Part shown: positions 1 to 64,000 of the stretch, piece by piece | Layout of the letters: every line of letters starts with the position of its first letter | Numbering within the stretch: the stretch's first letter is position 1 | Source: a virus | IMG/VR virus record: IMGVR_UViG_3300028800_000069 | Coordinates: 1-64,000 of that record | DNA: 64,000 nt | Strand: one strand, 5' to 3' | The notes under the pieces: model-generated | What the model was told of the DNA's origin: nothing | The model's input: the letters and a program-made list of their open reading frames with translations, nothing else | The model's database searches: none | Program-made: the position numbers and the translations under genes

Positions 1-178
1 AACTGTTGAGGAAGGGCTGTGTGAAAGGTGAAATCGTTGGATCGTTCGTGAAGATTTGACCTTCTCCCGGCGTGTCCGTTTGACCTGCTTGGGTATCGTT
101 TACCAAACTGCGTACTAGGTCCATTACTGTTGCAAGACTTGTAGTTTGCTGCCCTACATTAAGGGTTGGTGAAGACAT
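1..178 (-). CDS. Structural protein, N-terminal fragment (runs off the left edge)
   Basis: The first 59 residues are visible, beginning MSSPTLNVGQQ and reaching FTQPFLNS at the window edge. The ATG at 178 has an AGAGAGGAA ribosome site upstream. The segment (MDLVRSLVND followed by a Gly/Thr-rich linker and a PFLNS motif) resembles the N-terminus of head-tail connector or neck proteins that precede tail genes in some phages, but this is a weak impression. It is the next gene in the minus-strand virion operon, and its start overlaps the end of the upstream HNH gene by 25 bp, which suggests the HNH gene was inserted just ahead of it. Function not established. Confidence 0.6.
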   Translation of the reverse strand, partial: MSSPTLNVGQQTTSLATVMDLVRSLVNDTQAGQTDTPGEGQIFTNDPTISPFTQPFLNS

Positions 179-762
179 TGTGCATTCCTCTCTACAACTT
201 TAGTACACAACTCTAGGAATCTTTTCTTGGGCAAGTCCATCTTCATAGCGTCGATGTCTGCACAGCAAGGTACACAGTTTTCTTCTGTGTACCCCTTTGA
301 GTTGTCTACCCTGTCTATTCCGTTGTAGGTGTACTGCTCTCCTGAGCGTACTGTTTTCACATTGGACGGCAATTCTCCTGTGTAATAACACGGAGACTGC
401 GTAAGCGTATAAAACTGTTCCTCGGTTAACTCCCAAGTCAGTCCTCTGTGTTTCGCATTTGCCTTGTACTGATCTAGACATCTACGAAAGGCAGTTCCCG
501 GCTTCCTACTCTTAGCCTTCCACTGCTCACTTGCCTGTACTTCTTTCACGTAACAACCACAACTTCTTGTAGTAGTTACTGCGCTTGGACATGACAGGTG
601 GCATCCTCTTATAACTTTAGTTCCTCCACACTCACATGTGCAGAACCAATACCTAATCAACTGCCCTGTTTTACCTTTTGGTTTGGAATGATGCAAACTT
701 TGAACAGTAAGCCTTCCAAACTTCATCCCAACTAAATCCTTGAATTGCCCTAATCTTGGCAT
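154..762 (-). CDS. HNH-type homing endonuclease, zinc-domain N-terminus
   Basis: A 202-residue protein. The N-terminal third has the GMKFGRLTV motif followed by paired cysteines (CECG, then SCGC), a zinc-binding module found in many phage HNH proteins. The C-terminal half has the HNH-type core with GIDRVDNSKGYTEENCVPCC. The start is taken at the ATG preceded by GGAGG at 6 nt; a TTG 15 bp upstream is less likely. It is a sibling of the HNH gene at 49115 (same N-terminal motif and same DNAKGYT-like core). It sits between virion genes as a free-standing endonuclease and probably spreads by DNA cleavage and repair. Target unknown. Confidence 0.85.
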   Translation of the reverse strand: MPRLGQFKDLVGMKFGRLTVQSLHHSKPKGKTGQLIRYWFCTCECGGTKVIRGCHLSCPSAVTTTRSCGCYVKEVQASEQWKAKSRKPGTAFRRCLDQYKANAKHRGLTWELTEEQFYTLTQSPCYYTGELPSNVKTVRSGEQYTYNGIDRVDNSKGYTEENCVPCCADIDAMKMDLPKKRFLELCTKVVERNAQCLHQPLM

Positions 763-1053
763 TATATTCCTCCGCAAAGGTTTGTGAGGCGCATTGCGGT
801 GCGCCCCACCACTGCTTGGGAGCTACCCAAAGCAGGTACAAACTAAACAGAGGGGGACAGGGCTAAGTTTACGGCTTTTGGACTCAGATCAAAAGCGGTT
901 CTCTCCCTGTCCCCCTAAGATTGGTACAGAAATTACATGGCACCCTTGCCCACCCGGAAGTACGGGGGACTCAGAACCCCGCTTCCTGACGGAAACACGA
1001 GTGCCAAGCTTGTTACTGAAATGTGCGCGGCGTTGTTCTGCCGCGACTTGATG
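763..1053. other. Structured non-coding gap between virion genes
   Basis: No credible gene in 291 bp. It holds three inverted repeats: CGCGGC/GCCGCG at 1026-1045 just past the stop of the upstream gene; a CGGGG/CCCCG hairpin around 963-980; and a perfect 12-bp pair (AGGGGGACAGGG at 851-862, CCCTGTCCCCCT at 905-916) enclosing a second stem (GCTTTTG 874-880 with CAAAAGC 890-896). No T-run follows any of them on the minus strand, so a simple terminator is not clear. It may be an RNA processing site or the remains of the insertion that brought the HNH gene. Confidence 0.5.
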
Positions 1054-1878
1054 TTACACAGCCTTTGGCTGTCTTGGTGCATATCGCTCATCTTCTGTTG
1101 CTTCGTACGCCTGTGCGCGACTGCGGACGCCTGCCTTGATAGCTGCATCCCAATCTCCAATACACAAACCGCCTCCGTCCATAGGATGGAACGGTGCACC
1201 GACACGCGCAGGTGATCCGCAACGTGGGCAGTTCTCCAAGTGGACTTCCTTCTTGTGCCAGTTGAAAGTCTCGTGGAAGTAATCCGCTGCAGCGTGGTGC
1301 GCTGGAGTCAACACTGCAGGCAATGCCTGAGGGTTAGATGTCTCCACTGCACGCGCTTCAGTAAGCAGACTACGATAGTGCGCTTCAAGACGGCGCGTAG
1401 CAGCAGCCAGTTCCTTTTCGGTAGGCTCTTCACTCAAAGACCAGAACACTCCCAGTCTTCCAAGGTTTTGTCCTACGGAATCACTGCCTGTAACAACCGC
1501 GTCTTGGTCTAGCGTCCAGTTGTCAGGATTCACGATGTCCATTGCCATGCGTCGTCCGTCCATGACGGTGATGTCAATTTCGTTGGAGTCGATGTTTCCC
1601 TTCGGCATCTTGAAAGGAGAAGGCAGCTTGGTCACTCTTGCATACTTCTCACTCTCTTTACGTGCCGGAATAACCATTTCCTTAATCACTGGCAGGCGTG
1701 AAATCTTGTACTCCTGCTTTGCGATGTTGAACAGATAAACAAAGAAGTCGGCTGGACGACTCAGCATGTAGTCTGCTGTAGAGAAGTTCCAATCGATGTT
1801 GTTGATCTTGCTCAAGCTGGAGGCGGCTCCAGTATTCACTGCTGTGCTACTAACTAGCTTTGCTGAGATTTCGGGCAT
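1054..1878 (-). CDS. Virion-operon protein of unknown function with C-terminal CxxC
   Basis: A 274-residue protein starting MPEISAKLV; this ATG has AAGGA 6 nt upstream, preferred over an ATG 27 bp further up. Residues about 180-235 contain helical segments and a CPRCGSPARVG motif followed by GGGLCIGDWD, possibly half of a zinc site. I do not recognise the family. Position between head genes and the putative connector gene suggests a structural or morphogenesis role. It lies 42 bp downstream of the next gene in the operon and ends in TAA just ahead of a GC-rich hairpin. Confidence 0.7.
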   Translation of the reverse strand: MPEISAKLVSSTAVNTGAASSLSKINNIDWNFSTADYMLSRPADFFVYLFNIAKQEYKISRLPVIKEMVIPARKESEKYARVTKLPSPFKMPKGNIDSNEIDITVMDGRRMAMDIVNPDNWTLDQDAVVTGSDSVGQNLGRLGVFWSLSEEPTEKELAAATRRLEAHYRSLLTEARAVETSNPQALPAVLTPAHHAAADYFHETFNWHKKEVHLENCPRCGSPARVGAPFHPMDGGGLCIGDWDAAIKAGVRSRAQAYEATEDERYAPRQPKAV

Positions 1879-1920
1879 TATGAGTCCTTCTGGCGCGTAC
1901 GCCATTCTGAGTTTCTGAGT

Positions 1921-2655
1921 CTAAATCGTGGGATTTGCTGAGTGCGAACTAAGTCCTCTCCCTAAGGTCTTAGCGTTTGTTACCATCCTGTTCCAGTGCC
2001 GAGTCATTTGCTCAACTTTCTTGTCTATGAGTGAAGTCCTGCACCCTTGCCGTGCGTATGACACAGGGCCTTTGAAGGCAAGAGAAGAATCTCTCATGCA
2101 ATCTTCGATCATAGTTAAGTCTGCTGCATCGTCCTTGTCTTTCTGTTCCTTCAGTGCTGCCATGGTTTTCTCGTAGGAGATTTCCCTAGCCTGCATAATG
2201 ATAGGAACTACTGTGTCCAAGACAAATGAGTTTAGAGGCATTGCTTCAATGTGCATCTTACCGTTTTGCATGTCACGCCAGCACATGTTGTACAGTAGAG
2301 TGTACTTCCCTGAGTAAGGGTACTCTCCTAGCATTTGCAACCCAGTGTCTTCGTCTATGTTTCCAACGTAGTATGACTCTGGTGTTCCGTATGACAGAGC
2401 GTCTTGCCACTGCATCAACATCCAACTAGGAGTTCCTCCACCTACCAGAAGGTCTCTGTACCCTCTGTAGCTGGGTTGTCCTTCTACGGTCCAGTCGCCT
2501 CCGGCGCGGTACGTACACTCGGGTTCGCCGCCCATTCCCCAACGCACAATGAAGCTTGGTTGGTCGTAGCGGTTAGTCCCTCCAATACGCGTAAGCTCTT
2601 CTTGGAACCACTCTGGGCATTGGTTGTACTGATAACTATCCGTTGGATTGGGCAT
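1921..2655 (-). CDS. Virion-operon protein of unknown function
   Basis: A 244-residue protein rich in Trp and Tyr in its first half (SYQYNQCPEWFQEELTRIGG, then several Gly-Gly-containing turns) with an alpha-helical, charged second half. The pattern QCPEWFQEEL...RWGMGGEPECTYRAGGDWT looks like a folded structural protein and I do not recognise the family. It overlaps the end of the upstream small gene by 20 bp, which indicates translational coupling inside the virion operon. Confidence 0.7.
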   Translation of the reverse strand: MPNPTDSYQYNQCPEWFQEELTRIGGTNRYDQPSFIVRWGMGGEPECTYRAGGDWTVEGQPSYRGYRDLLVGGGTPSWMLMQWQDALSYGTPESYYVGNIDEDTGLQMLGEYPYSGKYTLLYNMCWRDMQNGKMHIEAMPLNSFVLDTVVPIIMQAREISYEKTMAALKEQKDKDDAADLTMIEDCMRDSSLAFKGPVSYARQGCRTSLIDKKVEQMTRHWNRMVTNAKTLGRGLSSHSANPTI

Positions 2656-2947
2656 CTTGTGTGCTGCCCTCCTGAGCCTTCATTGCTTCGCGCTGTGCAG
2701 CTACCTGCGCCTTCTTCACTTCGACGTAATCATCGATCTCTTTTCGATCAACGATTGCTAGTTTCTTTTCTAGGATGAAGTTGAGCAGAAGTGCTGCGGT
2801 GTCTGCCATACCCATCAACTCGTTGTCGTTGGTGGCTAATTTCATGAACAGAGTCTGTGCCTCACGCCGAGTCATGGGTGCATCCCAGTACTTATCGTAA
2901 GGGCGCTGAATAGGTGATTCGTTTGGATCAATAAGTAGGCTAGACAT
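2636..2947 (-). CDS. Small helical virion-operon protein
   Basis: 103 residues, predicted mostly alpha-helical, with an Ala/Gln/Lys-rich tail (VKKAQVAAQREAMKAQEG). The ATG has GAGGTG upstream and overlaps the stop of the GroES-like gene by 8 bp; its own end overlaps the next gene. The tight four-gene overlap chain (2940, 2636, 1921) implies co-translation. Function unknown; a head-completion role is possible from position only. Confidence 0.7.
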   Translation of the reverse strand: MSSLLIDPNESPIQRPYDKYWDAPMTRREAQTLFMKLATNDNELMGMADTAALLLNFILEKKLAIVDRKEIDDYVEVKKAQVAAQREAMKAQEGSTQDAQSNG

Positions 2948-3542
2948 AGTTGTTCACCTCTACTGGCTTGTACACGCCACGAATGTCTTGCACACGAACC
3001 ACATCTAGGTCTTCGCTGGCTTCGAACTCTACGCCTATTGCATCGCACATAGCTTCTACTTGCGCATCGGGAACCTTAAGCTTCTCCGCATTGTATTCGC
3101 CAAAGAGAACTCGGTACCCCGGCTTGATGATGTCGGACAGTCTGGTTTTGACTCCACCCATAACAACAAAATCACCAACCGCTAGGACAATACCTACGTT
3201 TGAATGCTGTCTGTACTTTGCTGGAATGATGAACCCTGTGCGTTTGTCACGCATAGAGCCGTCTTCAAGCTGTTCCATGTTCTTGTCTTCTGCCACGCGC
3301 TTGATAAGCACACGGTCAAGGATTGGTGTGAAGGGTTCATACTGCTTCTCTGGGAACTTTGGTTCTGCCTTCTTCACTGGTTCTGAGTCGAATCTTGAGC
3401 GTCGGTCAATTACTGTGATCCCACTGCCTAGCTCTTCTGGAGCCACGTTGTGCAGTTCGATAGGATCGTTTACTTCACTACCACCTGCTGAGAACTGGGC
3501 ACTGCGAGCGCCCCGTGCTAATACATCTCCACCTGAGTTCAT
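2940..3542 (-). CDS. GroES-like co-chaperonin
   Basis: A 200-residue protein whose residues about 75-170 match the Cpn10 fold: FTPILDRVLIKRV at the start, a mobile-loop region with TGFIIPAKYRQHSNVGIVLAVGD, and the closing VLFGEYNAEKL. Phage co-chaperonins such as T4 gp31 replace host GroES so GroEL can fold the capsid protein, fitting its place just downstream of the capsid gene. The extra N-terminal 70 residues are low in structure. The start is the ATG with AGGAGACTCA directly upstream; an open frame continues 39 codons further up but has no good ribosome site. No GroEL is encoded here, so it would use the host chaperonin. Confidence 0.85.
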   Translation of the reverse strand: MNSGGDVLARGARSAQFSAGGSEVNDPIELHNVAPEELGSGITVIDRRSRFDSEPVKKAEPKFPEKQYEPFTPILDRVLIKRVAEDKNMEQLEDGSMRDKRTGFIIPAKYRQHSNVGIVLAVGDFVVMGGVKTRLSDIIKPGYRVLFGEYNAEKLKVPDAQVEAMCDAIGVEFEASEDLDVVRVQDIRGVYKPVEVNNYV

Positions 3543-3674
3543 TGAGTCTCCTGAGTCTTTCTGAGTTAAGAATCGATCCTCGGAGGACCAGTCCCTATAC
3601 GTTTGCGCGAGAGGGGCTGGGCCGAGGGCATTGCTCATGCACCGCAAAGTGCCAAGCAAAAGTCGTTTTCATTG

Positions 3675-3708
3675 CAAAACAAAAGGCCCTGCGAGTGATC
3701 GCAGAGCC
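3675..3708 (-). terminator. Rho-independent terminator after the HNH gene
   Basis: On the minus strand a 10-bp stem (GGCTCTGCGA with TCGCAGGGCC, one mismatch, TCAC loop) is followed by TTTTGTTTTGC. It lies 8 bp past the stop of the endonuclease VII-like gene and should end the capsid-HNH transcript, so the GroES-like gene may need its own promoter or read-through. Confidence 0.8.
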
Positions 3709-3715
3709 TGCTTTG

Positions 3716-4198
3716 CTAAATTCGTTTGTATGAGTCTAGGTAACGCAACGCACGCCCTGTCCATGACTCCAGTTTCCCTATGAGTGTTGGAAACGGGATG
3801 ACCAAGGCTTCTTTCAAAATTGCTTCTAGGAATCCTACCATGCGGTTGCAATCTGCACAAAGAATGCCACGGTTGCATTTACCACACGTTAGTTCCTTGT
3901 CACAACATGTGTGATCGTGATCTACAGCCATTCGACGTTTATCATCACCTTGTACTGCCTTGCACAGTGCGCAGTGACCGCCTTGTTCTTTTAGCTGCAA
4001 TTCGTACTCTTCCACCGTCATCTTATGGCGTCTTTCCATTTGCTTTCTTCGCCCATACTCCGGTGTGTACCACTTACCGTTTGGAAGTGTTGTCTCCCAC
4101 GCTGCTGTAGCCTCTTGAAGTTTCCGGCGAAACTCCGGGTCTTCAGCGTAGCGTTTACGGTCATTCTTTCTTCGGTCTTCTTTGTTCTTATACGGCAT
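3716..4198 (-). CDS. HNH nuclease of the endonuclease VII family
   Basis: 160 residues. The C-terminal half carries GGHCALCK, then AVDHDH, then RGILCADCNRMVGFLE, the zinc ligands and catalytic DH of the T4 endonuclease VII-like HNH group. The N-terminal half is basic and helical. The ATG chosen has GAGGAG 8 nt upstream; an ATG 18 bp further out is in frame but lacks spacing. It lies 99 bp after the capsid stop, near but outside the capsid group I intron, so it could be the nuclease that mobilises that intron from a free-standing position (inference). A terminator follows directly. Confidence 0.85.
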   Translation of the reverse strand: MPYKNKEDRRKNDRKRYAEDPEFRRKLQEATAAWETTLPNGKWYTPEYGRRKQMERRHKMTVEEYELQLKEQGGHCALCKAVQGDDKRRMAVDHDHTCCDKELTCGKCNRGILCADCNRMVGFLEAILKEALVIPFPTLIGKLESWTGRALRYLDSYKRI

Positions 4199-4297
4199 TA
4201 ATTTTCTCCTCTGCAAAGGTAGAGCAGGAACCCTGTTGCAGCAAGGTTCCTACTCCATCTATGGTATCACAACTGCAATTGTAATACAAGGACAAAA

Positions 4298-5833
4298 TTA
4301 CACCGTTGGAACGGCGGCATTCTGAATATACAAGCCAGCGCGAGGAGCCGCATTGGCAAGGTTAAAGCACGTATTGTACGCAAACATCATTTTGTTACAC
4401 GCTTTGCGTGGTGTAGTCATTTCTGCTACACTCTCATGGTTTATTTTCCATGAAGATCGGACTATTGCATCACTCTTTCGAGCGCCCTATCGCTTAGTCT
4501 CTCACGGTCCCTATTGGGTTCCGCCTCGTTGCCGTTTCAGGTTTCGAGTCAATCAGATTGGGTTTTACTCGCACATGTTTTGCGTCGGTTTATGCGAAGT
4601 CAAATACGTTCCGTTCGTGGTGCCCACGTCTGGAACTGGTGCTACGACGTTTCCGCCGCCGAAGTCATACAACTCCAGTGGGGAAAGCTCACCGATGTAC
4701 CAGTTCTCCATCAGGAGAAGGTCCATACGGCTAGCAGTAGCGGTAGCGCTCTTGTGGTACTTGCGTCCACCGAACGTATCGCTGAAGTAGCGCTTGGACA
4801 TGTCCAGAGTCTTCTCGCCCTTAACTTCCTGAGCGTTGACGATCTGCACATTGTACATCAGGTTGCTCTGGGCAAATGCTTGCTCAAGAGGACCATACCA
4901 AATACCAGACTTCAGGGACTCTGCGTCTGGGCCGAGTGCACGGGTCAGGAGCACTTCTGCACGTTGCGCGATTCCGGGGGTAATAGCTGCACCATTCAGG
5001 TTAATGGTTGGTGTGCTCAAACGTCCGGGGTACGCATTGCGGTTCAGTCCACCGATGGTTCCGGTGTTGCTGTTCACGTCCCAAGCCTTGATACCTAGGA
5101 TCGAGTTGCCGCTGCCGTACGATGCGCCAGCCACAACGATGTAGTCGGTCACGACAACATCAGAGGGCAGTGCGGTACTGAAAAACAGAGTGTTGCTGGG
5201 GCCATCGGAGTAGCTGATGGTTGCGCTAGACACTCCACCAGTGCGCTGAACACCACCCGTGCTGTAGAACTTCACGACCTGTTGGTCGGTGAAAGCCACT
5301 GCGACGTTGATGCCAGTGATGCTGGCGGTCTGGGCTGCAGGTGATCCGCCGCTCAGAACGATGACTGCTGTTGCAGGAATCTGGTCGATCATGCCCGTAC
5401 CATCCGAGTTGATAAGACCTTCAATACCCTGCATTGCGCTGTCCAGAGAGTTCTTCATTTCCTGTGCCTTCACAGCGAAGAGACCCTTCTGCTTGGAATC
5501 GGTGGAAGCCTGAGCTAGCCACGAAATCTCGCAGACGTTGAACAGATAAACCGGGGCCAGAGCGAAGGAAGCCCATTGCGAACCGCTGCCACGTAGCATG
5601 CTGTCTGCATTGCCCGTGCCTTGAGTAATTGCCGCACCAGCCTGCACCCGGAAAGGTACGCGGAATGATGCACGTTGCGTCCCGCCAGCGTTCGACTGGT
5701 TGGACACAGGGATTTTGGTTGCTTCTGCCTTGAACATGCTGTATGCAGTGGTCCCGTGGAAAACTAGATCGGGTATCTCCTTGGCAAACGCATCTAATTC
5801 AACTGCTTCTACTGCGGCTTCTAAAAGAGCCAT
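4298..5833 (-). CDS. Major capsid protein, spliced (exons 5833-4592 and 4387-4298)
   Basis: Exon 1 (414 codons) starts MALLEAAVEAVEL and reads through HK97-fold-like sequence with a Gly/Ser/Val-rich central part. Read unspliced, it ends eight codons later in a stop inside the intron. Removing the 204-nt intron joins codon His (…NGTYLTSH) in frame to 29 further codons, MFAYNTCFNLANAAPRAG through QNAAVPTV and TAA at 4298. Total 443 residues. Position after scaffold and a small head protein, and the general sequence type, support the major capsid call; no structure-specific motif is certain. The ribosome site is weak (TAGTAGG). A 15-bp inverted repeat lies in its leader. Confidence 0.8.
4388..4591 (-). 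ncRNA. Group I self-splicing intron in the capsid gene
   Basis: All core elements can be traced on the minus strand. P1 pairs exon UUCGCAU (4598-4592) with GUGCGAG (4574-4568), with the required U-G at the splice site. P10 pairs AAACAU (4580-4575) with the first six bases of exon 2, AUGUUU (4387-4382). P7 is GACTA (4499-4495) with TAGTC (4464-4460). P8 is CGCTC-GAAA-GAGTG (4484-4471). The terminal G is 4388. A CACGC/GCGTG hairpin (P9-like) precedes it. At 204 nt with no internal ORF it is near the minimum size for this class. Confidence 0.93.
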
Positions 5834-6113
5834 ATAACCTACTATGCTGCTATGAAAAGTTCCACGTAAAATGATAGGGTCTCTGAGCGAACCTAACCGG
5901 AACTGTTCCGCTGAGTCGTTCTACTGCGTTTGTGCTGCAGCAATTCTTGGTGTGCCCATATTTAAGGTGTTGTCGCCACCGCCACACTTCAGAACTGACG
6001 ATGAGATGTAACTCCGTAATGTCTGAAACCTGCCGTCAGGCTTCGCATGCTAGTTGCTGTCCGTTGGTTCCATCAGACATTACGGAGGCACATCTCTGTG
6101 CTCTCCTTGATTC
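5834..6113 (-). promoter_or_regulatory. Capsid leader with 15-bp perfect inverted repeat
   Basis: 280 bp without a credible gene. The arms CTCCGTAATGTCTGA (6012-6026) and TCAGACATTACGGAG (6073-6087) are perfect complements separated by 46 nt that include a CCTG/CAGG mini-stem. A 13-bp palindrome, CGGAACTGTTCCG, lies at 5898-5910 nearer the capsid start. As the untranslated leader of the most highly expressed virion gene, it could stabilise mRNA, be an RNase III-type processing site or bind a regulator. These roles are inferred. Confidence 0.6.
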
Positions 6114-6323
6114 TTACAGAGACTGCGTGCCTACAACGTCCGTTGCTAGAACGGTGATGTTGTATGGTACATCAGGGGCTGTTGGTTGTGCCGCTGAACC
6201 TGTGCATCGCACAGTCAGAGACGCTTGACTTCCAGAACCAGATACAGCAGTTACGACGCCAACGACTGATACTTGATCATTGACTTCGATGGGCTTGCCG
6301 TTACGAGTTGTTCCTGTTGCCAT
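6114..6323 (-). CDS. Small beta-rich head protein (possible decoration protein)
   Basis: 69 residues, MATGTTRNGKPIEV then alternating Val/Thr/Ser strands and a Gly/Ser loop, ending VVGTQSL. The size and composition, and the location between scaffold and capsid, fit a small capsid-stabilising or decoration protein. No family was recognised. The start ATG has an AAGAG-type ribosome site. Confidence 0.65.
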   Translation of the reverse strand: MATGTTRNGKPIEVNDQVSVVGVVTAVSGSGSQASLTVRCTGSAAQPTAPDVPYNITVLATDVVGTQSL

Positions 6324-6357
6324 TTGTTACTCTTTTCTCTGAGATCGGATACGACAT

Positions 6358-7875
6358 CTACTTCCGCCATGTAATGAACTTGACGGACTTACCGTCTGTA
6401 GTCTTAACGAAGCCGCGTCCCATAATCTGTAGCGTAACCAAATCAGAGGAAGAATATTCCTTGCCTCCGACCTTAATTGCGTCACGCACAAGATTTGCAG
6501 GGCGACTTGCAACGTATATTGGCTTTCCTGTGGCTACTGACTTTGCTGCATCTTTGACTGCCGCGTCCTTCTTCACTGTTGCTGCGGCTGCTTTGCCTGC
6601 CGCACTACCGCCCTTTGCGTAACCGGGGTAGCGTGCTTGGATTGTCTTAGTCACAATGTCGTTGGCAATAGACTGGACCTTTGCATCGTGGTATTGAACC
6701 ATCTTTGCACGGTCTGGTGTCTTCTGCTTCCACATCGCGTCCATCTGTATCTGGTAGGCTTTATCGGCCTTCAGTGCAGCGTACAGTCTGTCCTTGATTC
6801 CATTTCCTAAGTCAATGATTGTCTCTCGTGGGAAATCCTTGAAGAAAGGCTTAGACCTTAAAAATGCACCTAAGGATTTTCCTAGAATATCATTGTTCTT
6901 GTGTTCGCACTCTTCAGCGACTCCACTTTCAAATTTCTTACGCTCAGCAGTGGCCGCATCAGTCTTTGTCTTTTCGAATTCTGCCTTTTCTGCTAAGAAC
7001 TTCTTACGCTCCGGTGTTTCCGCTGGAGTTGTGGTTCTGTTCTTTGCATCGTTGCTTAGATCGGTATACCAGTCTGTGAGGCTCTTAACTAAGCTGGTGA
7101 TCTTGGCAACATCAGGAACTGTTTCTCCCTTATCATTCTTTGTTGCAAGCGCAGCGTTGAATTGACTTACAAAGGAATCCATCTTGACTTCCTTCAACGC
7201 TTCTGCAACTACCGGGATGGTCGTATTGTAGAATGCATCGGCATCATGTGCCTTCAGCTTCTGTAATAGCGACGGTGCCAGTACACCTAGTGCCTCTGGG
7301 TGACCGCTGGCTTTAAGGTCTTCAATAACGTTGTCCCACAGCTTTGGATCGGCTGCGTAAAGCAACTCATCTGTTGCAGTAACCGCTTCGATTGCGTCCT
7401 GCATCTTTTGATAGCCTTCTGGGCCACCTACTGAGTCGATGAAGGCTTTGGCTTCTTGCATTTCTGCAACGCCTTTTGGGAAGATTTGCTTTGCAGCATT
7501 CCATCGCTCAAAAGAGCCGTGCAGTTCCTTAACAACTCCAGCGTTCTTTGGGTCTGCATCTCGCATGGCTTTCAGTGCTGTGCGGACGTTTGCTGGGGTT
7601 GCATCTGTCGGAGTATTCTTGGCAGCGGCTGCGGTCTTGAACGCCTCTTGTTCTTCAGGTGTCTTTTCCGTTCCATCTGCATTAAGTGTTTCGGTTTCTT
7701 TACCTGCAGTATCGGTGGTATCATCCGTGCTGATGTCTGTGGTATCCGCTGTTGAGTCGGCAACGGTTGTATCTACTGTTGAGTCTACAGTAGTGTCCAC
7801 AGTGGTATCTGCTGAGTCTGATGTAGCTGCGGCTGAGGAATCCAGCATCGCAAAATCTACGATATCTGTTGCCAT
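6358..7875 (-). CDS. Putative scaffold protein
   Basis: 505 residues. The N-terminal about 60 residues are an acidic Thr/Asp/Val repeat (many TTVD units). The middle and C-terminal parts are alpha-helical and highly charged, and the last 60 residues hold a Lys-rich segment before VKFITWRK. Composition, size and position between portal and capsid are typical of scaffolding proteins that shape the procapsid and are then removed. The start has AAGGACTC 6 nt upstream. The repeated TTVD unit is probably a disordered spacer and may vary in copy number. Confidence 0.75.
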   Translation of the reverse strand: MATDIVDFAMLDSSAAATSDSADTTVDTTVDSTVDTTVADSTADTTDISTDDTTDTAGKETETLNADGTEKTPEEQEAFKTAAAAKNTPTDATPANVRTALKAMRDADPKNAGVVKELHGSFERWNAAKQIFPKGVAEMQEAKAFIDSVGGPEGYQKMQDAIEAVTATDELLYAADPKLWDNVIEDLKASGHPEALGVLAPSLLQKLKAHDADAFYNTTIPVVAEALKEVKMDSFVSQFNAALATKNDKGETVPDVAKITSLVKSLTDWYTDLSNDAKNRTTTPAETPERKKFLAEKAEFEKTKTDAATAERKKFESGVAEECEHKNNDILGKSLGAFLRSKPFFKDFPRETIIDLGNGIKDRLYAALKADKAYQIQMDAMWKQKTPDRAKMVQYHDAKVQSIANDIVTKTIQARYPGYAKGGSAAGKAAAATVKKDAAVKDAAKSVATGKPIYVASRPANLVRDAIKVGGKEYSSSDLVTLQIMGRGFVKTTDGKSVKFITWRK

Positions 7876-7930
7876 TTGTTGAGTCCTTCAATCTGAGTTA
7901 GGGCCGTGAATAATCACGGCCCCTTTGTTC

Positions 7931-10531
7931 TTACTGTGCTATCGGTTGCTTCAGTGCTTCTGGGATTGCTTTACCAGCAATCTTATGGTCGAGCGCTGTG
8001 CCTGCTGCTTGGGCGAACATGTCAGGTGTTGCATTGATGTTCATCTTAGCCAGAGCTTGCACTGCAATCGGTGGAGGCATCTTAGATACATCGACACTCA
8101 GTGACTCGGATGGTGGTTTACCCGGAGGCATGTTAGCCGCTGCAATCTTCTTAGCCATAGCTACGTGTTCTGCCCAGTGTATGTGGACGTTTTCATAGCC
8201 TGCACTTTGTTCTTCTGTTCCGTGCTTGAACTTCTGTCCCTCCGTAGAGTTCATCCATTCAAAGCACTCGTTAGCTTCTACTGCGTGATTTTCGCTCTCA
8301 TCTTGTGCAACAGGTATAGTGCTCACCATCTTTGGTAGAGAGTTCATAGCCTGTTGTATTTGTGAGACCATAGCGGCGGCTTGAGGCGGTACTTGTTCGC
8401 CTTGTGCCGATGCGGCTGTCATGCCCATTGTTACCTTTTCCAAACCTGCACTCATTTGTAAGAGTTGTGGATTCGGCATAGGTGCAGCGCGTAGCAAGAG
8501 TTCAAACTCACTACGTTGTTTAGTGACTGATGACGCCCCAGCTACTTTGTAGTTTTTCATACGAAGTGCTTTTGACGTTTCCTCTAAGTTCGATGGGCTG
8601 AATACCCATTGTGCAAGAGGTGACGCAGGTGCAAGGTTTGCCTTATCAATCAGCGTCATTATTTTTACTGCTTTTTCTTCTTCAGTCTCTGGCAATGATG
8701 GATTGCTCTCTGGATAACATAGTACGTTACCTCCAAGAAGGTTCGCAGTGTTGACTGTTACGTTTCCACGTCCCTGTATATTCTGCGATATTTCTTTTCC
8801 ATCTCTGCATTCTGCTGCGCACTTAACGGCTTGTCTAGCTGCGGTTGCGAATAGGTCTTGAATGTTATTCCAAGGGCAACCTACGCGCTGCAGTGCTTGA
8901 TCACGCTGTATTACTGCATTTCCTACTGTGTTCTCCCCTGTAGCATTGCCGAACAATGATGGCAGTGCTCCAGATATCTCTTCGGAAAGAGTAGTTATGA
9001 ACCACTTGATAAATTCAGGCAGCGCAGGCTGGTGCTGAGGAGTAGGCTCAACCATTATGTATTGAGACTCTGCCGTCAGTCCGGGCTGAGGTATAAATGG
9101 TCCGATGCTTCCGGGGATGTTTGGTTCTTTCTTAATTGCATCCATATCGAAAGCTTCAGAGTTCATCCACTTCTTAGGTATGGTTCTCTTGAAGAAGTCA
9201 TCTAACAAATCAACCCAGTCGTTTATTCGCTTCTGGACAGATATAAGTGCAGTGCCCATAGCTCTACGATTTTGTCCCTTACCTGCGGTTGGGTGGGCGA
9301 TTGCTAGGTGGTCATCCATCTTCTCATTACGAGAAAAGGCATACTCTTGTCCGGCGCGAGCCAGCAGCACTCCGTCTGGAAATGCTTCTAACAGTTCTGC
9401 TTTTGCTTCATCGCCTACAGAGGGATCAAGAAACATTGCAGGACGCATCCACGTGTACTTAACAGTGGTGTGTCGTGACAATGAGTCACCAGTGACGTAC
9501 GCTCCAAGTACAGCTTGGCGCACGTTCTCTCTTGCGATGCGATCAAGTTGTGTTGCTGATTGTCCATCGGTGCCGGGACTAATCTTACTTGCGATCCACG
9601 GGAACATACCACGAACCATTGCAACGTCATAGTCCAACATCAACTGCACAAACTGCATTTCAGAAAAATTGTCTACGGAAATAGGAACCTTATGATCCAA
9701 CTTGCCGTGAGCAGTAGTGACTTCCATACCAAGTGGTTTCTTAGAACTGTTACCAACTCCTGCGGAGTCCAACAATCCGTCTATATCTCCACCTGTGTCT
9801 GATACTGATTCTGTTACTTGTAAAAAGTCTTCTTGTCCATCTTGTCCAGTAGGTTTGTCGTCTGGAGGATTTAAGATGTCGTCAGGAACGGTAGGAGTAG
9901 TCTTGTCTTCTTCGAATCCGTACTTCTGTCCGTCCAGTTGATAGCGCGTCCATAGAAGGACACGATCTTCGTTCCAGAAAATACGAGCGCACTGCACCAA
10001 AAGGTCATGGAGCTTGTTGTTGCGTGACCAAATGTCTTTGAATCTATCGGCTTCTTCGGCTGCAATCTTGTCCGGTGCCCACTCTGGGTTTACAGGAGAA
10101 AATTCTACCTTCGGTACTTCTCTTGATAGTGCCGATACAATGATGTCACCTTTGGGTCCATACACGTTGGTGTCGTATATGCTATTGTGGTTTCTATCAT
10201 TGGCTTTCTTACCTTGGCCTCCACCGGGGAGTTCCCATCCTCCACGCTTGCCTCTAAGTAAATGCTGATATCCTCTTTCAAAGTGCAGAGCTTCCCACGT
10301 CTGCTCGACTTCCATGCGTCGTGCAGCTACGTCTGTTTTTGTGCAGATGTCATCAAGGGATATCAAAGTACCTCGTGCTATGTCGCTCAACTCAGCAAAC
10401 GGCTCTGGAGAATGAGGGAACGGAGCGTACACACCAAGGGGACTGTTATTAGGGCTTTCAGGCTGAGCTTCGGACCCGCCTTTTGCGCCTTCTGTCCCCG
10501 CCCCTACAACTTCTGAAACATCGTCTGCCAT
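7931..10531 (-). CDS. Portal protein
   Basis: 866 residues, a length typical of large podovirus-type portals. A conserved-looking segment around residues 515-595 (EEISGALPSLFGNATGEN, then QRDQALQRVGCPWN and ATAARQAVKCAAE) resembles portal proteins in terminase-portal-scaffold-capsid operons. It forms the dodecameric ring at one vertex and docks the terminase. The ATG start has AGGAGTCCCAA upstream. The C-terminal about 200 residues are Met/Gln/Ala-rich and helical, as expected for a portal barrel. The call rests on gene order and composition as well as sequence type. Confidence 0.8.
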   Translation of the reverse strand: MADDVSEVVGAGTEGAKGGSEAQPESPNNSPLGVYAPFPHSPEPFAELSDIARGTLISLDDICTKTDVAARRMEVEQTWEALHFERGYQHLLRGKRGGWELPGGGQGKKANDRNHNSIYDTNVYGPKGDIIVSALSREVPKVEFSPVNPEWAPDKIAAEEADRFKDIWSRNNKLHDLLVQCARIFWNEDRVLLWTRYQLDGQKYGFEEDKTTPTVPDDILNPPDDKPTGQDGQEDFLQVTESVSDTGGDIDGLLDSAGVGNSSKKPLGMEVTTAHGKLDHKVPISVDNFSEMQFVQLMLDYDVAMVRGMFPWIASKISPGTDGQSATQLDRIARENVRQAVLGAYVTGDSLSRHTTVKYTWMRPAMFLDPSVGDEAKAELLEAFPDGVLLARAGQEYAFSRNEKMDDHLAIAHPTAGKGQNRRAMGTALISVQKRINDWVDLLDDFFKRTIPKKWMNSEAFDMDAIKKEPNIPGSIGPFIPQPGLTAESQYIMVEPTPQHQPALPEFIKWFITTLSEEISGALPSLFGNATGENTVGNAVIQRDQALQRVGCPWNNIQDLFATAARQAVKCAAECRDGKEISQNIQGRGNVTVNTANLLGGNVLCYPESNPSLPETEEEKAVKIMTLIDKANLAPASPLAQWVFSPSNLEETSKALRMKNYKVAGASSVTKQRSEFELLLRAAPMPNPQLLQMSAGLEKVTMGMTAASAQGEQVPPQAAAMVSQIQQAMNSLPKMVSTIPVAQDESENHAVEANECFEWMNSTEGQKFKHGTEEQSAGYENVHIHWAEHVAMAKKIAAANMPPGKPPSESLSVDVSKMPPPIAVQALAKMNINATPDMFAQAAGTALDHKIAGKAIPEALKQPIAQ

Positions 10532-10543
10532 TTGGGACTCCTA

Positions 10544-10744
10544 TTACTTATGCATTGCCTTCAGGCCCTTTGCGCTTGCTATCATGCGACCAAGACGACC
10601 TGTGTGATGCCCAGCTAATTTCTTTTCGGGAATTTTTTCTCCCTGTGGTACTCCTAGCGCCTCGTGGAGTGCGCCGGGGTGATGGATTGTGAATCCACCT
10701 TTCTTTCCAAGATCAACTTTGTGTGCTTTGTGACCTATTGCCAT
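10544..10744 (-). CDS. Small basic virion-operon protein
   Basis: 66 residues, rich in Gly, His and Lys (MAIGHKAHKVDLGKKGGF … KLAGHHTGRLGRMIASAKGL). TAGGAG 7 nt upstream decides the ATG at 10744 over an upstream in-frame start. Three neighbouring small basic proteins share this style, so they may be internal DNA-binding virion components. No family recognised. Confidence 0.65.
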   Translation of the reverse strand: MAIGHKAHKVDLGKKGGFTIHHPGALHEALGVPQGEKIPEKKLAGHHTGRLGRMIASAKGLKAMHK

Positions 10745-10754
10745 TGCCGTTCTC

Positions 10755-10928
10755 CTAGTACACGTTGACGCCGTTGTTACCACGCTTCTTGGTAGCCGAT
10801 GCGTTCGTGCCTTTACGAATACCCATGGTCACTCTTTTGAAAGAGGTAGGGTTTTGATCTTTTGCAGACAATGGAGGTTGCTGTGGAGATGGGTTTAACT
10901 TTGTTCTTCGTCCGATTCCTACACTCAT
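10755..10928 (-). CDS. Small basic protein
   Basis: 57 residues, MSVGIGRRTKLNPSPQQPP to NGVNVY. Its ATG overlaps the TGA of the upstream gene (ATGA), a strong sign of coupled translation. Basic and probably unstructured. Function unknown. Confidence 0.6.
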   Translation of the reverse strand: MSVGIGRRTKLNPSPQQPPLSAKDQNPTSFKRVTMGIRKGTNASATKKRGNNGVNVY

Positions 10929-11104
10929 GCTGCCCTCATAGCTTGACGAGAGAGTTGCCCACCTGCATCAAGTTTTGGTTTCTTTTTACGAGGAGGCATA
11001 GGTGCCTCTCCCTGTAACCAACTGGGGAGAGGATTTGGATTTAAAGACGCCGTCTCCGCAGGTACTTCTTGTTTCTTTTTCTTAGGAACTCCGAGACCTA
11101 ACAT
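10925..11104 (-). CDS. Small basic protein
   Basis: 59 residues, with two Lys/Arg clusters (VPKKKKQE and PPRKKKPKLD) around a Pro-rich linker. The ATG directly follows the TAA of the upstream gene and the stop overlaps the next start, so it is locked into the operon. Probably nucleic-acid binding; function unknown. Confidence 0.6.
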   Translation of the reverse strand: MLGLGVPKKKKQEVPAETASLNPNPLPSWLQGEAPMPPRKKKPKLDAGGQLSRQAMRAA

Positions 11105-11326
11105 TTACTTAGCCTCCCAGAAGCGGCAGTATGCAACTGCATGAACTTTCACGTCTCCATTTGGCAAACGTGGTTGCTTCGATAGTTCCTTCATCTTTGG
11201 ACCGTTGCATCCACTCTCTGACTTAACAAAGTGCTCACAGTTGAAACAGTGCTCCGAACTGCCGGGATGATGCGACTGGTACCCTGTCTTCGGTTCTTTA
11301 ATTATGGAGAACGCAAATTTACCCAT
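11105..11326 (-). CDS. Cysteine-rich mini protein
   Basis: 73 residues. Four cysteines occur as C-x2-C (HCFNCEHF), a single C about 8 residues on (SGCNGP) and AYCRFWE near the end. The spacing resembles high-potential iron-sulfur proteins or a compact zinc finger; the sequence alone does not decide. The start MGKFAF has AAGGAGAAGG upstream and overlaps the stop of the previous gene. Confidence 0.65.
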   Translation of the reverse strand: MGKFAFSIIKEPKTGYQSHHPGSSEHCFNCEHFVKSESGCNGPKMKELSKQPRLPNGDVKVHAVAYCRFWEAK

Positions 11327-11495
11327 TGACCTTCTCCTTCTTGCGACCGAATCCCGGTGCTTTCTTTTTTCGTTCAGGGAGTCCCTTAGGAGAGCCTGTT
11401 GCACCAATCCACTCCTTGACTCCCGAATCCCCTAGCTTCTCTTTGGCGTCCGCTGTGTGCAACCACCGGAACTGTGCCTTAGATTCTGCTGGCAT
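11319..11495 (-). CDS. DUF3008-like small protein
   Basis: 58 residues starting MPAESKAQFRWLHTADAK and ending in a Lys/Arg-rich tail. The MPA-x-SKAQ-R start and the GVKEWIGATG segment match the small phage proteins grouped as DUF3008, of unknown role. AAGGAG precedes the ATG. Confidence 0.65.
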   Translation of the reverse strand: MPAESKAQFRWLHTADAKEKLGDSGVKEWIGATGSPKGLPERKKKAPGFGRKKEKVNG

Positions 11496-11504
11496 TGCTG
11501 CTCC

Positions 11505-11981
11505 TTACTTAAGGTCCGGCATTGCAAACCCATCTTCTTCCGATGGTGCTCCAGCTTGCCCCTTAGCGCTGTGACCAAAGCCCTCTTCCTCTTGTCCATC
11601 CTCTTTACCAGCAGGTGGAACCGAGGCTAATTGGCGTGCTTCGTCGTGCGCATTGTGCGCGTGCTCATGAACGTTCGTATGAACATGGCCATCCTTGTGA
11701 TGAGAGGTGACAGTGTGTCGTCCAGACTTTTCATCATGATGGATAATGACCTTATGTGCGGCTCCATGTTCTGACACTACCGGATGCTCCTCACCGTCAT
11801 GTTGCTCTGCTTCGTTCTCTTTTGCGCCTTCTTGTTCTCCAGCTTCAAATTCAGGCGTTTCCTTAGCTTCATGCTCAGGCGACTCGCTGTGCATTCCATC
11901 TTCAGAGTGTGACTCGTCGAACTTGCGTCCCGCGAAGATACTGCCGAACTTCTTTCCCGGTACTTTCTTTGACTCGTACAT
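11505..11981 (-). CDS. His/Glu-rich low-complexity protein
   Basis: 158 residues, strongly acidic with many His (HHDEKSGRHTVTSHHKDGH; HEHAHNAHDEARQ). Probably disordered, possibly metal binding. The ATG has GAGGAG 6 nt upstream. It sits in the head operon; a virion-internal or assembly role is only inferred. Confidence 0.65.
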   Translation of the reverse strand: MYESKKVPGKKFGSIFAGRKFDESHSEDGMHSESPEHEAKETPEFEAGEQEGAKENEAEQHDGEEHPVVSEHGAAHKVIIHHDEKSGRHTVTSHHKDGHVHTNVHEHAHNAHDEARQLASVPPAGKEDGQEEEGFGHSAKGQAGAPSEEDGFAMPDLK

Positions 11982-12007
11982 TTATTGCTCCTCTTCGGCA
12001 GTGCCGA

Positions 12008-12217
12008 TTACTTCTTGTCGTCCCCAAGCAATTCACTGACCTTAGCGGTAAGTGCTGCTTTGCTATTACAAACGTATTTGTCTGGTTCCATATAGCATGA
12101 AGGAACCCAACCCTTCTTCTGACTCAGGGTCTTCTTTGGTTCGTAGCTGGCTTCGATTTCGAATCCATTCTTTGCTACTGAGATGCTGATGCGGCACAAC
12201 TTTCCTTTATCTGCCAT
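12008..12217 (-). CDS. Small virion-operon protein
   Basis: 69 residues, MADKGKLCRISISVAKNGFE with a mixed alpha/beta pattern. The upstream gene stops at 12220, two bases before this start. No family recognised. Confidence 0.6.
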   Translation of the reverse strand: MADKGKLCRISISVAKNGFEIEASYEPKKTLSQKKGWVPSCYMEPDKYVCNSKAALTAKVSELLGDDKK

Positions 12218-12219
12218 GC

Positions 12220-12585
12220 TTATACCTTGGCGGCTGTTGCCGCTTCCTCTTCCAATTCCTTTGCGATCCTAGCTTCGTGCTCTTCTTGTTCTGCCTGCCA
12301 ACTCGTCTTGACTTGGGGAGACTGGAAGCTAGCGAAGCTTGGTTTTTCAGGTTTCTTTGCAGTGGGATCAATGCCTACGCGCCGATTTATATTCAGTTCG
12401 TATATACTGATTTTGGTCTGAAGAAACGCCTTCTCCGTTCGAAGCTCAGCGATCACCTGATCCTTGTCTTGTCGTACTCTTTGCAGGTCTTCACGTAGAA
12501 GAAGTAAATCTTTTTCTAAACGATCAACCAGCGACGAGTAGAACAGGTCATCCCAGAAACCTCTTATGCTAGATGCGATGCTCAT
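12220..12585 (-). CDS. Coiled-coil virion-operon protein
   Basis: 121 residues. Residues about 20-60 form a clear heptad-like coiled coil (LVDRLEKDLLLLREDLQR), and the C-terminus is Glu/Ala-rich. The start overlaps the terminase stop (ATGA). The adjacent terminase suggests a packaging-related or virion role, but this is not shown. Confidence 0.65.
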   Translation of the reverse strand: MSIASSIRGFWDDLFYSSLVDRLEKDLLLLREDLQRVRQDKDQVIAELRTEKAFLQTKISIYELNINRRVGIDPTAKKPEKPSFASFQSPQVKTSWQAEQEEHEARIAKELEEEAATAAKV

Positions 12586-14261
12586 CCTTGATCCTGCTTT
12601 CCCATCCACACCGCTTGTTCCGGTGGGCGAAACGATGCATGCTTATTCTCGTTCTCTGCATCGAGCTTCATCTTTAGAAAATGTGCTGCTAGAGGATCAG
12701 TCTTTTTCAATGCAGCAACTCTTTCTGCCTCGACTTGCGCTTCGGGTTTCTTTTTGGCTGCTAGGTATCCGTACAGTCCGTATCGGAAACCGTCGTAGCA
12801 GTCATCACCTTTGGCGTTGACCTTTAGCACATCGTCCATCAAATCAGGGTTTCTCATCAACGACGGAATTGCTAAGATTATCTCTTTGCATGTGTCGAGG
12901 ATTACTAATTCACCTTTTTTGATAGCATTGTACATTAGCGATGCAGAACCTATGCGGTCCCTTGTCGCAGATGTAACCGGAGGAAGTCCCACAAGCTTCA
13001 ACGCTCGTGAGTATTCGTCCGCTGGTGTGCGGCTGTCCATTTGTCGATTAAACTTTTCGTGTGAAAAGTATATGGCCTTTAGAGTTACTGGTCTACCGTC
13101 TGGAAGGTGTGCTTTTGCTTTGATGATCGAGGCTAGCTCGTCCATCGTCTTTCCACCTGTTACCACTATCTCTTGAAAGCAAACTGTCTTGAGTCGGTAG
13201 TTGTCTCCAACTGAGTCCTTAACCATCGCTTTCGTAAATAAATACGTAGCGTTGGCGTGCTGCATGCCCCAGTCTTCTCCAGCCCAGCACGGTTGCCAGT
13301 CTTGCCAGATGATAGCCTCGGGGTCTTCTCGCAAATTTAATACGTGGTATGATGGGTCAAAGCAATCGAAGTATTGACCTTCAACTGCACCGTCGAACCC
13401 ATACAGAACTTTGTCGCGTTTCGCTTTTGGCATCGACATCAAACGAGCAACAATGCCGGGGTCGCGTGCTAGCAGTTCTGGGTTATCCAGCACTGTAGAT
13501 CGCTGATAAGCGTACGCATCTGGATCGTAAATCTTATTCCATTCTCCAGACTCTTGAATCCACCATGAACCGTCCACCGGATCACGCTTAGCGTCTTCTC
13601 CGGGGTTCCATGGTTCTTTCTGAACGAACAGCGTGCGGTAGTACTCGTAGTGCGGACCTAATGGGTTGGTGCATCCCACAATGGCCGGGATTGGAAGATT
13701 GCCTGCCTCGTCCCTCTCGCAAGCTGGGTTCACAATGTTACGTTGGAACAGCATCATCCACGCATCCGGCGAGAACTGTCCACATTCATCTACCAGAATG
13801 GCTGGGTATGCTTGTCCTAAGTACTGTTCGATATCTCTATCTTTGTTGTTCTGGCAATGCCCGAAGACTACGCGGGAGCCGTTCTTTAAAGTAGCAACGT
13901 GCTTCGTCTGGTCATAGTCATATAGTTCCTTCGGCATGAAGGTCTTGAAATCGGCAATAGCTCCGTTTTCCAATTCCTTGAAGTTCCTACGAAGGACCAA
14001 CAAGTTGCATCCTGTCCACTGCAGACAGTAATGCATCACAAAGTACATCAACCATCCACAGGTCTTTCCTGAACGGATTCCGCCAGTGCTGAGACACTGA
14101 CCAGCTGCTGGTTGAAGGTACACTTTGCCATCGCGCTGTACATACCTTAGCAACTCTGTTTGCTTTGCCTGAAACTTGAAAATCTTATCAAAGTTCAGCG
14201 TGCCGTCCGAGTTCAGGTACGGCTTTGTTTCTACCGCGTCTGTAGTTTTTCTACGGGGCAC
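12582..14261 (-). CDS. terL: Terminase large subunit
   Basis: 559 residues. The ATPase domain has Walker A GGIRSGKT near residue 60 and Walker B AILVDECGQ near 154. The nuclease domain has the acidic GEDWGMQHANATYL segment near 327 and DDCYDGFRYGLYGY near 489, matching the RNase H-like metal sites of TerL. It cuts concatemeric DNA and pumps it through the portal. The start is GTG with GAGGC upstream, 8 bp after the previous stop. All key motifs are intact. Confidence 0.93.
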   Translation of the reverse strand: MPRRKTTDAVETKPYLNSDGTLNFDKIFKFQAKQTELLRYVQRDGKVYLQPAAGQCLSTGGIRSGKTCGWLMYFVMHYCLQWTGCNLLVLRRNFKELENGAIADFKTFMPKELYDYDQTKHVATLKNGSRVVFGHCQNNKDRDIEQYLGQAYPAILVDECGQFSPDAWMMLFQRNIVNPACERDEAGNLPIPAIVGCTNPLGPHYEYYRTLFVQKEPWNPGEDAKRDPVDGSWWIQESGEWNKIYDPDAYAYQRSTVLDNPELLARDPGIVARLMSMPKAKRDKVLYGFDGAVEGQYFDCFDPSYHVLNLREDPEAIIWQDWQPCWAGEDWGMQHANATYLFTKAMVKDSVGDNYRLKTVCFQEIVVTGGKTMDELASIIKAKAHLPDGRPVTLKAIYFSHEKFNRQMDSRTPADEYSRALKLVGLPPVTSATRDRIGSASLMYNAIKKGELVILDTCKEIILAIPSLMRNPDLMDDVLKVNAKGDDCYDGFRYGLYGYLAAKKKPEAQVEAERVAALKKTDPLAAHFLKMKLDAENENKHASFRPPEQAVWMGKQDQG

Positions 14262-14271
14262 TGAGTTGCCT

Positions 14272-14781
14272 CTATTTCTTTTCGTTTGTAGTGACGCTTA
14301 CCACTTCCGCAAATGATGGTTGTTTTGCTTTCTCAACAATGTTGTCCGCGTCTACAATCTTTGGGTTCATAATGTCTGGTGACACTACGATGATAGTCTT
14401 CACAGGCTGAGTCGTCAGTTTGTCCATTTCTTTTTCGGACGGGTCTTCTTTACCCAGCGCACGGCGCATAGCGACTTCATACGCTTTTACTGCTGCCATG
14501 TCAGCTTTCGGGTCTCCTGATCCTTCTCCCTGTGCAATACGCATGACGTTCCTGAATGCTACTTCGTGCTCTGTCAGTCCGGGGTTTTTCTTGTTTGGAC
14601 TGTTCAGGAACTTCCTATCTTTCCTTGTGAAATCTACCACTGGCGCTGGAGGTTTAGGTTTGCGTACGAACTGACCGCTACTTGCGCGAATCATTTCACG
14701 TGTGCCACCCTCCTTCGTCTTGATGACGACTAGGGCGGTCTCAGGTGGGGTTGCCACCTGAGGTTTTTCTGAGTCCGCCAT
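14272..14781 (-). CDS. Putative small terminase or packaging accessory protein
   Basis: 169 residues, with a basic Pro/Lys-rich N-terminal half and a helical middle (GLTEHEVAFRNVMRIAQG). It lies directly before terL, the usual place of the DNA-recognition small subunit, and has a similar size. I see no clear helix-turn-helix, so the call is positional. Confidence 0.45.
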   Translation of the reverse strand: MADSEKPQVATPPETALVVIKTKEGGTREMIRASSGQFVRKPKPPAPVVDFTRKDRKFLNSPNKKNPGLTEHEVAFRNVMRIAQGEGSGDPKADMAAVKAYEVAMRRALGKEDPSEKEMDKLTTQPVKTIIVVSPDIMNPKIVDADNIVEKAKQPSFAEVVSVTTNEKK

Positions 14782-14793
14782 GTCTTGTTCCTC

Positions 14794-15147
14794 TTACAGT
14801 TTCTTGAATTGAGCTACAGCAGCGTCGAACACGTACTCCGCTTTTGAGAGTCCGTACTTAACGTACAGTTTCTCGACAGCATCAGTAAAGGTCTTAGCCT
14901 TCGCTTCTGCTGAGACTTGTAGTCGGTGCATTTCCAGTTGAATCTTCAGGTACTCCAGTTCCGTTTCGCGGAGCAGAAGTTTTTCCTCTGCTTCGATCTT
15001 AACTAAAGCAGCCTTTACTTTCTCTTCAACCTTTTCCACTTCTGCAACGACTTCCTTCTCGACGGATTTCACTTCTGCAACCACGGCTTCAGTCACGGTC
15101 TTTACTTCGCCTTCAACTGCCTTCACTACGTTTTCTAGTTCGCTCAT
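14794..15147 (-). CDS. Coiled-coil protein of unknown function
   Basis: 117 residues. The first 55 are a nearly uninterrupted Val/Glu/Lys heptad repeat (VEGEVKTVTEAVVAEV); the rest is helical. Located in the packaging cluster. Could oligomerise; no family recognised. Confidence 0.65.
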   Translation of the reverse strand: MSELENVVKAVEGEVKTVTEAVVAEVKSVEKEVVAEVEKVEEKVKAALVKIEAEEKLLLRETELEYLKIQLEMHRLQVSAEAKAKTFTDAVEKLYVKYGLSKAEYVFDAAVAQFKKL

Positions 15148-15176
15148 GTTCTGAGTCTCCTATGAGTTTTGTGCCT

Positions 15177-15569
15177 TTAGAAAATCGTTAGACCTTTCAA
15201 GATGGCACCTTTCTTGAAAATCCCTCTATCAGAAATCTTTTGTCTCTGCTCTTCAAAAGCAGGCCCGTGATCATCACGCATTTTGGTTGCTACATGACAC
15301 ATCTCGTGCGCTAGTGTTGCAAGAACGGCTGTCTTACCGGGATTTTTGGTTTTGCTGATGATGATTATGTACTCGTGTCGATAGTGATCTTCGGCAAATG
15401 CCGTTGGAGAGTCGTGCTTGTCTGAAGTCCATGCAAAGTACTTTTCTTCAAACTTCTCAATCTCCAATTCGTTGATCCATCGTACACACACGTTGCTTGG
15501 AAGTTCATTGTGAAAGAACTTTTTATTTATAAGTCTGTACCAATGCTTTAGACACTTGTCGGATCGCAC
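15177..15569 (-). CDS. SprT-like zinc metalloprotease
   Basis: 130 residues with the zinc motif HEMCH (LATLAHEMCHVATKM, near residue 87) and a preceding Ile/Tyr-rich strand (HEYIIIISK), as in SprT/Spartan-type proteins. Such proteins process DNA-protein crosslinks in cells; phage copies may act on DNA-bound or virion proteins. Starts at GTG with GGAGAATC upstream. It lies immediately downstream of the structured RNA region and its terminator-like hairpin. Confidence 0.8.
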   Translation of the reverse strand: MRSDKCLKHWYRLINKKFFHNELPSNVCVRWINELEIEKFEEKYFAWTSDKHDSPTAFAEDHYRHEYIIIISKTKNPGKTAVLATLAHEMCHVATKMRDDHGPAFEEQRQKISDRGIFKKGAILKGLTIF

Positions 15570-15619
15570 TGCGATTCTCCAAGCTCACAACGCCTTCGGC
15601 GCATTCGAGCGTATAAACG

Positions 15620-16082
15620 ACAAAGGCTCAACCCTGTTAAGAGTTGAGCCTTAAACCCACCGTTCTTCACGGCAGGGGTGTATTTGAATGTGTCCTGTTA
15701 CCAGCCACGCGTTAACGCGGTCTTACAAGTTTTAGGGTACAGGTAAATCCCTTATGTGTGACATTCCCGAACTCGTGCCTTGCAAGGGTGAGGATCGGTG
15801 TCACTTGCTGCTGGTATAACCTGAACGCTACAGCTATACGTTCCCGGTCGCTGTTAATAAAGCCTATTGAGATAGAACAGCGAACGTCTCACAGGCTTAG
15901 TCGTTGAGTTGGCCTTGGCGCAACGATACGCCTTATGCGGTTTCCGTACCCCGCGCCGTTGCGTGCGGTGAAGACACGACGGACTAGTGCAGATCGAGGG
16001 ATGATCACTTCCCAAACATCTGCTTTCGATGCATCTCCTCCACCCCTATAGGGCACGTGCTTAAGTTACACCAAGCATCGAA
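15620..16082 (-). ncRNA. Large structured non-coding RNA candidate
   Basis: No good gene is present, but nested complementary segments cover nearly the whole interval: TTCGATGC/GCATCGAA (16025-16032, 16075-16082); GCAGAT/ATCTGC (15989-15994, 16018-16023) with an inner GGGA/TCCC; CGCAACG/CGTTGCG (15919-15925, 15957-15963); a 12-bp helix (15838-15855 with 15876-15887) whose loop pairs onward as AAGCCT/AGGCTT, making a pseudoknot; TACCAGC/GCTGGTA (15699-15705, 15810-15816) closing a multibranch domain that holds GTGACA/TGTCAC and CCGA/TCGG; and a 10-bp terminal hairpin (15623-15652) followed by TTTGTCGTTT on the minus strand. Size and complexity recall ROOL or GOLLD phage RNAs, but I cannot assign a family. 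Confidence 0.75.
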
Positions 16083-16085
16083 TCT

Positions 16086-16289
16086 TTACTTACTGATCTC
16101 TTTTGACTTTTCAACCGTTGGTCCGTCTTGAGCCAACGCTCCCAGCATTTCAAAACCGGGAGTCGTAATCATTGTGCCGCGCGGTTCGCTACGGTACAGT
16201 GTGTCGAGTTTCCTATGCGAATACGTTTCTTTCACGAAGTCTATCGTGAGGAAGATCGCAAGGAATAACAGAACTAAAAGAACTGTCAT
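16086..16289 (-). CDS. Small single-pass membrane protein
   Basis: 67 residues, MTVLLVLLFLAIFLTIDFV then a soluble tail ending EKSKEISK. One N-terminal membrane helix. A GTG 9 bp upstream is an alternative start; ribosome sites are weak for both. It is the first gene upstream of the structured RNA. A lysis or membrane-anchor role is possible but not shown. Confidence 0.55.
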   Translation of the reverse strand: MTVLLVLLFLAIFLTIDFVKETYSHRKLDTLYRSEPRGTMITTPGFEMLGALAQDGPTVEKSKEISK

Positions 16290-16401
16290 TGTGCTCACAC
16301 TTTCTTTTCAAACTGGTCGGCTTTGCGAGGGGCGCGTCTCGCGTAGTCCGCGTCTCGCGGTGCATGCCTCGTTCTCTGCCATCAGCCGTCGTAAAGCTTC
16401 C

Positions 16402-16764
16402 TCAGTCTCTCGCGAGCCGCTGAGGTACCGGGTGCGTTTGTGTCTGCACTTGACATCTGTGAAATTTGCGGTGACAATTCGAACACAGTGTGTCGCACTT
16501 TGCTATTTCCAAAGCAAGGTGTTGCACCGACCAACCGTGATTGATTGCTGTCGCTATTTCCAATTCTTTTTTGCTTGGGTCTCTGTGGTGGAAGTCTAGA
16601 CATGCATCGTCTGCTTCTCCACACTGTATACAGGGATGTGTGCACCTGTACTCAGTTACCCATTTCTTTACTGCGGCTTTACGGTTCTTGTTCTCGTCTA
16701 ATCTTTGTTGCTTGTGCTTCTCGTAAAACCTTCTGCTCCACAACGCTTGTTTGGTCCTTGTCAT
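16402..16764 (-). CDS. HNH endonuclease
   Basis: 120 residues. CTHPCIQCGEADDACLDFHHRD gives one zinc pair and the HH catalytic dyad, and CDTLCSNCHRKFH gives the second pair. The N-terminus is basic. The ATG start is placed after GAGAAACGT; the open frame extends 45 bp further up. Free-standing homing-type nuclease between small minus-strand genes. Confidence 0.85.
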   Translation of the reverse strand: MTRTKQALWSRRFYEKHKQQRLDENKNRKAAVKKWVTEYRCTHPCIQCGEADDACLDFHHRDPSKKELEIATAINHGWSVQHLALEIAKCDTLCSNCHRKFHRCQVQTQTHPVPQRLARD

Positions 16765-16814
16765 ACGTTTCTCATTTCTGAGACTTTCGTATAACGGAGG
16801 GTCCACCACTCGGT

Positions 16815-17018
16815 TTAAGTCCGAGAACTTTTTGGAACCCTATAATGATTGCGCTTTGCTGCCGCGAGTTCTGCCTCGCACTTTGTGCGTACTTCCTCGC
16901 TTACATAGAGTGTAGCAGCGAATTGAATAAGGTCTGCCATGCGCTGGTCAAACTCTTCTAAGCTGTTTGCTTTTTTCAGTGCAAAGAGTGGTTCATCCTC
17001 TGGATCGATGTCTGCCAT
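16815..17018 (-). CDS. Small acidic helical protein
   Basis: 67 residues, MADIDPEDEPLFALKKANSLEEF then helices. The ATG has AAGGTTCCC upstream. Its leader contains two competing hairpins (GCGGCA/TGCCGC nested with AACGCGG/CCGCGTT, about 17035-17065), so it may be attenuated. Function unknown. Confidence 0.55.
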   Translation of the reverse strand: MADIDPEDEPLFALKKANSLEEFDQRMADLIQFAATLYVSEEVRTKCEAELAAAKRNHYRVPKSSRT

Positions 17019-17181
17019 GGGAACCTTAATGAGTAACGCGGCATGTTTGCCGCATACCGCGTTGCTCGGTGCATCTTTGTCGTGTGCGTGTCTTTGGTTG
17101 CGCTAGACTGATGCAAGATTAAAGGGAGGGAGTGGTGTGCTCAGTCCCTATCGCCAACAACTGTTGGTGTGGTTATAAACT

Positions 17182-17496
17182 TTAGTACTTCTTCAGATAC
17201 TCTAGAGCGCTCTCGAATAGATCAATTCTATCTTGAAACATACCTAGGACTCTGTTACATGTGCCACATAGAAAACCTCGTGGTACCGGAGGGTCTGAGT
17301 GCTTATGGTCAGCATGCAGTCTTCTTCCGTTAGTGGACTTTCTGTGGCATATAGCACACATTCCATCTTGTTTCTTCTCTTGCTCTTCGTAGCGTTCTTT
17401 TGTCCACCCTTGTTTCTTAACACGCCAAAGTAATTTCCTTAAACTTTCATCATAAGGATTGCACTTACACGCGCATTTACATCGTGAACAAGGCAT
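17182..17496 (-). CDS. HNH nuclease of the endonuclease VII family
   Basis: 104 residues. Cys-rich N-terminus (MPCSRCKCACKC), then DGMCAICHRK, LHADHKH and RGFLCGTCNRVLG, matching the zinc and DH sites of endonuclease VII-type HNH proteins, a shorter relative of the gene at 3716. The start has TTTGGAG upstream. It is the first minus-strand gene after the divergent promoter and is expected to be transcribed first. Confidence 0.85.
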   Translation of the reverse strand: MPCSRCKCACKCNPYDESLRKLLWRVKKQGWTKERYEEQEKKQDGMCAICHRKSTNGRRLHADHKHSDPPVPRGFLCGTCNRVLGMFQDRIDLFESALEYLKKY

Positions 17497-17686
17497 GTTT
17501 TCTCCAAAGGTATAAGATGGCGAGGTGCGGCAAGTTCTCCGCACCACTGTACAGTTTCGCCAATGTCTCTATGCCGGGGCCGTCACAACCTCGAAAGGAG
17601 ATTACGAGGGACAGGCCCCGGCGTGCTACGCCGCATTGCGCGGTTGGTGCGGAAGAGAACTTTGCCCTTATTTGGGCTACTCTTAA

Positions 17687-17716
17687 AGTATACACCCTAC
17701 CTAAGCCGTCTGTCAA
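17687..17716 (-). promoter_or_regulatory. Leftward sigma70 promoter
   Basis: On the minus strand TTGACA (17716-17711), an 18-bp spacer and TATACT (17692-17687). Near-consensus boxes placed to transcribe the HNH gene at 17182 and the genes beyond it. Confidence 0.8.
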
Positions 17717-17847
17717 GCAAAATCGTTCTCAAAGTGAGACTGAACTAAATTTTGTTCTACGAAGTTTTTCGTACATCCATTTGTTTGCAACGCTATACCC
17801 GCGCCATCAGAACCGTATGTGTTGCAAACAAAGGCATGTTTCACGAG

Positions 17848-17876
17848 TTGACAGGTTGGGATTCCCATGATATTCT
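17848..17876 (+). promoter_or_regulatory. Rightward sigma70 promoter
   Basis: TTGACA at 17848-17853, a 17-bp spacer and TATTCT at 17871-17876. Placed to drive the small gene at 18011 and DNA polymerase. The inverted repeat at 17780-17832 lies directly upstream. Confidence 0.8.
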
Positions 17877-18010
17877 AATCCTGACCCTCCCCGGCAGATA
17901 CCTACACATATACTGTAGGAAGGTAACACTGCTAGGTGGTTACCATTATTAATCAACAAGATAGCTCATTCATAGCACATCTAAGTTATTGAAAGGAAAG
18001 ACCCTCTATT

Positions 18011-18256
18011 ATGTTGAAGACGGCTAAAGCTAGGGAAGCCCGTAGCCAACGGCGGAAGTCCCTGAACGAAGAGCTTTGCGTTTGGCTCCAGCGCGAAAAG
18101 GACATGGCCGTAGCGTTCGACCTGTGCGCCGAGGACCGAGCCGAGAAGCTTGTGTTCATCAGGCAGGAACAAGCGAAGCTACAGAAGGCCCTGCGCGATC
18201 TAGACCGGGGCTTCAGACGGCAGCGAGCGTGGAGCCAAGGAAAGTTACTTTACTGA
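18011..18256 (+). CDS. Small charged protein, first gene of the rightward arm
   Basis: 81 residues, very rich in Arg, Glu and Lys (KAREARSQRRKSLNEELCVW … LRDLDRGFRRQRAW), predicted fully helical. GAAAGGAAAG lies upstream with a long spacer. As the first gene from the rightward promoter it may be an early regulator or host-takeover protein; no family recognised. A palindromic hairpin follows its stop. Confidence 0.55.
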   Translation: MLKTAKAREARSQRRKSLNEELCVWLQREKDMAVAFDLCAEDRAEKLVFIRQEQAKLQKALRDLDRGFRRQRAWSQGKLLY

Positions 18257-18258
18257 TG

Positions 18259-18277
18259 ATCCCCACTGAGTGGGGAT
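18259..18277. promoter_or_regulatory. 19-bp palindrome (operator or hairpin), copy 1
   Basis: ATCCCCACTGAGTGGGGAT is a perfect 9-bp inverted repeat around one central base, 54 bp before the DNA polymerase gene. The same 19-mer with one change recurs at 40265-40283 inside the ParB-like gene. No T-run follows, so an operator or mRNA hairpin is more likely than a terminator. Confidence 0.55.
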
Positions 18278-18330
18278 GATCATAATTCACAGCATTTCCC
18301 AAAAGTCAACTAGGAGAGTACAATAGTTAC

Positions 18331-20946
18331 ATGCCAGAACTTGTGCAACAATTGCGTCCGCTCGACTTGAGCGCACTGCAGCCTCATCTCAACATCACGG
18401 TTATTAACGATGAGGCCGGACTTCTGCTGTTGAAAGATTATATCGCACGCAAGAAATCTCGCGGGGATTTTTCCGTAGGGTTGGACACTGAAACCAATAT
18501 GTGTGATGACTACTGGTTTCGTCGTGCGCGTACTATTCAAGTTGGAGATCGTGACGAGCAGTTTGTAATCGACCTGTTGGCCTTTGCTGGGTCCAAAGAT
18601 AGACTCATAGCTACGCAGGGAGAATACGGAGCAAACTGCAATGGCGTGTATGACAAAATCTTCGAAGTGCTACGCCCTGTACTGTGCACACGTGACTTCC
18701 TGAAGGTTGGTCAGAACCTTGCATTCGAGTACACGATTTTCTGGTGGAATTTTGGTGTGCGTATCTGGCACTTGTATTCCACGGATTTAGCCGAGCGCGT
18801 AATTCAGGCTGGAACGATTTCATTGAAGAAGATGGCCGAGTTTTCCATGGCGTCGATTGCGGCGCGTCACTTCCAGTTGTTGATTGATAAGACCCTGCAG
18901 CAGACGTTTGATTTAGAATCCCCACTGACTCAGAACCAGATTGAGTACGCTGCGTTTGACGTGCGTTTCCCACACGCGATGCGGCAGGCGCAAGTCAACA
19001 TTATGACTGCGGACCAACTCCTTACCACGGCTCAGATTGAAAATGATGCACTACCTACATTCGCAGACATGCCCATTAACGGGCAGAATCTGGACGACGA
19101 CCGTTGGAAGCTGCGTATTCAACACGTGATGGAGCGGCGTGCAGGCGAGCTAAAGACACTCGATGAAGGATTCATCCCAATAGTCGGTAAGAAGAACGAG
19201 CAGATTGATGAAGCAGAGATAGAGCGTCGATATAAGCACTGGCAGGAAGACTTCCAGTTACCTACGCAACTAGAGACTGATCTTGCAGCACAGAAACGCT
19301 TAGAAAAAGACAAGACAAAGAAGGCAGCACTAGGTGCTCTTTTGAAGGCAGAGGAAAAGAAGCGTGCTGAAGAAAAAGCCAAAGCACGCTCTGCTCACTC
19401 AGAATTAAGCAAGAAGCGCACTGAATGGAAGAAGCTGCTGGAGAAGTGTGAAGGCGAAGCCTATATAAACTATGGCTCACGCGATCAACTATTAGCAGCG
19501 CTGCAACAGATGCCGGGAATGCGAACGATCAAGGATACGACCGATGATACGTTGCTTCGGTACAATGATCGTCCACTCATTCAGACTCTAAGGAAATTCA
19601 ATAAGGGAAAGAAAGACACAGGAACATACGGACTGCAGTGGACCCAACGATGGATTACCAAGCCTTTGTCTAAAGAAGGCTGGAGGCATCCAGTAGATGG
19701 CCGTCTGCATTGTGAGTTCAATCAGCTAGAAGCTGAAACTGGACGCACCTCTTCATCCAAGCCTAACGCACAGAACTTGCCGAAGGACGATGAAGTTCGT
19801 GCCTGTTTCATTTGCGATCCACCTAATCCTTTGGTTCGCGTCTCGGTGTGCTGCGATTCAGACACATACCTTGTGAACAGCAAGTACACCTGCACAAAGT
19901 GTAAAGAGTACTGCGAGACCAAAGACGAAGAGATGTGCATCGTCACCTGCGACATGTCTGGAGCAGAACTCCGCATCATTGCAGAGCTAGCCAATGCCAC
20001 GTCGTGGATCAACGCATTCAACAGAGGGTGGGACGTTCACTCGGTATCTACAGAAATATTAGAGCCGCAGAAATGGCCTGCACTTGCGTGTGTTGGTGGA
20101 GAAACACACTTCGACAAGGAAAAGAACAAAGAAGTAGTTCTTCCTCCGTGCGCCTATTACGAGAAGGATGCAAATGGAGAACCTAAAAGACAGAAGTGCA
20201 AATGCCCCGGACACGTTGAGCTTCGACAAAAAACTAAGTCTATCAACTTCTTGCTTTGTTACGGTGGAGGACCAGCGGCTCTGGCCGATGACCTTGGCAT
20301 TACCGTAGATGCGGCAAAGGAATTGATGCGGCAGCACGAAGCTGCATTCCCTGATGTGTGGTCTTACCTTGAACGTAGCGGTAAGCTGGCAAAGGCTATG
20401 CGAGAAGCTAGGGACATGTTCGGCAGACGCCGTGCGTTCCCCGTGCCTACTCGTGAGATGGCCAAGGAATGGTGGAAGGATGAACACGAAGAGTCTCTGG
20501 AGTTAACAGAGGATGAGCAGAAAGCAAACATCTTCAGGTTCAAATCCACGCAACTGCGCGAGCCAAACAAAGAAGAATTAAAACAGCTAACGCACAGGAA
20601 CCCTACCGAGAAAGAAATCGACAGGGCCTTGTATGCTCTGGCAGGAAGCGTAGAACGCCGAGGAAAGAACCACTGTATCCAAGGAACAAACGCCTCTATC
20701 ATCAAACGTGCTATGGGCTGTGGCTTCGACAAGGACGGAAAGCCCTATCTCTGGCACACGTTGATACAGTACCGTGCCAAGGTACAGAACATGGTGCACG
20801 ATGAGTTGGTCATTGGCTGTCCGAAGAGATTCGGTAAGTTAGTGGCAGAACTTATTGCAGATGCGTTCAAGCGTGCGGCGGCAGAAGTCATGCATCTTGT
20901 GACAATGGAAGCTGACTACCATATAGCAAATCGTTGGATCAAATAA
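18331..20946 (+). CDS. DNA polymerase I (family A) with 3'-5' exonuclease
   Basis: 871 residues. The exonuclease domain starts with GLDTET near residue 50 and continues to about 220. The polymerase domain shows motif A CDMSGAELRII near 540, motif B around 634-646 (KSINFLLCYGGG) and motif C VHDEL near 821. Between them are a long Lys/Glu helical insert (about 320-370) and an inserted Cys cluster near 500-530 (VCCDSD, YTCTKCKEYC) that may bind zinc, unusual for this family. It is the phage replicative polymerase. The ribosome site GGAGAG is somewhat far from the ATG. Confidence 0.92.
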   Translation: MPELVQQLRPLDLSALQPHLNITVINDEAGLLLLKDYIARKKSRGDFSVGLDTETNMCDDYWFRRARTIQVGDRDEQFVIDLLAFAGSKDRLIATQGEYGANCNGVYDKIFEVLRPVLCTRDFLKVGQNLAFEYTIFWWNFGVRIWHLYSTDLAERVIQAGTISLKKMAEFSMASIAARHFQLLIDKTLQQTFDLESPLTQNQIEYAAFDVRFPHAMRQAQVNIMTADQLLTTAQIENDALPTFADMPINGQNLDDDRWKLRIQHVMERRAGELKTLDEGFIPIVGKKNEQIDEAEIERRYKHWQEDFQLPTQLETDLAAQKRLEKDKTKKAALGALLKAEEKKRAEEKAKARSAHSELSKKRTEWKKLLEKCEGEAYINYGSRDQLLAALQQMPGMRTIKDTTDDTLLRYNDRPLIQTLRKFNKGKKDTGTYGLQWTQRWITKPLSKEGWRHPVDGRLHCEFNQLEAETGRTSSSKPNAQNLPKDDEVRACFICDPPNPLVRVSVCCDSDTYLVNSKYTCTKCKEYCETKDEEMCIVTCDMSGAELRIIAELANATSWINAFNRGWDVHSVSTEILEPQKWPALACVGGETHFDKEKNKEVVLPPCAYYEKDANGEPKRQKCKCPGHVELRQKTKSINFLLCYGGGPAALADDLGITVDAAKELMRQHEAAFPDVWSYLERSGKLAKAMREARDMFGRRRAFPVPTREMAKEWWKDEHEESLELTEDEQKANIFRFKSTQLREPNKEELKQLTHRNPTEKEIDRALYALAGSVERRGKNHCIQGTNASIIKRAMGCGFDKDGKPYLWHTLIQYRAKVQNMVHDELVIGCPKRFGKLVAELIADAFKRAAAEVMHLVTMEADYHIANRWIK

Positions 20947-20955
20947 GGAGACTCA

Positions 20956-21162
20956 ATGCCACAAGCAAGTGATGAACTACGTGCGAAGTTCCCCGGTCAT
21001 GATCAAGAAGCGTTCGATGTAATTGACGTTAACTTCTCGACCAGCCGGGGAGGTATAATCTTCCCAAAGAAACTTGGGTATAAGATGACTGAGCGTGAAG
21101 GTGACGCAATAGATTACCTGTGTGATGAATGGGACTACGCCTATTCTCCACAGGCGGTGTAG
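20956..21162 (+). CDS. Small acidic protein
   Basis: 68 residues, MPQASDELRAKFPGHDQEAF to YAYSPQAV. AAGGAGACTCA upstream of the ATG, 9 bp after the polymerase stop. Function unknown; possibly a polymerase-associated factor from position only. Confidence 0.6.
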   Translation: MPQASDELRAKFPGHDQEAFDVIDVNFSTSRGGIIFPKKLGYKMTEREGDAIDYLCDEWDYAYSPQAV

Positions 21163-21164
21163 AC

Positions 21165-21350
21165 ATGGCATACCTAAATTGTCCGTTTTGTCCCGGCCAA
21201 GCGGTTCCTGCAAGCACTCAGGACTCTATGCTGCAATTTGGAATGGGCCTTACTAAACTCCGCTGCATTGCCAGCGGACATTTTTCTTACGTGGAGACTG
21301 AGGAGATTTATGGAAAAAGACAAAAGCCTAGCAATAACTTATCTCAGTAA
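21165..21350 (+). CDS. Small zinc-ribbon protein
   Basis: 61 residues starting MAYLNCPFCPGQAVP with a second site C-x5-H (RCIASGHFSY), a pattern of short phage zinc-ribbon proteins. The ATG has GGCGGTG upstream and lies 2 bp after the preceding stop. Probably nucleic-acid or protein binding. Confidence 0.6.
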   Translation: MAYLNCPFCPGQAVPASTQDSMLQFGMGLTKLRCIASGHFSYVETEEIYGKRQKPSNNLSQ

Positions 21351-21714
21351 AGAACTGATCGCTGAGGGTCTTAATGAGATGGCTAAGATTTGCCGAGCAG
21401 AGGCCGATAAGTGGTATCACGAGCCACTTACAGGTGCTCCGTTATCTCTGAACCATGGGGAACGCTTTGCTCTCATGCACAGCGAAATATCTGAAGCCAT
21501 GGAAGCACACCGAAAAGACTTGGTGTCAGATCATATCCTTGAGTTCAAAGGTGTGGAAGAAGAACTAGCAGACGCATTGATCCGTATCTTCGACTACTGC
21601 GGCGACAACAACCTAAGAATCGGTGAGGCATTTGTTGCGAAGTTACAATACAACCGCAACAGACAGGACCACACGAACGCTGCACGACTGTCTCAAGGAG
21701 GTAAAAAGTTTTGA
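21310..21714 (+). CDS. MazG-like nucleotide pyrophosphohydrolase
   Basis: 134 residues. EISEAMEAHRKDL near residue 58 and GVEEELADALIRIFDYCG near 83 form the EExxE-like and ExxD metal sites of the all-alpha NTP pyrophosphatase (MazG) fold. Such phage enzymes hydrolyse nucleotides or lower (p)ppGpp. The start after GAGGAGATTT is chosen; the longer open frame upstream overlaps the zinc-ribbon gene. Confidence 0.8.
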   Translation: MEKDKSLAITYLSKELIAEGLNEMAKICRAEADKWYHEPLTGAPLSLNHGERFALMHSEISEAMEAHRKDLVSDHILEFKGVEEELADALIRIFDYCGDNNLRIGEAFVAKLQYNRNRQDHTNAARLSQGGKKF

Positions 21715-22160
21715 TCACAGCATACACAGACGGAGCAAGTAGAGTCAGTAAACCGGGGATGACTGCCTGTGCATGGGCATTGAATCTCCCCGGTGGTAGG
21801 GTCTCCAAAGGTTATTTCCTAGGCCCTGAGCCACACACAAATAACTATGCAGAGTACCAAGGGTTGCTGCGTCTACTCAGGCACCTGTACGAGAAGCAGT
21901 ACACAGATGTGCTGATTCATTGTGACTCAATGCTTGTAGTCGAGCAGGTGAACGGGCGCTGGGATGTAAAGCACAAAGAGTTGCTTCCATACGTTAACGA
22001 AGCGTATGGTTTGCTCACGCAAGGCCATCACAGGCTTATCCATGTGCGCGGCCATGGTAAGAATGCAAATGCCACGGACAACGAAGGCAACGACTACGTG
22101 GACAAGCTTTGCAATCAGGTTCTGGATCAACAGGAGGTATTGGATGCTGGAAAAGTTTAA
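21711..22160 (+). CDS. rnhA: Ribonuclease HI
   Basis: 149 residues. AYTDGAS at the start, NNYAEYQGLL, HCDSMLVVEQVNG and a late NDYVDKL provide the four acidic metal ligands of RNase H, with HVRGHGKN as the handle-like loop. It removes RNA primers during replication, matching its place beside Pol I. Starts at TTG with AAGGAGGT upstream, overlapping the MazG stop by 4 bp. Confidence 0.88.
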   Translation: MITAYTDGASRVSKPGMTACAWALNLPGGRVSKGYFLGPEPHTNNYAEYQGLLRLLRHLYEKQYTDVLIHCDSMLVVEQVNGRWDVKHKELLPYVNEAYGLLTQGHHRLIHVRGHGKNANATDNEGNDYVDKLCNQVLDQQEVLDAGKV

Positions 22161-22326
22161 GATGTGGCTACGCTGCGAATGGCTGGTATTCGTAAGAGAC
22201 TACAAGGATGCCACCAGTACGTGCTGGAAGTGTGGACGCTATGGAGCATCTGTGTGCAGCCTAGTGTACCCCAAGCGATTGTGTGACCCATGCGCAGCAG
22301 CGGTGTGTCGAAGGGCGGGACTATGA
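22144..22326 (+). CDS. Small C4 zinc-finger protein
   Basis: 60 residues with STCWKCGRYGASVC and RLCDPCAAAVC, a four-cysteine zinc finger. AGGAGG upstream. The start lies inside the end of the RNase H gene. Function unknown. Confidence 0.6.
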   Translation: MLEKFKMWLRCEWLVFVRDYKDATSTCWKCGRYGASVCSLVYPKRLCDPCAAAVCRRAGL

Positions 22327-22604
22327 TTTTCATACTAGCAGAAGATCACATGCAAGCTACATGGTTAGCCAATACACTGCGTCTAGAAAAAAAGTCATGG
22401 GTGTACCTTACACGTGTAGTGCAGCTAATGGGTATAAGAGATGCTGTGATTTTGCGCTGGGGTAATTATTACAGGGCCGAAGAGTTTGTATGGATAATGA
22501 ACACCATAGAGTATAACGGTCTGACACTGCTCGATGTTGATGACGACTGGATGAGACGAAGGGAGCAACATGGCAAAGCGACTGACGAAGCGCACAGCAG
22601 TTGA
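22323..22604 (+). CDS. Protein of unknown function
   Basis: 93 residues, MIFILAEDHMQATWLANTLR to KATDEAHSS. The alternating pattern resembles a small Rossmann-like alpha/beta fold and a DEAD-like helicase end, but no motif is firm. ATG overlaps the preceding stop by 4 bp. Confidence 0.55.
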   Translation: MIFILAEDHMQATWLANTLRLEKKSWVYLTRVVQLMGIRDAVILRWGNYYRAEEFVWIMNTIEYNGLTLLDVDDDWMRRREQHGKATDEAHSS

Positions 22605-22845
22605 GGCTCCTAAGCCTCTCCCTGCACGCGGCAAAGAGGAAGAGCCAGAGACAACGCTTGGCAAAGGCCCAGAGTCTGTTGCCGGGAAATTTGAGCCGCT
22701 AATAGGCTGGTGTGCTAATTGCGAGAAGTACCCAGCCAACTCCGAGTTCGATTACCTGTGCTACAACTGTCACAAGGATGCAGAGGGATTAGAGTACGAC
22801 GAGGAAACTAAGCTCTGGATCAAGAAAGCAAAAAGGAGAAAGTAA
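22570..22845 (+). CDS. Small zinc-finger protein with basic tail
   Basis: 91 residues. Pro/Glu-rich N-terminus, then WCANCEKYPANSEFDYLCYNC (one C4 finger) and a Lys/Arg tail ending KKAKRRK. Overlaps the preceding gene by 35 bp, with GAAGGGAG upstream of the ATG. Probably nucleic-acid binding. Confidence 0.6.
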   Translation: MAKRLTKRTAVEAPKPLPARGKEEEPETTLGKGPESVAGKFEPLIGWCANCEKYPANSEFDYLCYNCHKDAEGLEYDEETKLWIKKAKRRK

Positions 22846-23333
22846 TGTGGACTAAAAAAGAATGGAGAGCAATTCATTTCGTTGAAGGACAGACCATTAA
22901 GGAGTTCTTAAAGCAGTTCAAAAACTTCACTGGAGAAGAGACTATAGTGTGGAGTGCTATAGGTGGTATTTTTAGGTCTGCCATTAGTACTCCCGGTCCA
23001 GATGGTAAGGTGCACTGCTACTTAACAGTGGTACCAAAGGAGAAAGGCCAAGAGAAAGGCCAAGGGCCAGAGGTTGACACTACCGTGTTTCCTCCTGACC
23101 AGTTTCAGAAACAAGAGAAGGGTGAGTGTGCCACAAGTAAGACCACGGAAACACTCAGACCGCCACTCACCGAGTTCGAGCAGGAACTACGCAAGCTCAT
23201 CAACAGCTACTCCATGGAGAATCACAGCAACACTCCAGACAACATCCTAGCGGAGTACCTATGCTCATGCTTGGATGTGTTCGGAAGGGCAACTATGCAG
23301 CGTGAGCGCTGGTATGGAAGGAGGGTATTCTGA
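22845..23333 (+). CDS. Phage protein with conserved C-terminal helical motif
   Basis: 162 residues. The C-terminal LRKLINSYSMENHSNTPDN and LAEYLCSCLDVFGRATMQRE segment is a type I have seen in many unrelated phage hypothetical proteins; role unknown. The middle is a Lys/Gln-rich linker with KGQ repeats. The start overlaps the previous stop (TAATG). Confidence 0.6.
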   Translation: MWTKKEWRAIHFVEGQTIKEFLKQFKNFTGEETIVWSAIGGIFRSAISTPGPDGKVHCYLTVVPKEKGQEKGQGPEVDTTVFPPDQFQKQEKGECATSKTTETLRPPLTEFEQELRKLINSYSMENHSNTPDNILAEYLCSCLDVFGRATMQRERWYGRRVF

Positions 23334-23500
23334 TGACTGACCCAATTGTCGAAGCACTGCTGGGTTTAGTAGAGACAATGCGAAAACTCACAGCGTTTAT
23401 TGAGAGCATCAACCAAAGGCTTTACAAAGTAGAGGACAAGTTGGCACCACGCATACCCACCGCATCAGAAAGCAACGCACGTTTCAATCGAGAGAACTAA
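23333..23500 (+). CDS. Small helical protein
   Basis: 55 residues, MTDPIVEALLGLVETMRKLT then an amphipathic helix. GGAAGGAGGG upstream, start overlapping the previous stop (TGATG). Last gene before the terminator of this operon. Function unknown. Confidence 0.55.
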   Translation: MTDPIVEALLGLVETMRKLTAFIESINQRLYKVEDKLAPRIPTASESNARFNREN

Positions 23501-23517
23501 ACACATGCCTCACATCG

Positions 23518-23548
23518 GCCCCGCGCCTTTGGTGGGGCATTTTTTTTT
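23518..23548 (+). terminator. Strong rho-independent terminator
   Basis: GCCCC (23518-23522), an 11-nt loop, GGGGC (23534-23538) and then A followed by nine T. It ends the polymerase operon, 18 bp after the last stop codon. Confidence 0.9.
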
Positions 23549-25775
23549 GGCCCAAACGGCCTCTGGCTCGCGCCACGTTTCTGCCGTAAGGCTTCCCGAA
23601 TTTTTCCAACGGCTCCCGCACAAACCCGTGGCAGTTTGCATGAAACGTTCCTAAGCGGATCGCCGCGCCGGGGCAGGACGCCCTGCGAATCGCAATGTTA
23701 CAAGCTGTAACGTACAGCTACGTATCACAATGAGATTTCCCTGCAAATGCAATGGGTTAGCTACGCAGTGGTCCTGCCATCTTGTTGTAAACAAAAGGAA
23801 AGTTACCGTCCTAGCACATTTCCTAACTTTCCCGTACCTCAGGGCCGGGACGTTACCGTACGGGAACACCCTAGCGAGAGCGCCAGGGTCATGTCGGGGA
23901 CAGGGCCGTGCGTGTGGTACACGCCTCCGCGTAGTCACCCCCACGCGCTGGAAAGGGTGGTCCGTTTAGGGGGTATCTCCGGGTCCGTTCTGCCCATAGA
24001 TTCGCCTGACCTTCGCTGTGTCGATCAGCACACACCGCTAGGCATTCGCTACTGTCAAGCTGACCACCCCATGGCATTCGCTATGCATTCGCCCTGCGTG
24101 CCCTATGCTCAGGTACTCACGGCGTACGCCATACGCTTTCCCTTCGCTGCCGCTGCCGCTGGTGTCGAGGCAGGAGAGAGCAGAGCACAGGGTATTCGCC
24201 ACGCATTCGCTATGTCATTGACAACACAGGATCGAGGCATTCGCCACGCATTCGCTATGCAATGGTTGAGCGAGTGGCCAAGCGCATCCGAGGACATTGC
24301 TGTGGACAGGGGCGGGGAACCTGATCCCTAGCGAATACTTAGCGAACGCATTGCGGTGAGCGTAGCTAACGCCTAGGGGAATGAATAAGATAGAGCGAAG
24401 GAAAGGCAAAGCTATGTGCTACAACCTGTAGTGTTACACCATGTAACAAAGCAAGGCAAGGGCTGGGCATGTGCTAAGAGAATACCGTTTCAATATGATA
24501 GATAGGGTTCTGCCTTGCAATCCTGAACTGGCTCGAAGCATGGCAAAGGTACGGCTGGGAACGGTGAAGGAACAATGCTACCGCATGGTATCTGCCTGTC
24601 TTCTCCTTCTATCAGTCACTCCGACTCATGCGCGAGAATGCGAACGTACAGCGTACGCTTTGTGCTGGTGCTGGTGCTGGTGCATTGCCGATTCGAGAAC
24701 AGAGAACGGCATAGCAGACGCGTGGCGAATGCAGGATCGATTCCTAGGCGGTTTCCCTGCCGCTGGCTGCGTGATTTATCCTCCTGTGACAGTCAGAGCC
24801 TCCGCGCCGGGTTCGAGCGTAGAATCGACGCCTAGCAGGCACATAGATAATGAGAAATGCGTGTAAGTTCTACGCAGTCAGTGATATAGCACCAACGTGC
24901 AGAACACATGGCACTAAAGTTGTAATCAGGCAAACTTTATTTCCTTTGTTTGCAACACTTTGGCACTGAAGTGCTATGCTTTCGCACTTTCGTGCTGTTT
25001 TCGTACATGCCCCCTGTGCTATGCTGGCTTCAGTCGCCGGAGTCCTCCACCGGACGGGCGATCAGCAGAGCCGATAAGTTAAGAGGCCGAGCGAGTCGGA
25101 AGTTGGCAGGAGAGCCCCTAGCGGGACAGTCCAGCGACAGGCTACGAAGTACAGGGGCGCAGCAGCCCTATATCCCAATCTGCTAGGCAATCGCAGAGCA
25201 CGCAGCGAAGCGACTGGAAAGCACGCCGTAGGGTAAGGCAATCGAGGGTAACTTAGAATGCCGAGGCATACGACGGGCGACAAACATCGACTGACCCCAG
25301 CCGCACACACGCAGCGCAAGCCGAGTGATAGAGACCGAAGCGAATGAATGTAAGGGTGAAGCAACTAGCGTAGCCGTTCTAATCCGTACTGACGGGCAAT
25401 TAACGGTGATCGAGGCGCTGGACAAACCGCACCCTTATATGACGGTGAACCATTCGCAATAGGCAAGCCGAAGCCGTACCAGTCAAGGGAACGAAGCTAA
25501 GCACACCGCCATCTCGTGAGAGATCGTAGGACGCCTAGCGAACAGAGCCTCCCACTGCTACGTTAAACCAACACCTCTGTTAAAGCCGCAAAGAGTGAAC
25601 CTGCAAAGAGTGAATCGGTCTAGCAAACCGCGAGTGACCCATGCAGCGAGTGACCCATGCGCACATCTTGAGAAAATGTACAGCACACACGGGGCCTTCA
25701 CAATCTGAGTCTGATGACGCAGGGTTGGCTGCAATCGAGTGTGCTGTGCCGTTTAGTCAAGACACGGAGGACACC
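23549..25775. other. Non-coding repeat-rich region, candidate replication origin
   Basis: 2.2 kb without any gene that has a ribosome site and believable protein. Eight ATTCGC words occur between 24000 and 24260, including two near-identical 24-bp copies at about 24190 and 24236. Palindromes GTTACA-N3-TGTAAC occur at 23697-23711 and 24433-24447. A TGGTGC microsatellite lies at about 24661-24683. The 16-mer CCTTTGTTTGCAACAC (24943-24958) is the exact reverse complement of 17819-17834. Direct repeats appear near 25580-25665 (TGCAAAGAGTGAA twice, GCGAGTGACCCATGC twice). An origin or a cluster of regulator sites is likely; which one is not decided. Confidence 0.5.
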
Positions 25776-25979
25776 ATGCGTCTAAACAACTTCGCAACGT
25801 TGCAACGTGGAGACCGCATCAAAGTGAAAATGTATCGCGCTGATAGTCAGGTAATGACTGTCACAGGAGAGCCATTCGAGAGTAATACCTTGGTGCCTGT
25901 CATAGATGAAGCAGGCAAGCAGTACAGCGTTTACTTCCGCGACGTTCTCAAGTTCGAGTACCCCAAAGATCAATTCTAA
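25776..25979 (+). CDS. Small beta-rich protein
   Basis: 67 residues, MRLNNFATLQRGDRIKVKM to YPKDQF, probably a small beta-barrel. GGAGG 5 nt before the ATG. First gene of the long small-gene operon. Function unknown. Confidence 0.6.
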   Translation: MRLNNFATLQRGDRIKVKMYRADSQVMTVTGEPFESNTLVPVIDEAGKQYSVYFRDVLKFEYPKDQF

Positions 25980-25989
25980 GGAGACCGCC

Positions 25990-26253
25990 ATGAAGTCCGA
26001 AGCACAGCGCAGCACAATAACAACGTCAGCGCACAACGTATGGTCAGTGGCGGTGCATCATTACCTGACCGAAAAAGAATACCTCACGCTAACGTTGGGG
26101 CATGTGAAGGCTACACACGCATCCTTCAGGACATCAGGACAAGCGCTTGGTTGGATCAAAAGATTAGCCAAGAGTGAACCCGGAGGAGACGCATCCTTCA
26201 ACATAGTGTGCTGGGCAGAGGCAGAGCAACCTTGGGACATATACTTCGAGTAA
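25990..26253 (+). CDS. Small protein of unknown function
   Basis: 87 residues, alpha/beta pattern, MKSEAQRSTITTSAHNVWSV to PWDIYFE. AAGGAGACCGCC upstream, the standard ribosome site of this gene run. Confidence 0.6.
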   Translation: MKSEAQRSTITTSAHNVWSVAVHHYLTEKEYLTLTLGHVKATHASFRTSGQALGWIKRLAKSEPGGDASFNIVCWAEAEQPWDIYFE

Positions 26254-26264
26254 AGGAGACCACC

Positions 26265-26480
26265 ATGTATGACACGCTAGAAAAACGCCTGACCGCTGCT
26301 GGCCAGCGCACCACGAAGTTACAGCTTGCCTTTGATGCGCTGGAGTTCGCTAACGGACACGTGGGCGCTGCTAAGGACATCATCGCCAAACGTGGTATCC
26401 GCATCAGCGCACGAACATGGAACAAGGCAATCACCGCTCGCCTCTGCCATCTCACCGCAGCCGAACGCTGCCCACGCTAA
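26265..26480 (+). CDS. Small helical protein
   Basis: 71 residues, MYDTLEKRLTAAGQRTTKLQ to AAERCPR, several amphipathic helices and a basic surface. AAAGGAGACCACC upstream. Downstream another AAGGAGACCGCC occurs without a start codon. Confidence 0.6.
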   Translation: MYDTLEKRLTAAGQRTTKLQLAFDALEFANGHVGAAKDIIAKRGIRISARTWNKAITARLCHLTAAERCPR

Positions 26481-26597
26481 GGAGACCGCCCCTACACATA
26501 CCAGTGGTGGCTATAGAAACATAGCCGCAGCATTACAAGTCAAGGGTTTGAAATAACAGTGCATTCACTTAGAATCCAATCCCAAGAGGAGAAGATC

Positions 26598-26807
26598 ATG
26601 TTTAGCAAAAAGCATTACGAGTTTCTGGCCGCATTCATTGCGTATGAGCGAAGCGTTTCCACTGGTAACAACTGGGACGCTGACCAGCAGCGCACGGCAA
26701 CTATCGACGGACTTGCACGGCTATTAGCAAGGCGTTTAGAGCAGAACAATACCAAGTTCAATCGTGAGCGTTTCCTCGAAGCATGCGACGTACCGGAGGT
26801 GCTGTAA
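26598..26807 (+). CDS. Small helical protein
   Basis: 69 residues, MFSKKHYEFLAAFIAYERSV to CDVPEVL. Resembles small phage proteins beginning FxxxHYxFLA that are widespread and uncharacterised. GAGGAGAAGATC upstream. Confidence 0.6.
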   Translation: MFSKKHYEFLAAFIAYERSVSTGNNWDADQQRTATIDGLARLLARRLEQNNTKFNRERFLEACDVPEVL

Positions 26808-27046
26808 TGACTAGCGCAGACCTTAACAACAGAGCAAAGGCAATTGCTAAGCTACTAACAGATGCAAAACCCTTCAGCGTAGTGCGTCACCAGCGCTTCG
26901 GCAATGAGCAGGCCGCAAGCGTAACAGGTGGCACACTGAGACGCGGACAAATCGTAACTTTGCATCCCATGTGCGGCACTGAACGGTACATCCGCAAAGC
27001 AATCGCTCAGGACATCGCAGAGCAAGAGTGCGAGCCGTTAGTCTAA
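26807..27046 (+). CDS. Small protein of unknown function
   Basis: 79 residues, MTSADLNNRAKAIAKLLTDA to ECEPLV, a helix then a beta-rich centre. GGAGGTGCTGTA upstream; the start overlaps the previous stop by one base. Confidence 0.6.
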   Translation: MTSADLNNRAKAIAKLLTDAKPFSVVRHQRFGNEQAASVTGGTLRRGQIVTLHPMCGTERYIRKAIAQDIAEQECEPLV

Positions 27047-27081
27047 CGCCCACAGCCGCGCTACATGCGCAGGAGAATCCA

Positions 27082-27303
27082 ATGCTTTCACTTTCGCAGA
27101 TGACCCCAGTAGCTTACATAACAGATGGCGCAATCGTTTGCCTCGCATGCGGTGACAAGGCTGGTCTACCAGTCAAGGACCAACTCATCGCCTACAACCT
27201 TGAATCCGACTTCTATGAGGATGGATTGAACTGTGACGAATGTGGCAAGGAACTGGTTGAGCCGTACGTTGAGGATGAACCCGAAGCAGAAGACGAGGTA
27301 TAA
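27082..27303 (+). CDS. Small zinc-finger protein with acidic tail
   Basis: 73 residues, CLACGDKAG and NCDECGKEL form a C4 finger; the tail is Glu/Asp-rich. AGGAGAATCCA upstream. A GCAGGGC/GCCCTGC hairpin lies just after the stop (about 27308-27328). Confidence 0.6.
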   Translation: MLSLSQMTPVAYITDGAIVCLACGDKAGLPVKDQLIAYNLESDFYEDGLNCDECGKELVEPYVEDEPEAEDEV

Positions 27304-27437
27304 TCGCGCAGGGCCTTGAGTGCCCTGCACAGCACAGACATAAAGACCGCAAGGATAACCGCCAAGCGATACCATTGGATAACACTTGGTGAGTCTGCGC
27401 TGTGTAGGCTACTCAACTTTCACCGGAGGATACCATC

Positions 27438-27707
27438 ATGGATAACGTTGACGACATCATCGACTACGAAGACGGTAAACAGACGCACGAAGAGACCATC
27501 GCAATGTTTCAAAGCATGATCAATAGTGGCATGGCGTGGAAACTGCAAGGCAGCTATGGCCGCGAAGCAATGTCCCTAATCGAGTCTGGGCAATGCATCC
27601 TCGGTGAAGTAGGGCACCACGACTACTACGGCAACTACGTGCCAAGCCGTTATGAGGTGAAGGCCGGGACCAAAGGCAGTGTTGAGTATGCCGCTGCACG
27701 CAACTAA
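27438..27707 (+). CDS. Conserved small phage protein
   Basis: 89 residues. The segment IAMFQSMINSGMAWKLQG, then GREAMSLIESGQCILG, is a widespread uncharacterised phage motif, common in actinophages (from memory, not checked). CCGGAGGATACC upstream. Confidence 0.7.
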   Translation: MDNVDDIIDYEDGKQTHEETIAMFQSMINSGMAWKLQGSYGREAMSLIESGQCILGEVGHHDYYGNYVPSRYEVKAGTKGSVEYAAARN

Positions 27708-27758
27708 CGTTCGCAGCCTAACGTTCGCAGCCGCGCACAGCGCACAGGAGCACACCAT

Positions 27759-27956
27759 ATGATGGGAGCAAGCTATAAAACCAAAAAGGCCCTGAAGGAA
27801 TCCGTAGGGCAATCGCTACGCTACGTTGAAACGTCCATGTTCGGGGAAGAGTACAAAGCGAACGGAACATTCTGCGTAGTCGGACCTAGCCCACTACAGC
27901 GCAAGTGGTTTGCTGAAGTGACCATGAAAGATGGCCTGATCGCAAAGGTAAGCTAA
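27759..27956 (+). CDS. Conserved small phage protein
   Basis: 65 residues, GASYKTKKALKESVGQSLRY then FGEEYKANGTFCVVGPSPL. I recognise this pattern from actinophage hypothetical proteins. Two ATGs in tandem; GGAGCACACCAT upstream. Function unknown. Confidence 0.65.
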   Translation: MMGASYKTKKALKESVGQSLRYVETSMFGEEYKANGTFCVVGPSPLQRKWFAEVTMKDGLIAKVS

Positions 27957-27983
27957 TAGCGCACACGCGCAATGGAGACTACC

Positions 27984-28529
27984 ATGCCACGTATCCCGAA
28001 GCACACTGTAGTAGACACAGACTGCACCAAGGCAGGCAGCGGCAACCTAGCACCCAAGGGTGCAAAGGTAGTCACGCTGAACCTGACAGGTCACACTGGC
28101 TCAATCAAGGCACGGCAGCGCATAGAGCAGACCATTGCTCTGGTCACAGCGCAGGCATTGTTAGACGCTGGGTATTCTCTAGGCGTGAACGATGGCGAGG
28201 AGACCACGATACACCACAGTCGAGACATCGCAGCCATACAGAAAGCACTGTTCACTACGGATGAAGATTGGCTCCTTGTATACAAGCACGAAGCTGGTCA
28301 CATCTACAGCGACGCAGACGGCGCACAGCATGAAGACAACCGTGCCGACTACTGGGTACGCTTTGTGTACGGCAATGATGGCTGGGACGTAATCAGCGAC
28401 TACACCGTGCATCTTGAGCCTGTAATCGGGGAAGGCACCATAGTGCAGAAACTGATTGACCACGCTGAAGAGTATGGCGTGGTGCCTGACCTGACGTACC
28501 GCAATCACAAGCTGACCGTGACCGTGTAA
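27984..28529 (+). CDS. Protein of unknown function
   Basis: 181 residues, mixed helices and strands, Asp/Glu-rich centre (YSDADGAQHEDNRADYW). The start is the ATG after GGAGACTACC; an ATG 12 bp upstream lacks spacing. No family recognised. Confidence 0.6.
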   Translation: MPRIPKHTVVDTDCTKAGSGNLAPKGAKVVTLNLTGHTGSIKARQRIEQTIALVTAQALLDAGYSLGVNDGEETTIHHSRDIAAIQKALFTTDEDWLLVYKHEAGHIYSDADGAQHEDNRADYWVRFVYGNDGWDVISDYTVHLEPVIGEGTIVQKLIDHAEEYGVVPDLTYRNHKLTVTV

Positions 28530-28594
28530 GCACTCAGCGCATGAACCTGTACGCCATGCGCTGGAATGTTCGCACCTCATCGAAGGAGCACACC

Positions 28595-29242
28595 ATGACC
28601 AGCAACAAGCGCACCATCGCCCTATCGGAATTGGCATTAGAAATAGCCTATAAGCTGCACTCAAACCATGGGCAGGCGTGGGAGTTTGTTAAGCCTACCG
28701 AAGACGTGTACAGCGTTTACCTACGCAACGGCAGCGGTGCACGCATCTACCTGCAATTCGACAGCAGCAAAGGCTATGACCTGAACGACCGCGTACTGGT
28801 CACTGGTCACATGCACCTTGGCAAGAATGGATCGTACGTTGAAGTGTACGACCGTGGGGCGGATGGCACAGGCTGGACCAAAGTATCAGCACCGCGTATT
28901 ACCTCCGCATTGTCCCGTGGCCCTATGGCAATCGCAAAGGATATTGCCAAGCGGTTCCTTCCCGAGTACCTTCGCGTATTCGCACTGGCACAGGCCAAAG
29001 TACAGGCCGATGCAGACTATGATGCCGCTATCACAGCGAACCTGCAGCGCTTGGCAAAGGTCGCTGGTGTGAAACTGCCATCAGCACAGCAGTACTACAA
29101 CGAAGTGAACAAGTCATTCCACTTCAGCGTAGGACAGCGGTACTACGATGTGACGGCGAGCGCTAAGGATTGCTCTATGAAGATGAGCAGCCTGAGCATT
29201 GAGCAGGCTGAACACATCATCAAGTATCTACGTGGCAAATAA
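28595..29242 (+). CDS. Protein of unknown function
   Basis: 215 residues. N-terminal alpha/beta part (residues 1-100) with a helical C-terminus. GAAGGAGCACACC upstream. One of the larger proteins in the small-gene run; I do not recognise it. Confidence 0.6.
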   Translation: MTSNKRTIALSELALEIAYKLHSNHGQAWEFVKPTEDVYSVYLRNGSGARIYLQFDSSKGYDLNDRVLVTGHMHLGKNGSYVEVYDRGADGTGWTKVSAPRITSALSRGPMAIAKDIAKRFLPEYLRVFALAQAKVQADADYDAAITANLQRLAKVAGVKLPSAQQYYNEVNKSFHFSVGQRYYDVTASAKDCSMKMSSLSIEQAEHIIKYLRGK

Positions 29243-29256
29243 GCACGGCGAGGCTA

Positions 29257-29348
29257 AGGTGCCTCGTAGTGCACACAGTGCTGGCATGTCGTGTATATGC
29301 GGCCACAGTGCCAAGCGTACACTCCACAGTGTGCACCACGAAGCACCT
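29257..29348. promoter_or_regulatory. Long imperfect hairpin between small genes
   Basis: The arms 29257-29276 (AGGTGCCTCGTAGTGCACAC) and 29329-29348 are complementary at 18 of 20 positions around a 52-nt centre that also has a TGGCA/TGCCA pair. No T-run follows. Likely an RNA stability or processing element for the operon. Confidence 0.55.
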
Positions 29349-29374
29349 AACTCGACTTCTAAGGAGATCACACC

Positions 29375-29524
29375 ATGCAAGCATTCGATTACTACCAGAA
29401 GTATCAGCGCACACCGCTTGGCAGTACCGTGGCCACTCGCAAGGCATCAGCGCAGGACATTCGCCAAGCAACGGGCAGCGATGCCGTAGACTTCCACATC
29501 GAACAAGCAACCGCAAAGGAGTAA
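29375..29524 (+). CDS. Small protein of unknown function
   Basis: 49 residues, MQAFDYYQKYQRTPLGSTVA to QATAKE. AAGGAGATCACACC upstream. Too short to classify. Confidence 0.5.
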   Translation: MQAFDYYQKYQRTPLGSTVATRKASAQDIRQATGSDAVDFHIEQATAKE

Positions 29525-29527
29525 GCC

Positions 29528-29626
29528 ATGAACCTGAACCCGTTGCTCACCGAAGCACTGTACGAACTTGGCCCACTGGTAGGATGGATCGTTCTGTGCG
29601 TCGTAGTCTTTGCGTACCTGAGCTAA
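29528..29626 (+). CDS. Tiny single-pass membrane protein
   Basis: 32 residues, MNLNPLLTEALYELGPLVG then a WIVLCVVVFAY membrane helix. The GGAG-type site lies in the end of the preceding gene. Typical of phage small membrane peptides. Confidence 0.5.
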   Translation: MNLNPLLTEALYELGPLVGWIVLCVVVFAYLS

Positions 29627-29636
29627 GGAGACCTTT

Positions 29637-29786
29637 ATGCCGTGGTGCTATCAAGGATTGCTGAGCCGTGCTGATGCAAGGCGCTGGGGTCACTACTGGA
29701 CAACTCTAGGCTGGTCTGTTAGACTGCAACGGACACGTCGAGGCAACTACCATACCTTTTTGAAGTTCCCTAGGAGGGCACAATGA
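29637..29786 (+). CDS. Small basic protein
   Basis: 49 residues, Trp/Arg-rich (WTTLGWSVRLQRTRRGNYH). AAGGAGACCTTT upstream and the stop overlaps the next ATG (ATGA). Function unknown. Confidence 0.5.
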   Translation: MPWCYQGLLSRADARRWGHYWTTLGWSVRLQRTRRGNYHTFLKFPRRAQ

Positions 29787-29968
29787 TGGACTACAAAGAC
29801 AACATTCAAGCACGCGCTGAGGAGATCGCATGGAATGATTACGACTGCGACTTCTACGACTTGTCTGACGAGTTGCAAGACAAGGTGTACGCATTAGCCA
29901 CAGACGGTTATGTAGACAGCATGGCCGCTCGCGCTGATTACCTGAACGACATTGCAAAGGAGAACTGA
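29783..29968 (+). CDS. Small acidic protein
   Basis: 61 residues, MMDYKDNIQARAEEIAWNDYD to DIAKEN. AGGAGGGCACA upstream. Acidic and helical, with no family recognised. Confidence 0.55.
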   Translation: MMDYKDNIQARAEEIAWNDYDCDFYDLSDELQDKVYALATDGYVDSMAARADYLNDIAKEN

Positions 29969-29970
29969 CC

Positions 29971-30147
29971 ATGGAATACGCAGAGGGCACACTTGAGAAG
30001 TTGCACGCACTGCGAAGGCTTGCTCTGTACAACTTGCCTTTGTACTGGGCGTTGACTCTTGCAATAGACTTCTTATTGCACGTGCCACAGAACAAGGTGG
30101 ACGAGGACATCGAACGAGTACGCACTGTCCACGGCTGGAGGAGCTAA
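29971..30147 (+). CDS. Small helical protein
   Basis: 58 residues, LEKLHALRRLALYNLPLYWA then a hydrophobic helix LTLAIDFLLHV and a charged tail. AAGGAGAACTGACC upstream. Function unknown. Confidence 0.5.
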   Translation: MEYAEGTLEKLHALRRLALYNLPLYWALTLAIDFLLHVPQNKVDEDIERVRTVHGWRS

Positions 30148-30340
30148 GTTAGTAACTGAGCAGAGAGCACATCGCTGTGTCCTCTGCTCTACTCTCTTAA
30201 AGTTCATGTCAGTGGACTGGCGCAGGTTCGAGTCCTGCCCTGTCAAGAGTAGTTGTGTGGGCCTGACAGCCTGCGCAGCGAAGACAGTGTGTGGAAGCCA
30301 AAGGAGAGTAGAGCAGATGGCACAGATATTACAAAGGAGA
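30148..30340 (+). other. Structured gap with tRNA T-arm-like hairpin
   Basis: No gene in 197 bp. GCAGG-TTCGAGT-CCTGC at 30222-30238 has the exact shape of a tRNA T-arm, but the following CCTGTCA has no 5' partner in the right place, so a complete tRNA is not formed. Longer pairings exist: TCTGCTCTACTCTC (30183-30196) with GAGAGTAGAGCAGA (about 30304-30317), TGTCAG (30207-30212) with CTGACA (30263-30268), and GCGCAGG (30220-30226) with CCTGCGC (30270-30276), the last two crossing as a pseudoknot. Confidence 0.5.
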
Positions 30341-30344
30341 CAAC

Positions 30345-30557
30345 ATGACGCCACAAGCCGCGAAGTCTATCATCTTCAAAGCGCTGAAAGACCTAGGCCA
30401 CAATCCATTTCAATACAAACTGACTGCTCGCACAATTGACTTCAGCGACTTAGCACGCTCTGCTTGCGTGTTTGTGCGAGTGCAAGGATGGGAACCACAT
30501 CCTGACTGGTTATTACTGAAGGCAGAAGCGAAGCGACACGGGTTCTGCATCGAATAA
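30345..30557 (+). CDS. Small protein of unknown function
   Basis: 70 residues, MTPQAAKSIIFKALKDLGHN to HGFCIE, alpha/beta. AAAGGAGACAAC upstream. Confidence 0.6.
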   Translation: MTPQAAKSIIFKALKDLGHNPFQYKLTARTIDFSDLARSACVFVRVQGWEPHPDWLLLKAEAKRHGFCIE

Positions 30558-30567
30558 GGAGCACACC

Positions 30568-30750
30568 ATGCATTACATTGCATTTCTAGACCATCCAAAC
30601 CGACGCGTGGAAGTAGAAGGGGAAACCTTCTTAGCAGCACAGCATCAGGCAGCTATGTTGCTAAGCACGCGCAGAGAGCATGACATCTACCTGATAGAGA
30701 CTCCGCAACGCTACACCATTGCAGAGTTCGAAGCAGACACGGAGGAGTGA
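30568..30750 (+). CDS. Small protein of unknown function
   Basis: 60 residues, MHYIAFLDHPNRRVEVEGETF with a helix and an acidic tail. AAGGAGCACACC upstream. Confidence 0.6.
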   Translation: MHYIAFLDHPNRRVEVEGETFLAAQHQAAMLLSTRREHDIYLIETPQRYTIAEFEADTEE

Positions 30751-30753
30751 ACC

Positions 30754-30984
30754 ATGACGCGCAACCGAGACGTAGCGCATCGCAATGACTATGACTGCTA
30801 CTGCTACCACCTCCTTTGCACTGCTGCTCAGGAACTGGTACGGTATACCGCGCTGGGATATGACTGCTTCCTGTTTTCGGAGACCTATGGACGAGACAGG
30901 CAGACAGTCTACTATCTAGCGCACAAGAAGCTCAATAAGCCTACGCGCACACAGCGTGGCGCTAGTTTAGGGAGGGCAGCATGA
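30754..30984 (+). CDS. Small Tyr/Cys-rich protein
   Basis: 76 residues, NDYDCYCYHLLCTAAQEL. The cysteine pattern is not a clear zinc site. CGGAGGAGTGAACC upstream. Function unknown. Confidence 0.55.
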   Translation: MTRNRDVAHRNDYDCYCYHLLCTAAQELVRYTALGYDCFLFSETYGRDRQTVYYLAHKKLNKPTRTQRGASLGRAA

Positions 30985-31202
30985 GCACTGCATCAAAAGT
31001 AGCAGCGCACAAAGCAAAGCACCCAGAGCTATACTGTTTGCAACATGGATGCCTGTGGCGTATACCTGAAGATGTTTTGTTCTGTCCGCGACATAGGAAT
31101 CGCCGCAAAGAAGCACCGTACATTGCACAAGCACGGCAGATTGCCACGATGTACAACACACTCGCACAGGCTGAAGCGCGGCCTGACTTGGAGGAACAAT
31201 GA
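30981..31202 (+). CDS. Small protein, possible zinc site
   Basis: 73 residues, YCLQHGCLWRIPEDVLFCPRH gives C, H, C, C and H placed for one metal site. GGGAGGGCAGC upstream and a 4-bp overlap with its neighbour. Confidence 0.55.
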   Translation: MSTASKVAAHKAKHPELYCLQHGCLWRIPEDVLFCPRHRNRRKEAPYIAQARQIATMYNTLAQAEARPDLEEQ

Positions 31203-31960
31203 CTGAATGGTGGGAAGACTACGACAACGACCCAGATTACTTTGATGGGAAACGTGCTCCGGTAGAGGGCGAAGTACATAACGGGTTCCCTGATGAAGAA
31301 ACAGAAATGGATGTTGACTACCCTGACCCCGAAGTTGAGGACGCCGAGAACAACCACGGCCAACCACCAGAGCCAGCCTCCGAATACTACGAGAACATTA
31401 CACCAAAGCGTTGCAGCGATGCCTGCGATGTATGGGTGTATGAGTATGCAGGCTGTTGGTACAATTACAACACAGGCATCGCGCATACTTGTGGCTACGA
31501 TCCTGAAGTGGAAGACCATCGTAATGACTACATGCCAACAATGGAATACGTTCTGGGGAAACCCAAGGAGAACACAATGAACAACGTTAAGGTAATTCAA
31601 CGCCCCACTCGCGGCATCTCTGCGCAGTCCCTGAAGATTGGGGAGTTCGCACGCATCTCTGAACCCACTGGCGACTCGCATATCGGAGACATCGTACTCA
31701 AGACGCGCACGAACGTGGTGAACATCACGAACCCGAATGTGGTGTGGGATTCACCGTTCTCTTCTCCGTTTGTCGAGCGCTTGAACACTGGTGATACATT
31801 GCAAATAACCGTTGGCCTGACGACCGACTTCGAAACGCGCATCCGTGACATTGCCAAGAACAACAACAAGATTCTGGCAATCAAGGAAGTGCGCGAAGCA
31901 ACCAACTGGGGATTGAAGGAGTCGAAGGAGTACGTTGAATCTCTGATGTTGCAGTTCTAA
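31199..31960 (+). CDS. Two-part protein with ribosomal L7/L12 C-terminal-like domain
   Basis: 253 residues. The first half is acidic with a few cysteines (PKRCSDACDVW). Residues about 225-250, NNKILAIKEVREATNWGLKE then SKEYVESL, match the start of the L7/L12 stalk C-terminal domain, which has the form NKVAVIKAVRxxTGLGLKEAKDLVE. The last helices of that domain are missing. Within the frame, ATG 31577 has AAGGAGAACACA upstream and would give a separate 127-residue protein, MNNVKVIQRPTRG onward, containing the L7/L12-like part. The two may have fused by loss of a stop codon, or both may be made. Confidence 0.65.
   Translation: MTEWWEDYDNDPDYFDGKRAPVEGEVHNGFPDEETEMDVDYPDPEVEDAENNHGQPPEPASEYYENITPKRCSDACDVWVYEYAGCWYNYNTGIAHTCGYDPEVEDHRNDYMPTMEYVLGKPKENTMNNVKVIQRPTRGISAQSLKIGEFARISEPTGDSHIGDIVLKTRTNVVNITNPNVVWDSPFSSPFVERLNTGDTLQITVGLTTDFETRIRDIAKNNNKILAIKEVREATNWGLKESKEYVESLMLQF
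31577..31960 (+). CDS. Alternative internal-start product with L7/L12-like domain
   Basis: 127 residues, in frame with the larger protein above. The strong ribosome site (AAGGAGAACACA then ATG) makes independent initiation plausible. It would carry a beta-rich N-terminal part and the L7/L12-like end. Confidence 0.5.
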   Translation: MNNVKVIQRPTRGISAQSLKIGEFARISEPTGDSHIGDIVLKTRTNVVNITNPNVVWDSPFSSPFVERLNTGDTLQITVGLTTDFETRIRDIAKNNNKILAIKEVREATNWGLKESKEYVESLMLQF

Positions 31961-31970
31961 GGAGACCACT

Positions 31971-32261
31971 ATGACCAGCGCTGATTATTCCACCATACCG
32001 AGTTCAGCGCTGGTTGCGCTGGCTCAACTGATCCTAACCCGTGCTAAGCTTTCTCTACCATGCACAACACGTGAGCAGGCTTTACGCGTGATCCAAGGTG
32101 TAAAGCCTGCACCTCCCCGTCGTTCTCCACTCAACATCAAGACTCATGTGCCTACGTGCTTCGTGTGCCACAAGCCAATGCCTAACGGTTCGCTGTGCGA
32201 TTCGCTAGGCCGCGTGCATATCAACTGCCAAGGAGATCGCAATGAAACCCGCAAAGCATGA
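31971..32261 (+). CDS. Small protein with C-x2-C
   Basis: 96 residues, helical N-terminus, then TCFVCHKPMPNGSLCDSLG and a basic end. Half or all of a zinc finger. AAGGAGACCACT upstream. Confidence 0.6.
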   Translation: MTSADYSTIPSSALVALAQLILTRAKLSLPCTTREQALRVIQGVKPAPPRRSPLNIKTHVPTCFVCHKPMPNGSLCDSLGRVHINCQGDRNETRKA

Positions 32262-32802
32262 AATTCGATGCGCCTCACATCTAGTACCTATGCTCAATCC
32301 AAAGCGTGCAAAGTTCACGGCCAAGCAGGTTGTAAGGATGATACGTGAGCGCAAGCTGGAGTTTGATGCAATCGCGTGCCGTGGTATCTCTGGTCTGTTG
32401 ATTGCTCCGATTGTGGCGATGCGTCTGAACAAAACTCTCATCGTAGTTCGCAAGGGTGAGAAGACGCATAGCTGCTACGAAGTAGAGGGAGACCACGGAG
32501 CTAAGCGTTACCTCATCCTAGATGACTTCATTGACTGTGGAGATACAGTCAGAGCGATCACAGAGCAAATCTTTGTAGTGAACCAAGGTGCTCGCTGTGT
32601 GGGTTTCATTGCCTATAAGCGCTTGTCCTTTGATACAGACGAGCCATTTGAAAGACAGATGGATCGAGCGTGGTGGGACCAAGAGACCACGGACATTAAC
32701 AGGTTCTTTCCCGAAGAGTACGTTGCACGATTGGAGGAGGGGTTCGAAAGTTTAGCCTTAGCACTGGCCGATAAAGTCAAAAGAAATTGGAGGCATTTAT
32801 GA
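32242..32802 (+). CDS. Phosphoribosyltransferase-like protein
   Basis: 186 residues. RYLILDDFIDCGDTVRAI near residue 91 is the PRPP-binding loop of type I phosphoribosyltransferases (hydrophobic strand, DD, then a CGDT turn in place of the usual TGxT). FDAIACRGISGLLIAP near 50 is the upstream loop and ARCVGFIAYKRL the following strand. It probably salvages a nucleobase from PRPP, fitting the MazG and deaminase genes. Base specificity unknown. Confidence 0.8.
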   Translation: MKPAKHEIRCASHLVPMLNPKRAKFTAKQVVRMIRERKLEFDAIACRGISGLLIAPIVAMRLNKTLIVVRKGEKTHSCYEVEGDHGAKRYLILDDFIDCGDTVRAITEQIFVVNQGARCVGFIAYKRLSFDTDEPFERQMDRAWWDQETTDINRFFPEEYVARLEEGFESLALALADKVKRNWRHL

Positions 32803-33350
32803 CTTGGTTAATCAAAGCTACTCGCAGAGGAAACGCTACAGACACACAGACATTTGTAGCTATGGACGGCACAGCACCATGTGAAACAAGACAGCAGGCA
32901 GTGAAGCGCGTAGCAGACTTCAACGCGTACAACGAGTTTTGGACCTACGAACTGGTGGAGCACGTGACTCAAGAAAAGGAGAGCACTGTAATACGAGATT
33001 GGGTAAAAGGTTGGAACTGGGGTTTGACTGGGCCGAACACTCCCTCTACACCTACTGTGGGAATGGCATGTGCCGTACACGACCATAACAAAGCAATGGA
33101 CAATTGGAAGCAGGGACAGCCATTTCCCAAGTCTCCTACTTGGTTTGACTACTACATTCCCATCGCATGTGGCACAGACACTGTGGCGATTGCTGTGGGG
33201 CCTGACCGCGAGGCGACAGCAGATTTTATTGTCAAAGCATGCGTCATGGAGCAGGAACTGGCGATTGCAAAGGAACGCATTGCGGCATTGGAGCGCACCC
33301 TGCAAAGTCTCAAGGACGTTGTAGTAGATCGCATCAAGGAGGTGTTATGA
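32799..33350 (+). CDS. Protein of unknown function, C-terminal coiled coil
   Basis: 183 residues. N-terminal about 130 residues are mixed alpha/beta; residues 145-183 (MEQELAIAKERIAALERTLQ) form a coiled coil. TTGGAGGCATTT sets the start at MTWLIKATRRG. No family recognised. Confidence 0.6.
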   Translation: MTWLIKATRRGNATDTQTFVAMDGTAPCETRQQAVKRVADFNAYNEFWTYELVEHVTQEKESTVIRDWVKGWNWGLTGPNTPSTPTVGMACAVHDHNKAMDNWKQGQPFPKSPTWFDYYIPIACGTDTVAIAVGPDREATADFIVKACVMEQELAIAKERIAALERTLQSLKDVVVDRIKEVL

Positions 33351-33526
33351 CACTTCTGCACACTTGCATTCTGATCCTAGTTGCCGTAGCTACCTTGGTG
33401 GTGGGCTTTGCATTCGGTTTGTGCATCACTGCCAAGCGAGCCGATGAGGCAATGTCTCGCGCAATGGGGAAGTACGATGAAGACCACAACGATCCTAACA
33501 ACAGTGGCACATTCGATCCGAAGTAA
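33347..33526 (+). CDS. Small membrane protein
   Basis: 59 residues, HTCILILVAVATLVVGFAFG is a single membrane helix followed by an acidic tail. GGAGGTGTT upstream; the start overlaps the previous stop by 4 bp. Could be a holin-like or anchor protein. Confidence 0.55.
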   Translation: MTLLHTCILILVAVATLVVGFAFGLCITAKRADEAMSRAMGKYDEDHNDPNNSGTFDPK

Positions 33527-33542
33527 TTTCAAAGGAGACATA

Positions 33543-34172
33543 ATGAAGAGTTACATCGTCGTGTTCCTCATGTTTATCGTGTCCTCGCTTTGCTGGGGAC
33601 AGAACATTGTGCACCCGTACGTTGCTGCTGGAGCCGTGCTGAATGGCTCTGGACAAGACAACATAGGTGGCTCTGGAGTCACAGGGATCATCGTGGATGC
33701 ACCACACCTCTTCTCATACAGCGAAGCAGGGTATGAGACCGGAGGCAAGACCAACGACAACGCGAATGTGAGTCACAAAGGCCACGACCGATTCCTAGCG
33801 AACGAGACCTTGTTTCGCAAAGGTGATTGGTACGCAGGTGCAGGGATCGACTGGTTGAAGCTATACACTCCTGCCTACACTAAGAGCCATGTGCACCCTC
33901 GCGTGACTGTGGGCCGAGAGTTCCATGGAGGCTATGTTAACAAAGTGCTCATCTCGTACGTGCATCCCGGCACCGATTGGCAAAACGGAGTGCAGGGAGT
34001 AGAGGCACAGGCGTGGTGGACTTTCAATCACGTATTCTTTCGCATGACGGCTGGTGGGTACATCGACCATGATACGCTCACTGACCGCAACAACAAGCCA
34101 ATGACAGCCGTGCAGCTATCACGCCACAGCTTGACAAGCAAAGCGCAGTTTCTGATCGGATACCGATTCTAA
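33543..34172 (+). CDS. Secreted or outer-membrane-like protein
   Basis: 209 residues. The N-terminus MKSYIVVFLMFIVSSLCWGQ is a signal peptide. The mature part is rich in aromatic beta-strands with an ending QFLIGYRF, as in outer-membrane beta-barrels. This kind of protein is familiar from Acidobacteriota genomes rather than phages. It may alter the infected cell surface, for example to exclude superinfection (inference). Confidence 0.6.
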   Translation: MKSYIVVFLMFIVSSLCWGQNIVHPYVAAGAVLNGSGQDNIGGSGVTGIIVDAPHLFSYSEAGYETGGKTNDNANVSHKGHDRFLANETLFRKGDWYAGAGIDWLKLYTPAYTKSHVHPRVTVGREFHGGYVNKVLISYVHPGTDWQNGVQGVEAQAWWTFNHVFFRMTAGGYIDHDTLTDRNNKPMTAVQLSRHSLTSKAQFLIGYRF

Positions 34173-34183
34173 AGGGAGAAACT

Positions 34184-34297
34184 ATGAAACCAGTAACGCA
34201 CAAAGCAAAGAAGGCCGCTAAGAAGTTGTTCAAGAAGCTTCCACACACAACCCGTCCTTTCTCCTCGGAAGATTACAAGAACCTTCCCAAGGAGTAA
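34184..34297 (+). CDS. Tiny basic protein
   Basis: 37 residues, MKPVTHKAKKAAKKLFKKLP, strongly Lys-rich. AAGGGAGAAACT upstream. Possibly nucleic-acid binding. Confidence 0.45.
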   Translation: MKPVTHKAKKAAKKLFKKLPHTTRPFSSEDYKNLPKE

Positions 34298-34370
34298 ACT
34301 AGTAACAGCGCAGGTTATGCCCTGCGCGAACTGTCATGCCTCGTTTAACTACTGGTAGAGGGACCACCAC

Positions 34371-34634
34371 TTGGCAGTTCGCGGAGGGCATCATGCATGG
34401 CTTTCCTTTAAAAAATTCGGAAGAGTTCGCAAGCAGATGCACAAAGCCAAACGTAAGTTTACTACAGAGCAGGCTGCTAGAGAGTTCCCAGCGCACGGCA
34501 TACGCTCCGTGTACCTGTGTCCTTTCTGCTGCATGTATCACATCTCTACGCACGAACATACACCGCGCCATGAACAAGAGCGCTGGTGGATAATCTGGAA
34601 CAAAGAAATAGGAGAACAACAACATGCCGTTTAA
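34371..34634 (+). CDS. Small C2H2-like zinc protein
   Basis: 87 residues starting at TTG, 14 nt after GAGGGACCACCAC. KRKFTTEQAAREFPAHGIRS leads into VYLCPFCCMYHISTHEH, a C-x2-C with His ligands found in small phage zinc proteins. Its end overlaps the ligase start by 11 bp. A different frame over the same DNA (34336-34593) is rejected. Confidence 0.6.
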   Translation: MAVRGGHHAWLSFKKFGRVRKQMHKAKRKFTTEQAAREFPAHGIRSVYLCPFCCMYHISTHEHTPRHEQERWWIIWNKEIGEQQHAV

Positions 34635-35538
34635 ACCAATGCTCGCGCCCAACGAAACACCAGACTTCAGTACATTGCGGTTCCCGTTGCTCTCTTCTAC
34701 AAAGCTGGATGGAATACGCGCTACGTTGCAAGGTGGACAGCTTCTTAGCAGAAGCCTGAAGCCAATTCCTAACCGCTATGTGCAGGAGCGCTTCACTAAC
34801 CTAGGACTGCCCGAAGGTCTGGACGGAGAGTTAATCTGTGGCAATCCGTTTGACGACCCATACAAGCGCACGCACAGCATTGTGATGAGCGACGATAAGC
34901 CTCTGGACTTCTACGGAGACACAGTGCGCTGGCGCATCTTCGACAAGTATGATAAGGACATGGGATTCCGTGACCGTCACAACACGGCTCGCGTAGCAGT
35001 GCTAGACAATCCCAGTCCGTATGTAGTCATAGTCCCCCATGTAGTCCTAAACAGCGTAGAAGAGCTAGAAGCATTCGAACGCAATACGCTGGCACTGGGC
35101 TACGAAGGTGTCATGCTTCGTAGCATGGATGGTCCGTACAAACAAGGGCGTAGCACACTCAACCAAGGTTGGCTCCTGAAGGTAAAGCGCTATCAGGAAG
35201 CAGAAGCGCTAATCATGGACACGTACGCAGAGATGGAGAACACCAATGAAGAGTTCACGAACGAACTGGGTCGCACGGCTCGCTCATCTGCAAAAGCTGG
35301 GAAAGTTGCAAAGGCTCAGCTTGGTGGATTCCACGTCATCGGCCAAGGTGCCTTCTACAACGGCATCGACTTCGATGTGCCAAACTCCAGCATCACGCAT
35401 GAAGATCGCAAAACGCTATGGGAAAAGCGTGACGATCTGAAAGGCAAACTGCTGGTTTATAAGTTCTTTCCATGTGGATCAGACGTAAGGCCGAGGCATC
35501 CAGTGTTCAAATGGTTCCGCGACAGGAGGGATGTATGA
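34624..35538 (+). CDS. ATP-dependent DNA ligase
   Basis: 304 residues, in the size range of T7-type ligases. The adenylation motif KLDGIR is near residue 27, GLDGELI is motif III-like near 65, LGYEGVMLRSMDG is motif IV and GWLLKVKR is motif V; the C-terminal part fits an OB domain. It seals Okazaki nicks after Pol I and RNase H. Confidence 0.9.
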   Translation: MPFKPMLAPNETPDFSTLRFPLLSSTKLDGIRATLQGGQLLSRSLKPIPNRYVQERFTNLGLPEGLDGELICGNPFDDPYKRTHSIVMSDDKPLDFYGDTVRWRIFDKYDKDMGFRDRHNTARVAVLDNPSPYVVIVPHVVLNSVEELEAFERNTLALGYEGVMLRSMDGPYKQGRSTLNQGWLLKVKRYQEAEALIMDTYAEMENTNEEFTNELGRTARSSAKAGKVAKAQLGGFHVIGQGAFYNGIDFDVPNSSITHEDRKTLWEKRDDLKGKLLVYKFFPCGSDVRPRHPVFKWFRDRRDV

Positions 35539-35894
35539 GCGAAGATTGCCATAGTTCTGAAAACGTTCCGCGTATACAAGCGCAATGCGCTGAGTGCGGT
35601 TTTCTATTCGACCTGTGCAAAGGCACAGATTGTCCTGCCTGTCACCACACTGGTGTCAGGTGGGCGCGGCTGGTGAATGAAGATGAAGAGGTAGCCTGCG
35701 GATTGATTGCGCAGCAACGCATGCGTCGAAGGTTAGATGCGTGGGCGAATGAAGAGGAGATGCGCAGGGCAATGCGTAGCTTTTCGCAAGGCATCCAGTA
35801 CAGCAACGAGACTGGGCTACCCTTGTCAAAGGATGAACGCAAGAGCATTGATGAGTGTGAAGCCATCTATGCGTTGAAAGACGAAAGGCCATGA
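35535..35894 (+). CDS. Zinc-ribbon protein
   Basis: 119 residues, QCAECGFLFDLCKGTDCPAC gives a C4-type zinc ribbon, followed by a helical Arg-rich region. ACAGGAGGGATGT upstream; it overlaps the ligase stop by 4 bp. Function unknown. Confidence 0.6.
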   Translation: MSEDCHSSENVPRIQAQCAECGFLFDLCKGTDCPACHHTGVRWARLVNEDEEVACGLIAQQRMRRRLDAWANEEEMRRAMRSFSQGIQYSNETGLPLSKDERKSIDECEAIYALKDERP

Positions 35895-36262
35895 AACACG
35901 CATGGATACTGGCGATTCTCACTACCACGTGCTTTGCTCAGGACTTCTGGACAAAGGAACGCAAGGTGGAGACCACTGGATTAGTGGCCGCTACCTTGGT
36001 GGACGGCTACACGACTCAAACATTGCTCCATCGCGGAGCGTACGAATTGAATCCTGTAGCACGTCCACTGGTAACCCATGGAACAGCAGGGCAGGTTGCA
36101 GCAGACGTGCTGGGCGTTAGCTTAGCGCTGGGCGTGCAGTATGCCTTGCATCGCACAGGTCACACCAAAGCCGCACGCTGGGCAGGCCGCATAGCTCTGG
36201 CAGCGGAGTGGGCAAACGTTGGTAGGAACATCTACTACGTGAAGAAAGGACCAAGCCAATGA
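35891..36262 (+). CDS. Secreted or membrane-associated host-like protein
   Basis: 123 residues. MKHAWILAILTTTCFAQ is a signal peptide with an FAQ cleavage site. The remainder has two hydrophobic segments (TTGLVAATLVDGYTTQTLL and VLGVSLALGVQYAL) with ELNPVARPLV between. The pattern resembles small DUF5658-type proteins of Acidobacteriota, from memory. Function unknown. Confidence 0.55.
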   Translation: MKHAWILAILTTTCFAQDFWTKERKVETTGLVAATLVDGYTTQTLLHRGAYELNPVARPLVTHGTAGQVAADVLGVSLALGVQYALHRTGHTKAARWAGRIALAAEWANVGRNIYYVKKGPSQ

Positions 36263-36354
36263 ACCGCTACGAGAAACTAGACCTTATCACGGGAATATTC
36301 TACATCGTGGTGTGGATAGTCATTGTGTACTTACACGCAGGAGGACCACGGTGA
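36259..36354 (+). CDS. Tiny membrane peptide
   Basis: 31 residues with a TGIFYIVVWIVIVYL membrane helix. ATG overlaps the previous stop by 4 bp. Confidence 0.45.
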   Translation: MNRYEKLDLITGIFYIVVWIVIVYLHAGGPR

Positions 36355-36569
36355 GAGTTAACCCAAAAGAAGAGTGGGTCAATGAACGGATGAAGCGATT
36401 GACTGCGCGTCCGTTCTGCCCCAAGTGCTTCCTCTTCTTAGAGGAGCATAACAACAGCGCGTGTGACATGCGTTATGAGGAGGACTTACCATGTGTGTCG
36501 TGTGTACCGAAGCAGCCATCGCTGGAGTCGCTGTGCTTGTTGGTTGGAGACTCTGGCTTCACCGTGTGA
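36351..36569 (+). CDS. Small zinc protein, GTG start
   Basis: 72 residues from GTG with GGAGGACCAC upstream. RPFCPKCFLFLEEHN and LPCVSCVPKQP give two C-x2-C pairs. The last 26 codons overlap the next small gene in another frame. Confidence 0.5.
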   Translation: MRVNPKEEWVNERMKRLTARPFCPKCFLFLEEHNNSACDMRYEEDLPCVSCVPKQPSLESLCLLVGDSGFTV

Positions 36570-36631
36570 TTAACATTCCCAGTCAACTTAACCGAGCATT
36601 GGAGGCAACGTGGAAAACCTGTTTGAAGTAA
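36491..36631 (+). CDS. Small membrane protein overlapping its neighbours
   Basis: 46 residues, MCVVCTEAAIAGVAVLVGWR then a basic tail. It has its own GAGGAGGACTTACC ribosome site and overlaps both the gene before (79 bp) and rtcB after (22 bp). The hydrophobic helix after a Cys pair resembles short phage membrane proteins. Confidence 0.5.
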   Translation: MCVVCTEAAIAGVAVLVGWRLWLHRVINIPSQLNRALEATWKTCLK

Positions 36632-37854
36632 TCGATGCAGGCAACGGAAAGATTGTGAAGGCGTGGAAGCGTGGTGTACCTTTCGAAGAGGGAGCCATAG
36701 AGCAACTGAAGAAGACCGCACAGATGCCGTTTGTGTTCCGCCACGTAGCAGCCATGCCAGATACGCACATAGGTGTGGGAGCCACGATTGGAACTGTGCT
36801 TCCGACCAAAGGAGCATGTATACCATCAGCCGTGGGAGTGGATTTAGGCTGTGGAATGATCGCACAGCGCTACACTTTCACACGCAAAGAACTGGAAGCC
36901 GTAGGACTTGCCAAGATTCGTGCCGCGATTGAGGCGGCAGTACCGTGCGGACGAACCAACAACGGTGGGCCGGGAGATCGCGGAGCATGGGGCAACGTGC
37001 CTCAAAACATAGTAGATGTATGGGCACGAGAGTTCAACGATGCGTACGAAATTATGTGTGCAAAGCATCCCGGCATGAAAGCACGCAACACATACAACCA
37101 GCTTGGCACACTTGGTACAGGAAACCACTTCATCGAACTGTCCGAGGATGAGCAGGGGCGCGTGTGGCTAGTGCTGCATTCTGGATCACGAGGGCTGGGC
37201 AATAAGATCGGAGTGTATTTCACTGATGTTGCCAAGCAGTTGTGTGCTAAATGGTTCATCACTCTGCCTGACCCTGACCTTGCGTATCTGCCTGTAGACA
37301 CGCAGGAGTTTAAGGACTACAAAGATGCTGTGCAGTTGGCGCAGAGGTTTGCATGGCAGAATCGTTTGCTGATGGTAGATCGCATTCAGCACGTGCTGTC
37401 GGATGTAATGCATGAAGTTCAAGGAGTGCAGTGGGGAGCGATTGAAGAAGTCCACTGCCATCACAACTACATTTCATGGGAGAGACACTTTGGCGAAAAC
37501 ATCATGGTCACTCGCAAAGGTGCAGTTCGCGTGCAGGCTGGAGAGCTTGGCATTATCCCCGGCTCTATGGGAGCACGGACCTACATCGTTGAAGGCTTGG
37601 GAAATCGTGAATCATTCTGCACGTGTTCTCATGGAGCAGGCCGAGCTATGGGACGCAAGCAAGCTGAGCGGACCTTCACTGTTGCTGAGCATGCCGCTGC
37701 GACCGCAGGTATTGAGTGTGATAAGACAGCGGATACGCTTGACGAAACCCCAGCTTGCTACAAGTCAATCGAAGCGGTAATGGCAGCGCAGGCAGACATC
37801 GTAAAACCTGTGCACATACTCAAACAGTTCCTTAACGTGAAAGGAAAGAAATAA
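36610..37854 (+). CDS. rtcB: RtcB RNA ligase
   Basis: 414 residues, GTG start with TTGGAGGCAAC upstream. The metal and GMP site is complete: AVGVDLGCGMIAQRY near 75, GTGNHFIEL, HSGSRGLGNKIG, HCHHNYISWE and SHGAGRAMGRKQA near 340, whose His takes the guanylate. RtcB joins 2',3'-cyclic phosphate or 3'-phosphate RNA ends to 5'-OH ends, as needed to repair cleaved tRNAs. No archease is seen nearby. Confidence 0.93.
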   Translation: MENLFEVIDAGNGKIVKAWKRGVPFEEGAIEQLKKTAQMPFVFRHVAAMPDTHIGVGATIGTVLPTKGACIPSAVGVDLGCGMIAQRYTFTRKELEAVGLAKIRAAIEAAVPCGRTNNGGPGDRGAWGNVPQNIVDVWAREFNDAYEIMCAKHPGMKARNTYNQLGTLGTGNHFIELSEDEQGRVWLVLHSGSRGLGNKIGVYFTDVAKQLCAKWFITLPDPDLAYLPVDTQEFKDYKDAVQLAQRFAWQNRLLMVDRIQHVLSDVMHEVQGVQWGAIEEVHCHHNYISWERHFGENIMVTRKGAVRVQAGELGIIPGSMGARTYIVEGLGNRESFCTCSHGAGRAMGRKQAERTFTVAEHAAATAGIECDKTADTLDETPACYKSIEAVMAAQADIVKPVHILKQFLNVKGKK

Positions 37855-37855
37855 C

Positions 37856-38065
37856 ATGGCAAAACCAGCAGGCGTTACCTCGAAGCTGAAGAAAAACGAC
37901 AACAAGCACCCACGCGTGCGTGAAGAGTGGATGAAAGCAAAGAAGCTTGGAAGACCAAAGCAAGTCTTTGCTGACACCCGCGTGTCTCCTGAAGAGTTCT
38001 TCCTGATGAGTGATGCAGAAATCCTAGCATTGCCCAAGCCATGGTGGGAGAAGGTGTCGCAATGA
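37856..38065 (+). CDS. Small basic protein
   Basis: 69 residues, MAKPAGVTSKLKKNDNKHPR then EEFFLMSDAEILALPKPWWE. AAAGGAAAG upstream. Possible small regulator; function unknown. Confidence 0.55.
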   Translation: MAKPAGVTSKLKKNDNKHPRVREEWMKAKKLGRPKQVFADTRVSPEEFFLMSDAEILALPKPWWEKVSQ

Positions 38066-38235
38066 GTAAAGGCTGCGGCAAACTCGACAACAACGGCAGG
38101 GCGGTTAGTGGTTCCGCTTTGCCGTGCGGAACGCGTTTAACGTATGGTGTGGGCAAAGAGCCGCGCCGGACAGACGTGCACTTATGCAAAGAGTGCTCAA
38201 AGGAGGAGCCATGTACGAATACAAACTCGCAATAG
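38062..38235 (+). CDS. Small zinc-ribbon protein
   Basis: 57 residues with GCGKLDNNG, PCGTRL, HLCKECSKEEPC. Several Cys could bind one zinc. ATG overlaps the previous stop (ATGA); the GGTG site is weak. Confidence 0.5.
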   Translation: MSKGCGKLDNNGRAVSGSALPCGTRLTYGVGKEPRRTDVHLCKECSKEEPCTNTNSQ

Positions 38236-38342
38236 ATGATGAGGACTACTTCCCTACTCCTGAAGATGAGCCTGAAGATGAGTGGTGGGAGGAAGAGGAA
38301 GACACCTATGACTTCCCCGAGAACTGGGAGATGGACGAGTGA
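38211..38342 (+). CDS. Tiny acidic protein (DNA-mimic-like)
   Basis: 43 residues, 21 of them Asp or Glu, with aromatic residues (PEDEPEDEWWEEEEDTYDF). AAAGGAGGAGCC upstream. Small acidic proteins of this kind often mimic DNA and inhibit host DNA-binding enzymes; here that is inference only. Confidence 0.5.
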   Translation: MYEYKLAIDDEDYFPTPEDEPEDEWWEEEEDTYDFPENWEMDE

Positions 38343-38352
38343 GAGGCTTAAT

Positions 38353-38751
38353 ATGGCGAAGTGTAATACAGTAGACAGGGGGTTCTCCGTGGCGTTTGCT
38401 ACGGCACAGCTAAGCGATGCGCCACGCGCAGGTTTGAAGATGGGAGCCGCGTTGTATAGTGGTTCCCGTCTTCTGTCTGTAGGAGCAAACCTGTACGGTC
38501 GCAGCCATCCGGCATCAGAGCAGTCGAATGCATTCTGGCGCAGTACGCATTGCGAACACGTAGCGCTGTTGAAACGGCAGCACTACGACAACCCTAGCGG
38601 ACTTACGCTGTACGTAGCACGTAGGCGCAAGGATGGCAGCATAGGCAGTTCAAGGCCCTGCAAGAATTGTGTAGACCTGTGCAGGCTGGCAGGAGTATCA
38701 CGCGTGTGGTTTTATGATTCGTATGGCAACCGAGAGGAGATTGCACTGTGA
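38353..38751 (+). CDS. Cytidine/deoxycytidylate deaminase-like protein
   Basis: 132 residues. HCEHVALLKR near residue 65 (H-x-E) and SRPCKNCVDLCRLAGVSRVW near 100 (P-C-x2-C) give the zinc and proton-shuttle residues of the CDA fold. It may deaminate dCMP or cytidine to feed dTMP synthesis, or modify RNA or DNA bases. Substrate unknown. Confidence 0.7.
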   Translation: MAKCNTVDRGFSVAFATAQLSDAPRAGLKMGAALYSGSRLLSVGANLYGRSHPASEQSNAFWRSTHCEHVALLKRQHYDNPSGLTLYVARRRKDGSIGSSRPCKNCVDLCRLAGVSRVWFYDSYGNREEIAL

Positions 38752-39071
38752 CCAAAGCAGAAGTATATGAAGCATGCCTGCACGCAACATTGTCCTTCAA
38801 AGGACTGCCGGAAGAGGAGATTAACTCTGGTCAATGCTTTGATTGGGCAACGATTGTGTTCGATCTAATCGAAGGCTCCAAGATTGCAGGCCACAACGTG
38901 AATGGCTGTGGGCATTGCTGGGTAGAGTACAAGGGACTGTGCTTCGACGCAGAGGTTCCACGAGGGGTCAAGGACTGGAAGACTCTGCCGTTCTGGAAGC
39001 GCATACGCAAAGAAGCTGGTGAAGAGGAATGGCAGGTTGCTGTGAAGCGCACTGCGTACTGTTGCAAGTAG
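38748..39071 (+). CDS. Papain/transglutaminase-fold-like protein
   Basis: 107 residues, GTG start. NSGQCFDWATIVFDLI, GCGHCWVEYKGLCFDAE line up as Cys, His and Asp of a cysteine-protease-like triad, a small protein type seen in phages. Activity is not shown; it could act on host proteins or amides. Confidence 0.5.
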   Translation: MTKAEVYEACLHATLSFKGLPEEEINSGQCFDWATIVFDLIEGSKIAGHNVNGCGHCWVEYKGLCFDAEVPRGVKDWKTLPFWKRIRKEAGEEEWQVAVKRTAYCCK

Positions 39072-39090
39072 GGCAAATTTGTGATACAAT
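39062..39090 (+). promoter_or_regulatory. Candidate sigma70 promoter for the HNH gene
   Basis: TTGCAA (39062-39067), 17-bp spacer, TACAAT (39085-39090), 24 bp before the HNH-AP2 gene. Its -35 overlaps the end of the preceding gene. Self-promoted homing genes are common. Confidence 0.5.
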
Positions 39091-39114
39091 ACTTAGGGTT
39101 GAAAGAGTCTTCAA

Positions 39115-39597
39115 ATGAGAGAACTGCCGCTAACCAAAGGCTACACAGCAATCTTAGATGACCGAGACTTTGCTGTTGTTTCCCAATACAAATGGCAAGC
39201 CCATGTTGCACCGAATACTGTGTATGCCTATCGCAGCATTTATGACGCAGGAAAACGAAAAAAGATGTATTTGCATCGCTTCTTGTTGGGCATAGAAGAC
39301 CCAAAGGTAGAAGTAGATCATAAAGATCGCAATGGTCTGAACTGCCGCCGTTACAATCTTAGGCCGAGCACCAAGGCTGACAACACCCACAATACCCGAG
39401 CACACAAAGATAGTTCTTCAGGTTTCAAAGGAGTATCGCGTAATCATGGCAAATGGATTGTCCAGATACGAGGTAAATGCATAGGCAGGTTTACTAATGC
39501 CTATGATGCAGCGCGTGCCTATGATGTGGCAGCACTGAAGTTCTTTGGGGAGTTTGCCAAAACCAACGTAATGCTTGGACTTCTGGAGGTACAATGA
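39115..39597 (+). CDS. HNH-AP2 homing endonuclease
   Basis: 160 residues. MYLHRFLLGI, VEVDHKDRNGLNCRRYNLRP is the HNH core, and GFKGVSRNHGKWIVQIRGKC with the DAARAYDVAALKFFGEFA helix is an AP2 DNA-binding domain. A classic free-standing homing endonuclease layout. It lies between the transglutaminase-like gene and a small gene whose start overlaps its stop. Confidence 0.9.
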   Translation: MRELPLTKGYTAILDDRDFAVVSQYKWQAHVAPNTVYAYRSIYDAGKRKKMYLHRFLLGIEDPKVEVDHKDRNGLNCRRYNLRPSTKADNTHNTRAHKDSSSGFKGVSRNHGKWIVQIRGKCIGRFTNAYDAARAYDVAALKFFGEFAKTNVMLGLLEVQ

Positions 39598-39833
39598 AAG
39601 TAGTGAACGTACAAGCGACATTCCCACAATTGAAAGGCGGCAACTCTGGTCAAAAAGGGCGCGGAGAAGGATGCAACGTCACTTCCGCCACAAGAGCCGC
39701 TATTGCAGACCTGTTCAAACATATTAAAGTCCGCAAGACATTCACCGAATTCACCGCCAAGTTTCAGGTGCGAGATTTAGAAGAAGAGCAGGCAGCAGAG
39801 CCACAATCCAAGGACGGAATCGGAGGATACTAA
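39594..39833 (+). CDS. Small protein upstream of the ParB-like gene
   Basis: 79 residues, Gly-rich start (KGGNSGQKGRGEGCNVTSAT) then helices. CTGGAGGTACA upstream. The Gly/Ser/Lys loop and TRAAIADLFKHIKV helix suggest nucleic-acid binding; no family recognised. Confidence 0.55.
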   Translation: MKVVNVQATFPQLKGGNSGQKGRGEGCNVTSATRAAIADLFKHIKVRKTFTEFTAKFQVRDLEEEQAAEPQSKDGIGGY

Positions 39834-41165
39834 GTGATTCTAAAGTTGAAAGACATTCTGCCCAATCCTTTTCGTGATCTGAAGGCCAACCCGCTGATCG
39901 AAGCGAAGGTCGTCAGTTTGGTGGACTCAATCAATCTCACAGGGTTCTGGGACAACGTGGTCGTACGGAAGAACGCGGAGGGGAAGTATGAGTGTGCCTA
40001 CGGGCACCACCGCATAGCCGCTGCGCTCCGCGCTGGTCTCGTTGAAGCTGACTTCATCGTAAAGAAATTAGACGATGCAGCAATGATTCAGATCATGGAT
40101 AACGAGAACCGAGAAACTTACGGCTCTACGCCTGCATCACTCATCGAGTCAGTAAAAGCGATTGTAAAGGCACTGGCCGCTGGGAATATACCTGCATTTG
40201 TAGTTGATCCAAAGACTCGCAAAGACCTAACTTACTACGCTCCGTCTTTTGTTCCGGGGACATCATCCCCACCGAGTGGGGATCATCCCTATACAGCTTT
40301 ATGTATCTCTGTGTTCTTAGGTAGAGCGCGAAAAGGTGGGAAAGAAGCACACAAAGGTGTAGTGGCTGCTTTGGATGCCTTGTACTTAAAAGAACGCGGT
40401 CGATTCAACGATTCGTTGTTGGTCACCAAAGATAAGACAGGTACAAAGGTTCCTATCACCACCAATGAATTGCTAAGAATCACAAGTGACATAAAGCGCG
40501 ACGTTGAACACACAGACAAACGCGCAGTAGAGTCTAAGCAAACGGCAGCGGAGTTCGACAAACAGCAACGCGCTATTCAAGCACAGCTAAAAGCAGTAGA
40601 GGCTGAGGCTGAGGCAGCACGTAAGAAGCTGGTGTCAGACCTTGCCAAGGCAAAAGTTGAGGAGAACAAACCAAAGGTTGAAGCTATCAAAGAGCGGATA
40701 AAGGAGAAGGAAGACCGCGCTGTTGAAAAGAAGCTAGACCTAGAAGTACGCGCTGCGGAACTCGACAAGAAAGTTGAGCAACGCAAAGCACAAGAGGCCG
40801 AGCAGAAAAAAGAAGACGCGTACCTTGCTATCAAAAGAGAGGCAGAGCGTATCCTTCACAAGCTAGAAGGAGACACAGCCACTACAAAAGAAGCACTGGT
40901 AGCAGAGATCAAATCTCTGAGCCGTCTAGCACTGAACAACACCGACCGTGAGCGTTTGCGGCAGGCTGCGCTAACGTACGGCACATGGTACTGTGAATGG
41001 GCTGCACAGCAGTTCCTGCCTCCTTTCGCACCCACCAAGCGCCTAGACGAGTATCGCAGCAGAGAAGCAGCAACCCGTCGAGCAGCAGAAGCGAAGGCCG
41101 AAAGGGAACGAGAGAAAGCCGAGCGTAAAGCCGCAAAGGAGAAGAATGCTAAATCTAAGAAGTGA
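39834..41165 (+). CDS. ParB/sulfiredoxin-fold nuclease-like protein with long coiled coil
   Basis: 443 residues, GTG with CGGAGGATACTAA upstream. Residues 1-85 are the ParB N-terminal domain (LPNPFRD, FWDNVVVRKN, YECAYGHHRIAAALRAG). The C-terminal half is a Lys/Glu/Ala coiled coil. Phage ParB-like proteins can act as DNA-binding regulators or nucleases. The 19-bp palindrome that also precedes the polymerase gene lies within this gene (40265-40283, encoding SSPPSGDHP), inside a stretch that interrupts the fold and looks inserted. Confidence 0.75.
   Translation: MILKLKDILPNPFRDLKANPLIEAKVVSLVDSINLTGFWDNVVVRKNAEGKYECAYGHHRIAAALRAGLVEADFIVKKLDDAAMIQIMDNENRETYGSTPASLIESVKAIVKALAAGNIPAFVVDPKTRKDLTYYAPSFVPGTSSPPSGDHPYTALCISVFLGRARKGGKEAHKGVVAALDALYLKERGRFNDSLLVTKDKTGTKVPITTNELLRITSDIKRDVEHTDKRAVESKQTAAEFDKQQRAIQAQLKAVEAEAEAARKKLVSDLAKAKVEENKPKVEAIKERIKEKEDRAVEKKLDLEVRAAELDKKVEQRKAQEAEQKKEDAYLAIKREAERILHKLEGDTATTKEALVAEIKSLSRLALNNTDRERLRQAALTYGTWYCEWAAQQFLPPFAPTKRLDEYRSREAATRRAAEAKAEREREKAERKAAKEKNAKSKK
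40265..40283. promoter_or_regulatory. 19-bp palindrome, copy 2 (inside the ParB-like gene)
   Basis: ATCCCCACCGAGTGGGGAT, one base different from the copy at 18259. Perfect 8-bp arms plus a near-symmetric base pair at the centre. Candidate binding site, possibly of the ParB-like protein that contains it. Confidence 0.5.
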
Positions 41166-41592
41166 AAGCATCAGCAACGAACGCGTAAATGAGGATGTGG
41201 TCGGTAGCTTCTGTGGCCAGCGTATAGTCACGATTGACGCATTAGGTGCTGACGCAGACGAGGTGGCAGACCTGCACCTCAGGCTTATGGCAAGCTCTGG
41301 TACTAGTTTCCCGGCAGAGGTTTTACCGGGAGAAGAGGTGTGCGCAGACGGAATCATCAGACGCACTACGACAGCAGAGGCTGTAGGCTACGACACTTAC
41401 CACAACCAAGAACAAATAGAGACCGGACAGAAGCGCGTATCCATAGCAGACGCACGGAAAGCCGCAAAGGATGGAGCAGTGGTTTACTTCCGACCAAACC
41501 GTGCCACGCTTGAAGTATATACTGTGGGAACAGAACTGCCTTGCTTGACTACTGAACCGGAGCCGTACGCTTTGATTAAAGAAGGTGATTGA
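41146..41592 (+). CDS. Protein of unknown function
   Basis: 148 residues, MLNLRSESISNERVNEDVVG to YALIKEGD, beta-rich with one central helix. CAAAGGAGAAGA upstream, inside the end of the ParB-like gene. No family recognised. Confidence 0.6.
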   Translation: MLNLRSESISNERVNEDVVGSFCGQRIVTIDALGADADEVADLHLRLMASSGTSFPAEVLPGEEVCADGIIRRTTTAEAVGYDTYHNQEQIETGQKRVSIADARKAAKDGAVVYFRPNRATLEVYTVGTELPCLTTEPEPYALIKEGD

Positions 41593-41789
41593 TGCTCAGC
41601 CTAAAGGAGGAGCAGTCCGCTATGCGAGAGCGATGGGCTGATCCTGCCTATCGCTGGGAGCATGACTCAGAACTAAGAAAACGTTTTGTAAAGGAGTTCC
41701 GTGACAGACACGAACCGCAGGTACCTAGCAGCATGCAGAGCACAGGCCGCGAAGCTGAAGAAGGAACACGAGAAAAAGGAGAAGGATAA
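41592..41789 (+). CDS. Small charged helical protein
   Basis: 65 residues, SLKEEQSAMRERWADPAYRW and a Lys/Glu tail. An ATG one codon earlier is not used. Weak ribosome site (AAGGTG). Function unknown. Confidence 0.5.
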   Translation: MLSLKEEQSAMRERWADPAYRWEHDSELRKRFVKEFRDRHEPQVPSSMQSTGREAEEGTREKGEG

Positions 41790-41981
41790 ATGCCTAGGCA
41801 AAAGCGCTACCTGATCGAACGTAACTGTGGTGGAGAATGGTTTCCATCTTTTAATTTTGACCACAGAAAAAGTGGGCCAACTTTTAAAACCCGTGCAGCT
41901 GCACAGCGCGGGTTAAAGAAGTACTGCAGCAAAGGGATAAAGTATCGTATCGTGCCTTATGCTAAAGGAGAATCAAAGTAA
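41790..41981 (+). CDS. Small basic protein
   Basis: 63 residues, MPRQKRYLIERNCGGEWFPS to AKGESK, Arg/Lys-rich with a possible beta-hairpin. AAAAGGAGAAGG upstream. Directly precedes the PD-(D/E)XK nuclease gene. Confidence 0.55.
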   Translation: MPRQKRYLIERNCGGEWFPSFNFDHRKSGPTFKTRAAAQRGLKKYCSKGIKYRIVPYAKGESK

Positions 41982-43520
41982 GTGAGTTTTGCTGATCTGA
42001 TTGCGAAGAAGTCCGGCGCGGGGTCCGATGAAGAGTCGTACCCCGAAGCCGAGCTACCCCAACGCTCTGGAGGGCTAGAAGCATTCATCCAGAAGTTTGG
42101 GCATGTGTCGGAAGAGTACAAGTTCTACAACGATGAAGTCACGCTGCGTTTTAACAAAGACGAATGGCGCTGGTATCGCGTAGCAGAACTGGGTAACCTA
42201 ATACCTCTGAACGGTGTGACCAATACTGTAGGCATCATCGACAAGTCTCACATGCTAACACCATGGGCAGCGAAGATGATGGCGCAGAAGTTGCTGCGCA
42301 TTATGCCTACGGAAATGGTAGAGGGCATCATACGTATTAAGGCCCTGACATTCGAAGAGTTCACCACCATTGTTCTAGAAGCCAAGGGAGCACACAAAGA
42401 AAAGCTAGATGAAGCTGGGGACATAGGTCACATGGCGCATGCGTGCCTTGAAGACTCTATCAACCACGCTATGCAGAACGATCCAGAAAGGATTGTACGC
42501 TCCTTAATAAACATACCTGCCGATGTGCAAGCAGCCAACGCGGCTGGCAGTGGCTTCAACTGGATGCAGAAGCACAACGTGCGCTGGTTAGAGACGGAAT
42601 CTAAAATCTATTCCCGTGAGCACGGTTATGCTGGTACAATGGATGGATTAGCAATTTGTGATTCTTGCAACGACAAGGCGTGCTGCCCTGAGGTATTCAA
42701 AGATCGACTCAGCCTCATCGATTGGAAATCGTCGAACTACTTGAAAATCGAGTACCTGTTTCAGACAGCCAGCTACAAACACGCTAAGATGGAAGAGCAC
42801 CCTGAGTTGAATATTCTCGACACATGGATTCTCCGTCTTGGGAAGAGTGATGAGGAAGCTGGTAAGTTTGAGCCATGGCACATGACTCCTAAAGACTACG
42901 AGGAAGACTTCCAAGGGTTCTTGGCATGTCTATCACTCACTCGCTTGGTGGACAGCGTAGAAGAGCGCATGAAGTCTCAGAAGAGCACTATACGCGCTGT
43001 GAAGAAAGAGCAGAAGGCAACGGCTAAGGCAATCGCCAAGGAACAAGAGAAGCTACAGAAGGCGATTGACAAAGCGGCTGCAAAGGTAGCAAAGGAAGCA
43101 GAGAAGCAACGTATCAAAGCAGAGGCCAAAGCAGAGCGCGAGCGGCTGAAAGCTGAGAAGAAACTTGGCAAAATAATGCCAGTGACCACAGCGGTTGCAA
43201 AGATGTTGGACGTGGCTGTTGACACTGCTGATTTGCCCGAAGGAATATTACCACGCGTTGATGACGTGGTGTTTATAGGAGGAGCAACATGTACGTCTAC
43301 ATTAAATCCGAAACCGGACTCTATACCGTTGGTTTCTACACTCCCGCCTCCAGTTGGGGAGACCCAGCCTTCATCTCTGAGTCCGACCACACCAGTGCAA
43401 AGGACGCAGCAGACAGAGTCCACTACCTTAACGGCGGAGATTAACACGCAACACGGACCCGGATTTTACATCGAGTCAGAAGAGCCATCAGCATTACCGT
43501 TTGCTTTACCCATGGAATAG
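41982..43520 (+). CDS. PD-(D/E)XK nuclease (Cas4/RecB-like) with odd C-terminal tail
   Basis: 512 residues, GTG start. YAGTMDGLAI near residue 218 and LSLIDWKSSN near 245 form the D and (D/E)xK metal sites. GDIGHMAHACLED and a Cys cluster (CDSCNDKACC, near 228) resemble Cas4-type nucleases. The central part is a Lys/Glu/Ala coiled coil. The last about 75 residues (Pro/Ser/Thr-rich) are the shadow of a separate gene in another frame (43289-43444), suggesting loss of an original stop codon. Probably a recombination exonuclease working with RecA and RuvC. Confidence 0.8.
   Translation: MSFADLIAKKSGAGSDEESYPEAELPQRSGGLEAFIQKFGHVSEEYKFYNDEVTLRFNKDEWRWYRVAELGNLIPLNGVTNTVGIIDKSHMLTPWAAKMMAQKLLRIMPTEMVEGIIRIKALTFEEFTTIVLEAKGAHKEKLDEAGDIGHMAHACLEDSINHAMQNDPERIVRSLINIPADVQAANAAGSGFNWMQKHNVRWLETESKIYSREHGYAGTMDGLAICDSCNDKACCPEVFKDRLSLIDWKSSNYLKIEYLFQTASYKHAKMEEHPELNILDTWILRLGKSDEEAGKFEPWHMTPKDYEEDFQGFLACLSLTRLVDSVEERMKSQKSTIRAVKKEQKATAKAIAKEQEKLQKAIDKAAAKVAKEAEKQRIKAEAKAERERLKAEKKLGKIMPVTTAVAKMLDVAVDTADLPEGILPRVDDVVFIGGATCTSTLNPKPDSIPLVSTLPPPVGETQPSSLSPTTPVQRTQQTESTTLTAEINTQHGPGFYIESEEPSALPFALPME
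43289..43444 (+). CDS. Small conserved phage protein hidden in the nuclease tail
   Basis: 51 residues in a frame different from the nuclease. MYVYIKSETGLYTVGFYTPA, then ESDHTSAKDAADRVHYLNGGD, is a widespread small phage protein type (beta-hairpin then helix, ending VxYLNGG). Strong ribosome site TAGGAGGAGCAAC. Conserved-type sequence plus its own ribosome site argue that this frame is real; the overlapping nuclease tail would then be the derived one. Confidence 0.8.
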   Translation: MYVYIKSETGLYTVGFYTPASSWGDPAFISESDHTSAKDAADRVHYLNGGD

Positions 43521-43534
43521 GAGAACTAATAACA

Positions 43535-44494
43535 ATGCCTGAAGAAACAAATCAACCACAGCAGTTGACCGTGCTTAACCGCGCTCCACAAGAACTGGTC
43601 GTGGCACAGCGTGTCAATGCGTTAGCGAAGTTGTTCCAGTTAAAGCCGAAGACATTGGAGCTAGTCTCTAAGTCCACACGCCAAGAAGGTGCTGAGCCGG
43701 GAACGTTCCGCGTTACCTCTACGAATGAAAAGTTCAAAGAGCTACGCGCTGTGATCCTGTTCGAACCTTTGGAACAGCGCGAGAAGTATCGCAAGGGAGA
43801 GTACACGAAGGATTCTAAGGAATGCTTCTCTCTCGATAATGTACAGCCTCACCCTAAGGCACGTACTCCATTTGCACTGTACTGTGCAAACTGCCCCATG
43901 GGAGACAACGTGAACTGGCCGAAGTATCGTGAAGCAAAGGCAAAGGGGATTAGTGGAGAAGCACTCTCCGCGTATCTGCCTCCTTGCCGTAAGTTCTGGC
44001 ACTTGTTCATCGCGTCACGTGAGACGCAGCGTCCGTACTACTTCAATGTTAAGGGCGGAAGTGTGAAGCCCTTTGAAGATGCTATGCAAAACGTAGCGGA
44101 CCTGTTCCAAATGATTATCCAAAACATGAAAGCAGAGAACAAGACGCATGCCGCAAAGGGCGAGCCGCAAGTTCCTCTTCCAACAAGCATTGGAGACATC
44201 ATCTGGCACATCAGCTTCACGATGTACGCGTGGCAGCAGAACGGTGGTCAGTTTAAGCTGGGCATGAAAGACTTTAAGGTGATGTCTGAAGAAGACCGCA
44301 AGGACTTCGGTAAGATCATCGAAGATGTCAAGGCACGCCGCGAAGCTGGCCAACTGCAAACTCAAGAGGCGAGCGAGGCAGAAGAAGAAGCTGCCGTAGT
44401 AAGTGAACCAGCAGCCGGAAGCATTCCGGTCGCACAAGTCACCTCGGTCACGACCAACGAAGTTGCCGAGAAAAACAAGCAGATTCAAATCTAA
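43535..44494 (+). CDS. Putative recombination-associated protein
   Basis: 319 residues. The middle has ECFSLDNVQPHP, FALYCANCPMGDN, YLPPCRKFWHLFIAS, which could bind one metal. The C-terminal part is acidic (EASEAEEEAAVV), like many single-stranded DNA-binding or annealing proteins. It directly follows the PD-(D/E)XK nuclease. The ssDNA-binding/annealing role is inferred from the acidic tail and neighbours; I do not recognise a family firmly. Confidence 0.55.
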   Translation: MPEETNQPQQLTVLNRAPQELVVAQRVNALAKLFQLKPKTLELVSKSTRQEGAEPGTFRVTSTNEKFKELRAVILFEPLEQREKYRKGEYTKDSKECFSLDNVQPHPKARTPFALYCANCPMGDNVNWPKYREAKAKGISGEALSAYLPPCRKFWHLFIASRETQRPYYFNVKGGSVKPFEDAMQNVADLFQMIIQNMKAENKTHAAKGEPQVPLPTSIGDIIWHISFTMYAWQQNGGQFKLGMKDFKVMSEEDRKDFGKIIEDVKARREAGQLQTQEASEAEEEAAVVSEPAAGSIPVAQVTSVTTNEVAEKNKQIQI

Positions 44495-44690
44495 GTTGTC
44501 GGACTAAAGTCCGGCTGGTGGAGGAACGCATGGCATTAGCTGTGCGCTCCCCGGAGATCGACTCAGGGTCTCCGAAGTAACAGAGCCTAAAGATGCCTGT
44601 ACATAGATATGTAACGCACACAGGGCGCGGTGGAACACTCTGTTACTTTGAAGGCCCTGAGCCTTGAACCAAAACAAATTACAAAGGAGA
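44495..44690 (+). promoter_or_regulatory. Leader-peptide plus nested hairpin element
   Basis: No ordinary gene. In order: a TCGGAC-TAAA-GTCCGG hairpin (about 44501-44516); a 16-residue peptide MALAVRSPEIDSGSPK (44530-44580) with GGTGGAGGAACGC upstream; a CGGAGA/TCTCCG hairpin within it; and a nested hairpin whose outer 11-bp arms AAGTAACAGAG (44575-44585) and CTCTGTTACTT (44638-44648) start at the peptide stop codon, with an inner TACAT/ATGTA stem. The layout looks like leader-peptide control of the gene at 44696. Confidence 0.55.
44530..44580 (+). CDS. Possible 16-residue leader peptide
   Basis: MALAVRSPEIDSGSPK then TAA, with a strong GGTGGAGGAACGC ribosome site. Its stop lies in the left arm of an 11-bp stem, so ribosome position could change the fold. 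Confidence 0.4.
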   Translation: MALAVRSPEIDSGSPK

Positions 44691-44695
44691 ACACA

Positions 44696-44893
44696 ATGCA
44701 ATCACGCACACCTGAAGGCAAGCACACCAAGCGGTTCATCATCTTAGTCGCGGGATCGGACAAGCAATACGTTCGCTCTGGAAACGATGGGCTTAGAGGG
44801 TTTTTTGCCACGAAGGAAGAGGCTCAGGCCGCTCTGGAACCATCCAAGGGTTTGACCAGCACAGGTTTGACCTACAAAGTTCGACAGAAGTAA
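44696..44893 (+). CDS. Small beta-rich protein
   Basis: 65 residues, MQSRTPEGKHTKRFIILVAG to YKVRQK. AAAGGAGAACACA upstream. Sits after the leader-like element. Function unknown. Confidence 0.55.
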   Translation: MQSRTPEGKHTKRFIILVAGSDKQYVRSGNDGLRGFFATKEEAQAALEPSKGLTSTGLTYKVRQK

Positions 44894-45366
44894 GTCACCA
44901 AGTTACACACGTCAAAGAATGATTGCAGCATTGCAACACCTCGGTTCGAATCCGAGCAGGTCCACCAAGGGACATACATGCTGTGTACAGGCATGACACT
45001 CAAGAGCGGCGGCTGGTTAACTCAGACCGTGCAGCGTATCAGCGAAGAACTGGACCGCAGAGTGTAAGCTGGGGAACGGCATCCCTACTGTATGTATGCC
45101 CCTCGGTGGGCCTGATACTGGTTATCGACTGCGATGGACTGAGATCATTTTCGTGTCGGATTCTGCCTCGCCACGTTACGGAGAGTCAAAACCAAAAATG
45201 CTAACGATAACATCGTTTCTGCACCCATGAAGGCTATGGGCGCTGCTGCTGGTCGCTAAAGCAGTAGTGCAGTCTCACCACGCGGACCCCGGCTCAGTCC
45301 GGGGCCACCCGCAGTGGGAAAGTGTGGGGAGCAATACCAACGTCTGGAGAATTAGAGGAACATTAA
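44894..45366 (+). other. Non-coding gap with tRNA 3'-end sequence
   Basis: 473 bp. At 44940-44967, CTCGG-TTCGAAT-CCGAG, CAGGTCC, A and CCA exactly mimic the T-arm, acceptor 3' strand and CCA tail of a tRNA, but no GGACCTG 5' strand lies at tRNA distance. Further along a CCCCGG/CCGGGG hairpin is at about 45285-45302. One tiny ORF (44978-45067) is listed separately. The tRNA-end sequence could be an attachment-site core, a degraded tRNA or part of a structured RNA. Confidence 0.5.
44978..45067 (+). CDS. Possible 29-residue peptide
   Basis: MLCTGMTLKSGGWLTQTVQR then ISEELDRRV. Plausible codon pattern, AAGGGA upstream, amphipathic helix. Too short for a firm call. Confidence 0.35.
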   Translation: MLCTGMTLKSGGWLTQTVQRISEELDRRV

Positions 45367-46431
45367 ATGGGTAAATTTATCACCAAGTTTGTGGGTACAC
45401 TGTTTTTACTTGTAGCTAGTTGTTTTGGGCAAACGCAGGCTCCGCTGCTGGTAAACGGAGCAACGAATCCAACCGCCATACCGGATAACGCAGCATACAG
45501 TTTAGTTTTCAGAATGCTGGCTGCTCCGCTACAGACTCCTACTAGCACAAGAATAGGTTTAGTAGGATTGACTACTCCTGCTGATGTAACTGCGCTCACA
45601 AATAGCATGGGTTCATTTGCGACACAAGCGTTTAGTCAGCAGCCACCGGATCAACTAGCGCTAGGTCAACAGTACCTATCACAGCTTCAGGTGTCCATGA
45701 CCGCCACAGGTATTGGACAGTTGCAAACTTTTGTGCAGGCACAAAAATCACGCGCAGCAGAATGGGGAATGTTCTCTAAGGGCTGCACAGGTGGAGTGTA
45801 TACTCTTTACACCTACACCTATGCATTTTCTGACGACTACGGAGATTCTAATTCTGATTGGGATTTCTATGGTGACGGAATAGGCGTAGGTACGTGCAAC
45901 TGTAGCGTAACTGCCACTGGCTCATCTTTAACCATCGACTCCAACGTCACACATGGTGTTGTAAGAGGAAGTACAACCTATGTTGAAAAAATCATGGCCA
46001 ATGGAGGCACCTCGCTGTTTGCTGGCACAGGTGCAATAACAACAGAGTATTTCAGCTACTATTTCTACACGGGTTGCGTAGGGTCAGTTGTAGTTACGTG
46101 GTCGATACAAAATGAGTTTGCGTACACTAAGTTTGCCAACGTTGGTCTTAGGCTTGGCGGTGGATGCCAAGTAGTACTTGGTTCTCCTGTCTGTACCTAT
46201 TCTGTGACACCTATCTGTACAAACACTAACAGTCCTGACTGGAGATACCCCGGAGGGCCTATACCTGATGCATGGATACGTGACTATGATTTTCTTGCTT
46301 GGAGATCAGTAGGTGTGTGCACAAGAGTTGTTTTTGGAAGTACACACAGCACTTGGCTATGCATTAACTCAGTAGTTGGTACGATAGGCACCGGAGATTT
46401 GACACCGGGCATTTGTACGTACAACCCGTAA
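45367..46431 (+). CDS. Secreted Cys-rich protein
   Basis: 354 residues. MGKFITKFVGTLFLLVASCF then GQTQA is a signal peptide. The mature part is rich in Gly, Ser, Thr, Tyr with paired Cys (GTCNCSVTA, CQVVLGSPVCTYSVTPIC) that could form disulfides. No catalytic motif seen. It resembles exported bacterial proteins, perhaps an acidobacterial acquisition. TTAGAGGAAC upstream. Confidence 0.6.
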   Translation: MGKFITKFVGTLFLLVASCFGQTQAPLLVNGATNPTAIPDNAAYSLVFRMLAAPLQTPTSTRIGLVGLTTPADVTALTNSMGSFATQAFSQQPPDQLALGQQYLSQLQVSMTATGIGQLQTFVQAQKSRAAEWGMFSKGCTGGVYTLYTYTYAFSDDYGDSNSDWDFYGDGIGVGTCNCSVTATGSSLTIDSNVTHGVVRGSTTYVEKIMANGGTSLFAGTGAITTEYFSYYFYTGCVGSVVVTWSIQNEFAYTKFANVGLRLGGGCQVVLGSPVCTYSVTPICTNTNSPDWRYPGGPIPDAWIRDYDFLAWRSVGVCTRVVFGSTHSTWLCINSVVGTIGTGDLTPGICTYNP

Positions 46432-46509
46432 ACGAGAGTGGGAGGGACAGAACATCGTCCCTTCCTATTATGCAAGGAGAGACAGTGCCATATTTCAAAG
46501 GAGAACATC

Positions 46510-46707
46510 ATGAATAGACTTACCGCATTAAGCAAGCTGGCAAATGCATACCATGATCAGTTAGCGCAACACGGATGCATGAGCGAAGCTGTAGCAATAC
46601 TTGAAGAGAAATTTGGTTACATCCGTCGTAGCCTTACACTGCAAGACCTGAAGCCACAACCAAAGAACGCAGAGGGGCTGAACCCTGTCGGACCAAAGTT
46701 TTTCTAA
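46510..46707 (+). CDS. Small helical protein
   Basis: 65 residues, MNRLTALSKLANAYHDQLAQ to GPKFF. AAAGGAGAACATC upstream. The first copy of the 28-bp intergenic repeat follows 3 bp after its stop. Confidence 0.55.
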   Translation: MNRLTALSKLANAYHDQLAQHGCMSEAVAILEEKFGYIRRSLTLQDLKPQPKNAEGLNPVGPKFF

Positions 46708-46752
46708 GCAGACACGCGGTTAACGAGACCACCAGTCACAAAAAGGGGGAAT

Positions 46753-46974
46753 ATGAAAGCACTTGAGGCGAACAGAGAAGCAATCCGAAAGCGGTGTCTC
46801 GCTGTGGCTACTAAGTTCCCTGGCCTGTCCACGGCTGGTTTCTTCGCGGAGGTGTGGTGGGCGTTCTACCCGAGAGTGGATGAGGTAGACATCAAAGCCG
46901 AAGCCCTGCGAATGGTGCGTTACGGGGAACTGGTGTATACGGTCGATTACACGGTTGAACTACCGAAACAGTGA
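46753..46974 (+). CDS. Small helical protein
   Basis: 73 residues, MKALEANREAIRKRCLAVAT, then WWAFYPRVDEVDIKAEALRM and a beta end. AAAAGGGGGAAT upstream. The winged-helix-like order (helices then a strand pair) is only suggestive. Confidence 0.55.
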   Translation: MKALEANREAIRKRCLAVATKFPGLSTAGFFAEVWWAFYPRVDEVDIKAEALRMVRYGELVYTVDYTVELPKQ

Positions 46975-47104
46975 CACGCGGTTCACGGCACCATACGGCG
47001 AGATTGGCCGTAGCGATACAGAACAAACGTTGACACGCGGTTAACGAGACCACCAGTCAAGGAGAATTGTCGGGTACGAGATCAACACTGGTCAAAGGAG
47101 GTAT

Positions 47105-47311
47105 ATGCGAGAACTTATATGGCAGTTGCGTCTGTGGTGGAACGACATTTGCCCTAAGCATGGCCCGTTCTTCTCTTACTACTGCTCCCGATGCGACGCA
47201 GAAGAACATACGCAAAAGAAATTCGAACGTGTGCAAAGACGAAAACGCAGAACCGAGATGTTCGACAGCTACAACACCAGTCAAAAGGAGAATCTGGGGA
47301 GAAGACAATGA
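47105..47311 (+). CDS. Small basic protein with Cys pairs
   Basis: 68 residues, DICPKHGPFFSYYCSRCDAE is a C-H-C-C zinc-type site, followed by a Lys/Arg tail. CAAAGGAGGTAT decides this frame over the overlapping 47067-47333 ORF. Confidence 0.6.
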   Translation: MRELIWQLRLWWNDICPKHGPFFSYYCSRCDAEEHTQKKFERVQRRKRRTEMFDSYNTSQKENLGRRQ

Positions 47312-47517
47312 GCAGCACGCCAACACTAGATAAATTTAACCTTCACCCCCTTGGTGGGCGTTGCACTTGCATCACCCACCCCTACAGTAAGTGCAGCACA
47401 TGTGAGGCGATTAAAAATCTGCAAGCAAGGTGGGCGCGGCTATCGCCTGAAAATAGACAAAGGGCAATGGCCGAGCATGACGCAATGTACGCAACATCGA
47501 ATCAGGACGGACGCTGA
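47308..47517 (+). CDS. Small protein with Cys cluster
   Basis: 69 residues, GGRCTCITHPYSKCSTCEAI gives four Cys and a His, then a helical tail. Overlaps the previous stop (ATGA). Confidence 0.55.
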   Translation: MSSTPTLDKFNLHPLGGRCTCITHPYSKCSTCEAIKNLQARWARLSPENRQRAMAEHDAMYATSNQDGR

Positions 47518-47557
47518 CCAGCGGTTCACGACACCACTGGTCAAAGGAGAAATTTTA

Positions 47558-47728
47558 ATGTGTGATTGCGACGTGTACATTGACATTCTGAAGGATTGTC
47601 GAGATGCACTCAAGCTACTGCGAGAATGCTTCGGCGACGATGGTAACCTCTCGGAACAATATCAGGACCAACTGTCCTTCGCTCTTGAAAAAGCAGACGC
47701 AGCTATCGCAACGGAAGACAAAGCCTGA
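47558..47728 (+). CDS. Small acidic helical protein
   Basis: 56 residues, MCDCDVYIDILKDCRDALKL, helical and acidic. Preceded by a repeat copy and CAAAGGAGAAATTTTA. Confidence 0.55.
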   Translation: MCDCDVYIDILKDCRDALKLLRECFGDDGNLSEQYQDQLSFALEKADAAIATEDKA

Positions 47729-47766
47729 CTAGCGGTCTGCTCAACCACCAGATAAGAGGGGCATAA

Positions 47767-47868
47767 ATGAAACAACGCTACAAACAAGTGAAGATGCTGC
47801 ACGTGAGCCTAGGGAGCCATGTGCGGCACCTAATGGACATTTGGTTTGTCCTTACAGGGAGAGTGTGA
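47767..47868 (+). CDS. Tiny protein of unknown function
   Basis: 33 residues, MKQRYKQVKMLHVSLGSHVR to LTGRV. GAGGGGCATAA upstream; the stop overlaps the next start by one base. Confidence 0.4.
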   Translation: MKQRYKQVKMLHVSLGSHVRHLMDIWFVLTGRV

Positions 47869-48602
47869 TGCATGAGCAGAGCATAGTGGGCGAGGCGATT
47901 GCTGGGCGTTCTGCACAGGTGCGTAAGCAGCTTCTACGCATGGCGTTCAGCATGAACATCTCGACTTTCGATATGATCGAACTTTTAGCAGAAGCACAGG
48001 AAAACAACTACGCTTCCCAATGGGGATTCTCCAGTCTGCTAGACTACGGTGCCGAGGAGCTAGGGCTGAAGAAACGTAAGACTCAGTACCTGACACGTAT
48101 TGGAAAAGTAACGAAGGCCGTAGGGCTGACGCGTAGTCAGTACGAACCATCTGGTGTATCGAAACTACGAGAGATATGCGACTCCTTGGACCCAGAGTCA
48201 ACGTACTGGAATCCTGACACGCACGCCAATGAGGACATGGCCGAGCACATCGTCCGGCTCATACTAGACTCAGACAAGATGACCGTGGAGCAAATCAAAG
48301 AAGAGGTTCTGCGATTGCAAGGCAGACTCGGAGCAGACCGCCCAGTCCATCGCACCACAACGTACCCACGCTCTGTGTGGGAGAACGTCATTAAGCCTGC
48401 ACGAGAACTTGCACGGCATCTGCTAGGCAGTTCCGGCAGGGATGCAGATGGTAATGCAAAAGAGTATAGTGACGGAGCGTGCGATGAGGTTATATGTGCC
48501 GCATTCCTAGCAGATTTGAACAACGCGGAAGACCCCGGAGATGTAGCTGCTTCACAAGAGACACCACAAGCACCACCAATTCTACCAATGGAGAGTATAT
48601 GA
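47868..48602 (+). CDS. Protein of unknown function
   Basis: 244 residues, alpha-helical. The N-terminal half (residues 15-95: LLAEAQENNYASQWGFSSLL, LGLKKRKTQYLTRIGKV) resembles a helix-turn-helix region and the C-terminus is acidic and Pro-rich. GGGAGAGTGTG upstream. A DNA-binding role is plausible. Confidence 0.55.
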   Translation: MHEQSIVGEAIAGRSAQVRKQLLRMAFSMNISTFDMIELLAEAQENNYASQWGFSSLLDYGAEELGLKKRKTQYLTRIGKVTKAVGLTRSQYEPSGVSKLREICDSLDPESTYWNPDTHANEDMAEHIVRLILDSDKMTVEQIKEEVLRLQGRLGADRPVHRTTTYPRSVWENVIKPARELARHLLGSSGRDADGNAKEYSDGACDEVICAAFLADLNNAEDPGDVAASQETPQAPPILPMESI

Positions 48603-49102
48603 CACTAAAGCAGCACGACAAGCACTTGCTAAGAGGACAGTATCTGGAAGAGATGACTTCAAACGGTAGTATTCTTGATGCTGCTGGACCAACTCCCGAT
48701 GGTCTGGGTACTTGGGAAGGTGGTCCTGTTGCATTAAAGGGAAGCCCTCGCTGGGTTGCTGAGAAGTCGCACAGCAGCCGCACAGGTAATGCCAAGAACA
48801 CGCCGGGGATCGACTATGCCACGAAGATCACGCACCGTCAGGACGCGGACTTCAGTGAAGTTCGTGTCATAGAGAACGGTGATGTGATGCTGTACAATGT
48901 CAAGACAGATGCGTGGGACATCAAAGGTGACACTGTGGACATTCCACACTACATCGATGAGAACGACAAAGAATGGGCATTCAACTTCGAGACAGCAGAG
49001 TGGGACGTTCCAGTTGAAGAACTCAACCAAAACGAAGAGGTAGGTGTTGTGGAAGTTGAACGCCTAGACTCAGGTGACGACATTGCTTCAGCGATTGCCT
49101 GA
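48599..49102 (+). CDS. Protein of unknown function
   Basis: 167 residues, beta-rich (VRVIENGDVMLYNVKTDAWD then VDIPHYIDENDKEW) with an acidic end. Start overlaps the previous stop by 4 bp. It precedes a pair of HNH genes. Confidence 0.55.
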   Translation: MTLKQHDKHLLRGQYLEEMTSNGSILDAAGPTPDGLGTWEGGPVALKGSPRWVAEKSHSSRTGNAKNTPGIDYATKITHRQDADFSEVRVIENGDVMLYNVKTDAWDIKGDTVDIPHYIDENDKEWAFNFETAEWDVPVEELNQNEEVGVVEVERLDSGDDIASAIA

Positions 49103-49114
49103 TAAGGAGAACGC

Positions 49115-49642
49115 ATGAAAAGAGGCTTTGATTTACTAGGAAAACGTTTTGGTCGTTTAGTGATCACTGCCGAACTAAGTCACCCTGTGGGTGTAATGTG
49201 CCACAGGGTGTGGGTTGCAGTGTGTGATTGCGGAGAGTACACCAAAGTGTTGTCTGGAAACTTACGTGGGGGTCACATAAAAAGCTGTGGGTGCCTTGGT
49301 GCAGAGCTAAGAAAGAAACGACCATACGAAGCGATATACAACAGACTAGTTAGAGCATCTGTGCGTACGCAAGGTAAACCTCTTCTGTATGAAGATTTCC
49401 TACCATTCACAAAGGTTGTAGAGTGTCATTACTGTGGTGCAGAAGTAATGTGGACAAAACACTTCAAAACATGCAGAGGTTCGTCTAGGTACAACCTTGA
49501 CCGCAAAGACAACGCAAAAGGGTATACCAAAGAAAACTTGATAGTATGTTGCAGGTTGTGTAACTTTACCAAAGGAGACCGCTTTACCTACATGCAGTTT
49601 GTTGAGATAGGAAAAGTGATAAGGTCTTTCCGTGAGTCTTAG
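49115..49642 (+). CDS. HNH homing endonuclease, sibling of the gene at 154
   Basis: 175 residues. GKRFGRLVITAEL with CDCGEYTKVLSG and SCGCLGA is the same N-terminal zinc domain as the gene at 154-762. VECHYCGAEVMW, YNLDRKDNAKGYTKENL, CRLCNFTKGDRFTY form the HNH part. AAGGAGAACGC upstream. Its end overlaps the next HNH gene by 11 bp. Confidence 0.85.
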   Translation: MKRGFDLLGKRFGRLVITAELSHPVGVMCHRVWVAVCDCGEYTKVLSGNLRGGHIKSCGCLGAELRKKRPYEAIYNRLVRASVRTQGKPLLYEDFLPFTKVVECHYCGAEVMWTKHFKTCRGSSRYNLDRKDNAKGYTKENLIVCCRLCNFTKGDRFTYMQFVEIGKVIRSFRES

Positions 49643-49919
49643 ACTACCTATAGAAGAGTACACAGCACTTTGTAAAGCTGTTTTGCAACGAGATGGGCAT
49701 AGATGCCGTAGCTGTGGAATGCGCTCAGGGCTTCACTGCCATCATGTTGTTTTCAGAAGCCAAGGAGGAGAAGACACTATGGAAAACCTTTGCACTTTGT
49801 GCTCAAGTTGTCACTCTGGTGTCCACACAGCAGTAAAGAACGGGGAGTATGGCTTGGTGATTACCATGGACATAAACGGGTTTACGTTCAGGCGTGCAGC
49901 TTGGTGGAGACCCCAATGA
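49632..49919 (+). CDS. HNH endonuclease
   Basis: 95 residues, GTG start. CRSCGMRSGLHCHHVVFRSQGG, then NLCTLCSSCHSGVHTA, is a textbook HNH with two C-x2-C zinc pairs. Smaller than most homing nucleases. Overlaps the previous HNH gene, so the two form one inserted block. Confidence 0.85.
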   Translation: MSLRLPIEEYTALCKAVLQRDGHRCRSCGMRSGLHCHHVVFRSQGGEDTMENLCTLCSSCHSGVHTAVKNGEYGLVITMDINGFTFRRAAWWRPQ

Positions 49920-49937
49920 GCTACGAGGAGAATGTCA

Positions 49938-50531
49938 ATGCGAAGGAACTATTTCCTATTCGTGCTCTTGCTTTTGCTCTGCTGCAATGCCGAAGCGAAA
50001 AGGAAGCATTACAAGTCATTAAGTATTTTGCAACCAAGCCATCAATCCCTGCTCCTTCAGAACGAGACGATCAACAAGATGGGGCTGGAGCGCATTGGAG
50101 ATGAGCGTAGACTTTCATATTTGGTAGAGACGGAAAGACTCGTAGCCCTCCCCATAACCGATGCGGTGAAAATCGCGCCAAGTCTTCCGTCTAACAGACG
50201 CTATGCGCTTCCCTTGGTCACCTCCTTCCTTGGGAAGCTAGCGTCTGAGTACTACGCAGAGTTCCACCAGCCCTTAATGGTGGACTCCGCTGTGCGACCG
50301 ATGACAGTTCAGAAGAAGCTACGCAGACGCAATGCGAGTGCCGCGCCTGTGCAAGGAGAGACAGCCAGCAGTCATATGGCAGGGTGTACAATAGACCTGT
50401 CCAGACGAATGACCAAACGTCAGACGCGGTGGATTGAATGGAGACTCGCGTACTACGTACTGCAGCAGTCAGTGCTGGTTGAGGAAGAAAGACATTGCTT
50501 TCACATCATGGTGACCAAGGAGATTGAATAA
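49938..50531 (+). CDS. Secreted DUF5715/M15-like peptidoglycan hydrolase
   Basis: 197 residues starting MRRNYFLFVLLLLLCCNAEA, a signal peptide (spacing from GAGGAG favours this ATG over one two codons earlier). VDSAVRPMTVQ, SSHMAGCTIDLS (H-x6-D) and HCFHIMV match the zinc ligands of the D-Ala-D-Ala carboxypeptidase M15 fold (DUF5715 is a related family). It may be a lysis enzyme exported by the host Sec system. Confidence 0.7.
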   Translation: MRRNYFLFVLLLLLCCNAEAKRKHYKSLSILQPSHQSLLLQNETINKMGLERIGDERRLSYLVETERLVALPITDAVKIAPSLPSNRRYALPLVTSFLGKLASEYYAEFHQPLMVDSAVRPMTVQKKLRRRNASAAPVQGETASSHMAGCTIDLSRRMTKRQTRWIEWRLAYYVLQQSVLVEEERHCFHIMVTKEIE

Positions 50532-51184
50532 TGGAATTGCCCGGATTAGCAAAGGCATTGTATGGCATGACCAGAGCAGAGGCCATTACCGAAGGAATCT
50601 GCATCGACTGCAAGAAGACTGCGACGTGGTATAGCCCAGCAGGTGCCAAGGAGTACCGCATCTCTGGACTATGCGAACCATGCTTTGACAAAATCACAGG
50701 AGGACCGGACGAAGTGGACAGGAGAGGTAGTGACACTACAGGAACCATACGAGGAGACCACGCTCTGTTTGCAGAAGCGTACCTTAGACAAACAGGCATG
50801 GATGACCAGTGGCAGGTAGTCGTAGCAGACGATAAGACGCTGATGCTGGACTATGACAACAGGCCCTACGATGGTACTCTACCAGAGCAGTTCTACAGCA
50901 CACTGGGAATCTTTGACCAAGTAGTAGGCAGTGATAATTACTTTACACACACTGCTTCCAAAGGCGGCAACACACACGTTGTGATTAATATGAGCGTTGC
51001 TCTGACAATCGCTGAGCGTATCGCGTGGCAAGCTGCATTTGGTTCAGACCCCAAGCGAGAAGCTTTGCACTTGCTAAGCGTATCACGTGACGAACTGAAC
51101 CCTATCCTGCTATACATGCGCAAGCCTGAGCCACAGAAACTGCTAGGAGACGGCAATGCCGATAGACAACCTGACCAAAGTTAA
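50531..51184 (+). CDS. Zinc-ribbon protein, possible primase-like C-terminus
   Basis: 217 residues. N-terminal ICIDCKKTATWY and GLCEPCFDK make a zinc ribbon. The C-terminal part (TTHTASKGGNTHVVINMSV, LGSDPKREALHLL-type) recalls small primase-like domains, but catalytic residues are not convincing. Start overlaps the previous stop by one base (TAATG). Confidence 0.5.
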   Translation: MELPGLAKALYGMTRAEAITEGICIDCKKTATWYSPAGAKEYRISGLCEPCFDKITGGPDEVDRRGSDTTGTIRGDHALFAEAYLRQTGMDDQWQVVVADDKTLMLDYDNRPYDGTLPEQFYSTLGIFDQVVGSDNYFTHTASKGGNTHVVINMSVALTIAERIAWQAAFGSDPKREALHLLSVSRDELNPILLYMRKPEPQKLLGDGNADRQPDQS

Positions 51185-51578
51185 CGCCTACGGACAGCCT
51201 ATCAATGTGTCTATAGTCGTACGCGCTCTGATAGGAGCCATGAGGGACCACGAGGTTCCTGCGTACGCACGCATGCACGAGGCTCAGCGAGTGTCGTGGC
51301 ACATGTGCGCAGTTATGTGCAACACAGTAGAGTTCAATCCTGATGAACTGCCAAACTACCCGTTCATCAAAGAGACCGTAGGTGGAGTGCCGCTGGTAGT
51401 AGACAACAAACTATGGCCGAGCACCATCGTGTTCCACAATGCAGAGGGCAAAGCAGTGGCTCGTATTCAGGGCTTAGCAGTGCCTGTAGGTTTTGATGAC
51501 TACCCAGCAATATGGAACAGCAAAGACCAAGCAGAGTACGAGAAACGCATCATAGACGAGGGATGGAAATTCGAGTAA
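51156..51578 (+). CDS. Protein of unknown function
   Basis: 140 residues, MPIDNLTKVNAYGQPINVSI to DEGWKFE. Overlaps the preceding gene by 29 bp. AGGAGACGGCA upstream. No family recognised. Confidence 0.6.
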   Translation: MPIDNLTKVNAYGQPINVSIVVRALIGAMRDHEVPAYARMHEAQRVSWHMCAVMCNTVEFNPDELPNYPFIKETVGGVPLVVDNKLWPSTIVFHNAEGKAVARIQGLAVPVGFDDYPAIWNSKDQAEYEKRIIDEGWKFE

Positions 51579-51592
51579 CCCAAAGGAGACCT

Positions 51593-52024
51593 ATGATTTC
51601 TAACACGAAGTCCACAAGCATTGAATCTTACGCCATAACCAAGACTACCAATCTAGATAAAGACCTGCTGCTAATAGAAACAGCAGCAGAGAAGGTACCT
51701 ACGTTCACTGTGGACGAGCTAAGGCAGGACATACTGGACGCTAACCCGTCTCTAAAAGGTAAAGATGAGATCGGAGCACGTGTTAAAGATGCACAGCGCA
51801 TCCACGGTTCTGTACAGAAGACAGGGATCAAACGAGAGAGTAAATGCAGCGGAAGAAAAGCATTTGAGTGGTCCTTTGTGCTGCCAATAGGGCGCACAGA
51901 TGCACGCCGCGCGTATTGGGAAGAACGTGCGGCAGGGTTGGAAGCTGATTATCAACAGGCGCGGAGAAAGTTGTACCGCGACGCAGCTAAAGCTGGATTC
52001 CCAATAGTAACGTTAGAAACCTAA
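51593..52024 (+). CDS. Protein of unknown function
   Basis: 143 residues; FTVDELRQDILDANPSLKGK and VKDAQRIHGSVQ suggest a winged-helix DNA-binding fold, with a helical C-terminus. AAAGGAGACCT upstream. Sits just before the helicase. Confidence 0.55.
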   Translation: MISNTKSTSIESYAITKTTNLDKDLLLIETAAEKVPTFTVDELRQDILDANPSLKGKDEIGARVKDAQRIHGSVQKTGIKRESKCSGRKAFEWSFVLPIGRTDARRAYWEERAAGLEADYQQARRKLYRDAAKAGFPIVTLET

Positions 52025-52034
52025 GGAGAACACT

Positions 52035-53882
52035 GTGCTAGAGCTACGACCAAGACAAATCGAATGCCTTGACTCTATTCGCAACGAGTACTTGGCTGGA
52101 ACCTACCAGCAACTCGTCGTAGCCGCTACAGGTATCGGTAAGGCGGTGATCCTTGCGAACATCAGACGCTACATGCTGGACCTTCTCCCCGGCAAGATGC
52201 TGGTGTTCGCACACCGCGACGAACTGGTAAAGCAACTGATTGAAACACTGCGTGAGTGGAACCCCGATTGGAAGATCGGCAAGGAGATGGCAAATGAATA
52301 CGCTGATGTTGATTGTGACATCGTGGTTAGTTGCAATGCTAGTATTGGTCGTGACGGGGCTGCTCGTCTCGGTAGGTTTGGTGGTTTTGATTGCGTCGTT
52401 TGTGATGAAGCGCATCACTCTATTGCGTCAACGTATCTTAACGTATTCGAGCAAACGGGGGTATTAAAACCTGACTCTACGCGCCTGCTGGTCGGATTCA
52501 CAGCAACGCCCAAGCGCAAGAACCTGACGCGCAACCAGAAGAAGCAGTTGACCGTTCTGGACGACGAAGAGCTTCTGTCTCTGAAGTCGGTGTACAAGAA
52601 GATAGTATTCAACTACCCAATCCGCAAGGCAATCAAAGAGGGCTGGCTAGTTCCTCTACATGGTTTTCGGTTGAAGACTAAAGTAGACCTGAGCAACATC
52701 AAGACCACTGCTGGGGATTACCAGCAGGATGAGCTAGAGACCACGGTTAACACTCCTGAGCGCAACTACGCGGTAGTCAATGCGTGGCGCAAGGACTGCG
52801 AGAATCGCCAAACGGTGGTGTTCTGCGTGCAGATTCAGCACGCTAAGGACATGGCCGAGGCGTTCCGCGCCATGGGAGTAAATGCGCAGGCGATATGGGG
52901 AGTTGACCCGGAGCGTGCAACGAAGTTAGCCAAGCATAAAGCAAAAGAGATTACTGTGCTATGCAATGCACAACTGTTGACGGAGGGTTATGATGACTGG
53001 CGAGTCTCATGCATTGTCGATGCAGCACCAACTAAAAGCCCTAGCAAATACACTCAGTGCATCGGTCGAGGTACACGCCTTCAGGCAAGCACAGGAAACC
53101 TTCTTGAAGCAATTCAACGAGGGCTTAGGTTGGAAAAGCAAGATTGCATTATCGTGGATGTTGTCGATAACAACCGCCGCTGCTCCCTCGTCACCTTGCC
53201 TAGTCTTCTCGGACTCAACCCTGAGATGGACCTGCAGGGTAAGTCTGTCACAGCGGTTGCTGATAAGATGGAAGAGTTGCAAGAGAAGTATCCAACGATT
53301 GATCTTTCGCAACTGACGGACATCACCAAGGTAGATGCCTACATCGAGAGCCTTGATTTGTTCGCTGCACCGTACACGGAAGAAGTAGAGAAGTTCTCTA
53401 AGCTTACGTGGATGGGATGTAGCGATGGGTCATACGTACTTCAGATTCCTGAAAGCAAAACTCTGAAGGATGCCAAAGCGTTCTCTAGATTCAAACACGA
53501 GAGGCTTAACATTACTGCAAACGATCTGGATGAGTACGTATTGTCCATTTCCTCCACCAGCGTTGAGGACAAGCAGCTAGGCATATACAACACACTTCAA
53601 GAGGCGTTTACATCAGCCGATGAAGTCATGCAAAGGTGCCGTCCAGACCGTATGAAACTGGTGACGCGAGAGGCAGAGTGGCATACATACCCTGCCACGG
53701 ACCCTGCAAAGAAATTGCTAAGGTCACTAAGCAAGAATACACCTGTGTTATACTGTCTGTGTCCTAACCCAACTCATAAGACGCTCCCAGCGATGTGTCC
53801 TGTATGCAGACTTCAGACAGGCATAACCGCTGGCCAAGCAAGCGTAGCGATCAACCTTCTTCAAGCGAGGAGAAAACGATGA
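52035..53882 (+). CDS. SF2 helicase (DEAH)
   Basis: 615 residues, GTG start. RPRQIECLDSI is the Q-like region, AATGIGKAVI near residue 28 is motif I, FAHRDELVKQ Ia, DEAHHS near 122 motif II, GFTATPKR motif III, VFCVQIQHAKDMAEAF IV, LLTEGYDD V and QCIGRGTR VI. Motif I reads GIGKA rather than the usual GTGKT, lacking the Ser/Thr that binds Mg-ATP; this is unusual. The C-terminus has a Cys cluster (LYCLCPNP, MCPVCRLQ). Likely branch migration or replication-fork remodelling. Confidence 0.88.
   Translation: MLELRPRQIECLDSIRNEYLAGTYQQLVVAATGIGKAVILANIRRYMLDLLPGKMLVFAHRDELVKQLIETLREWNPDWKIGKEMANEYADVDCDIVVSCNASIGRDGAARLGRFGGFDCVVCDEAHHSIASTYLNVFEQTGVLKPDSTRLLVGFTATPKRKNLTRNQKKQLTVLDDEELLSLKSVYKKIVFNYPIRKAIKEGWLVPLHGFRLKTKVDLSNIKTTAGDYQQDELETTVNTPERNYAVVNAWRKDCENRQTVVFCVQIQHAKDMAEAFRAMGVNAQAIWGVDPERATKLAKHKAKEITVLCNAQLLTEGYDDWRVSCIVDAAPTKSPSKYTQCIGRGTRLQASTGNLLEAIQRGLRLEKQDCIIVDVVDNNRRCSLVTLPSLLGLNPEMDLQGKSVTAVADKMEELQEKYPTIDLSQLTDITKVDAYIESLDLFAAPYTEEVEKFSKLTWMGCSDGSYVLQIPESKTLKDAKAFSRFKHERLNITANDLDEYVLSISSTSVEDKQLGIYNTLQEAFTSADEVMQRCRPDRMKLVTREAEWHTYPATDPAKKLLRSLSKNTPVLYCLCPNPTHKTLPAMCPVCRLQTGITAGQASVAINLLQARRKR
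52294..52467 (+). CDS. Possible overlapping membrane protein inside the helicase gene
   Basis: 57 residues in another frame: MNTLMLIVTSWLVAMLVLVV, TGLLVSVGLVVLIASFVM, then a basic tail. AAGGAGATGGCAA gives an ideal ribosome site. Two hydrophobic helices recall a class II holin, but chance hydrophobicity of a shifted frame cannot be excluded. Confidence 0.35.
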   Translation: MNTLMLIVTSWLVAMLVLVVTGLLVSVGLVVLIASFVMKRITLLRQRILTYSSKRGY

Positions 53883-54274
53883 AACCGTTTAGCAAGATGG
53901 AAGCAATTGGATTGAAGAAGCCCGTGGTAACACGCGGCGGTAAGCCTGTGGCTATCATTGGAGAAGCGCAAGCAGACATAGACCAGCCTATCATCGGCCT
54001 TATACAGGACAGCGATGAAGTAGATACATGGTCCTCTGATGGTAAGTACTTCACCCACCATAATGCCGGAGATTCTGTGAATGACCTGCGCATGGCTTCT
54101 GAAAAGAAAGAAGGCTGGGTGGCATTTGGAGCAGTGGCTAAGTACAGTGGCAGACATGGCCTTGTAGGATTCAGTACTCATTTATTTAACACAAAACTAG
54201 AAGCTGAGTCTTCCTTCACCTCCGCAAATGGCATAGCACCTGCAGGTACGCAGAAGATCAGTTGGGAGGAGTAA
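53879..54274 (+). CDS. Protein of unknown function
   Basis: 131 residues, MKPFSKMEAIGLKKPVVTRG to KISWEE, beta-rich. GCGAGGAGAAAACG upstream, overlapping the helicase end. No family recognised. Confidence 0.6.
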   Translation: MKPFSKMEAIGLKKPVVTRGGKPVAIIGEAQADIDQPIIGLIQDSDEVDTWSSDGKYFTHHNAGDSVNDLRMASEKKEGWVAFGAVAKYSGRHGLVGFSTHLFNTKLEAESSFTSANGIAPAGTQKISWEE

Positions 54275-54579
54275 TGGCAATTCCACAGATTAACGAAGCG
54301 CAACTGACTAGGCTGAAAGCATACGCCAGCGGCCTAGGAGCATTCTCTCAGGTTGTCCCGGTCGAAGAGAAGGATGGCAAGGAGAACTATGAAACGTACA
54401 TGGAGACCGTCAGGGACACTGATCAATTAGTGATCCTAGGACTGGTCAAGGACATCACCGAGCAGTGCAGCGTGAAGGTCGGACAACTCTTCACTATGAC
54501 AGGGCGGTGGTTCAGAATCTACGAAATCACCGAGGTAGGCAAAGCGTTGTTCCAAGGACCAGACAGAACGGTACAATAA
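54274..54579 (+). CDS. Protein of unknown function
   Basis: 101 residues, MAIPQINEAQLTRLKAYASG, helices then an OB-like strand set. GGGAGGAGTA upstream; the start overlaps the previous stop by one base. Confidence 0.6.
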   Translation: MAIPQINEAQLTRLKAYASGLGAFSQVVPVEEKDGKENYETYMETVRDTDQLVILGLVKDITEQCSVKVGQLFTMTGRWFRIYEITEVGKALFQGPDRTVQ

Positions 54580-54592
54580 AAGGAGAGCACCA

Positions 54593-54790
54593 ATGGCTCT
54601 AGAAAGAGTAAATTGCCCTACGTGCCAAGGTTCAGGCAACAAGAGAAAAAGACCAGCACAGCCACGACGCAAAGTGAAATGTAACTATGGCCACATACAC
54701 ATTGCGCCTGCTCGCAAAGCCTATGTTTCAGTATGCAGAACGTGCGGCGGTGATGGCTGGGTACTGGAGCACAACTTTGGGAGACAATAA
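54593..54790 (+). CDS. DnaJ-type zinc-finger mini protein
   Basis: 65 residues. Two C-x2-C-x-G-x-G repeats, CPTCQGSG and CRTCGGDG, as in the DnaJ central domain, with a basic linker. No J domain. AAAGGAGAGCACCA upstream. Probably binds nucleic acid or a chaperone partner. Confidence 0.7.
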   Translation: MALERVNCPTCQGSGNKRKRPAQPRRKVKCNYGHIHIAPARKAYVSVCRTCGGDGWVLEHNFGRQ

Positions 54791-56872
54791 ATGAGCAAGG
54801 CAATACCGTTAGAACTGAGCAAGAGCGCTGCAATGGCGTTTATCATCTCACAGGGATGGAACCACGGGGACTTAACCGGGGGTCAAATCCCTGTAGAGAT
54901 ATGCCCCTTCTGTAAAAAGGGCGAGTTCAAATTCTACGTTGCATGCTGTGATCCCGAAGAGTCTACACGCGATGGCCTTTTCTTTTGTCACCACGGCTCC
55001 TGTCAGAAGACCGGAAACCTACGTACTCTCCAAGAGCATCTGGGTGTTAGAATTGCAGGCGTGGACTCTCGCAGGGAGTGGGCTGGGCACGGCTCAAAGG
55101 ACGAGCCAGAGAAGTTGCCCGATGCGGACATGTGTCACGCAAATCTTCTTAGTGACGCTGATGCCATGGACTATCTTCTGAACGTCCGTGGGTTCTCCAA
55201 GGAGATTATTGAAAAGCAGAAACTGGGGTTAGTAGCACAGCGATTCTTCCGAGAGGCTGGTAACGTCAAAGCCTTGGTCACTCCTTATCTAGTGAACGGA
55301 AACGTAGTGTACGCAAAGTTCCGTACCCTCCCACCCTCCCCCAAGGACTTCACATCCACTACAGGATGGGATGCTCCGTTGTACAACGGCGAGGTGCTGA
55401 ACGAAGACATTCACGACGTAGTGTTCGTTGAAGGAGAGTTCAATACCATCACACTGCTGAGTTATGGAGTGCACAACGTAGTAGGTGTGCCGGGAGCCAA
55501 CGTAAAGAAGGCAGCGTGGATCGAAACTCTGGACAAACTAGGGGACGGCCTGAAGAAGTACATCATGTATGATGATGACAAAGTAGGACGCAAGTCATCT
55601 CAGGAGATCGCGTCACGCATAGGCATTGAGAAATGCTGGAAGATGACTCTGCCATACTTCGAGGTAACTGTTCCTCTTGATGAGTGCAAGCTGTGCAACG
55701 ACGAAGGTTACACAATCAAGGACGGCACCGACAAGCATGTTGTCTGCTTACACAAACGTCAAGGCAAAGACATCAACGAGTGGTTTCAGAAAGGTGGCGG
55801 CACACTAGAAGGTTTTGAGATAATGAAGAAGCATGCCGTGCTCTTCGATGTAACAGGTGTGACGCCTACCAAGGACGCCTTGCAGCAACTGATGGATGAG
55901 CTAGACGGCAAGACAGACTTGGCCCCTACGTACATCACTCCGTGGAAGGACTTAAACAAACTCGTTGGGTTCGAAGACGGAGACGTTATTGACTTTGTGG
56001 CTCCTGAGAAGATTGGCAAGACAACACTAGGACTTAATCTTCTGGATCACATGGTTGAGGCGTACGGAGAAGACGGCCTAGTAGTGTGCTTGGAGATGAC
56101 ACAGGCGCGTCTAGCACGCAAGTGGGTGGCAAAGGTTACAAGTTTTGAGGATACCATCACAGAGCCGGGAACACCTGAGTCGAAAGCTAAGTTGATTGAG
56201 TTGAAAGCCGCTTGCATAAAGGCAAAGGAAATTCAACAGAAGAGAAGTGCTGATTTGTACTTCGCGTACCCCATGCAATGGCAGGAAGACCCAGATTCAA
56301 TCTTCAAACTAATCAAGGACTGTATCAGGCGCTATGGTGTGAAGTGGGTGATGTTCGACAACCTGCACAAGTTCTGCGATGAGTCTCTAAAGCATCAGGG
56401 GCACCGCACGATCTACTTGTCTCAACTAAGCAAAAGATTTGCCTCCATCGCAAAGGACTATAAAATCAAGATGGTACGCATCCTGCAGCCTAAGAGGATT
56501 GAGAAAGGTGCAACGATCAGTACGAACGACGTGGACGGCAGCAGCCAAGTGGCTAAGGACTGTGATTGTATGATCACAGGCTGGCGTAGGGCTATTGGAG
56601 AGCAGACCAAGAGTGCATACGAAGATGCATCTGAGGATTTCTCTTCTACCAACGTGTCATTCGAACCTAAGATGCGCCTCACTGTAGGGTTATCGCGTTA
56701 CTCAAGTGGAGGCTCCTGCTACGTATACTACGACGGAGCTAGGTCACAAGTGCGAGACTACACCGAAGAGATGAAGGGTAAGATTAACGCTAACCTTCAA
56801 AACTTCAACGCAGTAATTCCCATGGAGAACGGACCATCAGTCCCAGTAGCCACAGCAAACATTCCAATCTAA
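54791..56872 (+). CDS. T7-gp4-like DNA primase-helicase
   Basis: 693 residues. Zinc motif CPFCKKGEF (near 38) and FFCHHGSC (near 68); TOPRIM with VFVEGEFNTITLL (near 210) and IMYDDDKVG (near 260); RecA-like helicase with Walker A APEKIGKTT (near 404), VVCLEMTQARL, and VMFDNLHKF as Walker B. Fused primase and replicative helicase, loading at the origin with Pol I. The start is the ATG directly after the DnaJ-zinc gene stop. Confidence 0.92.
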   Translation: MSKAIPLELSKSAAMAFIISQGWNHGDLTGGQIPVEICPFCKKGEFKFYVACCDPEESTRDGLFFCHHGSCQKTGNLRTLQEHLGVRIAGVDSRREWAGHGSKDEPEKLPDADMCHANLLSDADAMDYLLNVRGFSKEIIEKQKLGLVAQRFFREAGNVKALVTPYLVNGNVVYAKFRTLPPSPKDFTSTTGWDAPLYNGEVLNEDIHDVVFVEGEFNTITLLSYGVHNVVGVPGANVKKAAWIETLDKLGDGLKKYIMYDDDKVGRKSSQEIASRIGIEKCWKMTLPYFEVTVPLDECKLCNDEGYTIKDGTDKHVVCLHKRQGKDINEWFQKGGGTLEGFEIMKKHAVLFDVTGVTPTKDALQQLMDELDGKTDLAPTYITPWKDLNKLVGFEDGDVIDFVAPEKIGKTTLGLNLLDHMVEAYGEDGLVVCLEMTQARLARKWVAKVTSFEDTITEPGTPESKAKLIELKAACIKAKEIQQKRSADLYFAYPMQWQEDPDSIFKLIKDCIRRYGVKWVMFDNLHKFCDESLKHQGHRTIYLSQLSKRFASIAKDYKIKMVRILQPKRIEKGATISTNDVDGSSQVAKDCDCMITGWRRAIGEQTKSAYEDASEDFSSTNVSFEPKMRLTVGLSRYSSGGSCYVYYDGARSQVRDYTEEMKGKINANLQNFNAVIPMENGPSVPVATANIPI

Positions 56873-56881
56873 AGGAGACCC

Positions 56882-57067
56882 ATGAACAAAGTGTTTGACC
56901 AATACGTCACACATCTACAGAGGCTCTATAAAAAGAAGCCAAGCGAGTCTGTTAACAAAGGCATAGCCTACTACACAGCAGCCGCTGAGACGTTAGAGGC
57001 GCTGATCAATGCTCCTACCCCGGCGTGGGTTGGGCTGAAGTTCGAACATCCCCTACGCACACGCTAA
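56882..57067 (+). CDS. Small helical protein
   Basis: 61 residues, MNKVFDQYVTHLQRLYKKKP to LRTR. AAAGGAGACCC upstream. Ends just before a terminator. Function unknown. Confidence 0.55.
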   Translation: MNKVFDQYVTHLQRLYKKKPSESVNKGIAYYTAAAETLEALINAPTPAWVGLKFEHPLRTR

Positions 57068-57071
57068 GAAT

Positions 57072-57108
57072 TGCCCCGGTGAAATTCCGGGGCACCATTT
57101 CTATTTCT
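57072..57108 (+). terminator. Hairpin terminator
   Basis: TGCCCCGG (57072-57079), 7-nt loop, CCGGGGCA (57087-57094), then ACCATTTCTATTTC. The U-rich tract is imperfect but the stem is strong. Confidence 0.65.
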
Positions 57109-57118
57109 GGAGACAAAC

Positions 57119-57391
57119 ATGATTCAGCAAAACAGTGTATTTATTGATCCTGAAAACTGTGGGTCCAGCGTTGGATACTACATATCCATAAGTGAATACA
57201 AACCCAAGGACAAGTCCCCGGAATACTCTCTGTCATCCACTGTGGTGATGGCAGACTGCTCGCACAAGATTGACTGGAATTTCAGCGCTGGGGACATCGA
57301 CAAGATTGACGCAGCAATTCACATGCTTCAGGAGTTTCGCAAGAAGTTCTTAGAGACCGAAAAGCTGATAGCAAAACTAAACAAGAAGTGA
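57119..57391 (+). CDS. Protein of unknown function
   Basis: 90 residues, FIDPENCGSSVGYYISISEY then a C-terminal helix (AAIHMLQEFRKKFLETEKLI). CTGGAGACAAAC upstream. No family recognised. Confidence 0.6.
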   Translation: MIQQNSVFIDPENCGSSVGYYISISEYKPKDKSPEYSLSSTVVMADCSHKIDWNFSAGDIDKIDAAIHMLQEFRKKFLETEKLIAKLNKK

Positions 57392-57397
57392 GGACTT

Positions 57398-58543
57398 ATG
57401 AGCAACAGCACGCATCGAGTTAATGTAGTTCGCATCGAAGAGATTCTGCCTCACCCAAACGCCGACACGCTGGGCATTGTGTACATCGGAGGCTACCAGT
57501 GTGTGGTGAAGAAGGACGCGTACAAGGTTGGAGATTTGGCGATCTACGTTCAACCTGATACAATCGTTCCTGCCGTCAAGCAGTTTGCTTTTCTGTGGGA
57601 CGACCGAGAGTTCCCCGGTGGAGTCCCTGAGCGTAAGCGTAGGGTCACCGTACGGAAGTTCCGCAAGGAATGGAGCGAGGGACTGTTAATGCCCATCCTA
57701 GAGTTCTTGGACCCGTACAACCCAAAGATTCACCCGTTGGATTGGGCTGAGGGCGACGACGTGGCGGAACTGCTGGGCTTCACGCACTACGAAGAGCCAG
57801 AGCCTGCGCAGAACACGCAGCAGCACGGTAAGCAATACAAGGGCTGGCCGAAGTCGCTACGAGGGTGGTTCTACTTCATCCTTGCCAAACTGTACATCTA
57901 CCGCCCTGCGGTTTATGGAGCGGACTGCACCAAAGCACCTAAGCAGTTCGCCCCTATTTATGATGTGGAAGGGTTCAAAAATTACCCACGCACATTCGCA
58001 GAGGGAGAGGAAGTTGTAGTCACGGAGAAAATCCATGGCAGCAACGCGCGGTACATGTTCGACGGCGAGAAGATGCACGTGGGTTCCAAGAACCTGTGGA
58101 AGTCCGAGAAGTCAACGTGCATCTGGCGCAGGGCGTTGAGGGAGTTGCCTTGGATTGAAGAGATGTGCAGAGCATACCCTAACATCACCTTCTACGGAGA
58201 AGTTACCCCTACACAGAAGGGCTATGCATACGGTTGTGCAGAAAGAGAAGTAAGACTCTTTATATTCGATATGCTTCTTCCTGACGGTAGGTGGGAGGAC
58301 AAGCAATGGTTCACTAGATGGACTACAGAGCCAAGCCGAGTGGTACCTGTGCTGTACTCAGGTCCGTATGACGAAGCAAAGATCAAGGCGCTGGTAGAAG
58401 GGCCGTCTGCTGTGCCGGGAGCTAAGCACATCCGAGAGGGCATTGTAATTAGCTCAGCAGTAGAACGCACAGTGCGCGGCCTAGGTCGAGCGCAGCTTAA
58501 ACTGAAGTCCATGAAATTTCTTGAAAAGGATGGTAAAGAATAA
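57398..58543 (+). CDS. RNA ligase, DraRnl (Rnl5)-like
   Basis: 381 residues. The N-terminal OB fold (VVRIEEILPHPNADTLGIV then YQCVVKKDAYKVGDLAIYV) is typical of Deinococcus radiodurans RNA ligase. Motif I EKIHGSNAR (near 211), motif III TFYGEVT, IIIa LFIFDML, motif IV EGIVISS and motif V LKLKSMKF complete the nucleotidyltransferase site. It seals 5'-phosphate to 3'-OH ends and complements RtcB. Confidence 0.88.
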   Translation: MSNSTHRVNVVRIEEILPHPNADTLGIVYIGGYQCVVKKDAYKVGDLAIYVQPDTIVPAVKQFAFLWDDREFPGGVPERKRRVTVRKFRKEWSEGLLMPILEFLDPYNPKIHPLDWAEGDDVAELLGFTHYEEPEPAQNTQQHGKQYKGWPKSLRGWFYFILAKLYIYRPAVYGADCTKAPKQFAPIYDVEGFKNYPRTFAEGEEVVVTEKIHGSNARYMFDGEKMHVGSKNLWKSEKSTCIWRRALRELPWIEEMCRAYPNITFYGEVTPTQKGYAYGCAEREVRLFIFDMLLPDGRWEDKQWFTRWTTEPSRVVPVLYSGPYDEAKIKALVEGPSAVPGAKHIREGIVISSAVERTVRGLGRAQLKLKSMKFLEKDGKE

Positions 58544-58746
58544 TGGCAAACCAATCAGTACGTCTCTGGTCCGTAAAGTACGAAGCCCGTGGGACGCGCA
58601 CGGTAAATCAATACCAATGCTTGTGGATACTAGGGGACGACTCTGAAGTAGTATCACGAAAAGCCAAACGGTTCCTAAAGAAAGATGGAGGAATTAACAT
58701 TCGCATAACAACCGTGGAACAGCACGGCACAGTGGATGTGTTCTAG
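58543..58746 (+). CDS. Small protein of unknown function
   Basis: 67 residues, MANQSVRLWSVKYEARGTRT, beta-rich with a Lys-rich helix. Start overlaps the previous stop by one base (TAATG). No family recognised. Confidence 0.55.
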   Translation: MANQSVRLWSVKYEARGTRTVNQYQCLWILGDDSEVVSRKAKRFLKKDGGINIRITTVEQHGTVDVF

Positions 58747-59225
58747 TGATCTACATTGGAATCGATCCGGGCTTGAGCGGAGCGGTGGGGGTGTTGATAC
58801 CTAATGAGGGTGTAATGGTGTATGACACTCCTACTGCCGTCGTTGAAGGTGAGAAAACAAAACGCAGGTATCTCTTTGGGTCTATGGCAGCATTGTTGAG
58901 GCCATATATTGGTAAAGATGTACTGGCAGTGCTGGAGAACGTTCATTCGATGCCGAAACAGGGAGTGGCATCATCATTCTGCTTCGGTGAAGGAAAAGGC
59001 GTGTGGGAAGGTATTCTAGCTGCGTTCGAAATACCTACAGAGCTAGTATCCCCACAGCGCTGGAAGAAAGAGATAATGGCAGACCAAGGAAAAGAAAAGA
59101 GCGCAGCCAGATTCAAGGCGATGGCTCTGTTCCCGTCCTTGGCAGATCAATTGAAACTGGTGAAGCATGACGGCAGAGCGGAAGCTTTGCTAATGGCAGT
59201 GTACGGACAACGATTGAGAAAGTGA
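58746..59225 (+). CDS. RuvC-like Holliday junction resolvase
   Basis: 159 residues, GTG start. YIGIDPGLSGAVGV near 5, LENVHSMPKQGVASSF near 61, LVSPQRWKKEI and KHDGRAEALLMAVYG near 140 give the four acidic metal ligands of RuvC. Resolves recombination or replication branches before packaging. Confidence 0.88.
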   Translation: MIYIGIDPGLSGAVGVLIPNEGVMVYDTPTAVVEGEKTKRRYLFGSMAALLRPYIGKDVLAVLENVHSMPKQGVASSFCFGEGKGVWEGILAAFEIPTELVSPQRWKKEIMADQGKEKSAARFKAMALFPSLADQLKLVKHDGRAEALLMAVYGQRLRK

Positions 59226-59229
59226 GAAA

Positions 59230-59658
59230 ATGACGATCAGTGAAGTAGCGAAAAAGCACAGTTACATAGAAGAGTTTAACTGCGTAGTAGCTTTGTACTC
59301 TGTGTTGAAGGCCAATAACATGTCGCTGCGCGTGAAGCAAGTGATGTATAGAGCAGACGAGGTGGCTGCGGAGCCTATTGACTTCATTAGCGATGTAGAA
59401 GTAAAAGTTAAGCGAGCCGTAGGTCAGAGGTTCTACGATATATTCCTTCGCGCCGTCTACAATGAAAACACGGAGATACTTTCAGAGACATTACGCGAAG
59501 CACTCGGCAGAACGTTCGCTGAATATGGCTTGGGTCCGTCCGGTGCGTATGCAAGGCTTTACTACAAGATTAAAAACGATCAAGTCCGTAGCTACATGAA
59601 AGGTGTGACCAATGGAGTCTTCAGAGCAGACGACACAGAACCTGACCAATTCGATTGA
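59230..59658 (+). CDS. Protein of unknown function
   Basis: 142 residues, mostly helical, MTISEVAKKHSYIEEFNCVV to EPDQFD. GAGAAA ribosome site. No family recognised. Confidence 0.6.
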   Translation: MTISEVAKKHSYIEEFNCVVALYSVLKANNMSLRVKQVMYRADEVAAEPIDFISDVEVKVKRAVGQRFYDIFLRAVYNENTEILSETLREALGRTFAEYGLGPSGAYARLYYKIKNDQVRSYMKGVTNGVFRADDTEPDQFD

Positions 59659-60133
59659 AGAAGTAGTTGCACCTGTGCCACCTGAGGCACCTCCACAGCA
59701 CTTTACACGCAAGCAGATTGGGCAGCTACGCAGGCAGTGGATAACCACCACCCACGGCACCGTACGCGCATGCGGTCACCTAGCGAAGTTCTCCAAGGAC
59801 CACGATCCAAAGAATAACTGCATTCATTGCTGGACAGCCTACTTCATGTCGAAGGATAAAGACGGAAATCCTTACGTCGATCTAGACCTGATTCACGCTG
59901 TGCTAACCACTAAGGGTGGCAAGGCACTTGTTGCAATGAGAGGCACGAAGTTCACAAAGATGTTCCACGGGTTCCTTTCTTCACAATTACTCCCTGCACT
60001 CGCAGCGGAAATCAACAGCAAGCCTCAGGACGAGGCCCCAGCAACTATCGTAGGAGGCACCTTTGGAACAGACCAAGAACTCGTACAGACCGGAGTATCA
60101 GGTCTACCAGACAGCGAAGGATCGCTGCACTAA
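59612..60133 (+). CDS. Protein with C/H-rich centre
   Basis: 173 residues. ACGHLAKFSKDHDPKNNCIH then CWTAYF may bind a metal; the ends are Pro/Glu-rich. Its start overlaps the previous gene by 47 bp and its end is overrun by the HNH gene from 60063. Confidence 0.6.
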   Translation: MESSEQTTQNLTNSIEEVVAPVPPEAPPQHFTRKQIGQLRRQWITTTHGTVRACGHLAKFSKDHDPKNNCIHCWTAYFMSKDKDGNPYVDLDLIHAVLTTKGGKALVAMRGTKFTKMFHGFLSSQLLPALAAEINSKPQDEAPATIVGGTFGTDQELVQTGVSGLPDSEGSLH

Positions 60134-60521
60134 TCCACATAGTCAACGTTGGGCTTCTCATGGTGGGCGTGGCATAAAGTTCTTGTTCAACTCCTTCACA
60201 GAGTTCATTGCAGAACTTGGACCGCGCCCTACATCGGAGCACTCACTGGACAGGGAAGATAACGACGGTAACTACGAACCGGGAAACGTGCGATGGGCGA
60301 CTAGAAGCCAACAACAGAAGAACAAAAGAGCCTACGGCAAAGGTTATGGTTGGCACGAAGCCTCTGGTTTGTGGTACGCAAGAACATGTAGGAACGGAAA
60401 AGAAACATGGCTAGGTACTTTCAAAACAAAGAGAGAAGCCAAAGCTGCACGGGAAAGGGCTGTGGATGAGCAACGCAGAAAAGTTCAAGCAAATAGAAAG
60501 ACTAAGCAAACAACTAGATGA
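60063..60521 (+). CDS. HNH homing endonuclease overlapping its neighbours
   Basis: 152 residues from TTG with GGAGGCACCT upstream. LDREDNDGNYEPGNVRWAT is the HNH core seen in many phage homing nucleases, and WYARTCRNGKETWLGTFKTK a partial AP2-like domain. It overlaps the gene before by 71 bp and recA by 56 bp, so the insertion left both host genes readable. Confidence 0.85.
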   Translation: MEQTKNSYRPEYQVYQTAKDRCTNPHSQRWASHGGRGIKFLFNSFTEFIAELGPRPTSEHSLDREDNDGNYEPGNVRWATRSQQQKNKRAYGKGYGWHEASGLWYARTCRNGKETWLGTFKTKREAKAARERAVDEQRRKVQANRKTKQTTR

Positions 60522-61617
60522 GCAGCACTCAATCAAGAATTTAGGGCGAGAAGTGAAGAACTCTCTAGTGCGTTTGGGAGATAAGCCTGTACTTAGGGTA
60601 CCATGTATACAGACTGAACTGCCCACACTAGACTATGATGTCCTACAATATGGGGGAATCCCACGTGGGCGCATTGTGGAGATATTTGGACCCGAGTCCT
60701 CTGGTAAAACCACCACAGCACTGTACATAACAGGTCAAGAACAGCGCACTGGAGGCATAGCAGCCTACATTGACGCAGAGCATAAACTAGAACCTTCCTA
60801 TGCACAGGTGCTGGGAGTTAACATTGACGACTTAGTTTTCAACCAGCCTAACAGCGGTGAAGAAGCCTTGGACACTGTGGATAAATTGGTAGAGTCTGGT
60901 GCTATCACTTTGGCAGTTATTGATTCTGCCGCTGCTTTAGTTCCAGAGGCCGAGCTTGCTGGTGACATTGGTGACCAGCACATGGGACTGCAAGCAAGAA
61001 TGTTCTCCCAAGCCTTACGCATTCTAACAGGCAAAGCCGCTCGCAACGGGGTGACTTTGATTTGGTTGAATCAAATTCGTGAGAAGATTGGTGTGATGTA
61101 CGGCAATCCAGAAACTACTCCCGGTGGACGCGCCCTGAAGTTCTACTCCAGCGTGCGCTTGAGCATCAGCCGGAAAGAAGCGATCTGGGAAGGCACCAAG
61201 GAAAATATTATTGGGCACAGCATTGATCTGCGATGTGTTAAAAATGGAGGCGGAATTCCGTTCCGGCGCACACAGATTAATCTCATCTACCCCGGCAAAG
61301 GTCGTCAACCGGGATTCGACAAAGTAGACAACATGATTGAGTTCGCGGCTGGGCGCAACCTGTTCGACATGAAAGGAAGTTGGTACTGGCTTGACCTTGG
61401 CAATGTGCAGATGAAAGAAGAAAAAGGCAAGCAAGTACCAGTGCTAAAGGACGGCAAGCCCGTGCCTATGGGTCCAGAAAAAATCGCTAACGGAATGGAG
61501 AACCTGAAGTCATTTCTAAGCACCAGACCGGATGTGATTGAGCTACTACAAAAACGAGTAGCAGCACTGATCAAGAAAGAAGAGGAGCAACCAGTTGGGC
61601 AGGTGACCAATGTCTAG
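60466..61617 (+). CDS. recA: RecA recombinase
   Basis: 383 residues. Walker A GPESSGKTT near 74, AAYIDAEHKL, Walker B LAVIDSAAAL near 150, QHMGLQARMFSQALR, LIWLNQIREKIGVMYGNPET (L2 DNA-binding loop) and TPGGRALKFYSSVRL are full-length RecA signatures. Works with the Cas4-like nuclease and RuvC in recombination-dependent replication. GAAAGGGCTGTGG upstream. Confidence 0.95.
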   Translation: MSNAEKFKQIERLSKQLDEQHSIKNLGREVKNSLVRLGDKPVLRVPCIQTELPTLDYDVLQYGGIPRGRIVEIFGPESSGKTTTALYITGQEQRTGGIAAYIDAEHKLEPSYAQVLGVNIDDLVFNQPNSGEEALDTVDKLVESGAITLAVIDSAAALVPEAELAGDIGDQHMGLQARMFSQALRILTGKAARNGVTLIWLNQIREKIGVMYGNPETTPGGRALKFYSSVRLSISRKEAIWEGTKENIIGHSIDLRCVKNGGGIPFRRTQINLIYPGKGRQPGFDKVDNMIEFAAGRNLFDMKGSWYWLDLGNVQMKEEKGKQVPVLKDGKPVPMGPEKIANGMENLKSFLSTRPDVIELLQKRVAALIKKEEEQPVGQVTNV

Positions 61618-62188
61618 CCATCGCGGTTCACTTTACACGTACTCAGGTAAGATCGCCTTCCCCGGTGGAGCACCTTCTCTACTCGACACAGCTATATCGT
61701 TGTCGAGGGAAGGCCGCTTCGCTGGGGCCGGACGTAGGTTCTTCTCAGTAGCCTTACACTGCTTTGTCGTAGCTGATCTTCTGCCTTCACATCTGAAGTT
61801 CGACGGATTGTTTCACGACAACCCAGAGGTGATCACAGGGGACACGCCGAAGCCTGCTAAGACTGCAGAGATAGAAGCGTTCGAAGAGGACTTGTCTATT
61901 GCTGCGTACGCCTCGCACGGCATTACACCGCCTAACGAACTGCAACATGCTACAGTGAAGCTCGCAGACCGTATGGCAATGCGTGGTGAGGTATATACCG
62001 TAGGCAACGTGGCACTGCAAGAATTCTACGAGCCGTGCCCTGAAGCCGAGGAGTTGATTTTCAAGTACGTAAAGGAGTATACTTACGAAGACATGCTGGA
62101 GGCGAGCGGTCGAGTGCCGATGGAGTTTATGAGGAGGTTTCGACAGTACAAACAACAACTAGCACCAGAGAGATTTGTGAAATATTAA
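61610..62188 (+). CDS. HD-domain phosphohydrolase (YfbR-like)
   Basis: 192 residues. FSVALHCFVVADLL near 48 and LFHDNPEVITGD near 66 supply the H…HD metal ligands, with TVKLADRMAMRGE the later D. YfbR-type enzymes are 5'-deoxynucleotidases. With MazG and the deaminase this suggests dNTP pool remodelling. Start overlaps recA by 8 bp. Confidence 0.8.
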   Translation: MSSHRGSLYTYSGKIAFPGGAPSLLDTAISLSREGRFAGAGRRFFSVALHCFVVADLLPSHLKFDGLFHDNPEVITGDTPKPAKTAEIEAFEEDLSIAAYASHGITPPNELQHATVKLADRMAMRGEVYTVGNVALQEFYEPCPEAEELIFKYVKEYTYEDMLEASGRVPMEFMRRFRQYKQQLAPERFVKY

Positions 62189-62206
62189 AATCCTAAGGAG
62201 ACAATA

Positions 62207-62719
62207 ATGTGCGCTGCAAACAATTTACCAAGCAAGACACCCACAACTTCAACCAAGCCCTCGACAAGTACGACCAAGGAGCCGAAGTGGTTAACGATGA
62301 AGAAACAGAACAAGTCTTCAGCCGGAAAGACCGCAAAGCCTATCGCTCCGAAGTCCTCAGAAAGCAGCGCACAGAAGCCTCAGCAAGAAACACGAAACGC
62401 AAAGCGAGCACGCTGGGCTAAGAAGTCGAAGCCCGTGGCAAAGGCTCCGGTGAACCGTGGTCCTGTCCGTGAGTACATCTCTGTGTGCTGCAATGTAGGA
62501 GCTACGAAGCCTCGTGCAGGGGCAAAGGAAGCAGCTAAAGACCCAGAGACAGGTAAGGTCAAGGACAAGTCCAAGGGTCTAGGTCACTGGCGCTGCACTG
62601 GTTGCCGCAAGGCTTGCAAGGTGAAGTCTCAGGCACCAGCACCTAAGTCGGTAGTTATTGCCAGCGTACCTTTGTTCGTTCCTAATCAAAGCGTGGAGGT
62701 GACCGTTGCGACTACTTAA
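62207..62719 (+). CDS. Basic zinc-ribbon protein with disordered N-terminus
   Basis: 170 residues. TAAGGAGACAATA upstream. The first 90 residues are Ser/Thr/Lys/Pro-rich; SVCCNVGATKPRAGAKEAAK … LGHWRCTGCRKACKVKS is a zinc ribbon familiar in phage proteins. A GTG two bases on (62209) opens another frame of 70 residues that also looks protein-like, so the N-terminus may instead be the shadow of that gene, with the zinc protein starting at MKKQNKS (62297). Confidence 0.6.
   Translation: MCAANNLPSKTPTTSTKPSTSTTKEPKWLTMKKQNKSSAGKTAKPIAPKSSESSAQKPQQETRNAKRARWAKKSKPVAKAPVNRGPVREYISVCCNVGATKPRAGAKEAAKDPETGKVKDKSKGLGHWRCTGCRKACKVKSQAPAPKSVVIASVPLFVPNQSVEVTVATT
62209..62421 (+). CDS. Possible overlapping basic protein
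   Basis: 70 residues from GTG, MRCKQFTKQDTHNFNQALDK to KRKASTLG, charged and helical, using the same ribosome site as the gene at 62207. Only one of the two frames is likely translated efficiently from this site. Confidence 0.4.
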   Translation: MRCKQFTKQDTHNFNQALDKYDQGAEVVNDEETEQVFSRKDRKAYRSEVLRKQRTEASARNTKRKASTLG

Positions 62720-63116
62720 GCAATTCGTTGTGGACTACCTAATCGGGGTAGCCCTAGTGGCTCTTATTTGCCTGCTGTCTATTTTCTCGCACGGTGCCGT
62801 AGGCAAACAGCATGTGAACTCTATTGGCACTCCAATGTACATGGACAACCCGTTCACGTATAAGGCTGGAGCGATCATCGCTGTGGCATACGTAGCAAAC
62901 GGCAAAGGACTCGCCGTGCGAGTGCAGCCGATTGGAACCTATGGTCTGTTCACCGAGGACATTCTGTTTTGTGGTACGCCTACGGAGTCGTTCTTGAACA
63001 TGACTAATCCTATGGTGTTGACCTACCGCACCAGAGCGAACAAAATGATTGACTACGTAGGGTGTCACGATTTGATTAGCGTGTACTCTCTCAAACCCAA
63101 GGAGAAGTTACAGTGA
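62706..63116 (+). CDS. Membrane-anchored protein
   Basis: 136 residues, TTG with GTGGAGGTGACCG upstream. VVDYLIGVALVALICLLSIF is one membrane helix, followed by a beta-rich part (TYKAGAIIAVAYVANGKGLA). Overlaps the previous gene by 14 bp. Possibly a spanin-type or periplasmic protein; unproven. Confidence 0.55.
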   Translation: MRLLKQFVVDYLIGVALVALICLLSIFSHGAVGKQHVNSIGTPMYMDNPFTYKAGAIIAVAYVANGKGLAVRVQPIGTYGLFTEDILFCGTPTESFLNMTNPMVLTYRTRANKMIDYVGCHDLISVYSLKPKEKLQ

Positions 63117-63259
63117 CATTCTTCAACCACTTGTACAAAAACCACGAGAGAGAAGAGCTAATACGCACTGTTGACTCTATGATCTCGATCTTGCTGCAGT
63201 TGACTACCCTAGGTGTGCAGGTATTCGGACTGTGGTGGATCATGCATCACCCTCACTAA
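63113..63259 (+). CDS. Small membrane protein (holin-like)
   Basis: 48 residues, GTG start, MTFFNHLYKNHEREELIRTV then ISILLQLTTLGVQVFGLWWI as a membrane segment. AAGGAGAAGTTACA upstream. It directly precedes the DUF2778-like cell-wall gene, a position that fits a holin. Confidence 0.5.
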   Translation: MTFFNHLYKNHEREELIRTVDSMISILLQLTTLGVQVFGLWWIMHHPH

Positions 63260-63267
63260 GGAGAACT

Positions 63268-63642
63268 ATGAATTGGAAGTACGAACAGAAGACAGGAAAG
63301 CTGTACGATCCGCAAGGCAACTTCGTAGCGAAGGGCTATGCAGGCGGCAACTGTGGGAAGAACCCTGAGGGCATTAACAACGCTGACATGCAAGGCGTGA
63401 AAAGTGTAGGTCCACTTCCGGTAGGTGTTTACACTCGCGGAGCAGTGGTGTTACAGTCGCACCTCGGACCCTTTGCCATTCCTCTGGTACCTGACAAGGA
63501 CAATGACATGCTTGGACGTGGTGGATTTTTTATGCACGGGGACACTACACCTTCTGGCAATGCCTCGGAGGGATGCATCATCATGCTACGTGCCATACGT
63601 GAGTTGTTCTACAAATCAACTGATCCACTGGAGGTGGTATGA
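63268..63642 (+). CDS. DUF2778-like (L,D-transpeptidase-fold) protein
   Basis: 124 residues. MNWKYEQKTGKLYDPQGNFV, then GPLPVGVYTRG, GGFFMHGDTTPSGNASEGCI carry the HGD…SxGC signature (His near 90, Cys near 101) of DUF2778/Tlde1-type proteins, which act on peptidoglycan cross-links. Likely a lysis or wall-remodelling protein. No signal peptide, so it would need a holin or other route. Confidence 0.75.
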   Translation: MNWKYEQKTGKLYDPQGNFVAKGYAGGNCGKNPEGINNADMQGVKSVGPLPVGVYTRGAVVLQSHLGPFAIPLVPDKDNDMLGRGGFFMHGDTTPSGNASEGCIIMLRAIRELFYKSTDPLEVV

Positions 63643-63893
63643 TCGTAAAGCACATCGGAGCAGATGGAAGAGTACGACGGCAGTTCGAAAGTATTCACTC
63701 CATTTACCAACACGACCACAACCATATTGTGACCGTGAATCGAGTACAAGCAGCAATCGAACCTGTAGACACTTCTAATGCGTTGCCCACAGCTTACATG
63801 CGCAACTGGAGTTTTGAATATCCAGTAGCCATCATTCATTTAGCAGAGGGCGAATCAGTGGAGAGGGTAGAGGATGAACCTACACGGGCTTAA
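63639..63893 (+). CDS. Protein of unknown function
   Basis: 84 residues, MIVKHIGADGRVRRQFESIH to EPTRA, beta-rich. GGAGGTGGT upstream and a 4-bp overlap with the previous gene. Confidence 0.55.
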   Translation: MIVKHIGADGRVRRQFESIHSIYQHDHNHIVTVNRVQAAIEPVDTSNALPTAYMRNWSFEYPVAIIHLAEGESVERVEDEPTRA

Positions 63894-64000
63894 CTGGGGA
63901 CAAATCATTGGGTGGTCTGGAGTCATTCAAAGCGCAGGCGCGGCAATCGGCTACGCTTGCGTTAAGGACTTTCGCCACGCTCTCTACTTCGCCTTCGCGG
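63874..64000 (+). CDS. Small membrane protein, cut by the right edge
   Basis: First 42 codons: MNLHGLNWGQIIGWSGVIQS then AGAAIGYACVKDFRHALYFA. The pattern resembles short phage membrane proteins with a DYRRALYW-type motif. AGAGGGTAGAGG upstream. Incomplete. Confidence 0.55.
   Translation, partial: MNLHGLNWGQIIGWSGVIQSAGAAIGYACVKDFRHALYFAFA

Follow-up and report, generated by a model that had tools for sequence, protein, structure and literature searches.

A large, pseudoknotted non-coding RNA located after tRNA genes in one phage lineage, probably a new class

The DNA analysed here (the window, 64,000 nucleotides) is part of an 82,727-base IMG/VR virus record. On its minus strand, an interval of about 460 nt separates an SprT-like gene, itself followed by the large terminase gene, from a small orf of 70 aa for which no Pfam match was obtained (Table 1). 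The initial annotation had placed a structured RNA inside the virion operon at this position. The RNA lies instead at the upstream edge of that operon and closes the upstream unit of tRNA genes or small orfs. Its conserved 5' motif, AAAGAUUCGA, begins at position 16087 and overlaps the stop codon of the small orf, while a terminator-like hairpin forms its 3' end. In most variants of the RNA, a terminator separates it from the SprT-like and terminase genes. Genes similar to the two small endonuclease-like orfs found upstream in the window recur around the RNA site in relatives.

Table 1. Positions of the RNA, its structural elements and the neighbouring genes in the window
Feature	Position	Strand	Description
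Large terminase gene	12582-14261		two to three genes downstream of the RNA
SprT-like gene	15177-15569	-	downstream of the RNA; PF10263, E 4.6e-7
Whole RNA	15623-16087	-	about 460 nt; homologues in 23 contigs, without conserved frame
Terminator-like hairpin	15623-15652	-	AAGGCUCAACUCUUAACAGGGUUGAGCCUU; 13 pairs, loop of 4, weak T tail
3' hairpin	15656-15680	-	CACCCCUGCCGUGAAGAACGGUGGG; predicted fold
PK2	15694-15752	-	stem A AGGG 15749-15752/CCCU 15734-15737; stem B CCUGU 15739-15743/ACAGG 15694-15698
P4 domain	15758-15804	-	closing stem GUGACA/UGUCAC; covariation
Ph hairpin	15823-15843	-	GAACG-UAUAGCUGUAG-CGUUC; GAGCG/CGCUC in L042
PK3 (accessory)	15845-15899	-	helix 15876-15886/15845-15855 (I5); AGGCUU 15860-15865 with AAGCCU 15893-15898
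PK1	15901-15932	-	hairpin GGCG-UA-UCGUUG-CGCC 15917-15932, linker GGCCAACU, knot partner CAACGA 15901-15906
P3b hairpin	15937-15956	-	GCGG...CCGC; GCGA/UCGC in L025
P3 hairpin	15956-15982	-	CCGU-CGUG...CACG-CA-ACGG; read from the sequences
Py hairpin	15989-16023	-	outer stem GCAGAU/AUCUGC, inner stem GGGA/UCCC, loop with self-complementary UGAUCA
P1	16025-16082	-	UUCGAUGC (16075-16082) with GCAUCGAA (16025-16032); inverted repeat I8
Upstream small orf	16086-16298	-	70 aa; stop codon touches the RNA
Endonuclease-like orf	16402-16809	-	upstream of the RNA
Endonuclease-like orf	17182-17547	-	upstream of the RNA; endonuclease VII (PF02945)
Permuted (two-piece) tmRNA gene	44875-45350	+	intergenic; RF04321, 52.3 bits

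The absence of a believable gene, claimed at first from the letters alone, was borne out by comparison with the homologues: none of the frames extends beyond 63 codons from stop to stop, and none is preserved. When six-frame peptides of the interval were compared with 14 homologous loci, no conserved protein was detected in any frame. A coding explanation was rejected, as the only matches were short, scattered over several frames and both strands, and interrupted by stops in the homologues. The interval had also been described as almost fully structured, and its minus strand indeed folds better than all of 100 shuffled sequences (z = -3.4). The plus strand folds somewhat less well (z = -2.5). 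Because of this minus-strand fold and of the terminator-like hairpin at its end, the RNA is read from about 16087 to about 15623. This hairpin had likewise been predicted, and was found with a poor T tail; most homologues have, in the same place, a hairpin whose sequence differs and which is accompanied by T runs. The initial observation is confirmed, size included, and the existence of a structured non-coding RNA at this locus is near certain.

Homologues were searched for with the SprT-like and terminase proteins, with DNA patterns and with a covariance model (R1) built from 12 PK2 sequences. The RNA was found in 23 further IMG/VR contigs, some of them near-identical to one another, which represent about 16 distinct variants. 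Distant members outside the training set of R1 (L070, L086, L071/L073/L075 and L082/L083) were detected with E values from 1e-13 to 2e-6. L079 and L080 were picked up because they share a 3' hairpin, and PK1 then identified them on inspection by eye. The shortest copies, in L086 and L082, measure about 250 nt, and the longest, in L004 and L042, reach about 600 nt or more. Wherever the length of the contig allows telling, the RNA lies upstream of the same p117, p169 and terminase genes. The terminase of the phages that bear it is about 67% or more identical to that of the window, and no match was obtained in relatives with a 61-67% identical terminase. Among GenBank phages, the window RNA was unmatched and the L086 RNA gave only a chance-level match of 26 nt; a further viral scan with the PK1 pattern revealed no new lineage. 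A pattern scan of bacterial genomes gave no homologue-level score among the listed matches tested, which does not show that the RNA is absent from bacteria.

Two pseudoknots, neither of them named in the initial annotation, carry most of the covariation. PK1 has the general form of a hairpin GGNG-UA-x-CNCC, followed by the conserved linker and by x', a segment complementary to x, where x may be UCGUUG, GCGUUG, AGAUUC, UGCUG, GAGAUUG, UCAACUG, GUAUCC or GGGUUC. In alignment A3, 100% of 126 cells were paired, with pairing at each of the nine positions in 14 of 14 sequences. Changes on both sides were seen in every one of the five knot pairs, and slid controls were paired at only 32-51%. PK2 contains the conserved segments UUGUAAGACC and GGCUGGUAAC, and UUGUAAGNCC is conserved together with the latter across the PK2 variants. 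Its stem A occurs as AGGG, GAGG, UCGG, GGGG, AAGG or GCGG and its stem B as CCUGU, CCCGC, CCAGU, CCGUU or CUCGGU, each with the corresponding partner. In alignment A4, 98.3% of the PK2 cells were paired, and both-side changes concerned 31 cells versus 7.1 in shuffles.

The helices P1, P2, Py and P4 were annotated by hand. Their strands were paired at 97-100% with their own partner versus 49-74% when swapped between homologues. For P1, 10 distinct strand pairs were observed in 15 variants (97% canonical, 67% when swapped); for P4, six distinct strand pairs in 11 variants were all canonical (66% when swapped); and both stems of Py covary in eight variants. As hand annotation favours pairing, these figures carry less weight than the column counts of PK1 and PK2. 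All the covariation counts were made without phylogenetic correction (R-scape was not used), and L079 and L080, which were misaligned by MAFFT in alignment A5, were both checked by hand. Covariation in P1, P2, Py, P4, PK1 and PK2 is strong, so that the proposal of a structured RNA escapes the refutation that a lack of covariation would have brought.

The 12-bp helix with a 6-bp loop pseudoknot singled out earlier corresponds best to PK3, with arms at 15845-15855 and 15876-15886, and to this extent the observation stands. The element is accessory, however, and more weakly supported. Four variants have it, with three different knot sequences among them and some of the pairs mismatched: in L004, L042 and L018 the knot is formed by other sequences, each pairing at 5-6 of 6-7 positions, and the helix of L018 pairs poorly in the register tried. 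More generally, P3/P3b, PK3, Ph and Py are gained or absent from variant to variant. The inner stem of P3, CGUG/CACG, is replaced by CUGC/GCAG in L005, L039 and L042, and L042 contains internal repeats. A Py block of 38 nt is identical in the window and in L018/L020 amid diverged surroundings, which suggests recombination.

The genes located up- and downstream of the RNA differ between variants, and tRNA genes recur on its upstream side. A tRNA (Ala, Gly, Asn) precedes the RNA in L086, L027 and L004, with at most about 10 bases between its 3' end and the start of the RNA, and in L009, L039 and L042 tRNAs are found a short way upstream. A tRNA-Ala-like sequence was recognised by eye before the RNA in L079, without a call by ARAGORN. 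No tRNA adjoins the RNA in the window phage; a small orf takes its place there and in L018 and L071, and another small orf does so in L070 and L082. In the more distant relatives L090, L035 and L119, a tRNA-Ala is directly followed by a terminator-like hairpin, and in L107 a tRNA-Asn is followed by about 110 nt of other sequence and then by such a hairpin. Searching L090, L035 (via its longer copy L097), L119 and L107 with R1 gave no match. The gain of a cassette in a single subclade, inserted after the last tRNA and before the terminator, would explain this most simply, although no tree was built. Taken together, and at the level of sequence comparison, the structure of the RNA, its non-coding nature, its strand, its linkage to tRNA genes and its confinement, within the collections searched, to a single phage lineage are established.

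This arrangement bears on what the RNA might do for its own transcript. It could be a 3' stability or processing element that blocks exonucleases and protects the tRNA or small-orf transcript, without any role as a separate molecule. Pseudoknots can stall exonucleases, and the RNA is always the 3'-terminal element of the upstream unit, adjoining the terminator. However, the conservation of both structure and sequence far exceeds the needs of protection, and the relatives manage with a terminator alone; we consider this explanation improbable.

As in many riboswitches, a terminator stands between the RNA and the genes that follow. This could point to a leader or attenuator acting in cis on the SprT-like/terminase operon, with the large fold deciding whether the terminator forms. 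Yet the gene downstream of the RNA is not SprT-like in L079/L080, so that there is no fixed downstream association, and L042/L016 have an HNH gene downstream of the RNA and lack the usual terminator. These variations make a cis role unlikely. Furthermore, the sequences of the terminator stem change freely between variants, and most of the distant relatives have a terminator there without the RNA.

The large terminase gene is separated from the RNA by only a short distance (Table 1), and this position, together with a self-complementary loop, could also recall a DNA-packaging RNA comparable to the pRNA of phi29. This is very improbable, as the RNA is unmatched in the relatives with a 61-67% identical terminase and accompanies tRNAs, not motor genes.

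In scans against Rfam 15, no family matched the RNA. The lack of a recognised family signature, noted at first without such a comparison, therefore holds, GOLLD and ROOL included. Eight records of the group were searched with the models of GOLLD (RF02032) and ROOL (RF03087), and neither gave a match at E<=10, the ROOL search being without a positive control genome; the threshold for membership was reached in neither case. A self-splicing group I intron was rejected too, as the core of RF00028 was unmatched in the interval at E<=10 and the same library gives 86 bits in L094; the R- and S-like strings CAACGACUA and ACUAGUCC are in the wrong order and not conserved. HEARO or OMEGA RNAs were set aside in the absence of an Rfam match and of any adjacent IscB or TnpB gene, except for a remnant in L021. 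A TnpB guide RNA was not retained either: the L021 element interrupts the RNA, and none was seen at the other homologues. In that record (L021:1-540), the copy of the RNA is split by an IS605-like insertion with a C-terminal remnant of TnpB, as judged by eye.

A ribozyme, or a remnant of a self-splicing intron or of the guide RNA of a mobile element (group I intron, HEARO- or TnpB-type RNA), nevertheless had to be weighed, given the pseudoknotted core, the homing-type HNH and endonuclease VII genes nearby and the TnpB remnant. Against it stand the lack of any intron, ribozyme or HEARO match in a library that finds the group I intron of L094, the interruption of the RNA by the L021 element, and the 5' boundary, which is at a stop codon (window, L080) and not within a gene. 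Little credit can thus be given to an origin of this type.

The suggestion that the RNA recalls ROOL and GOLLD in style, and is perhaps a new class, was upheld: neither model matches, and the RNA follows tRNA genes in relatives. This last point strengthens the comparison, since ROOL and GOLLD, both of which form RNA-only cages, are phage RNAs of tRNA islands (PMC12286853). GOLLD, which binds ribosomes in pull-downs, is also large, pseudoknotted and located in phages near tRNA genes, and its 3' part is conserved while its 5' part is more variable, as is the case here (PMC12286853). The location typical of GOLLD (phage or prophage, often near tRNAs) is met. By contrast, the present RNA measures 250-600 nt, GOLLD often exceeding 800 nt, and its conserved motifs are its own; the closed cage of GOLLD is a 14-mer. 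ROOL shares the phage origin, the proximity of tRNA islands and several pseudoknots (PMC12286853), but is larger and forms an ordered RNA-only nanocage. Searching the titles and abstracts of the open PMC literature revealed no description of such an RNA, a scope that leaves out most subscription journals. The RNA belongs to neither ROOL nor GOLLD and probably forms a class of its own, new among the large phage RNAs but of the same general type.

As for its function, we put at about even odds (0.5) that it is an autonomous structured non-coding RNA, the last cassette of a tRNA transcription unit, which works like ROOL or GOLLD. It would be transcribed from upstream with the tRNA unit, its 5' end would be freed by processing beside the tRNA or the stop codon, and its own terminator would end it, so that a discrete RNA would span from AAAGAUUCG to the terminator. 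It would fold into a modular core (P1, P2, PK1, P4 and PK2), to which hairpin modules are gained or lost. The folded object, neither a message nor a cis-acting switch, may then self-associate, bind the translation apparatus during infection, or both. In the absence of expression data, transcription, 5' processing, self-association and the link to translation are all inferred. The formation of oligomers and the binding of ribosomes by this RNA are without direct evidence. The shortest variants (about 250 nt), far below ROOL and GOLLD in size, count against such a mode of action, as does the lack of a tRNA beside the RNA in the window phage.

A role in the takeover of translation is indicated, by inference, by the linkage to tRNAs and by the presence in the same phages of a permuted tmRNA. 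Such a gene was found in seven of 10 long records from these phages, the window's and six others, and seems therefore to be conserved in the lineage. The tmRNA (RF04321), an RNA of the translation system, resembles the present RNA in being pseudoknotted; unlike it, the latter contains no tRNA-like domain or tag frame recognised by ARAGORN or Rfam. The motif GAUUCGA at the 5' end had raised the question of a tmRNA identity, which was rejected, as both programs find only the separate gene listed in Table 1.

Self-association is suggested by the Py loop. Its self-complementary GAUC is present in eight of the eight variants annotated with the hairpin and is the only GAUC of the RNA in L004, L010, L025 and L070. 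In these four, no other GAUC is available for it to pair with inside the same molecule, which suggests a kissing dimer. Conversely, the loop reads GAUU in L079/L080, other variants have no Py hairpin, and a conserved loop of four bases is self-complementary by chance in 16 of 256 cases. We mention only tentatively, as a doubtful extension, a new class of RNA-only assembly in which copies self-associate, the GAUC loop providing one of the contacts, and form a defined oligomer whose task would be to hold or serve ribosomes or the tRNAs of the phage. If true, phages would possess, besides ROOL and GOLLD, a third RNA of tRNA islands with an evolutionary origin of its own. The known ornate phage RNAs of tRNA islands, ROOL and GOLLD, both form RNA cages whose purpose is unknown; an apparently unrelated further class, with variants of about 250 nt and a changing set of modules, would suggest that such RNAs evolve repeatedly in phages, and would offer a smaller and better dissected system for asking what they do for phage translation.

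Some further observations concern the surroundings of the site. In L090 and L091, the region upstream of the terminase gene contains 26 tRNA genes, and R1 gave no match. In L042 (5268-5361), between the tRNA-Ala and the RNA, a match to YrlA (Y RNA-like, RF02553) was obtained with 46.5 bits, below the gathering score. A Ro-protein partner, considered on account of this match, was not retained, no TROVE protein being found in the record of the window. In L088 (5305-5470), about 130 nt without genes lie in the equivalent place, between a tRNA-like sequence and a terminator, and are dissimilar to the RNA. Finally, a tRNA-adjacent stretch before a terminator in L092 (4104-4530), which has only the P4-like segment UUGAUCCGGUACUGGC in common with the RNA, is perhaps a diverged relative of it.
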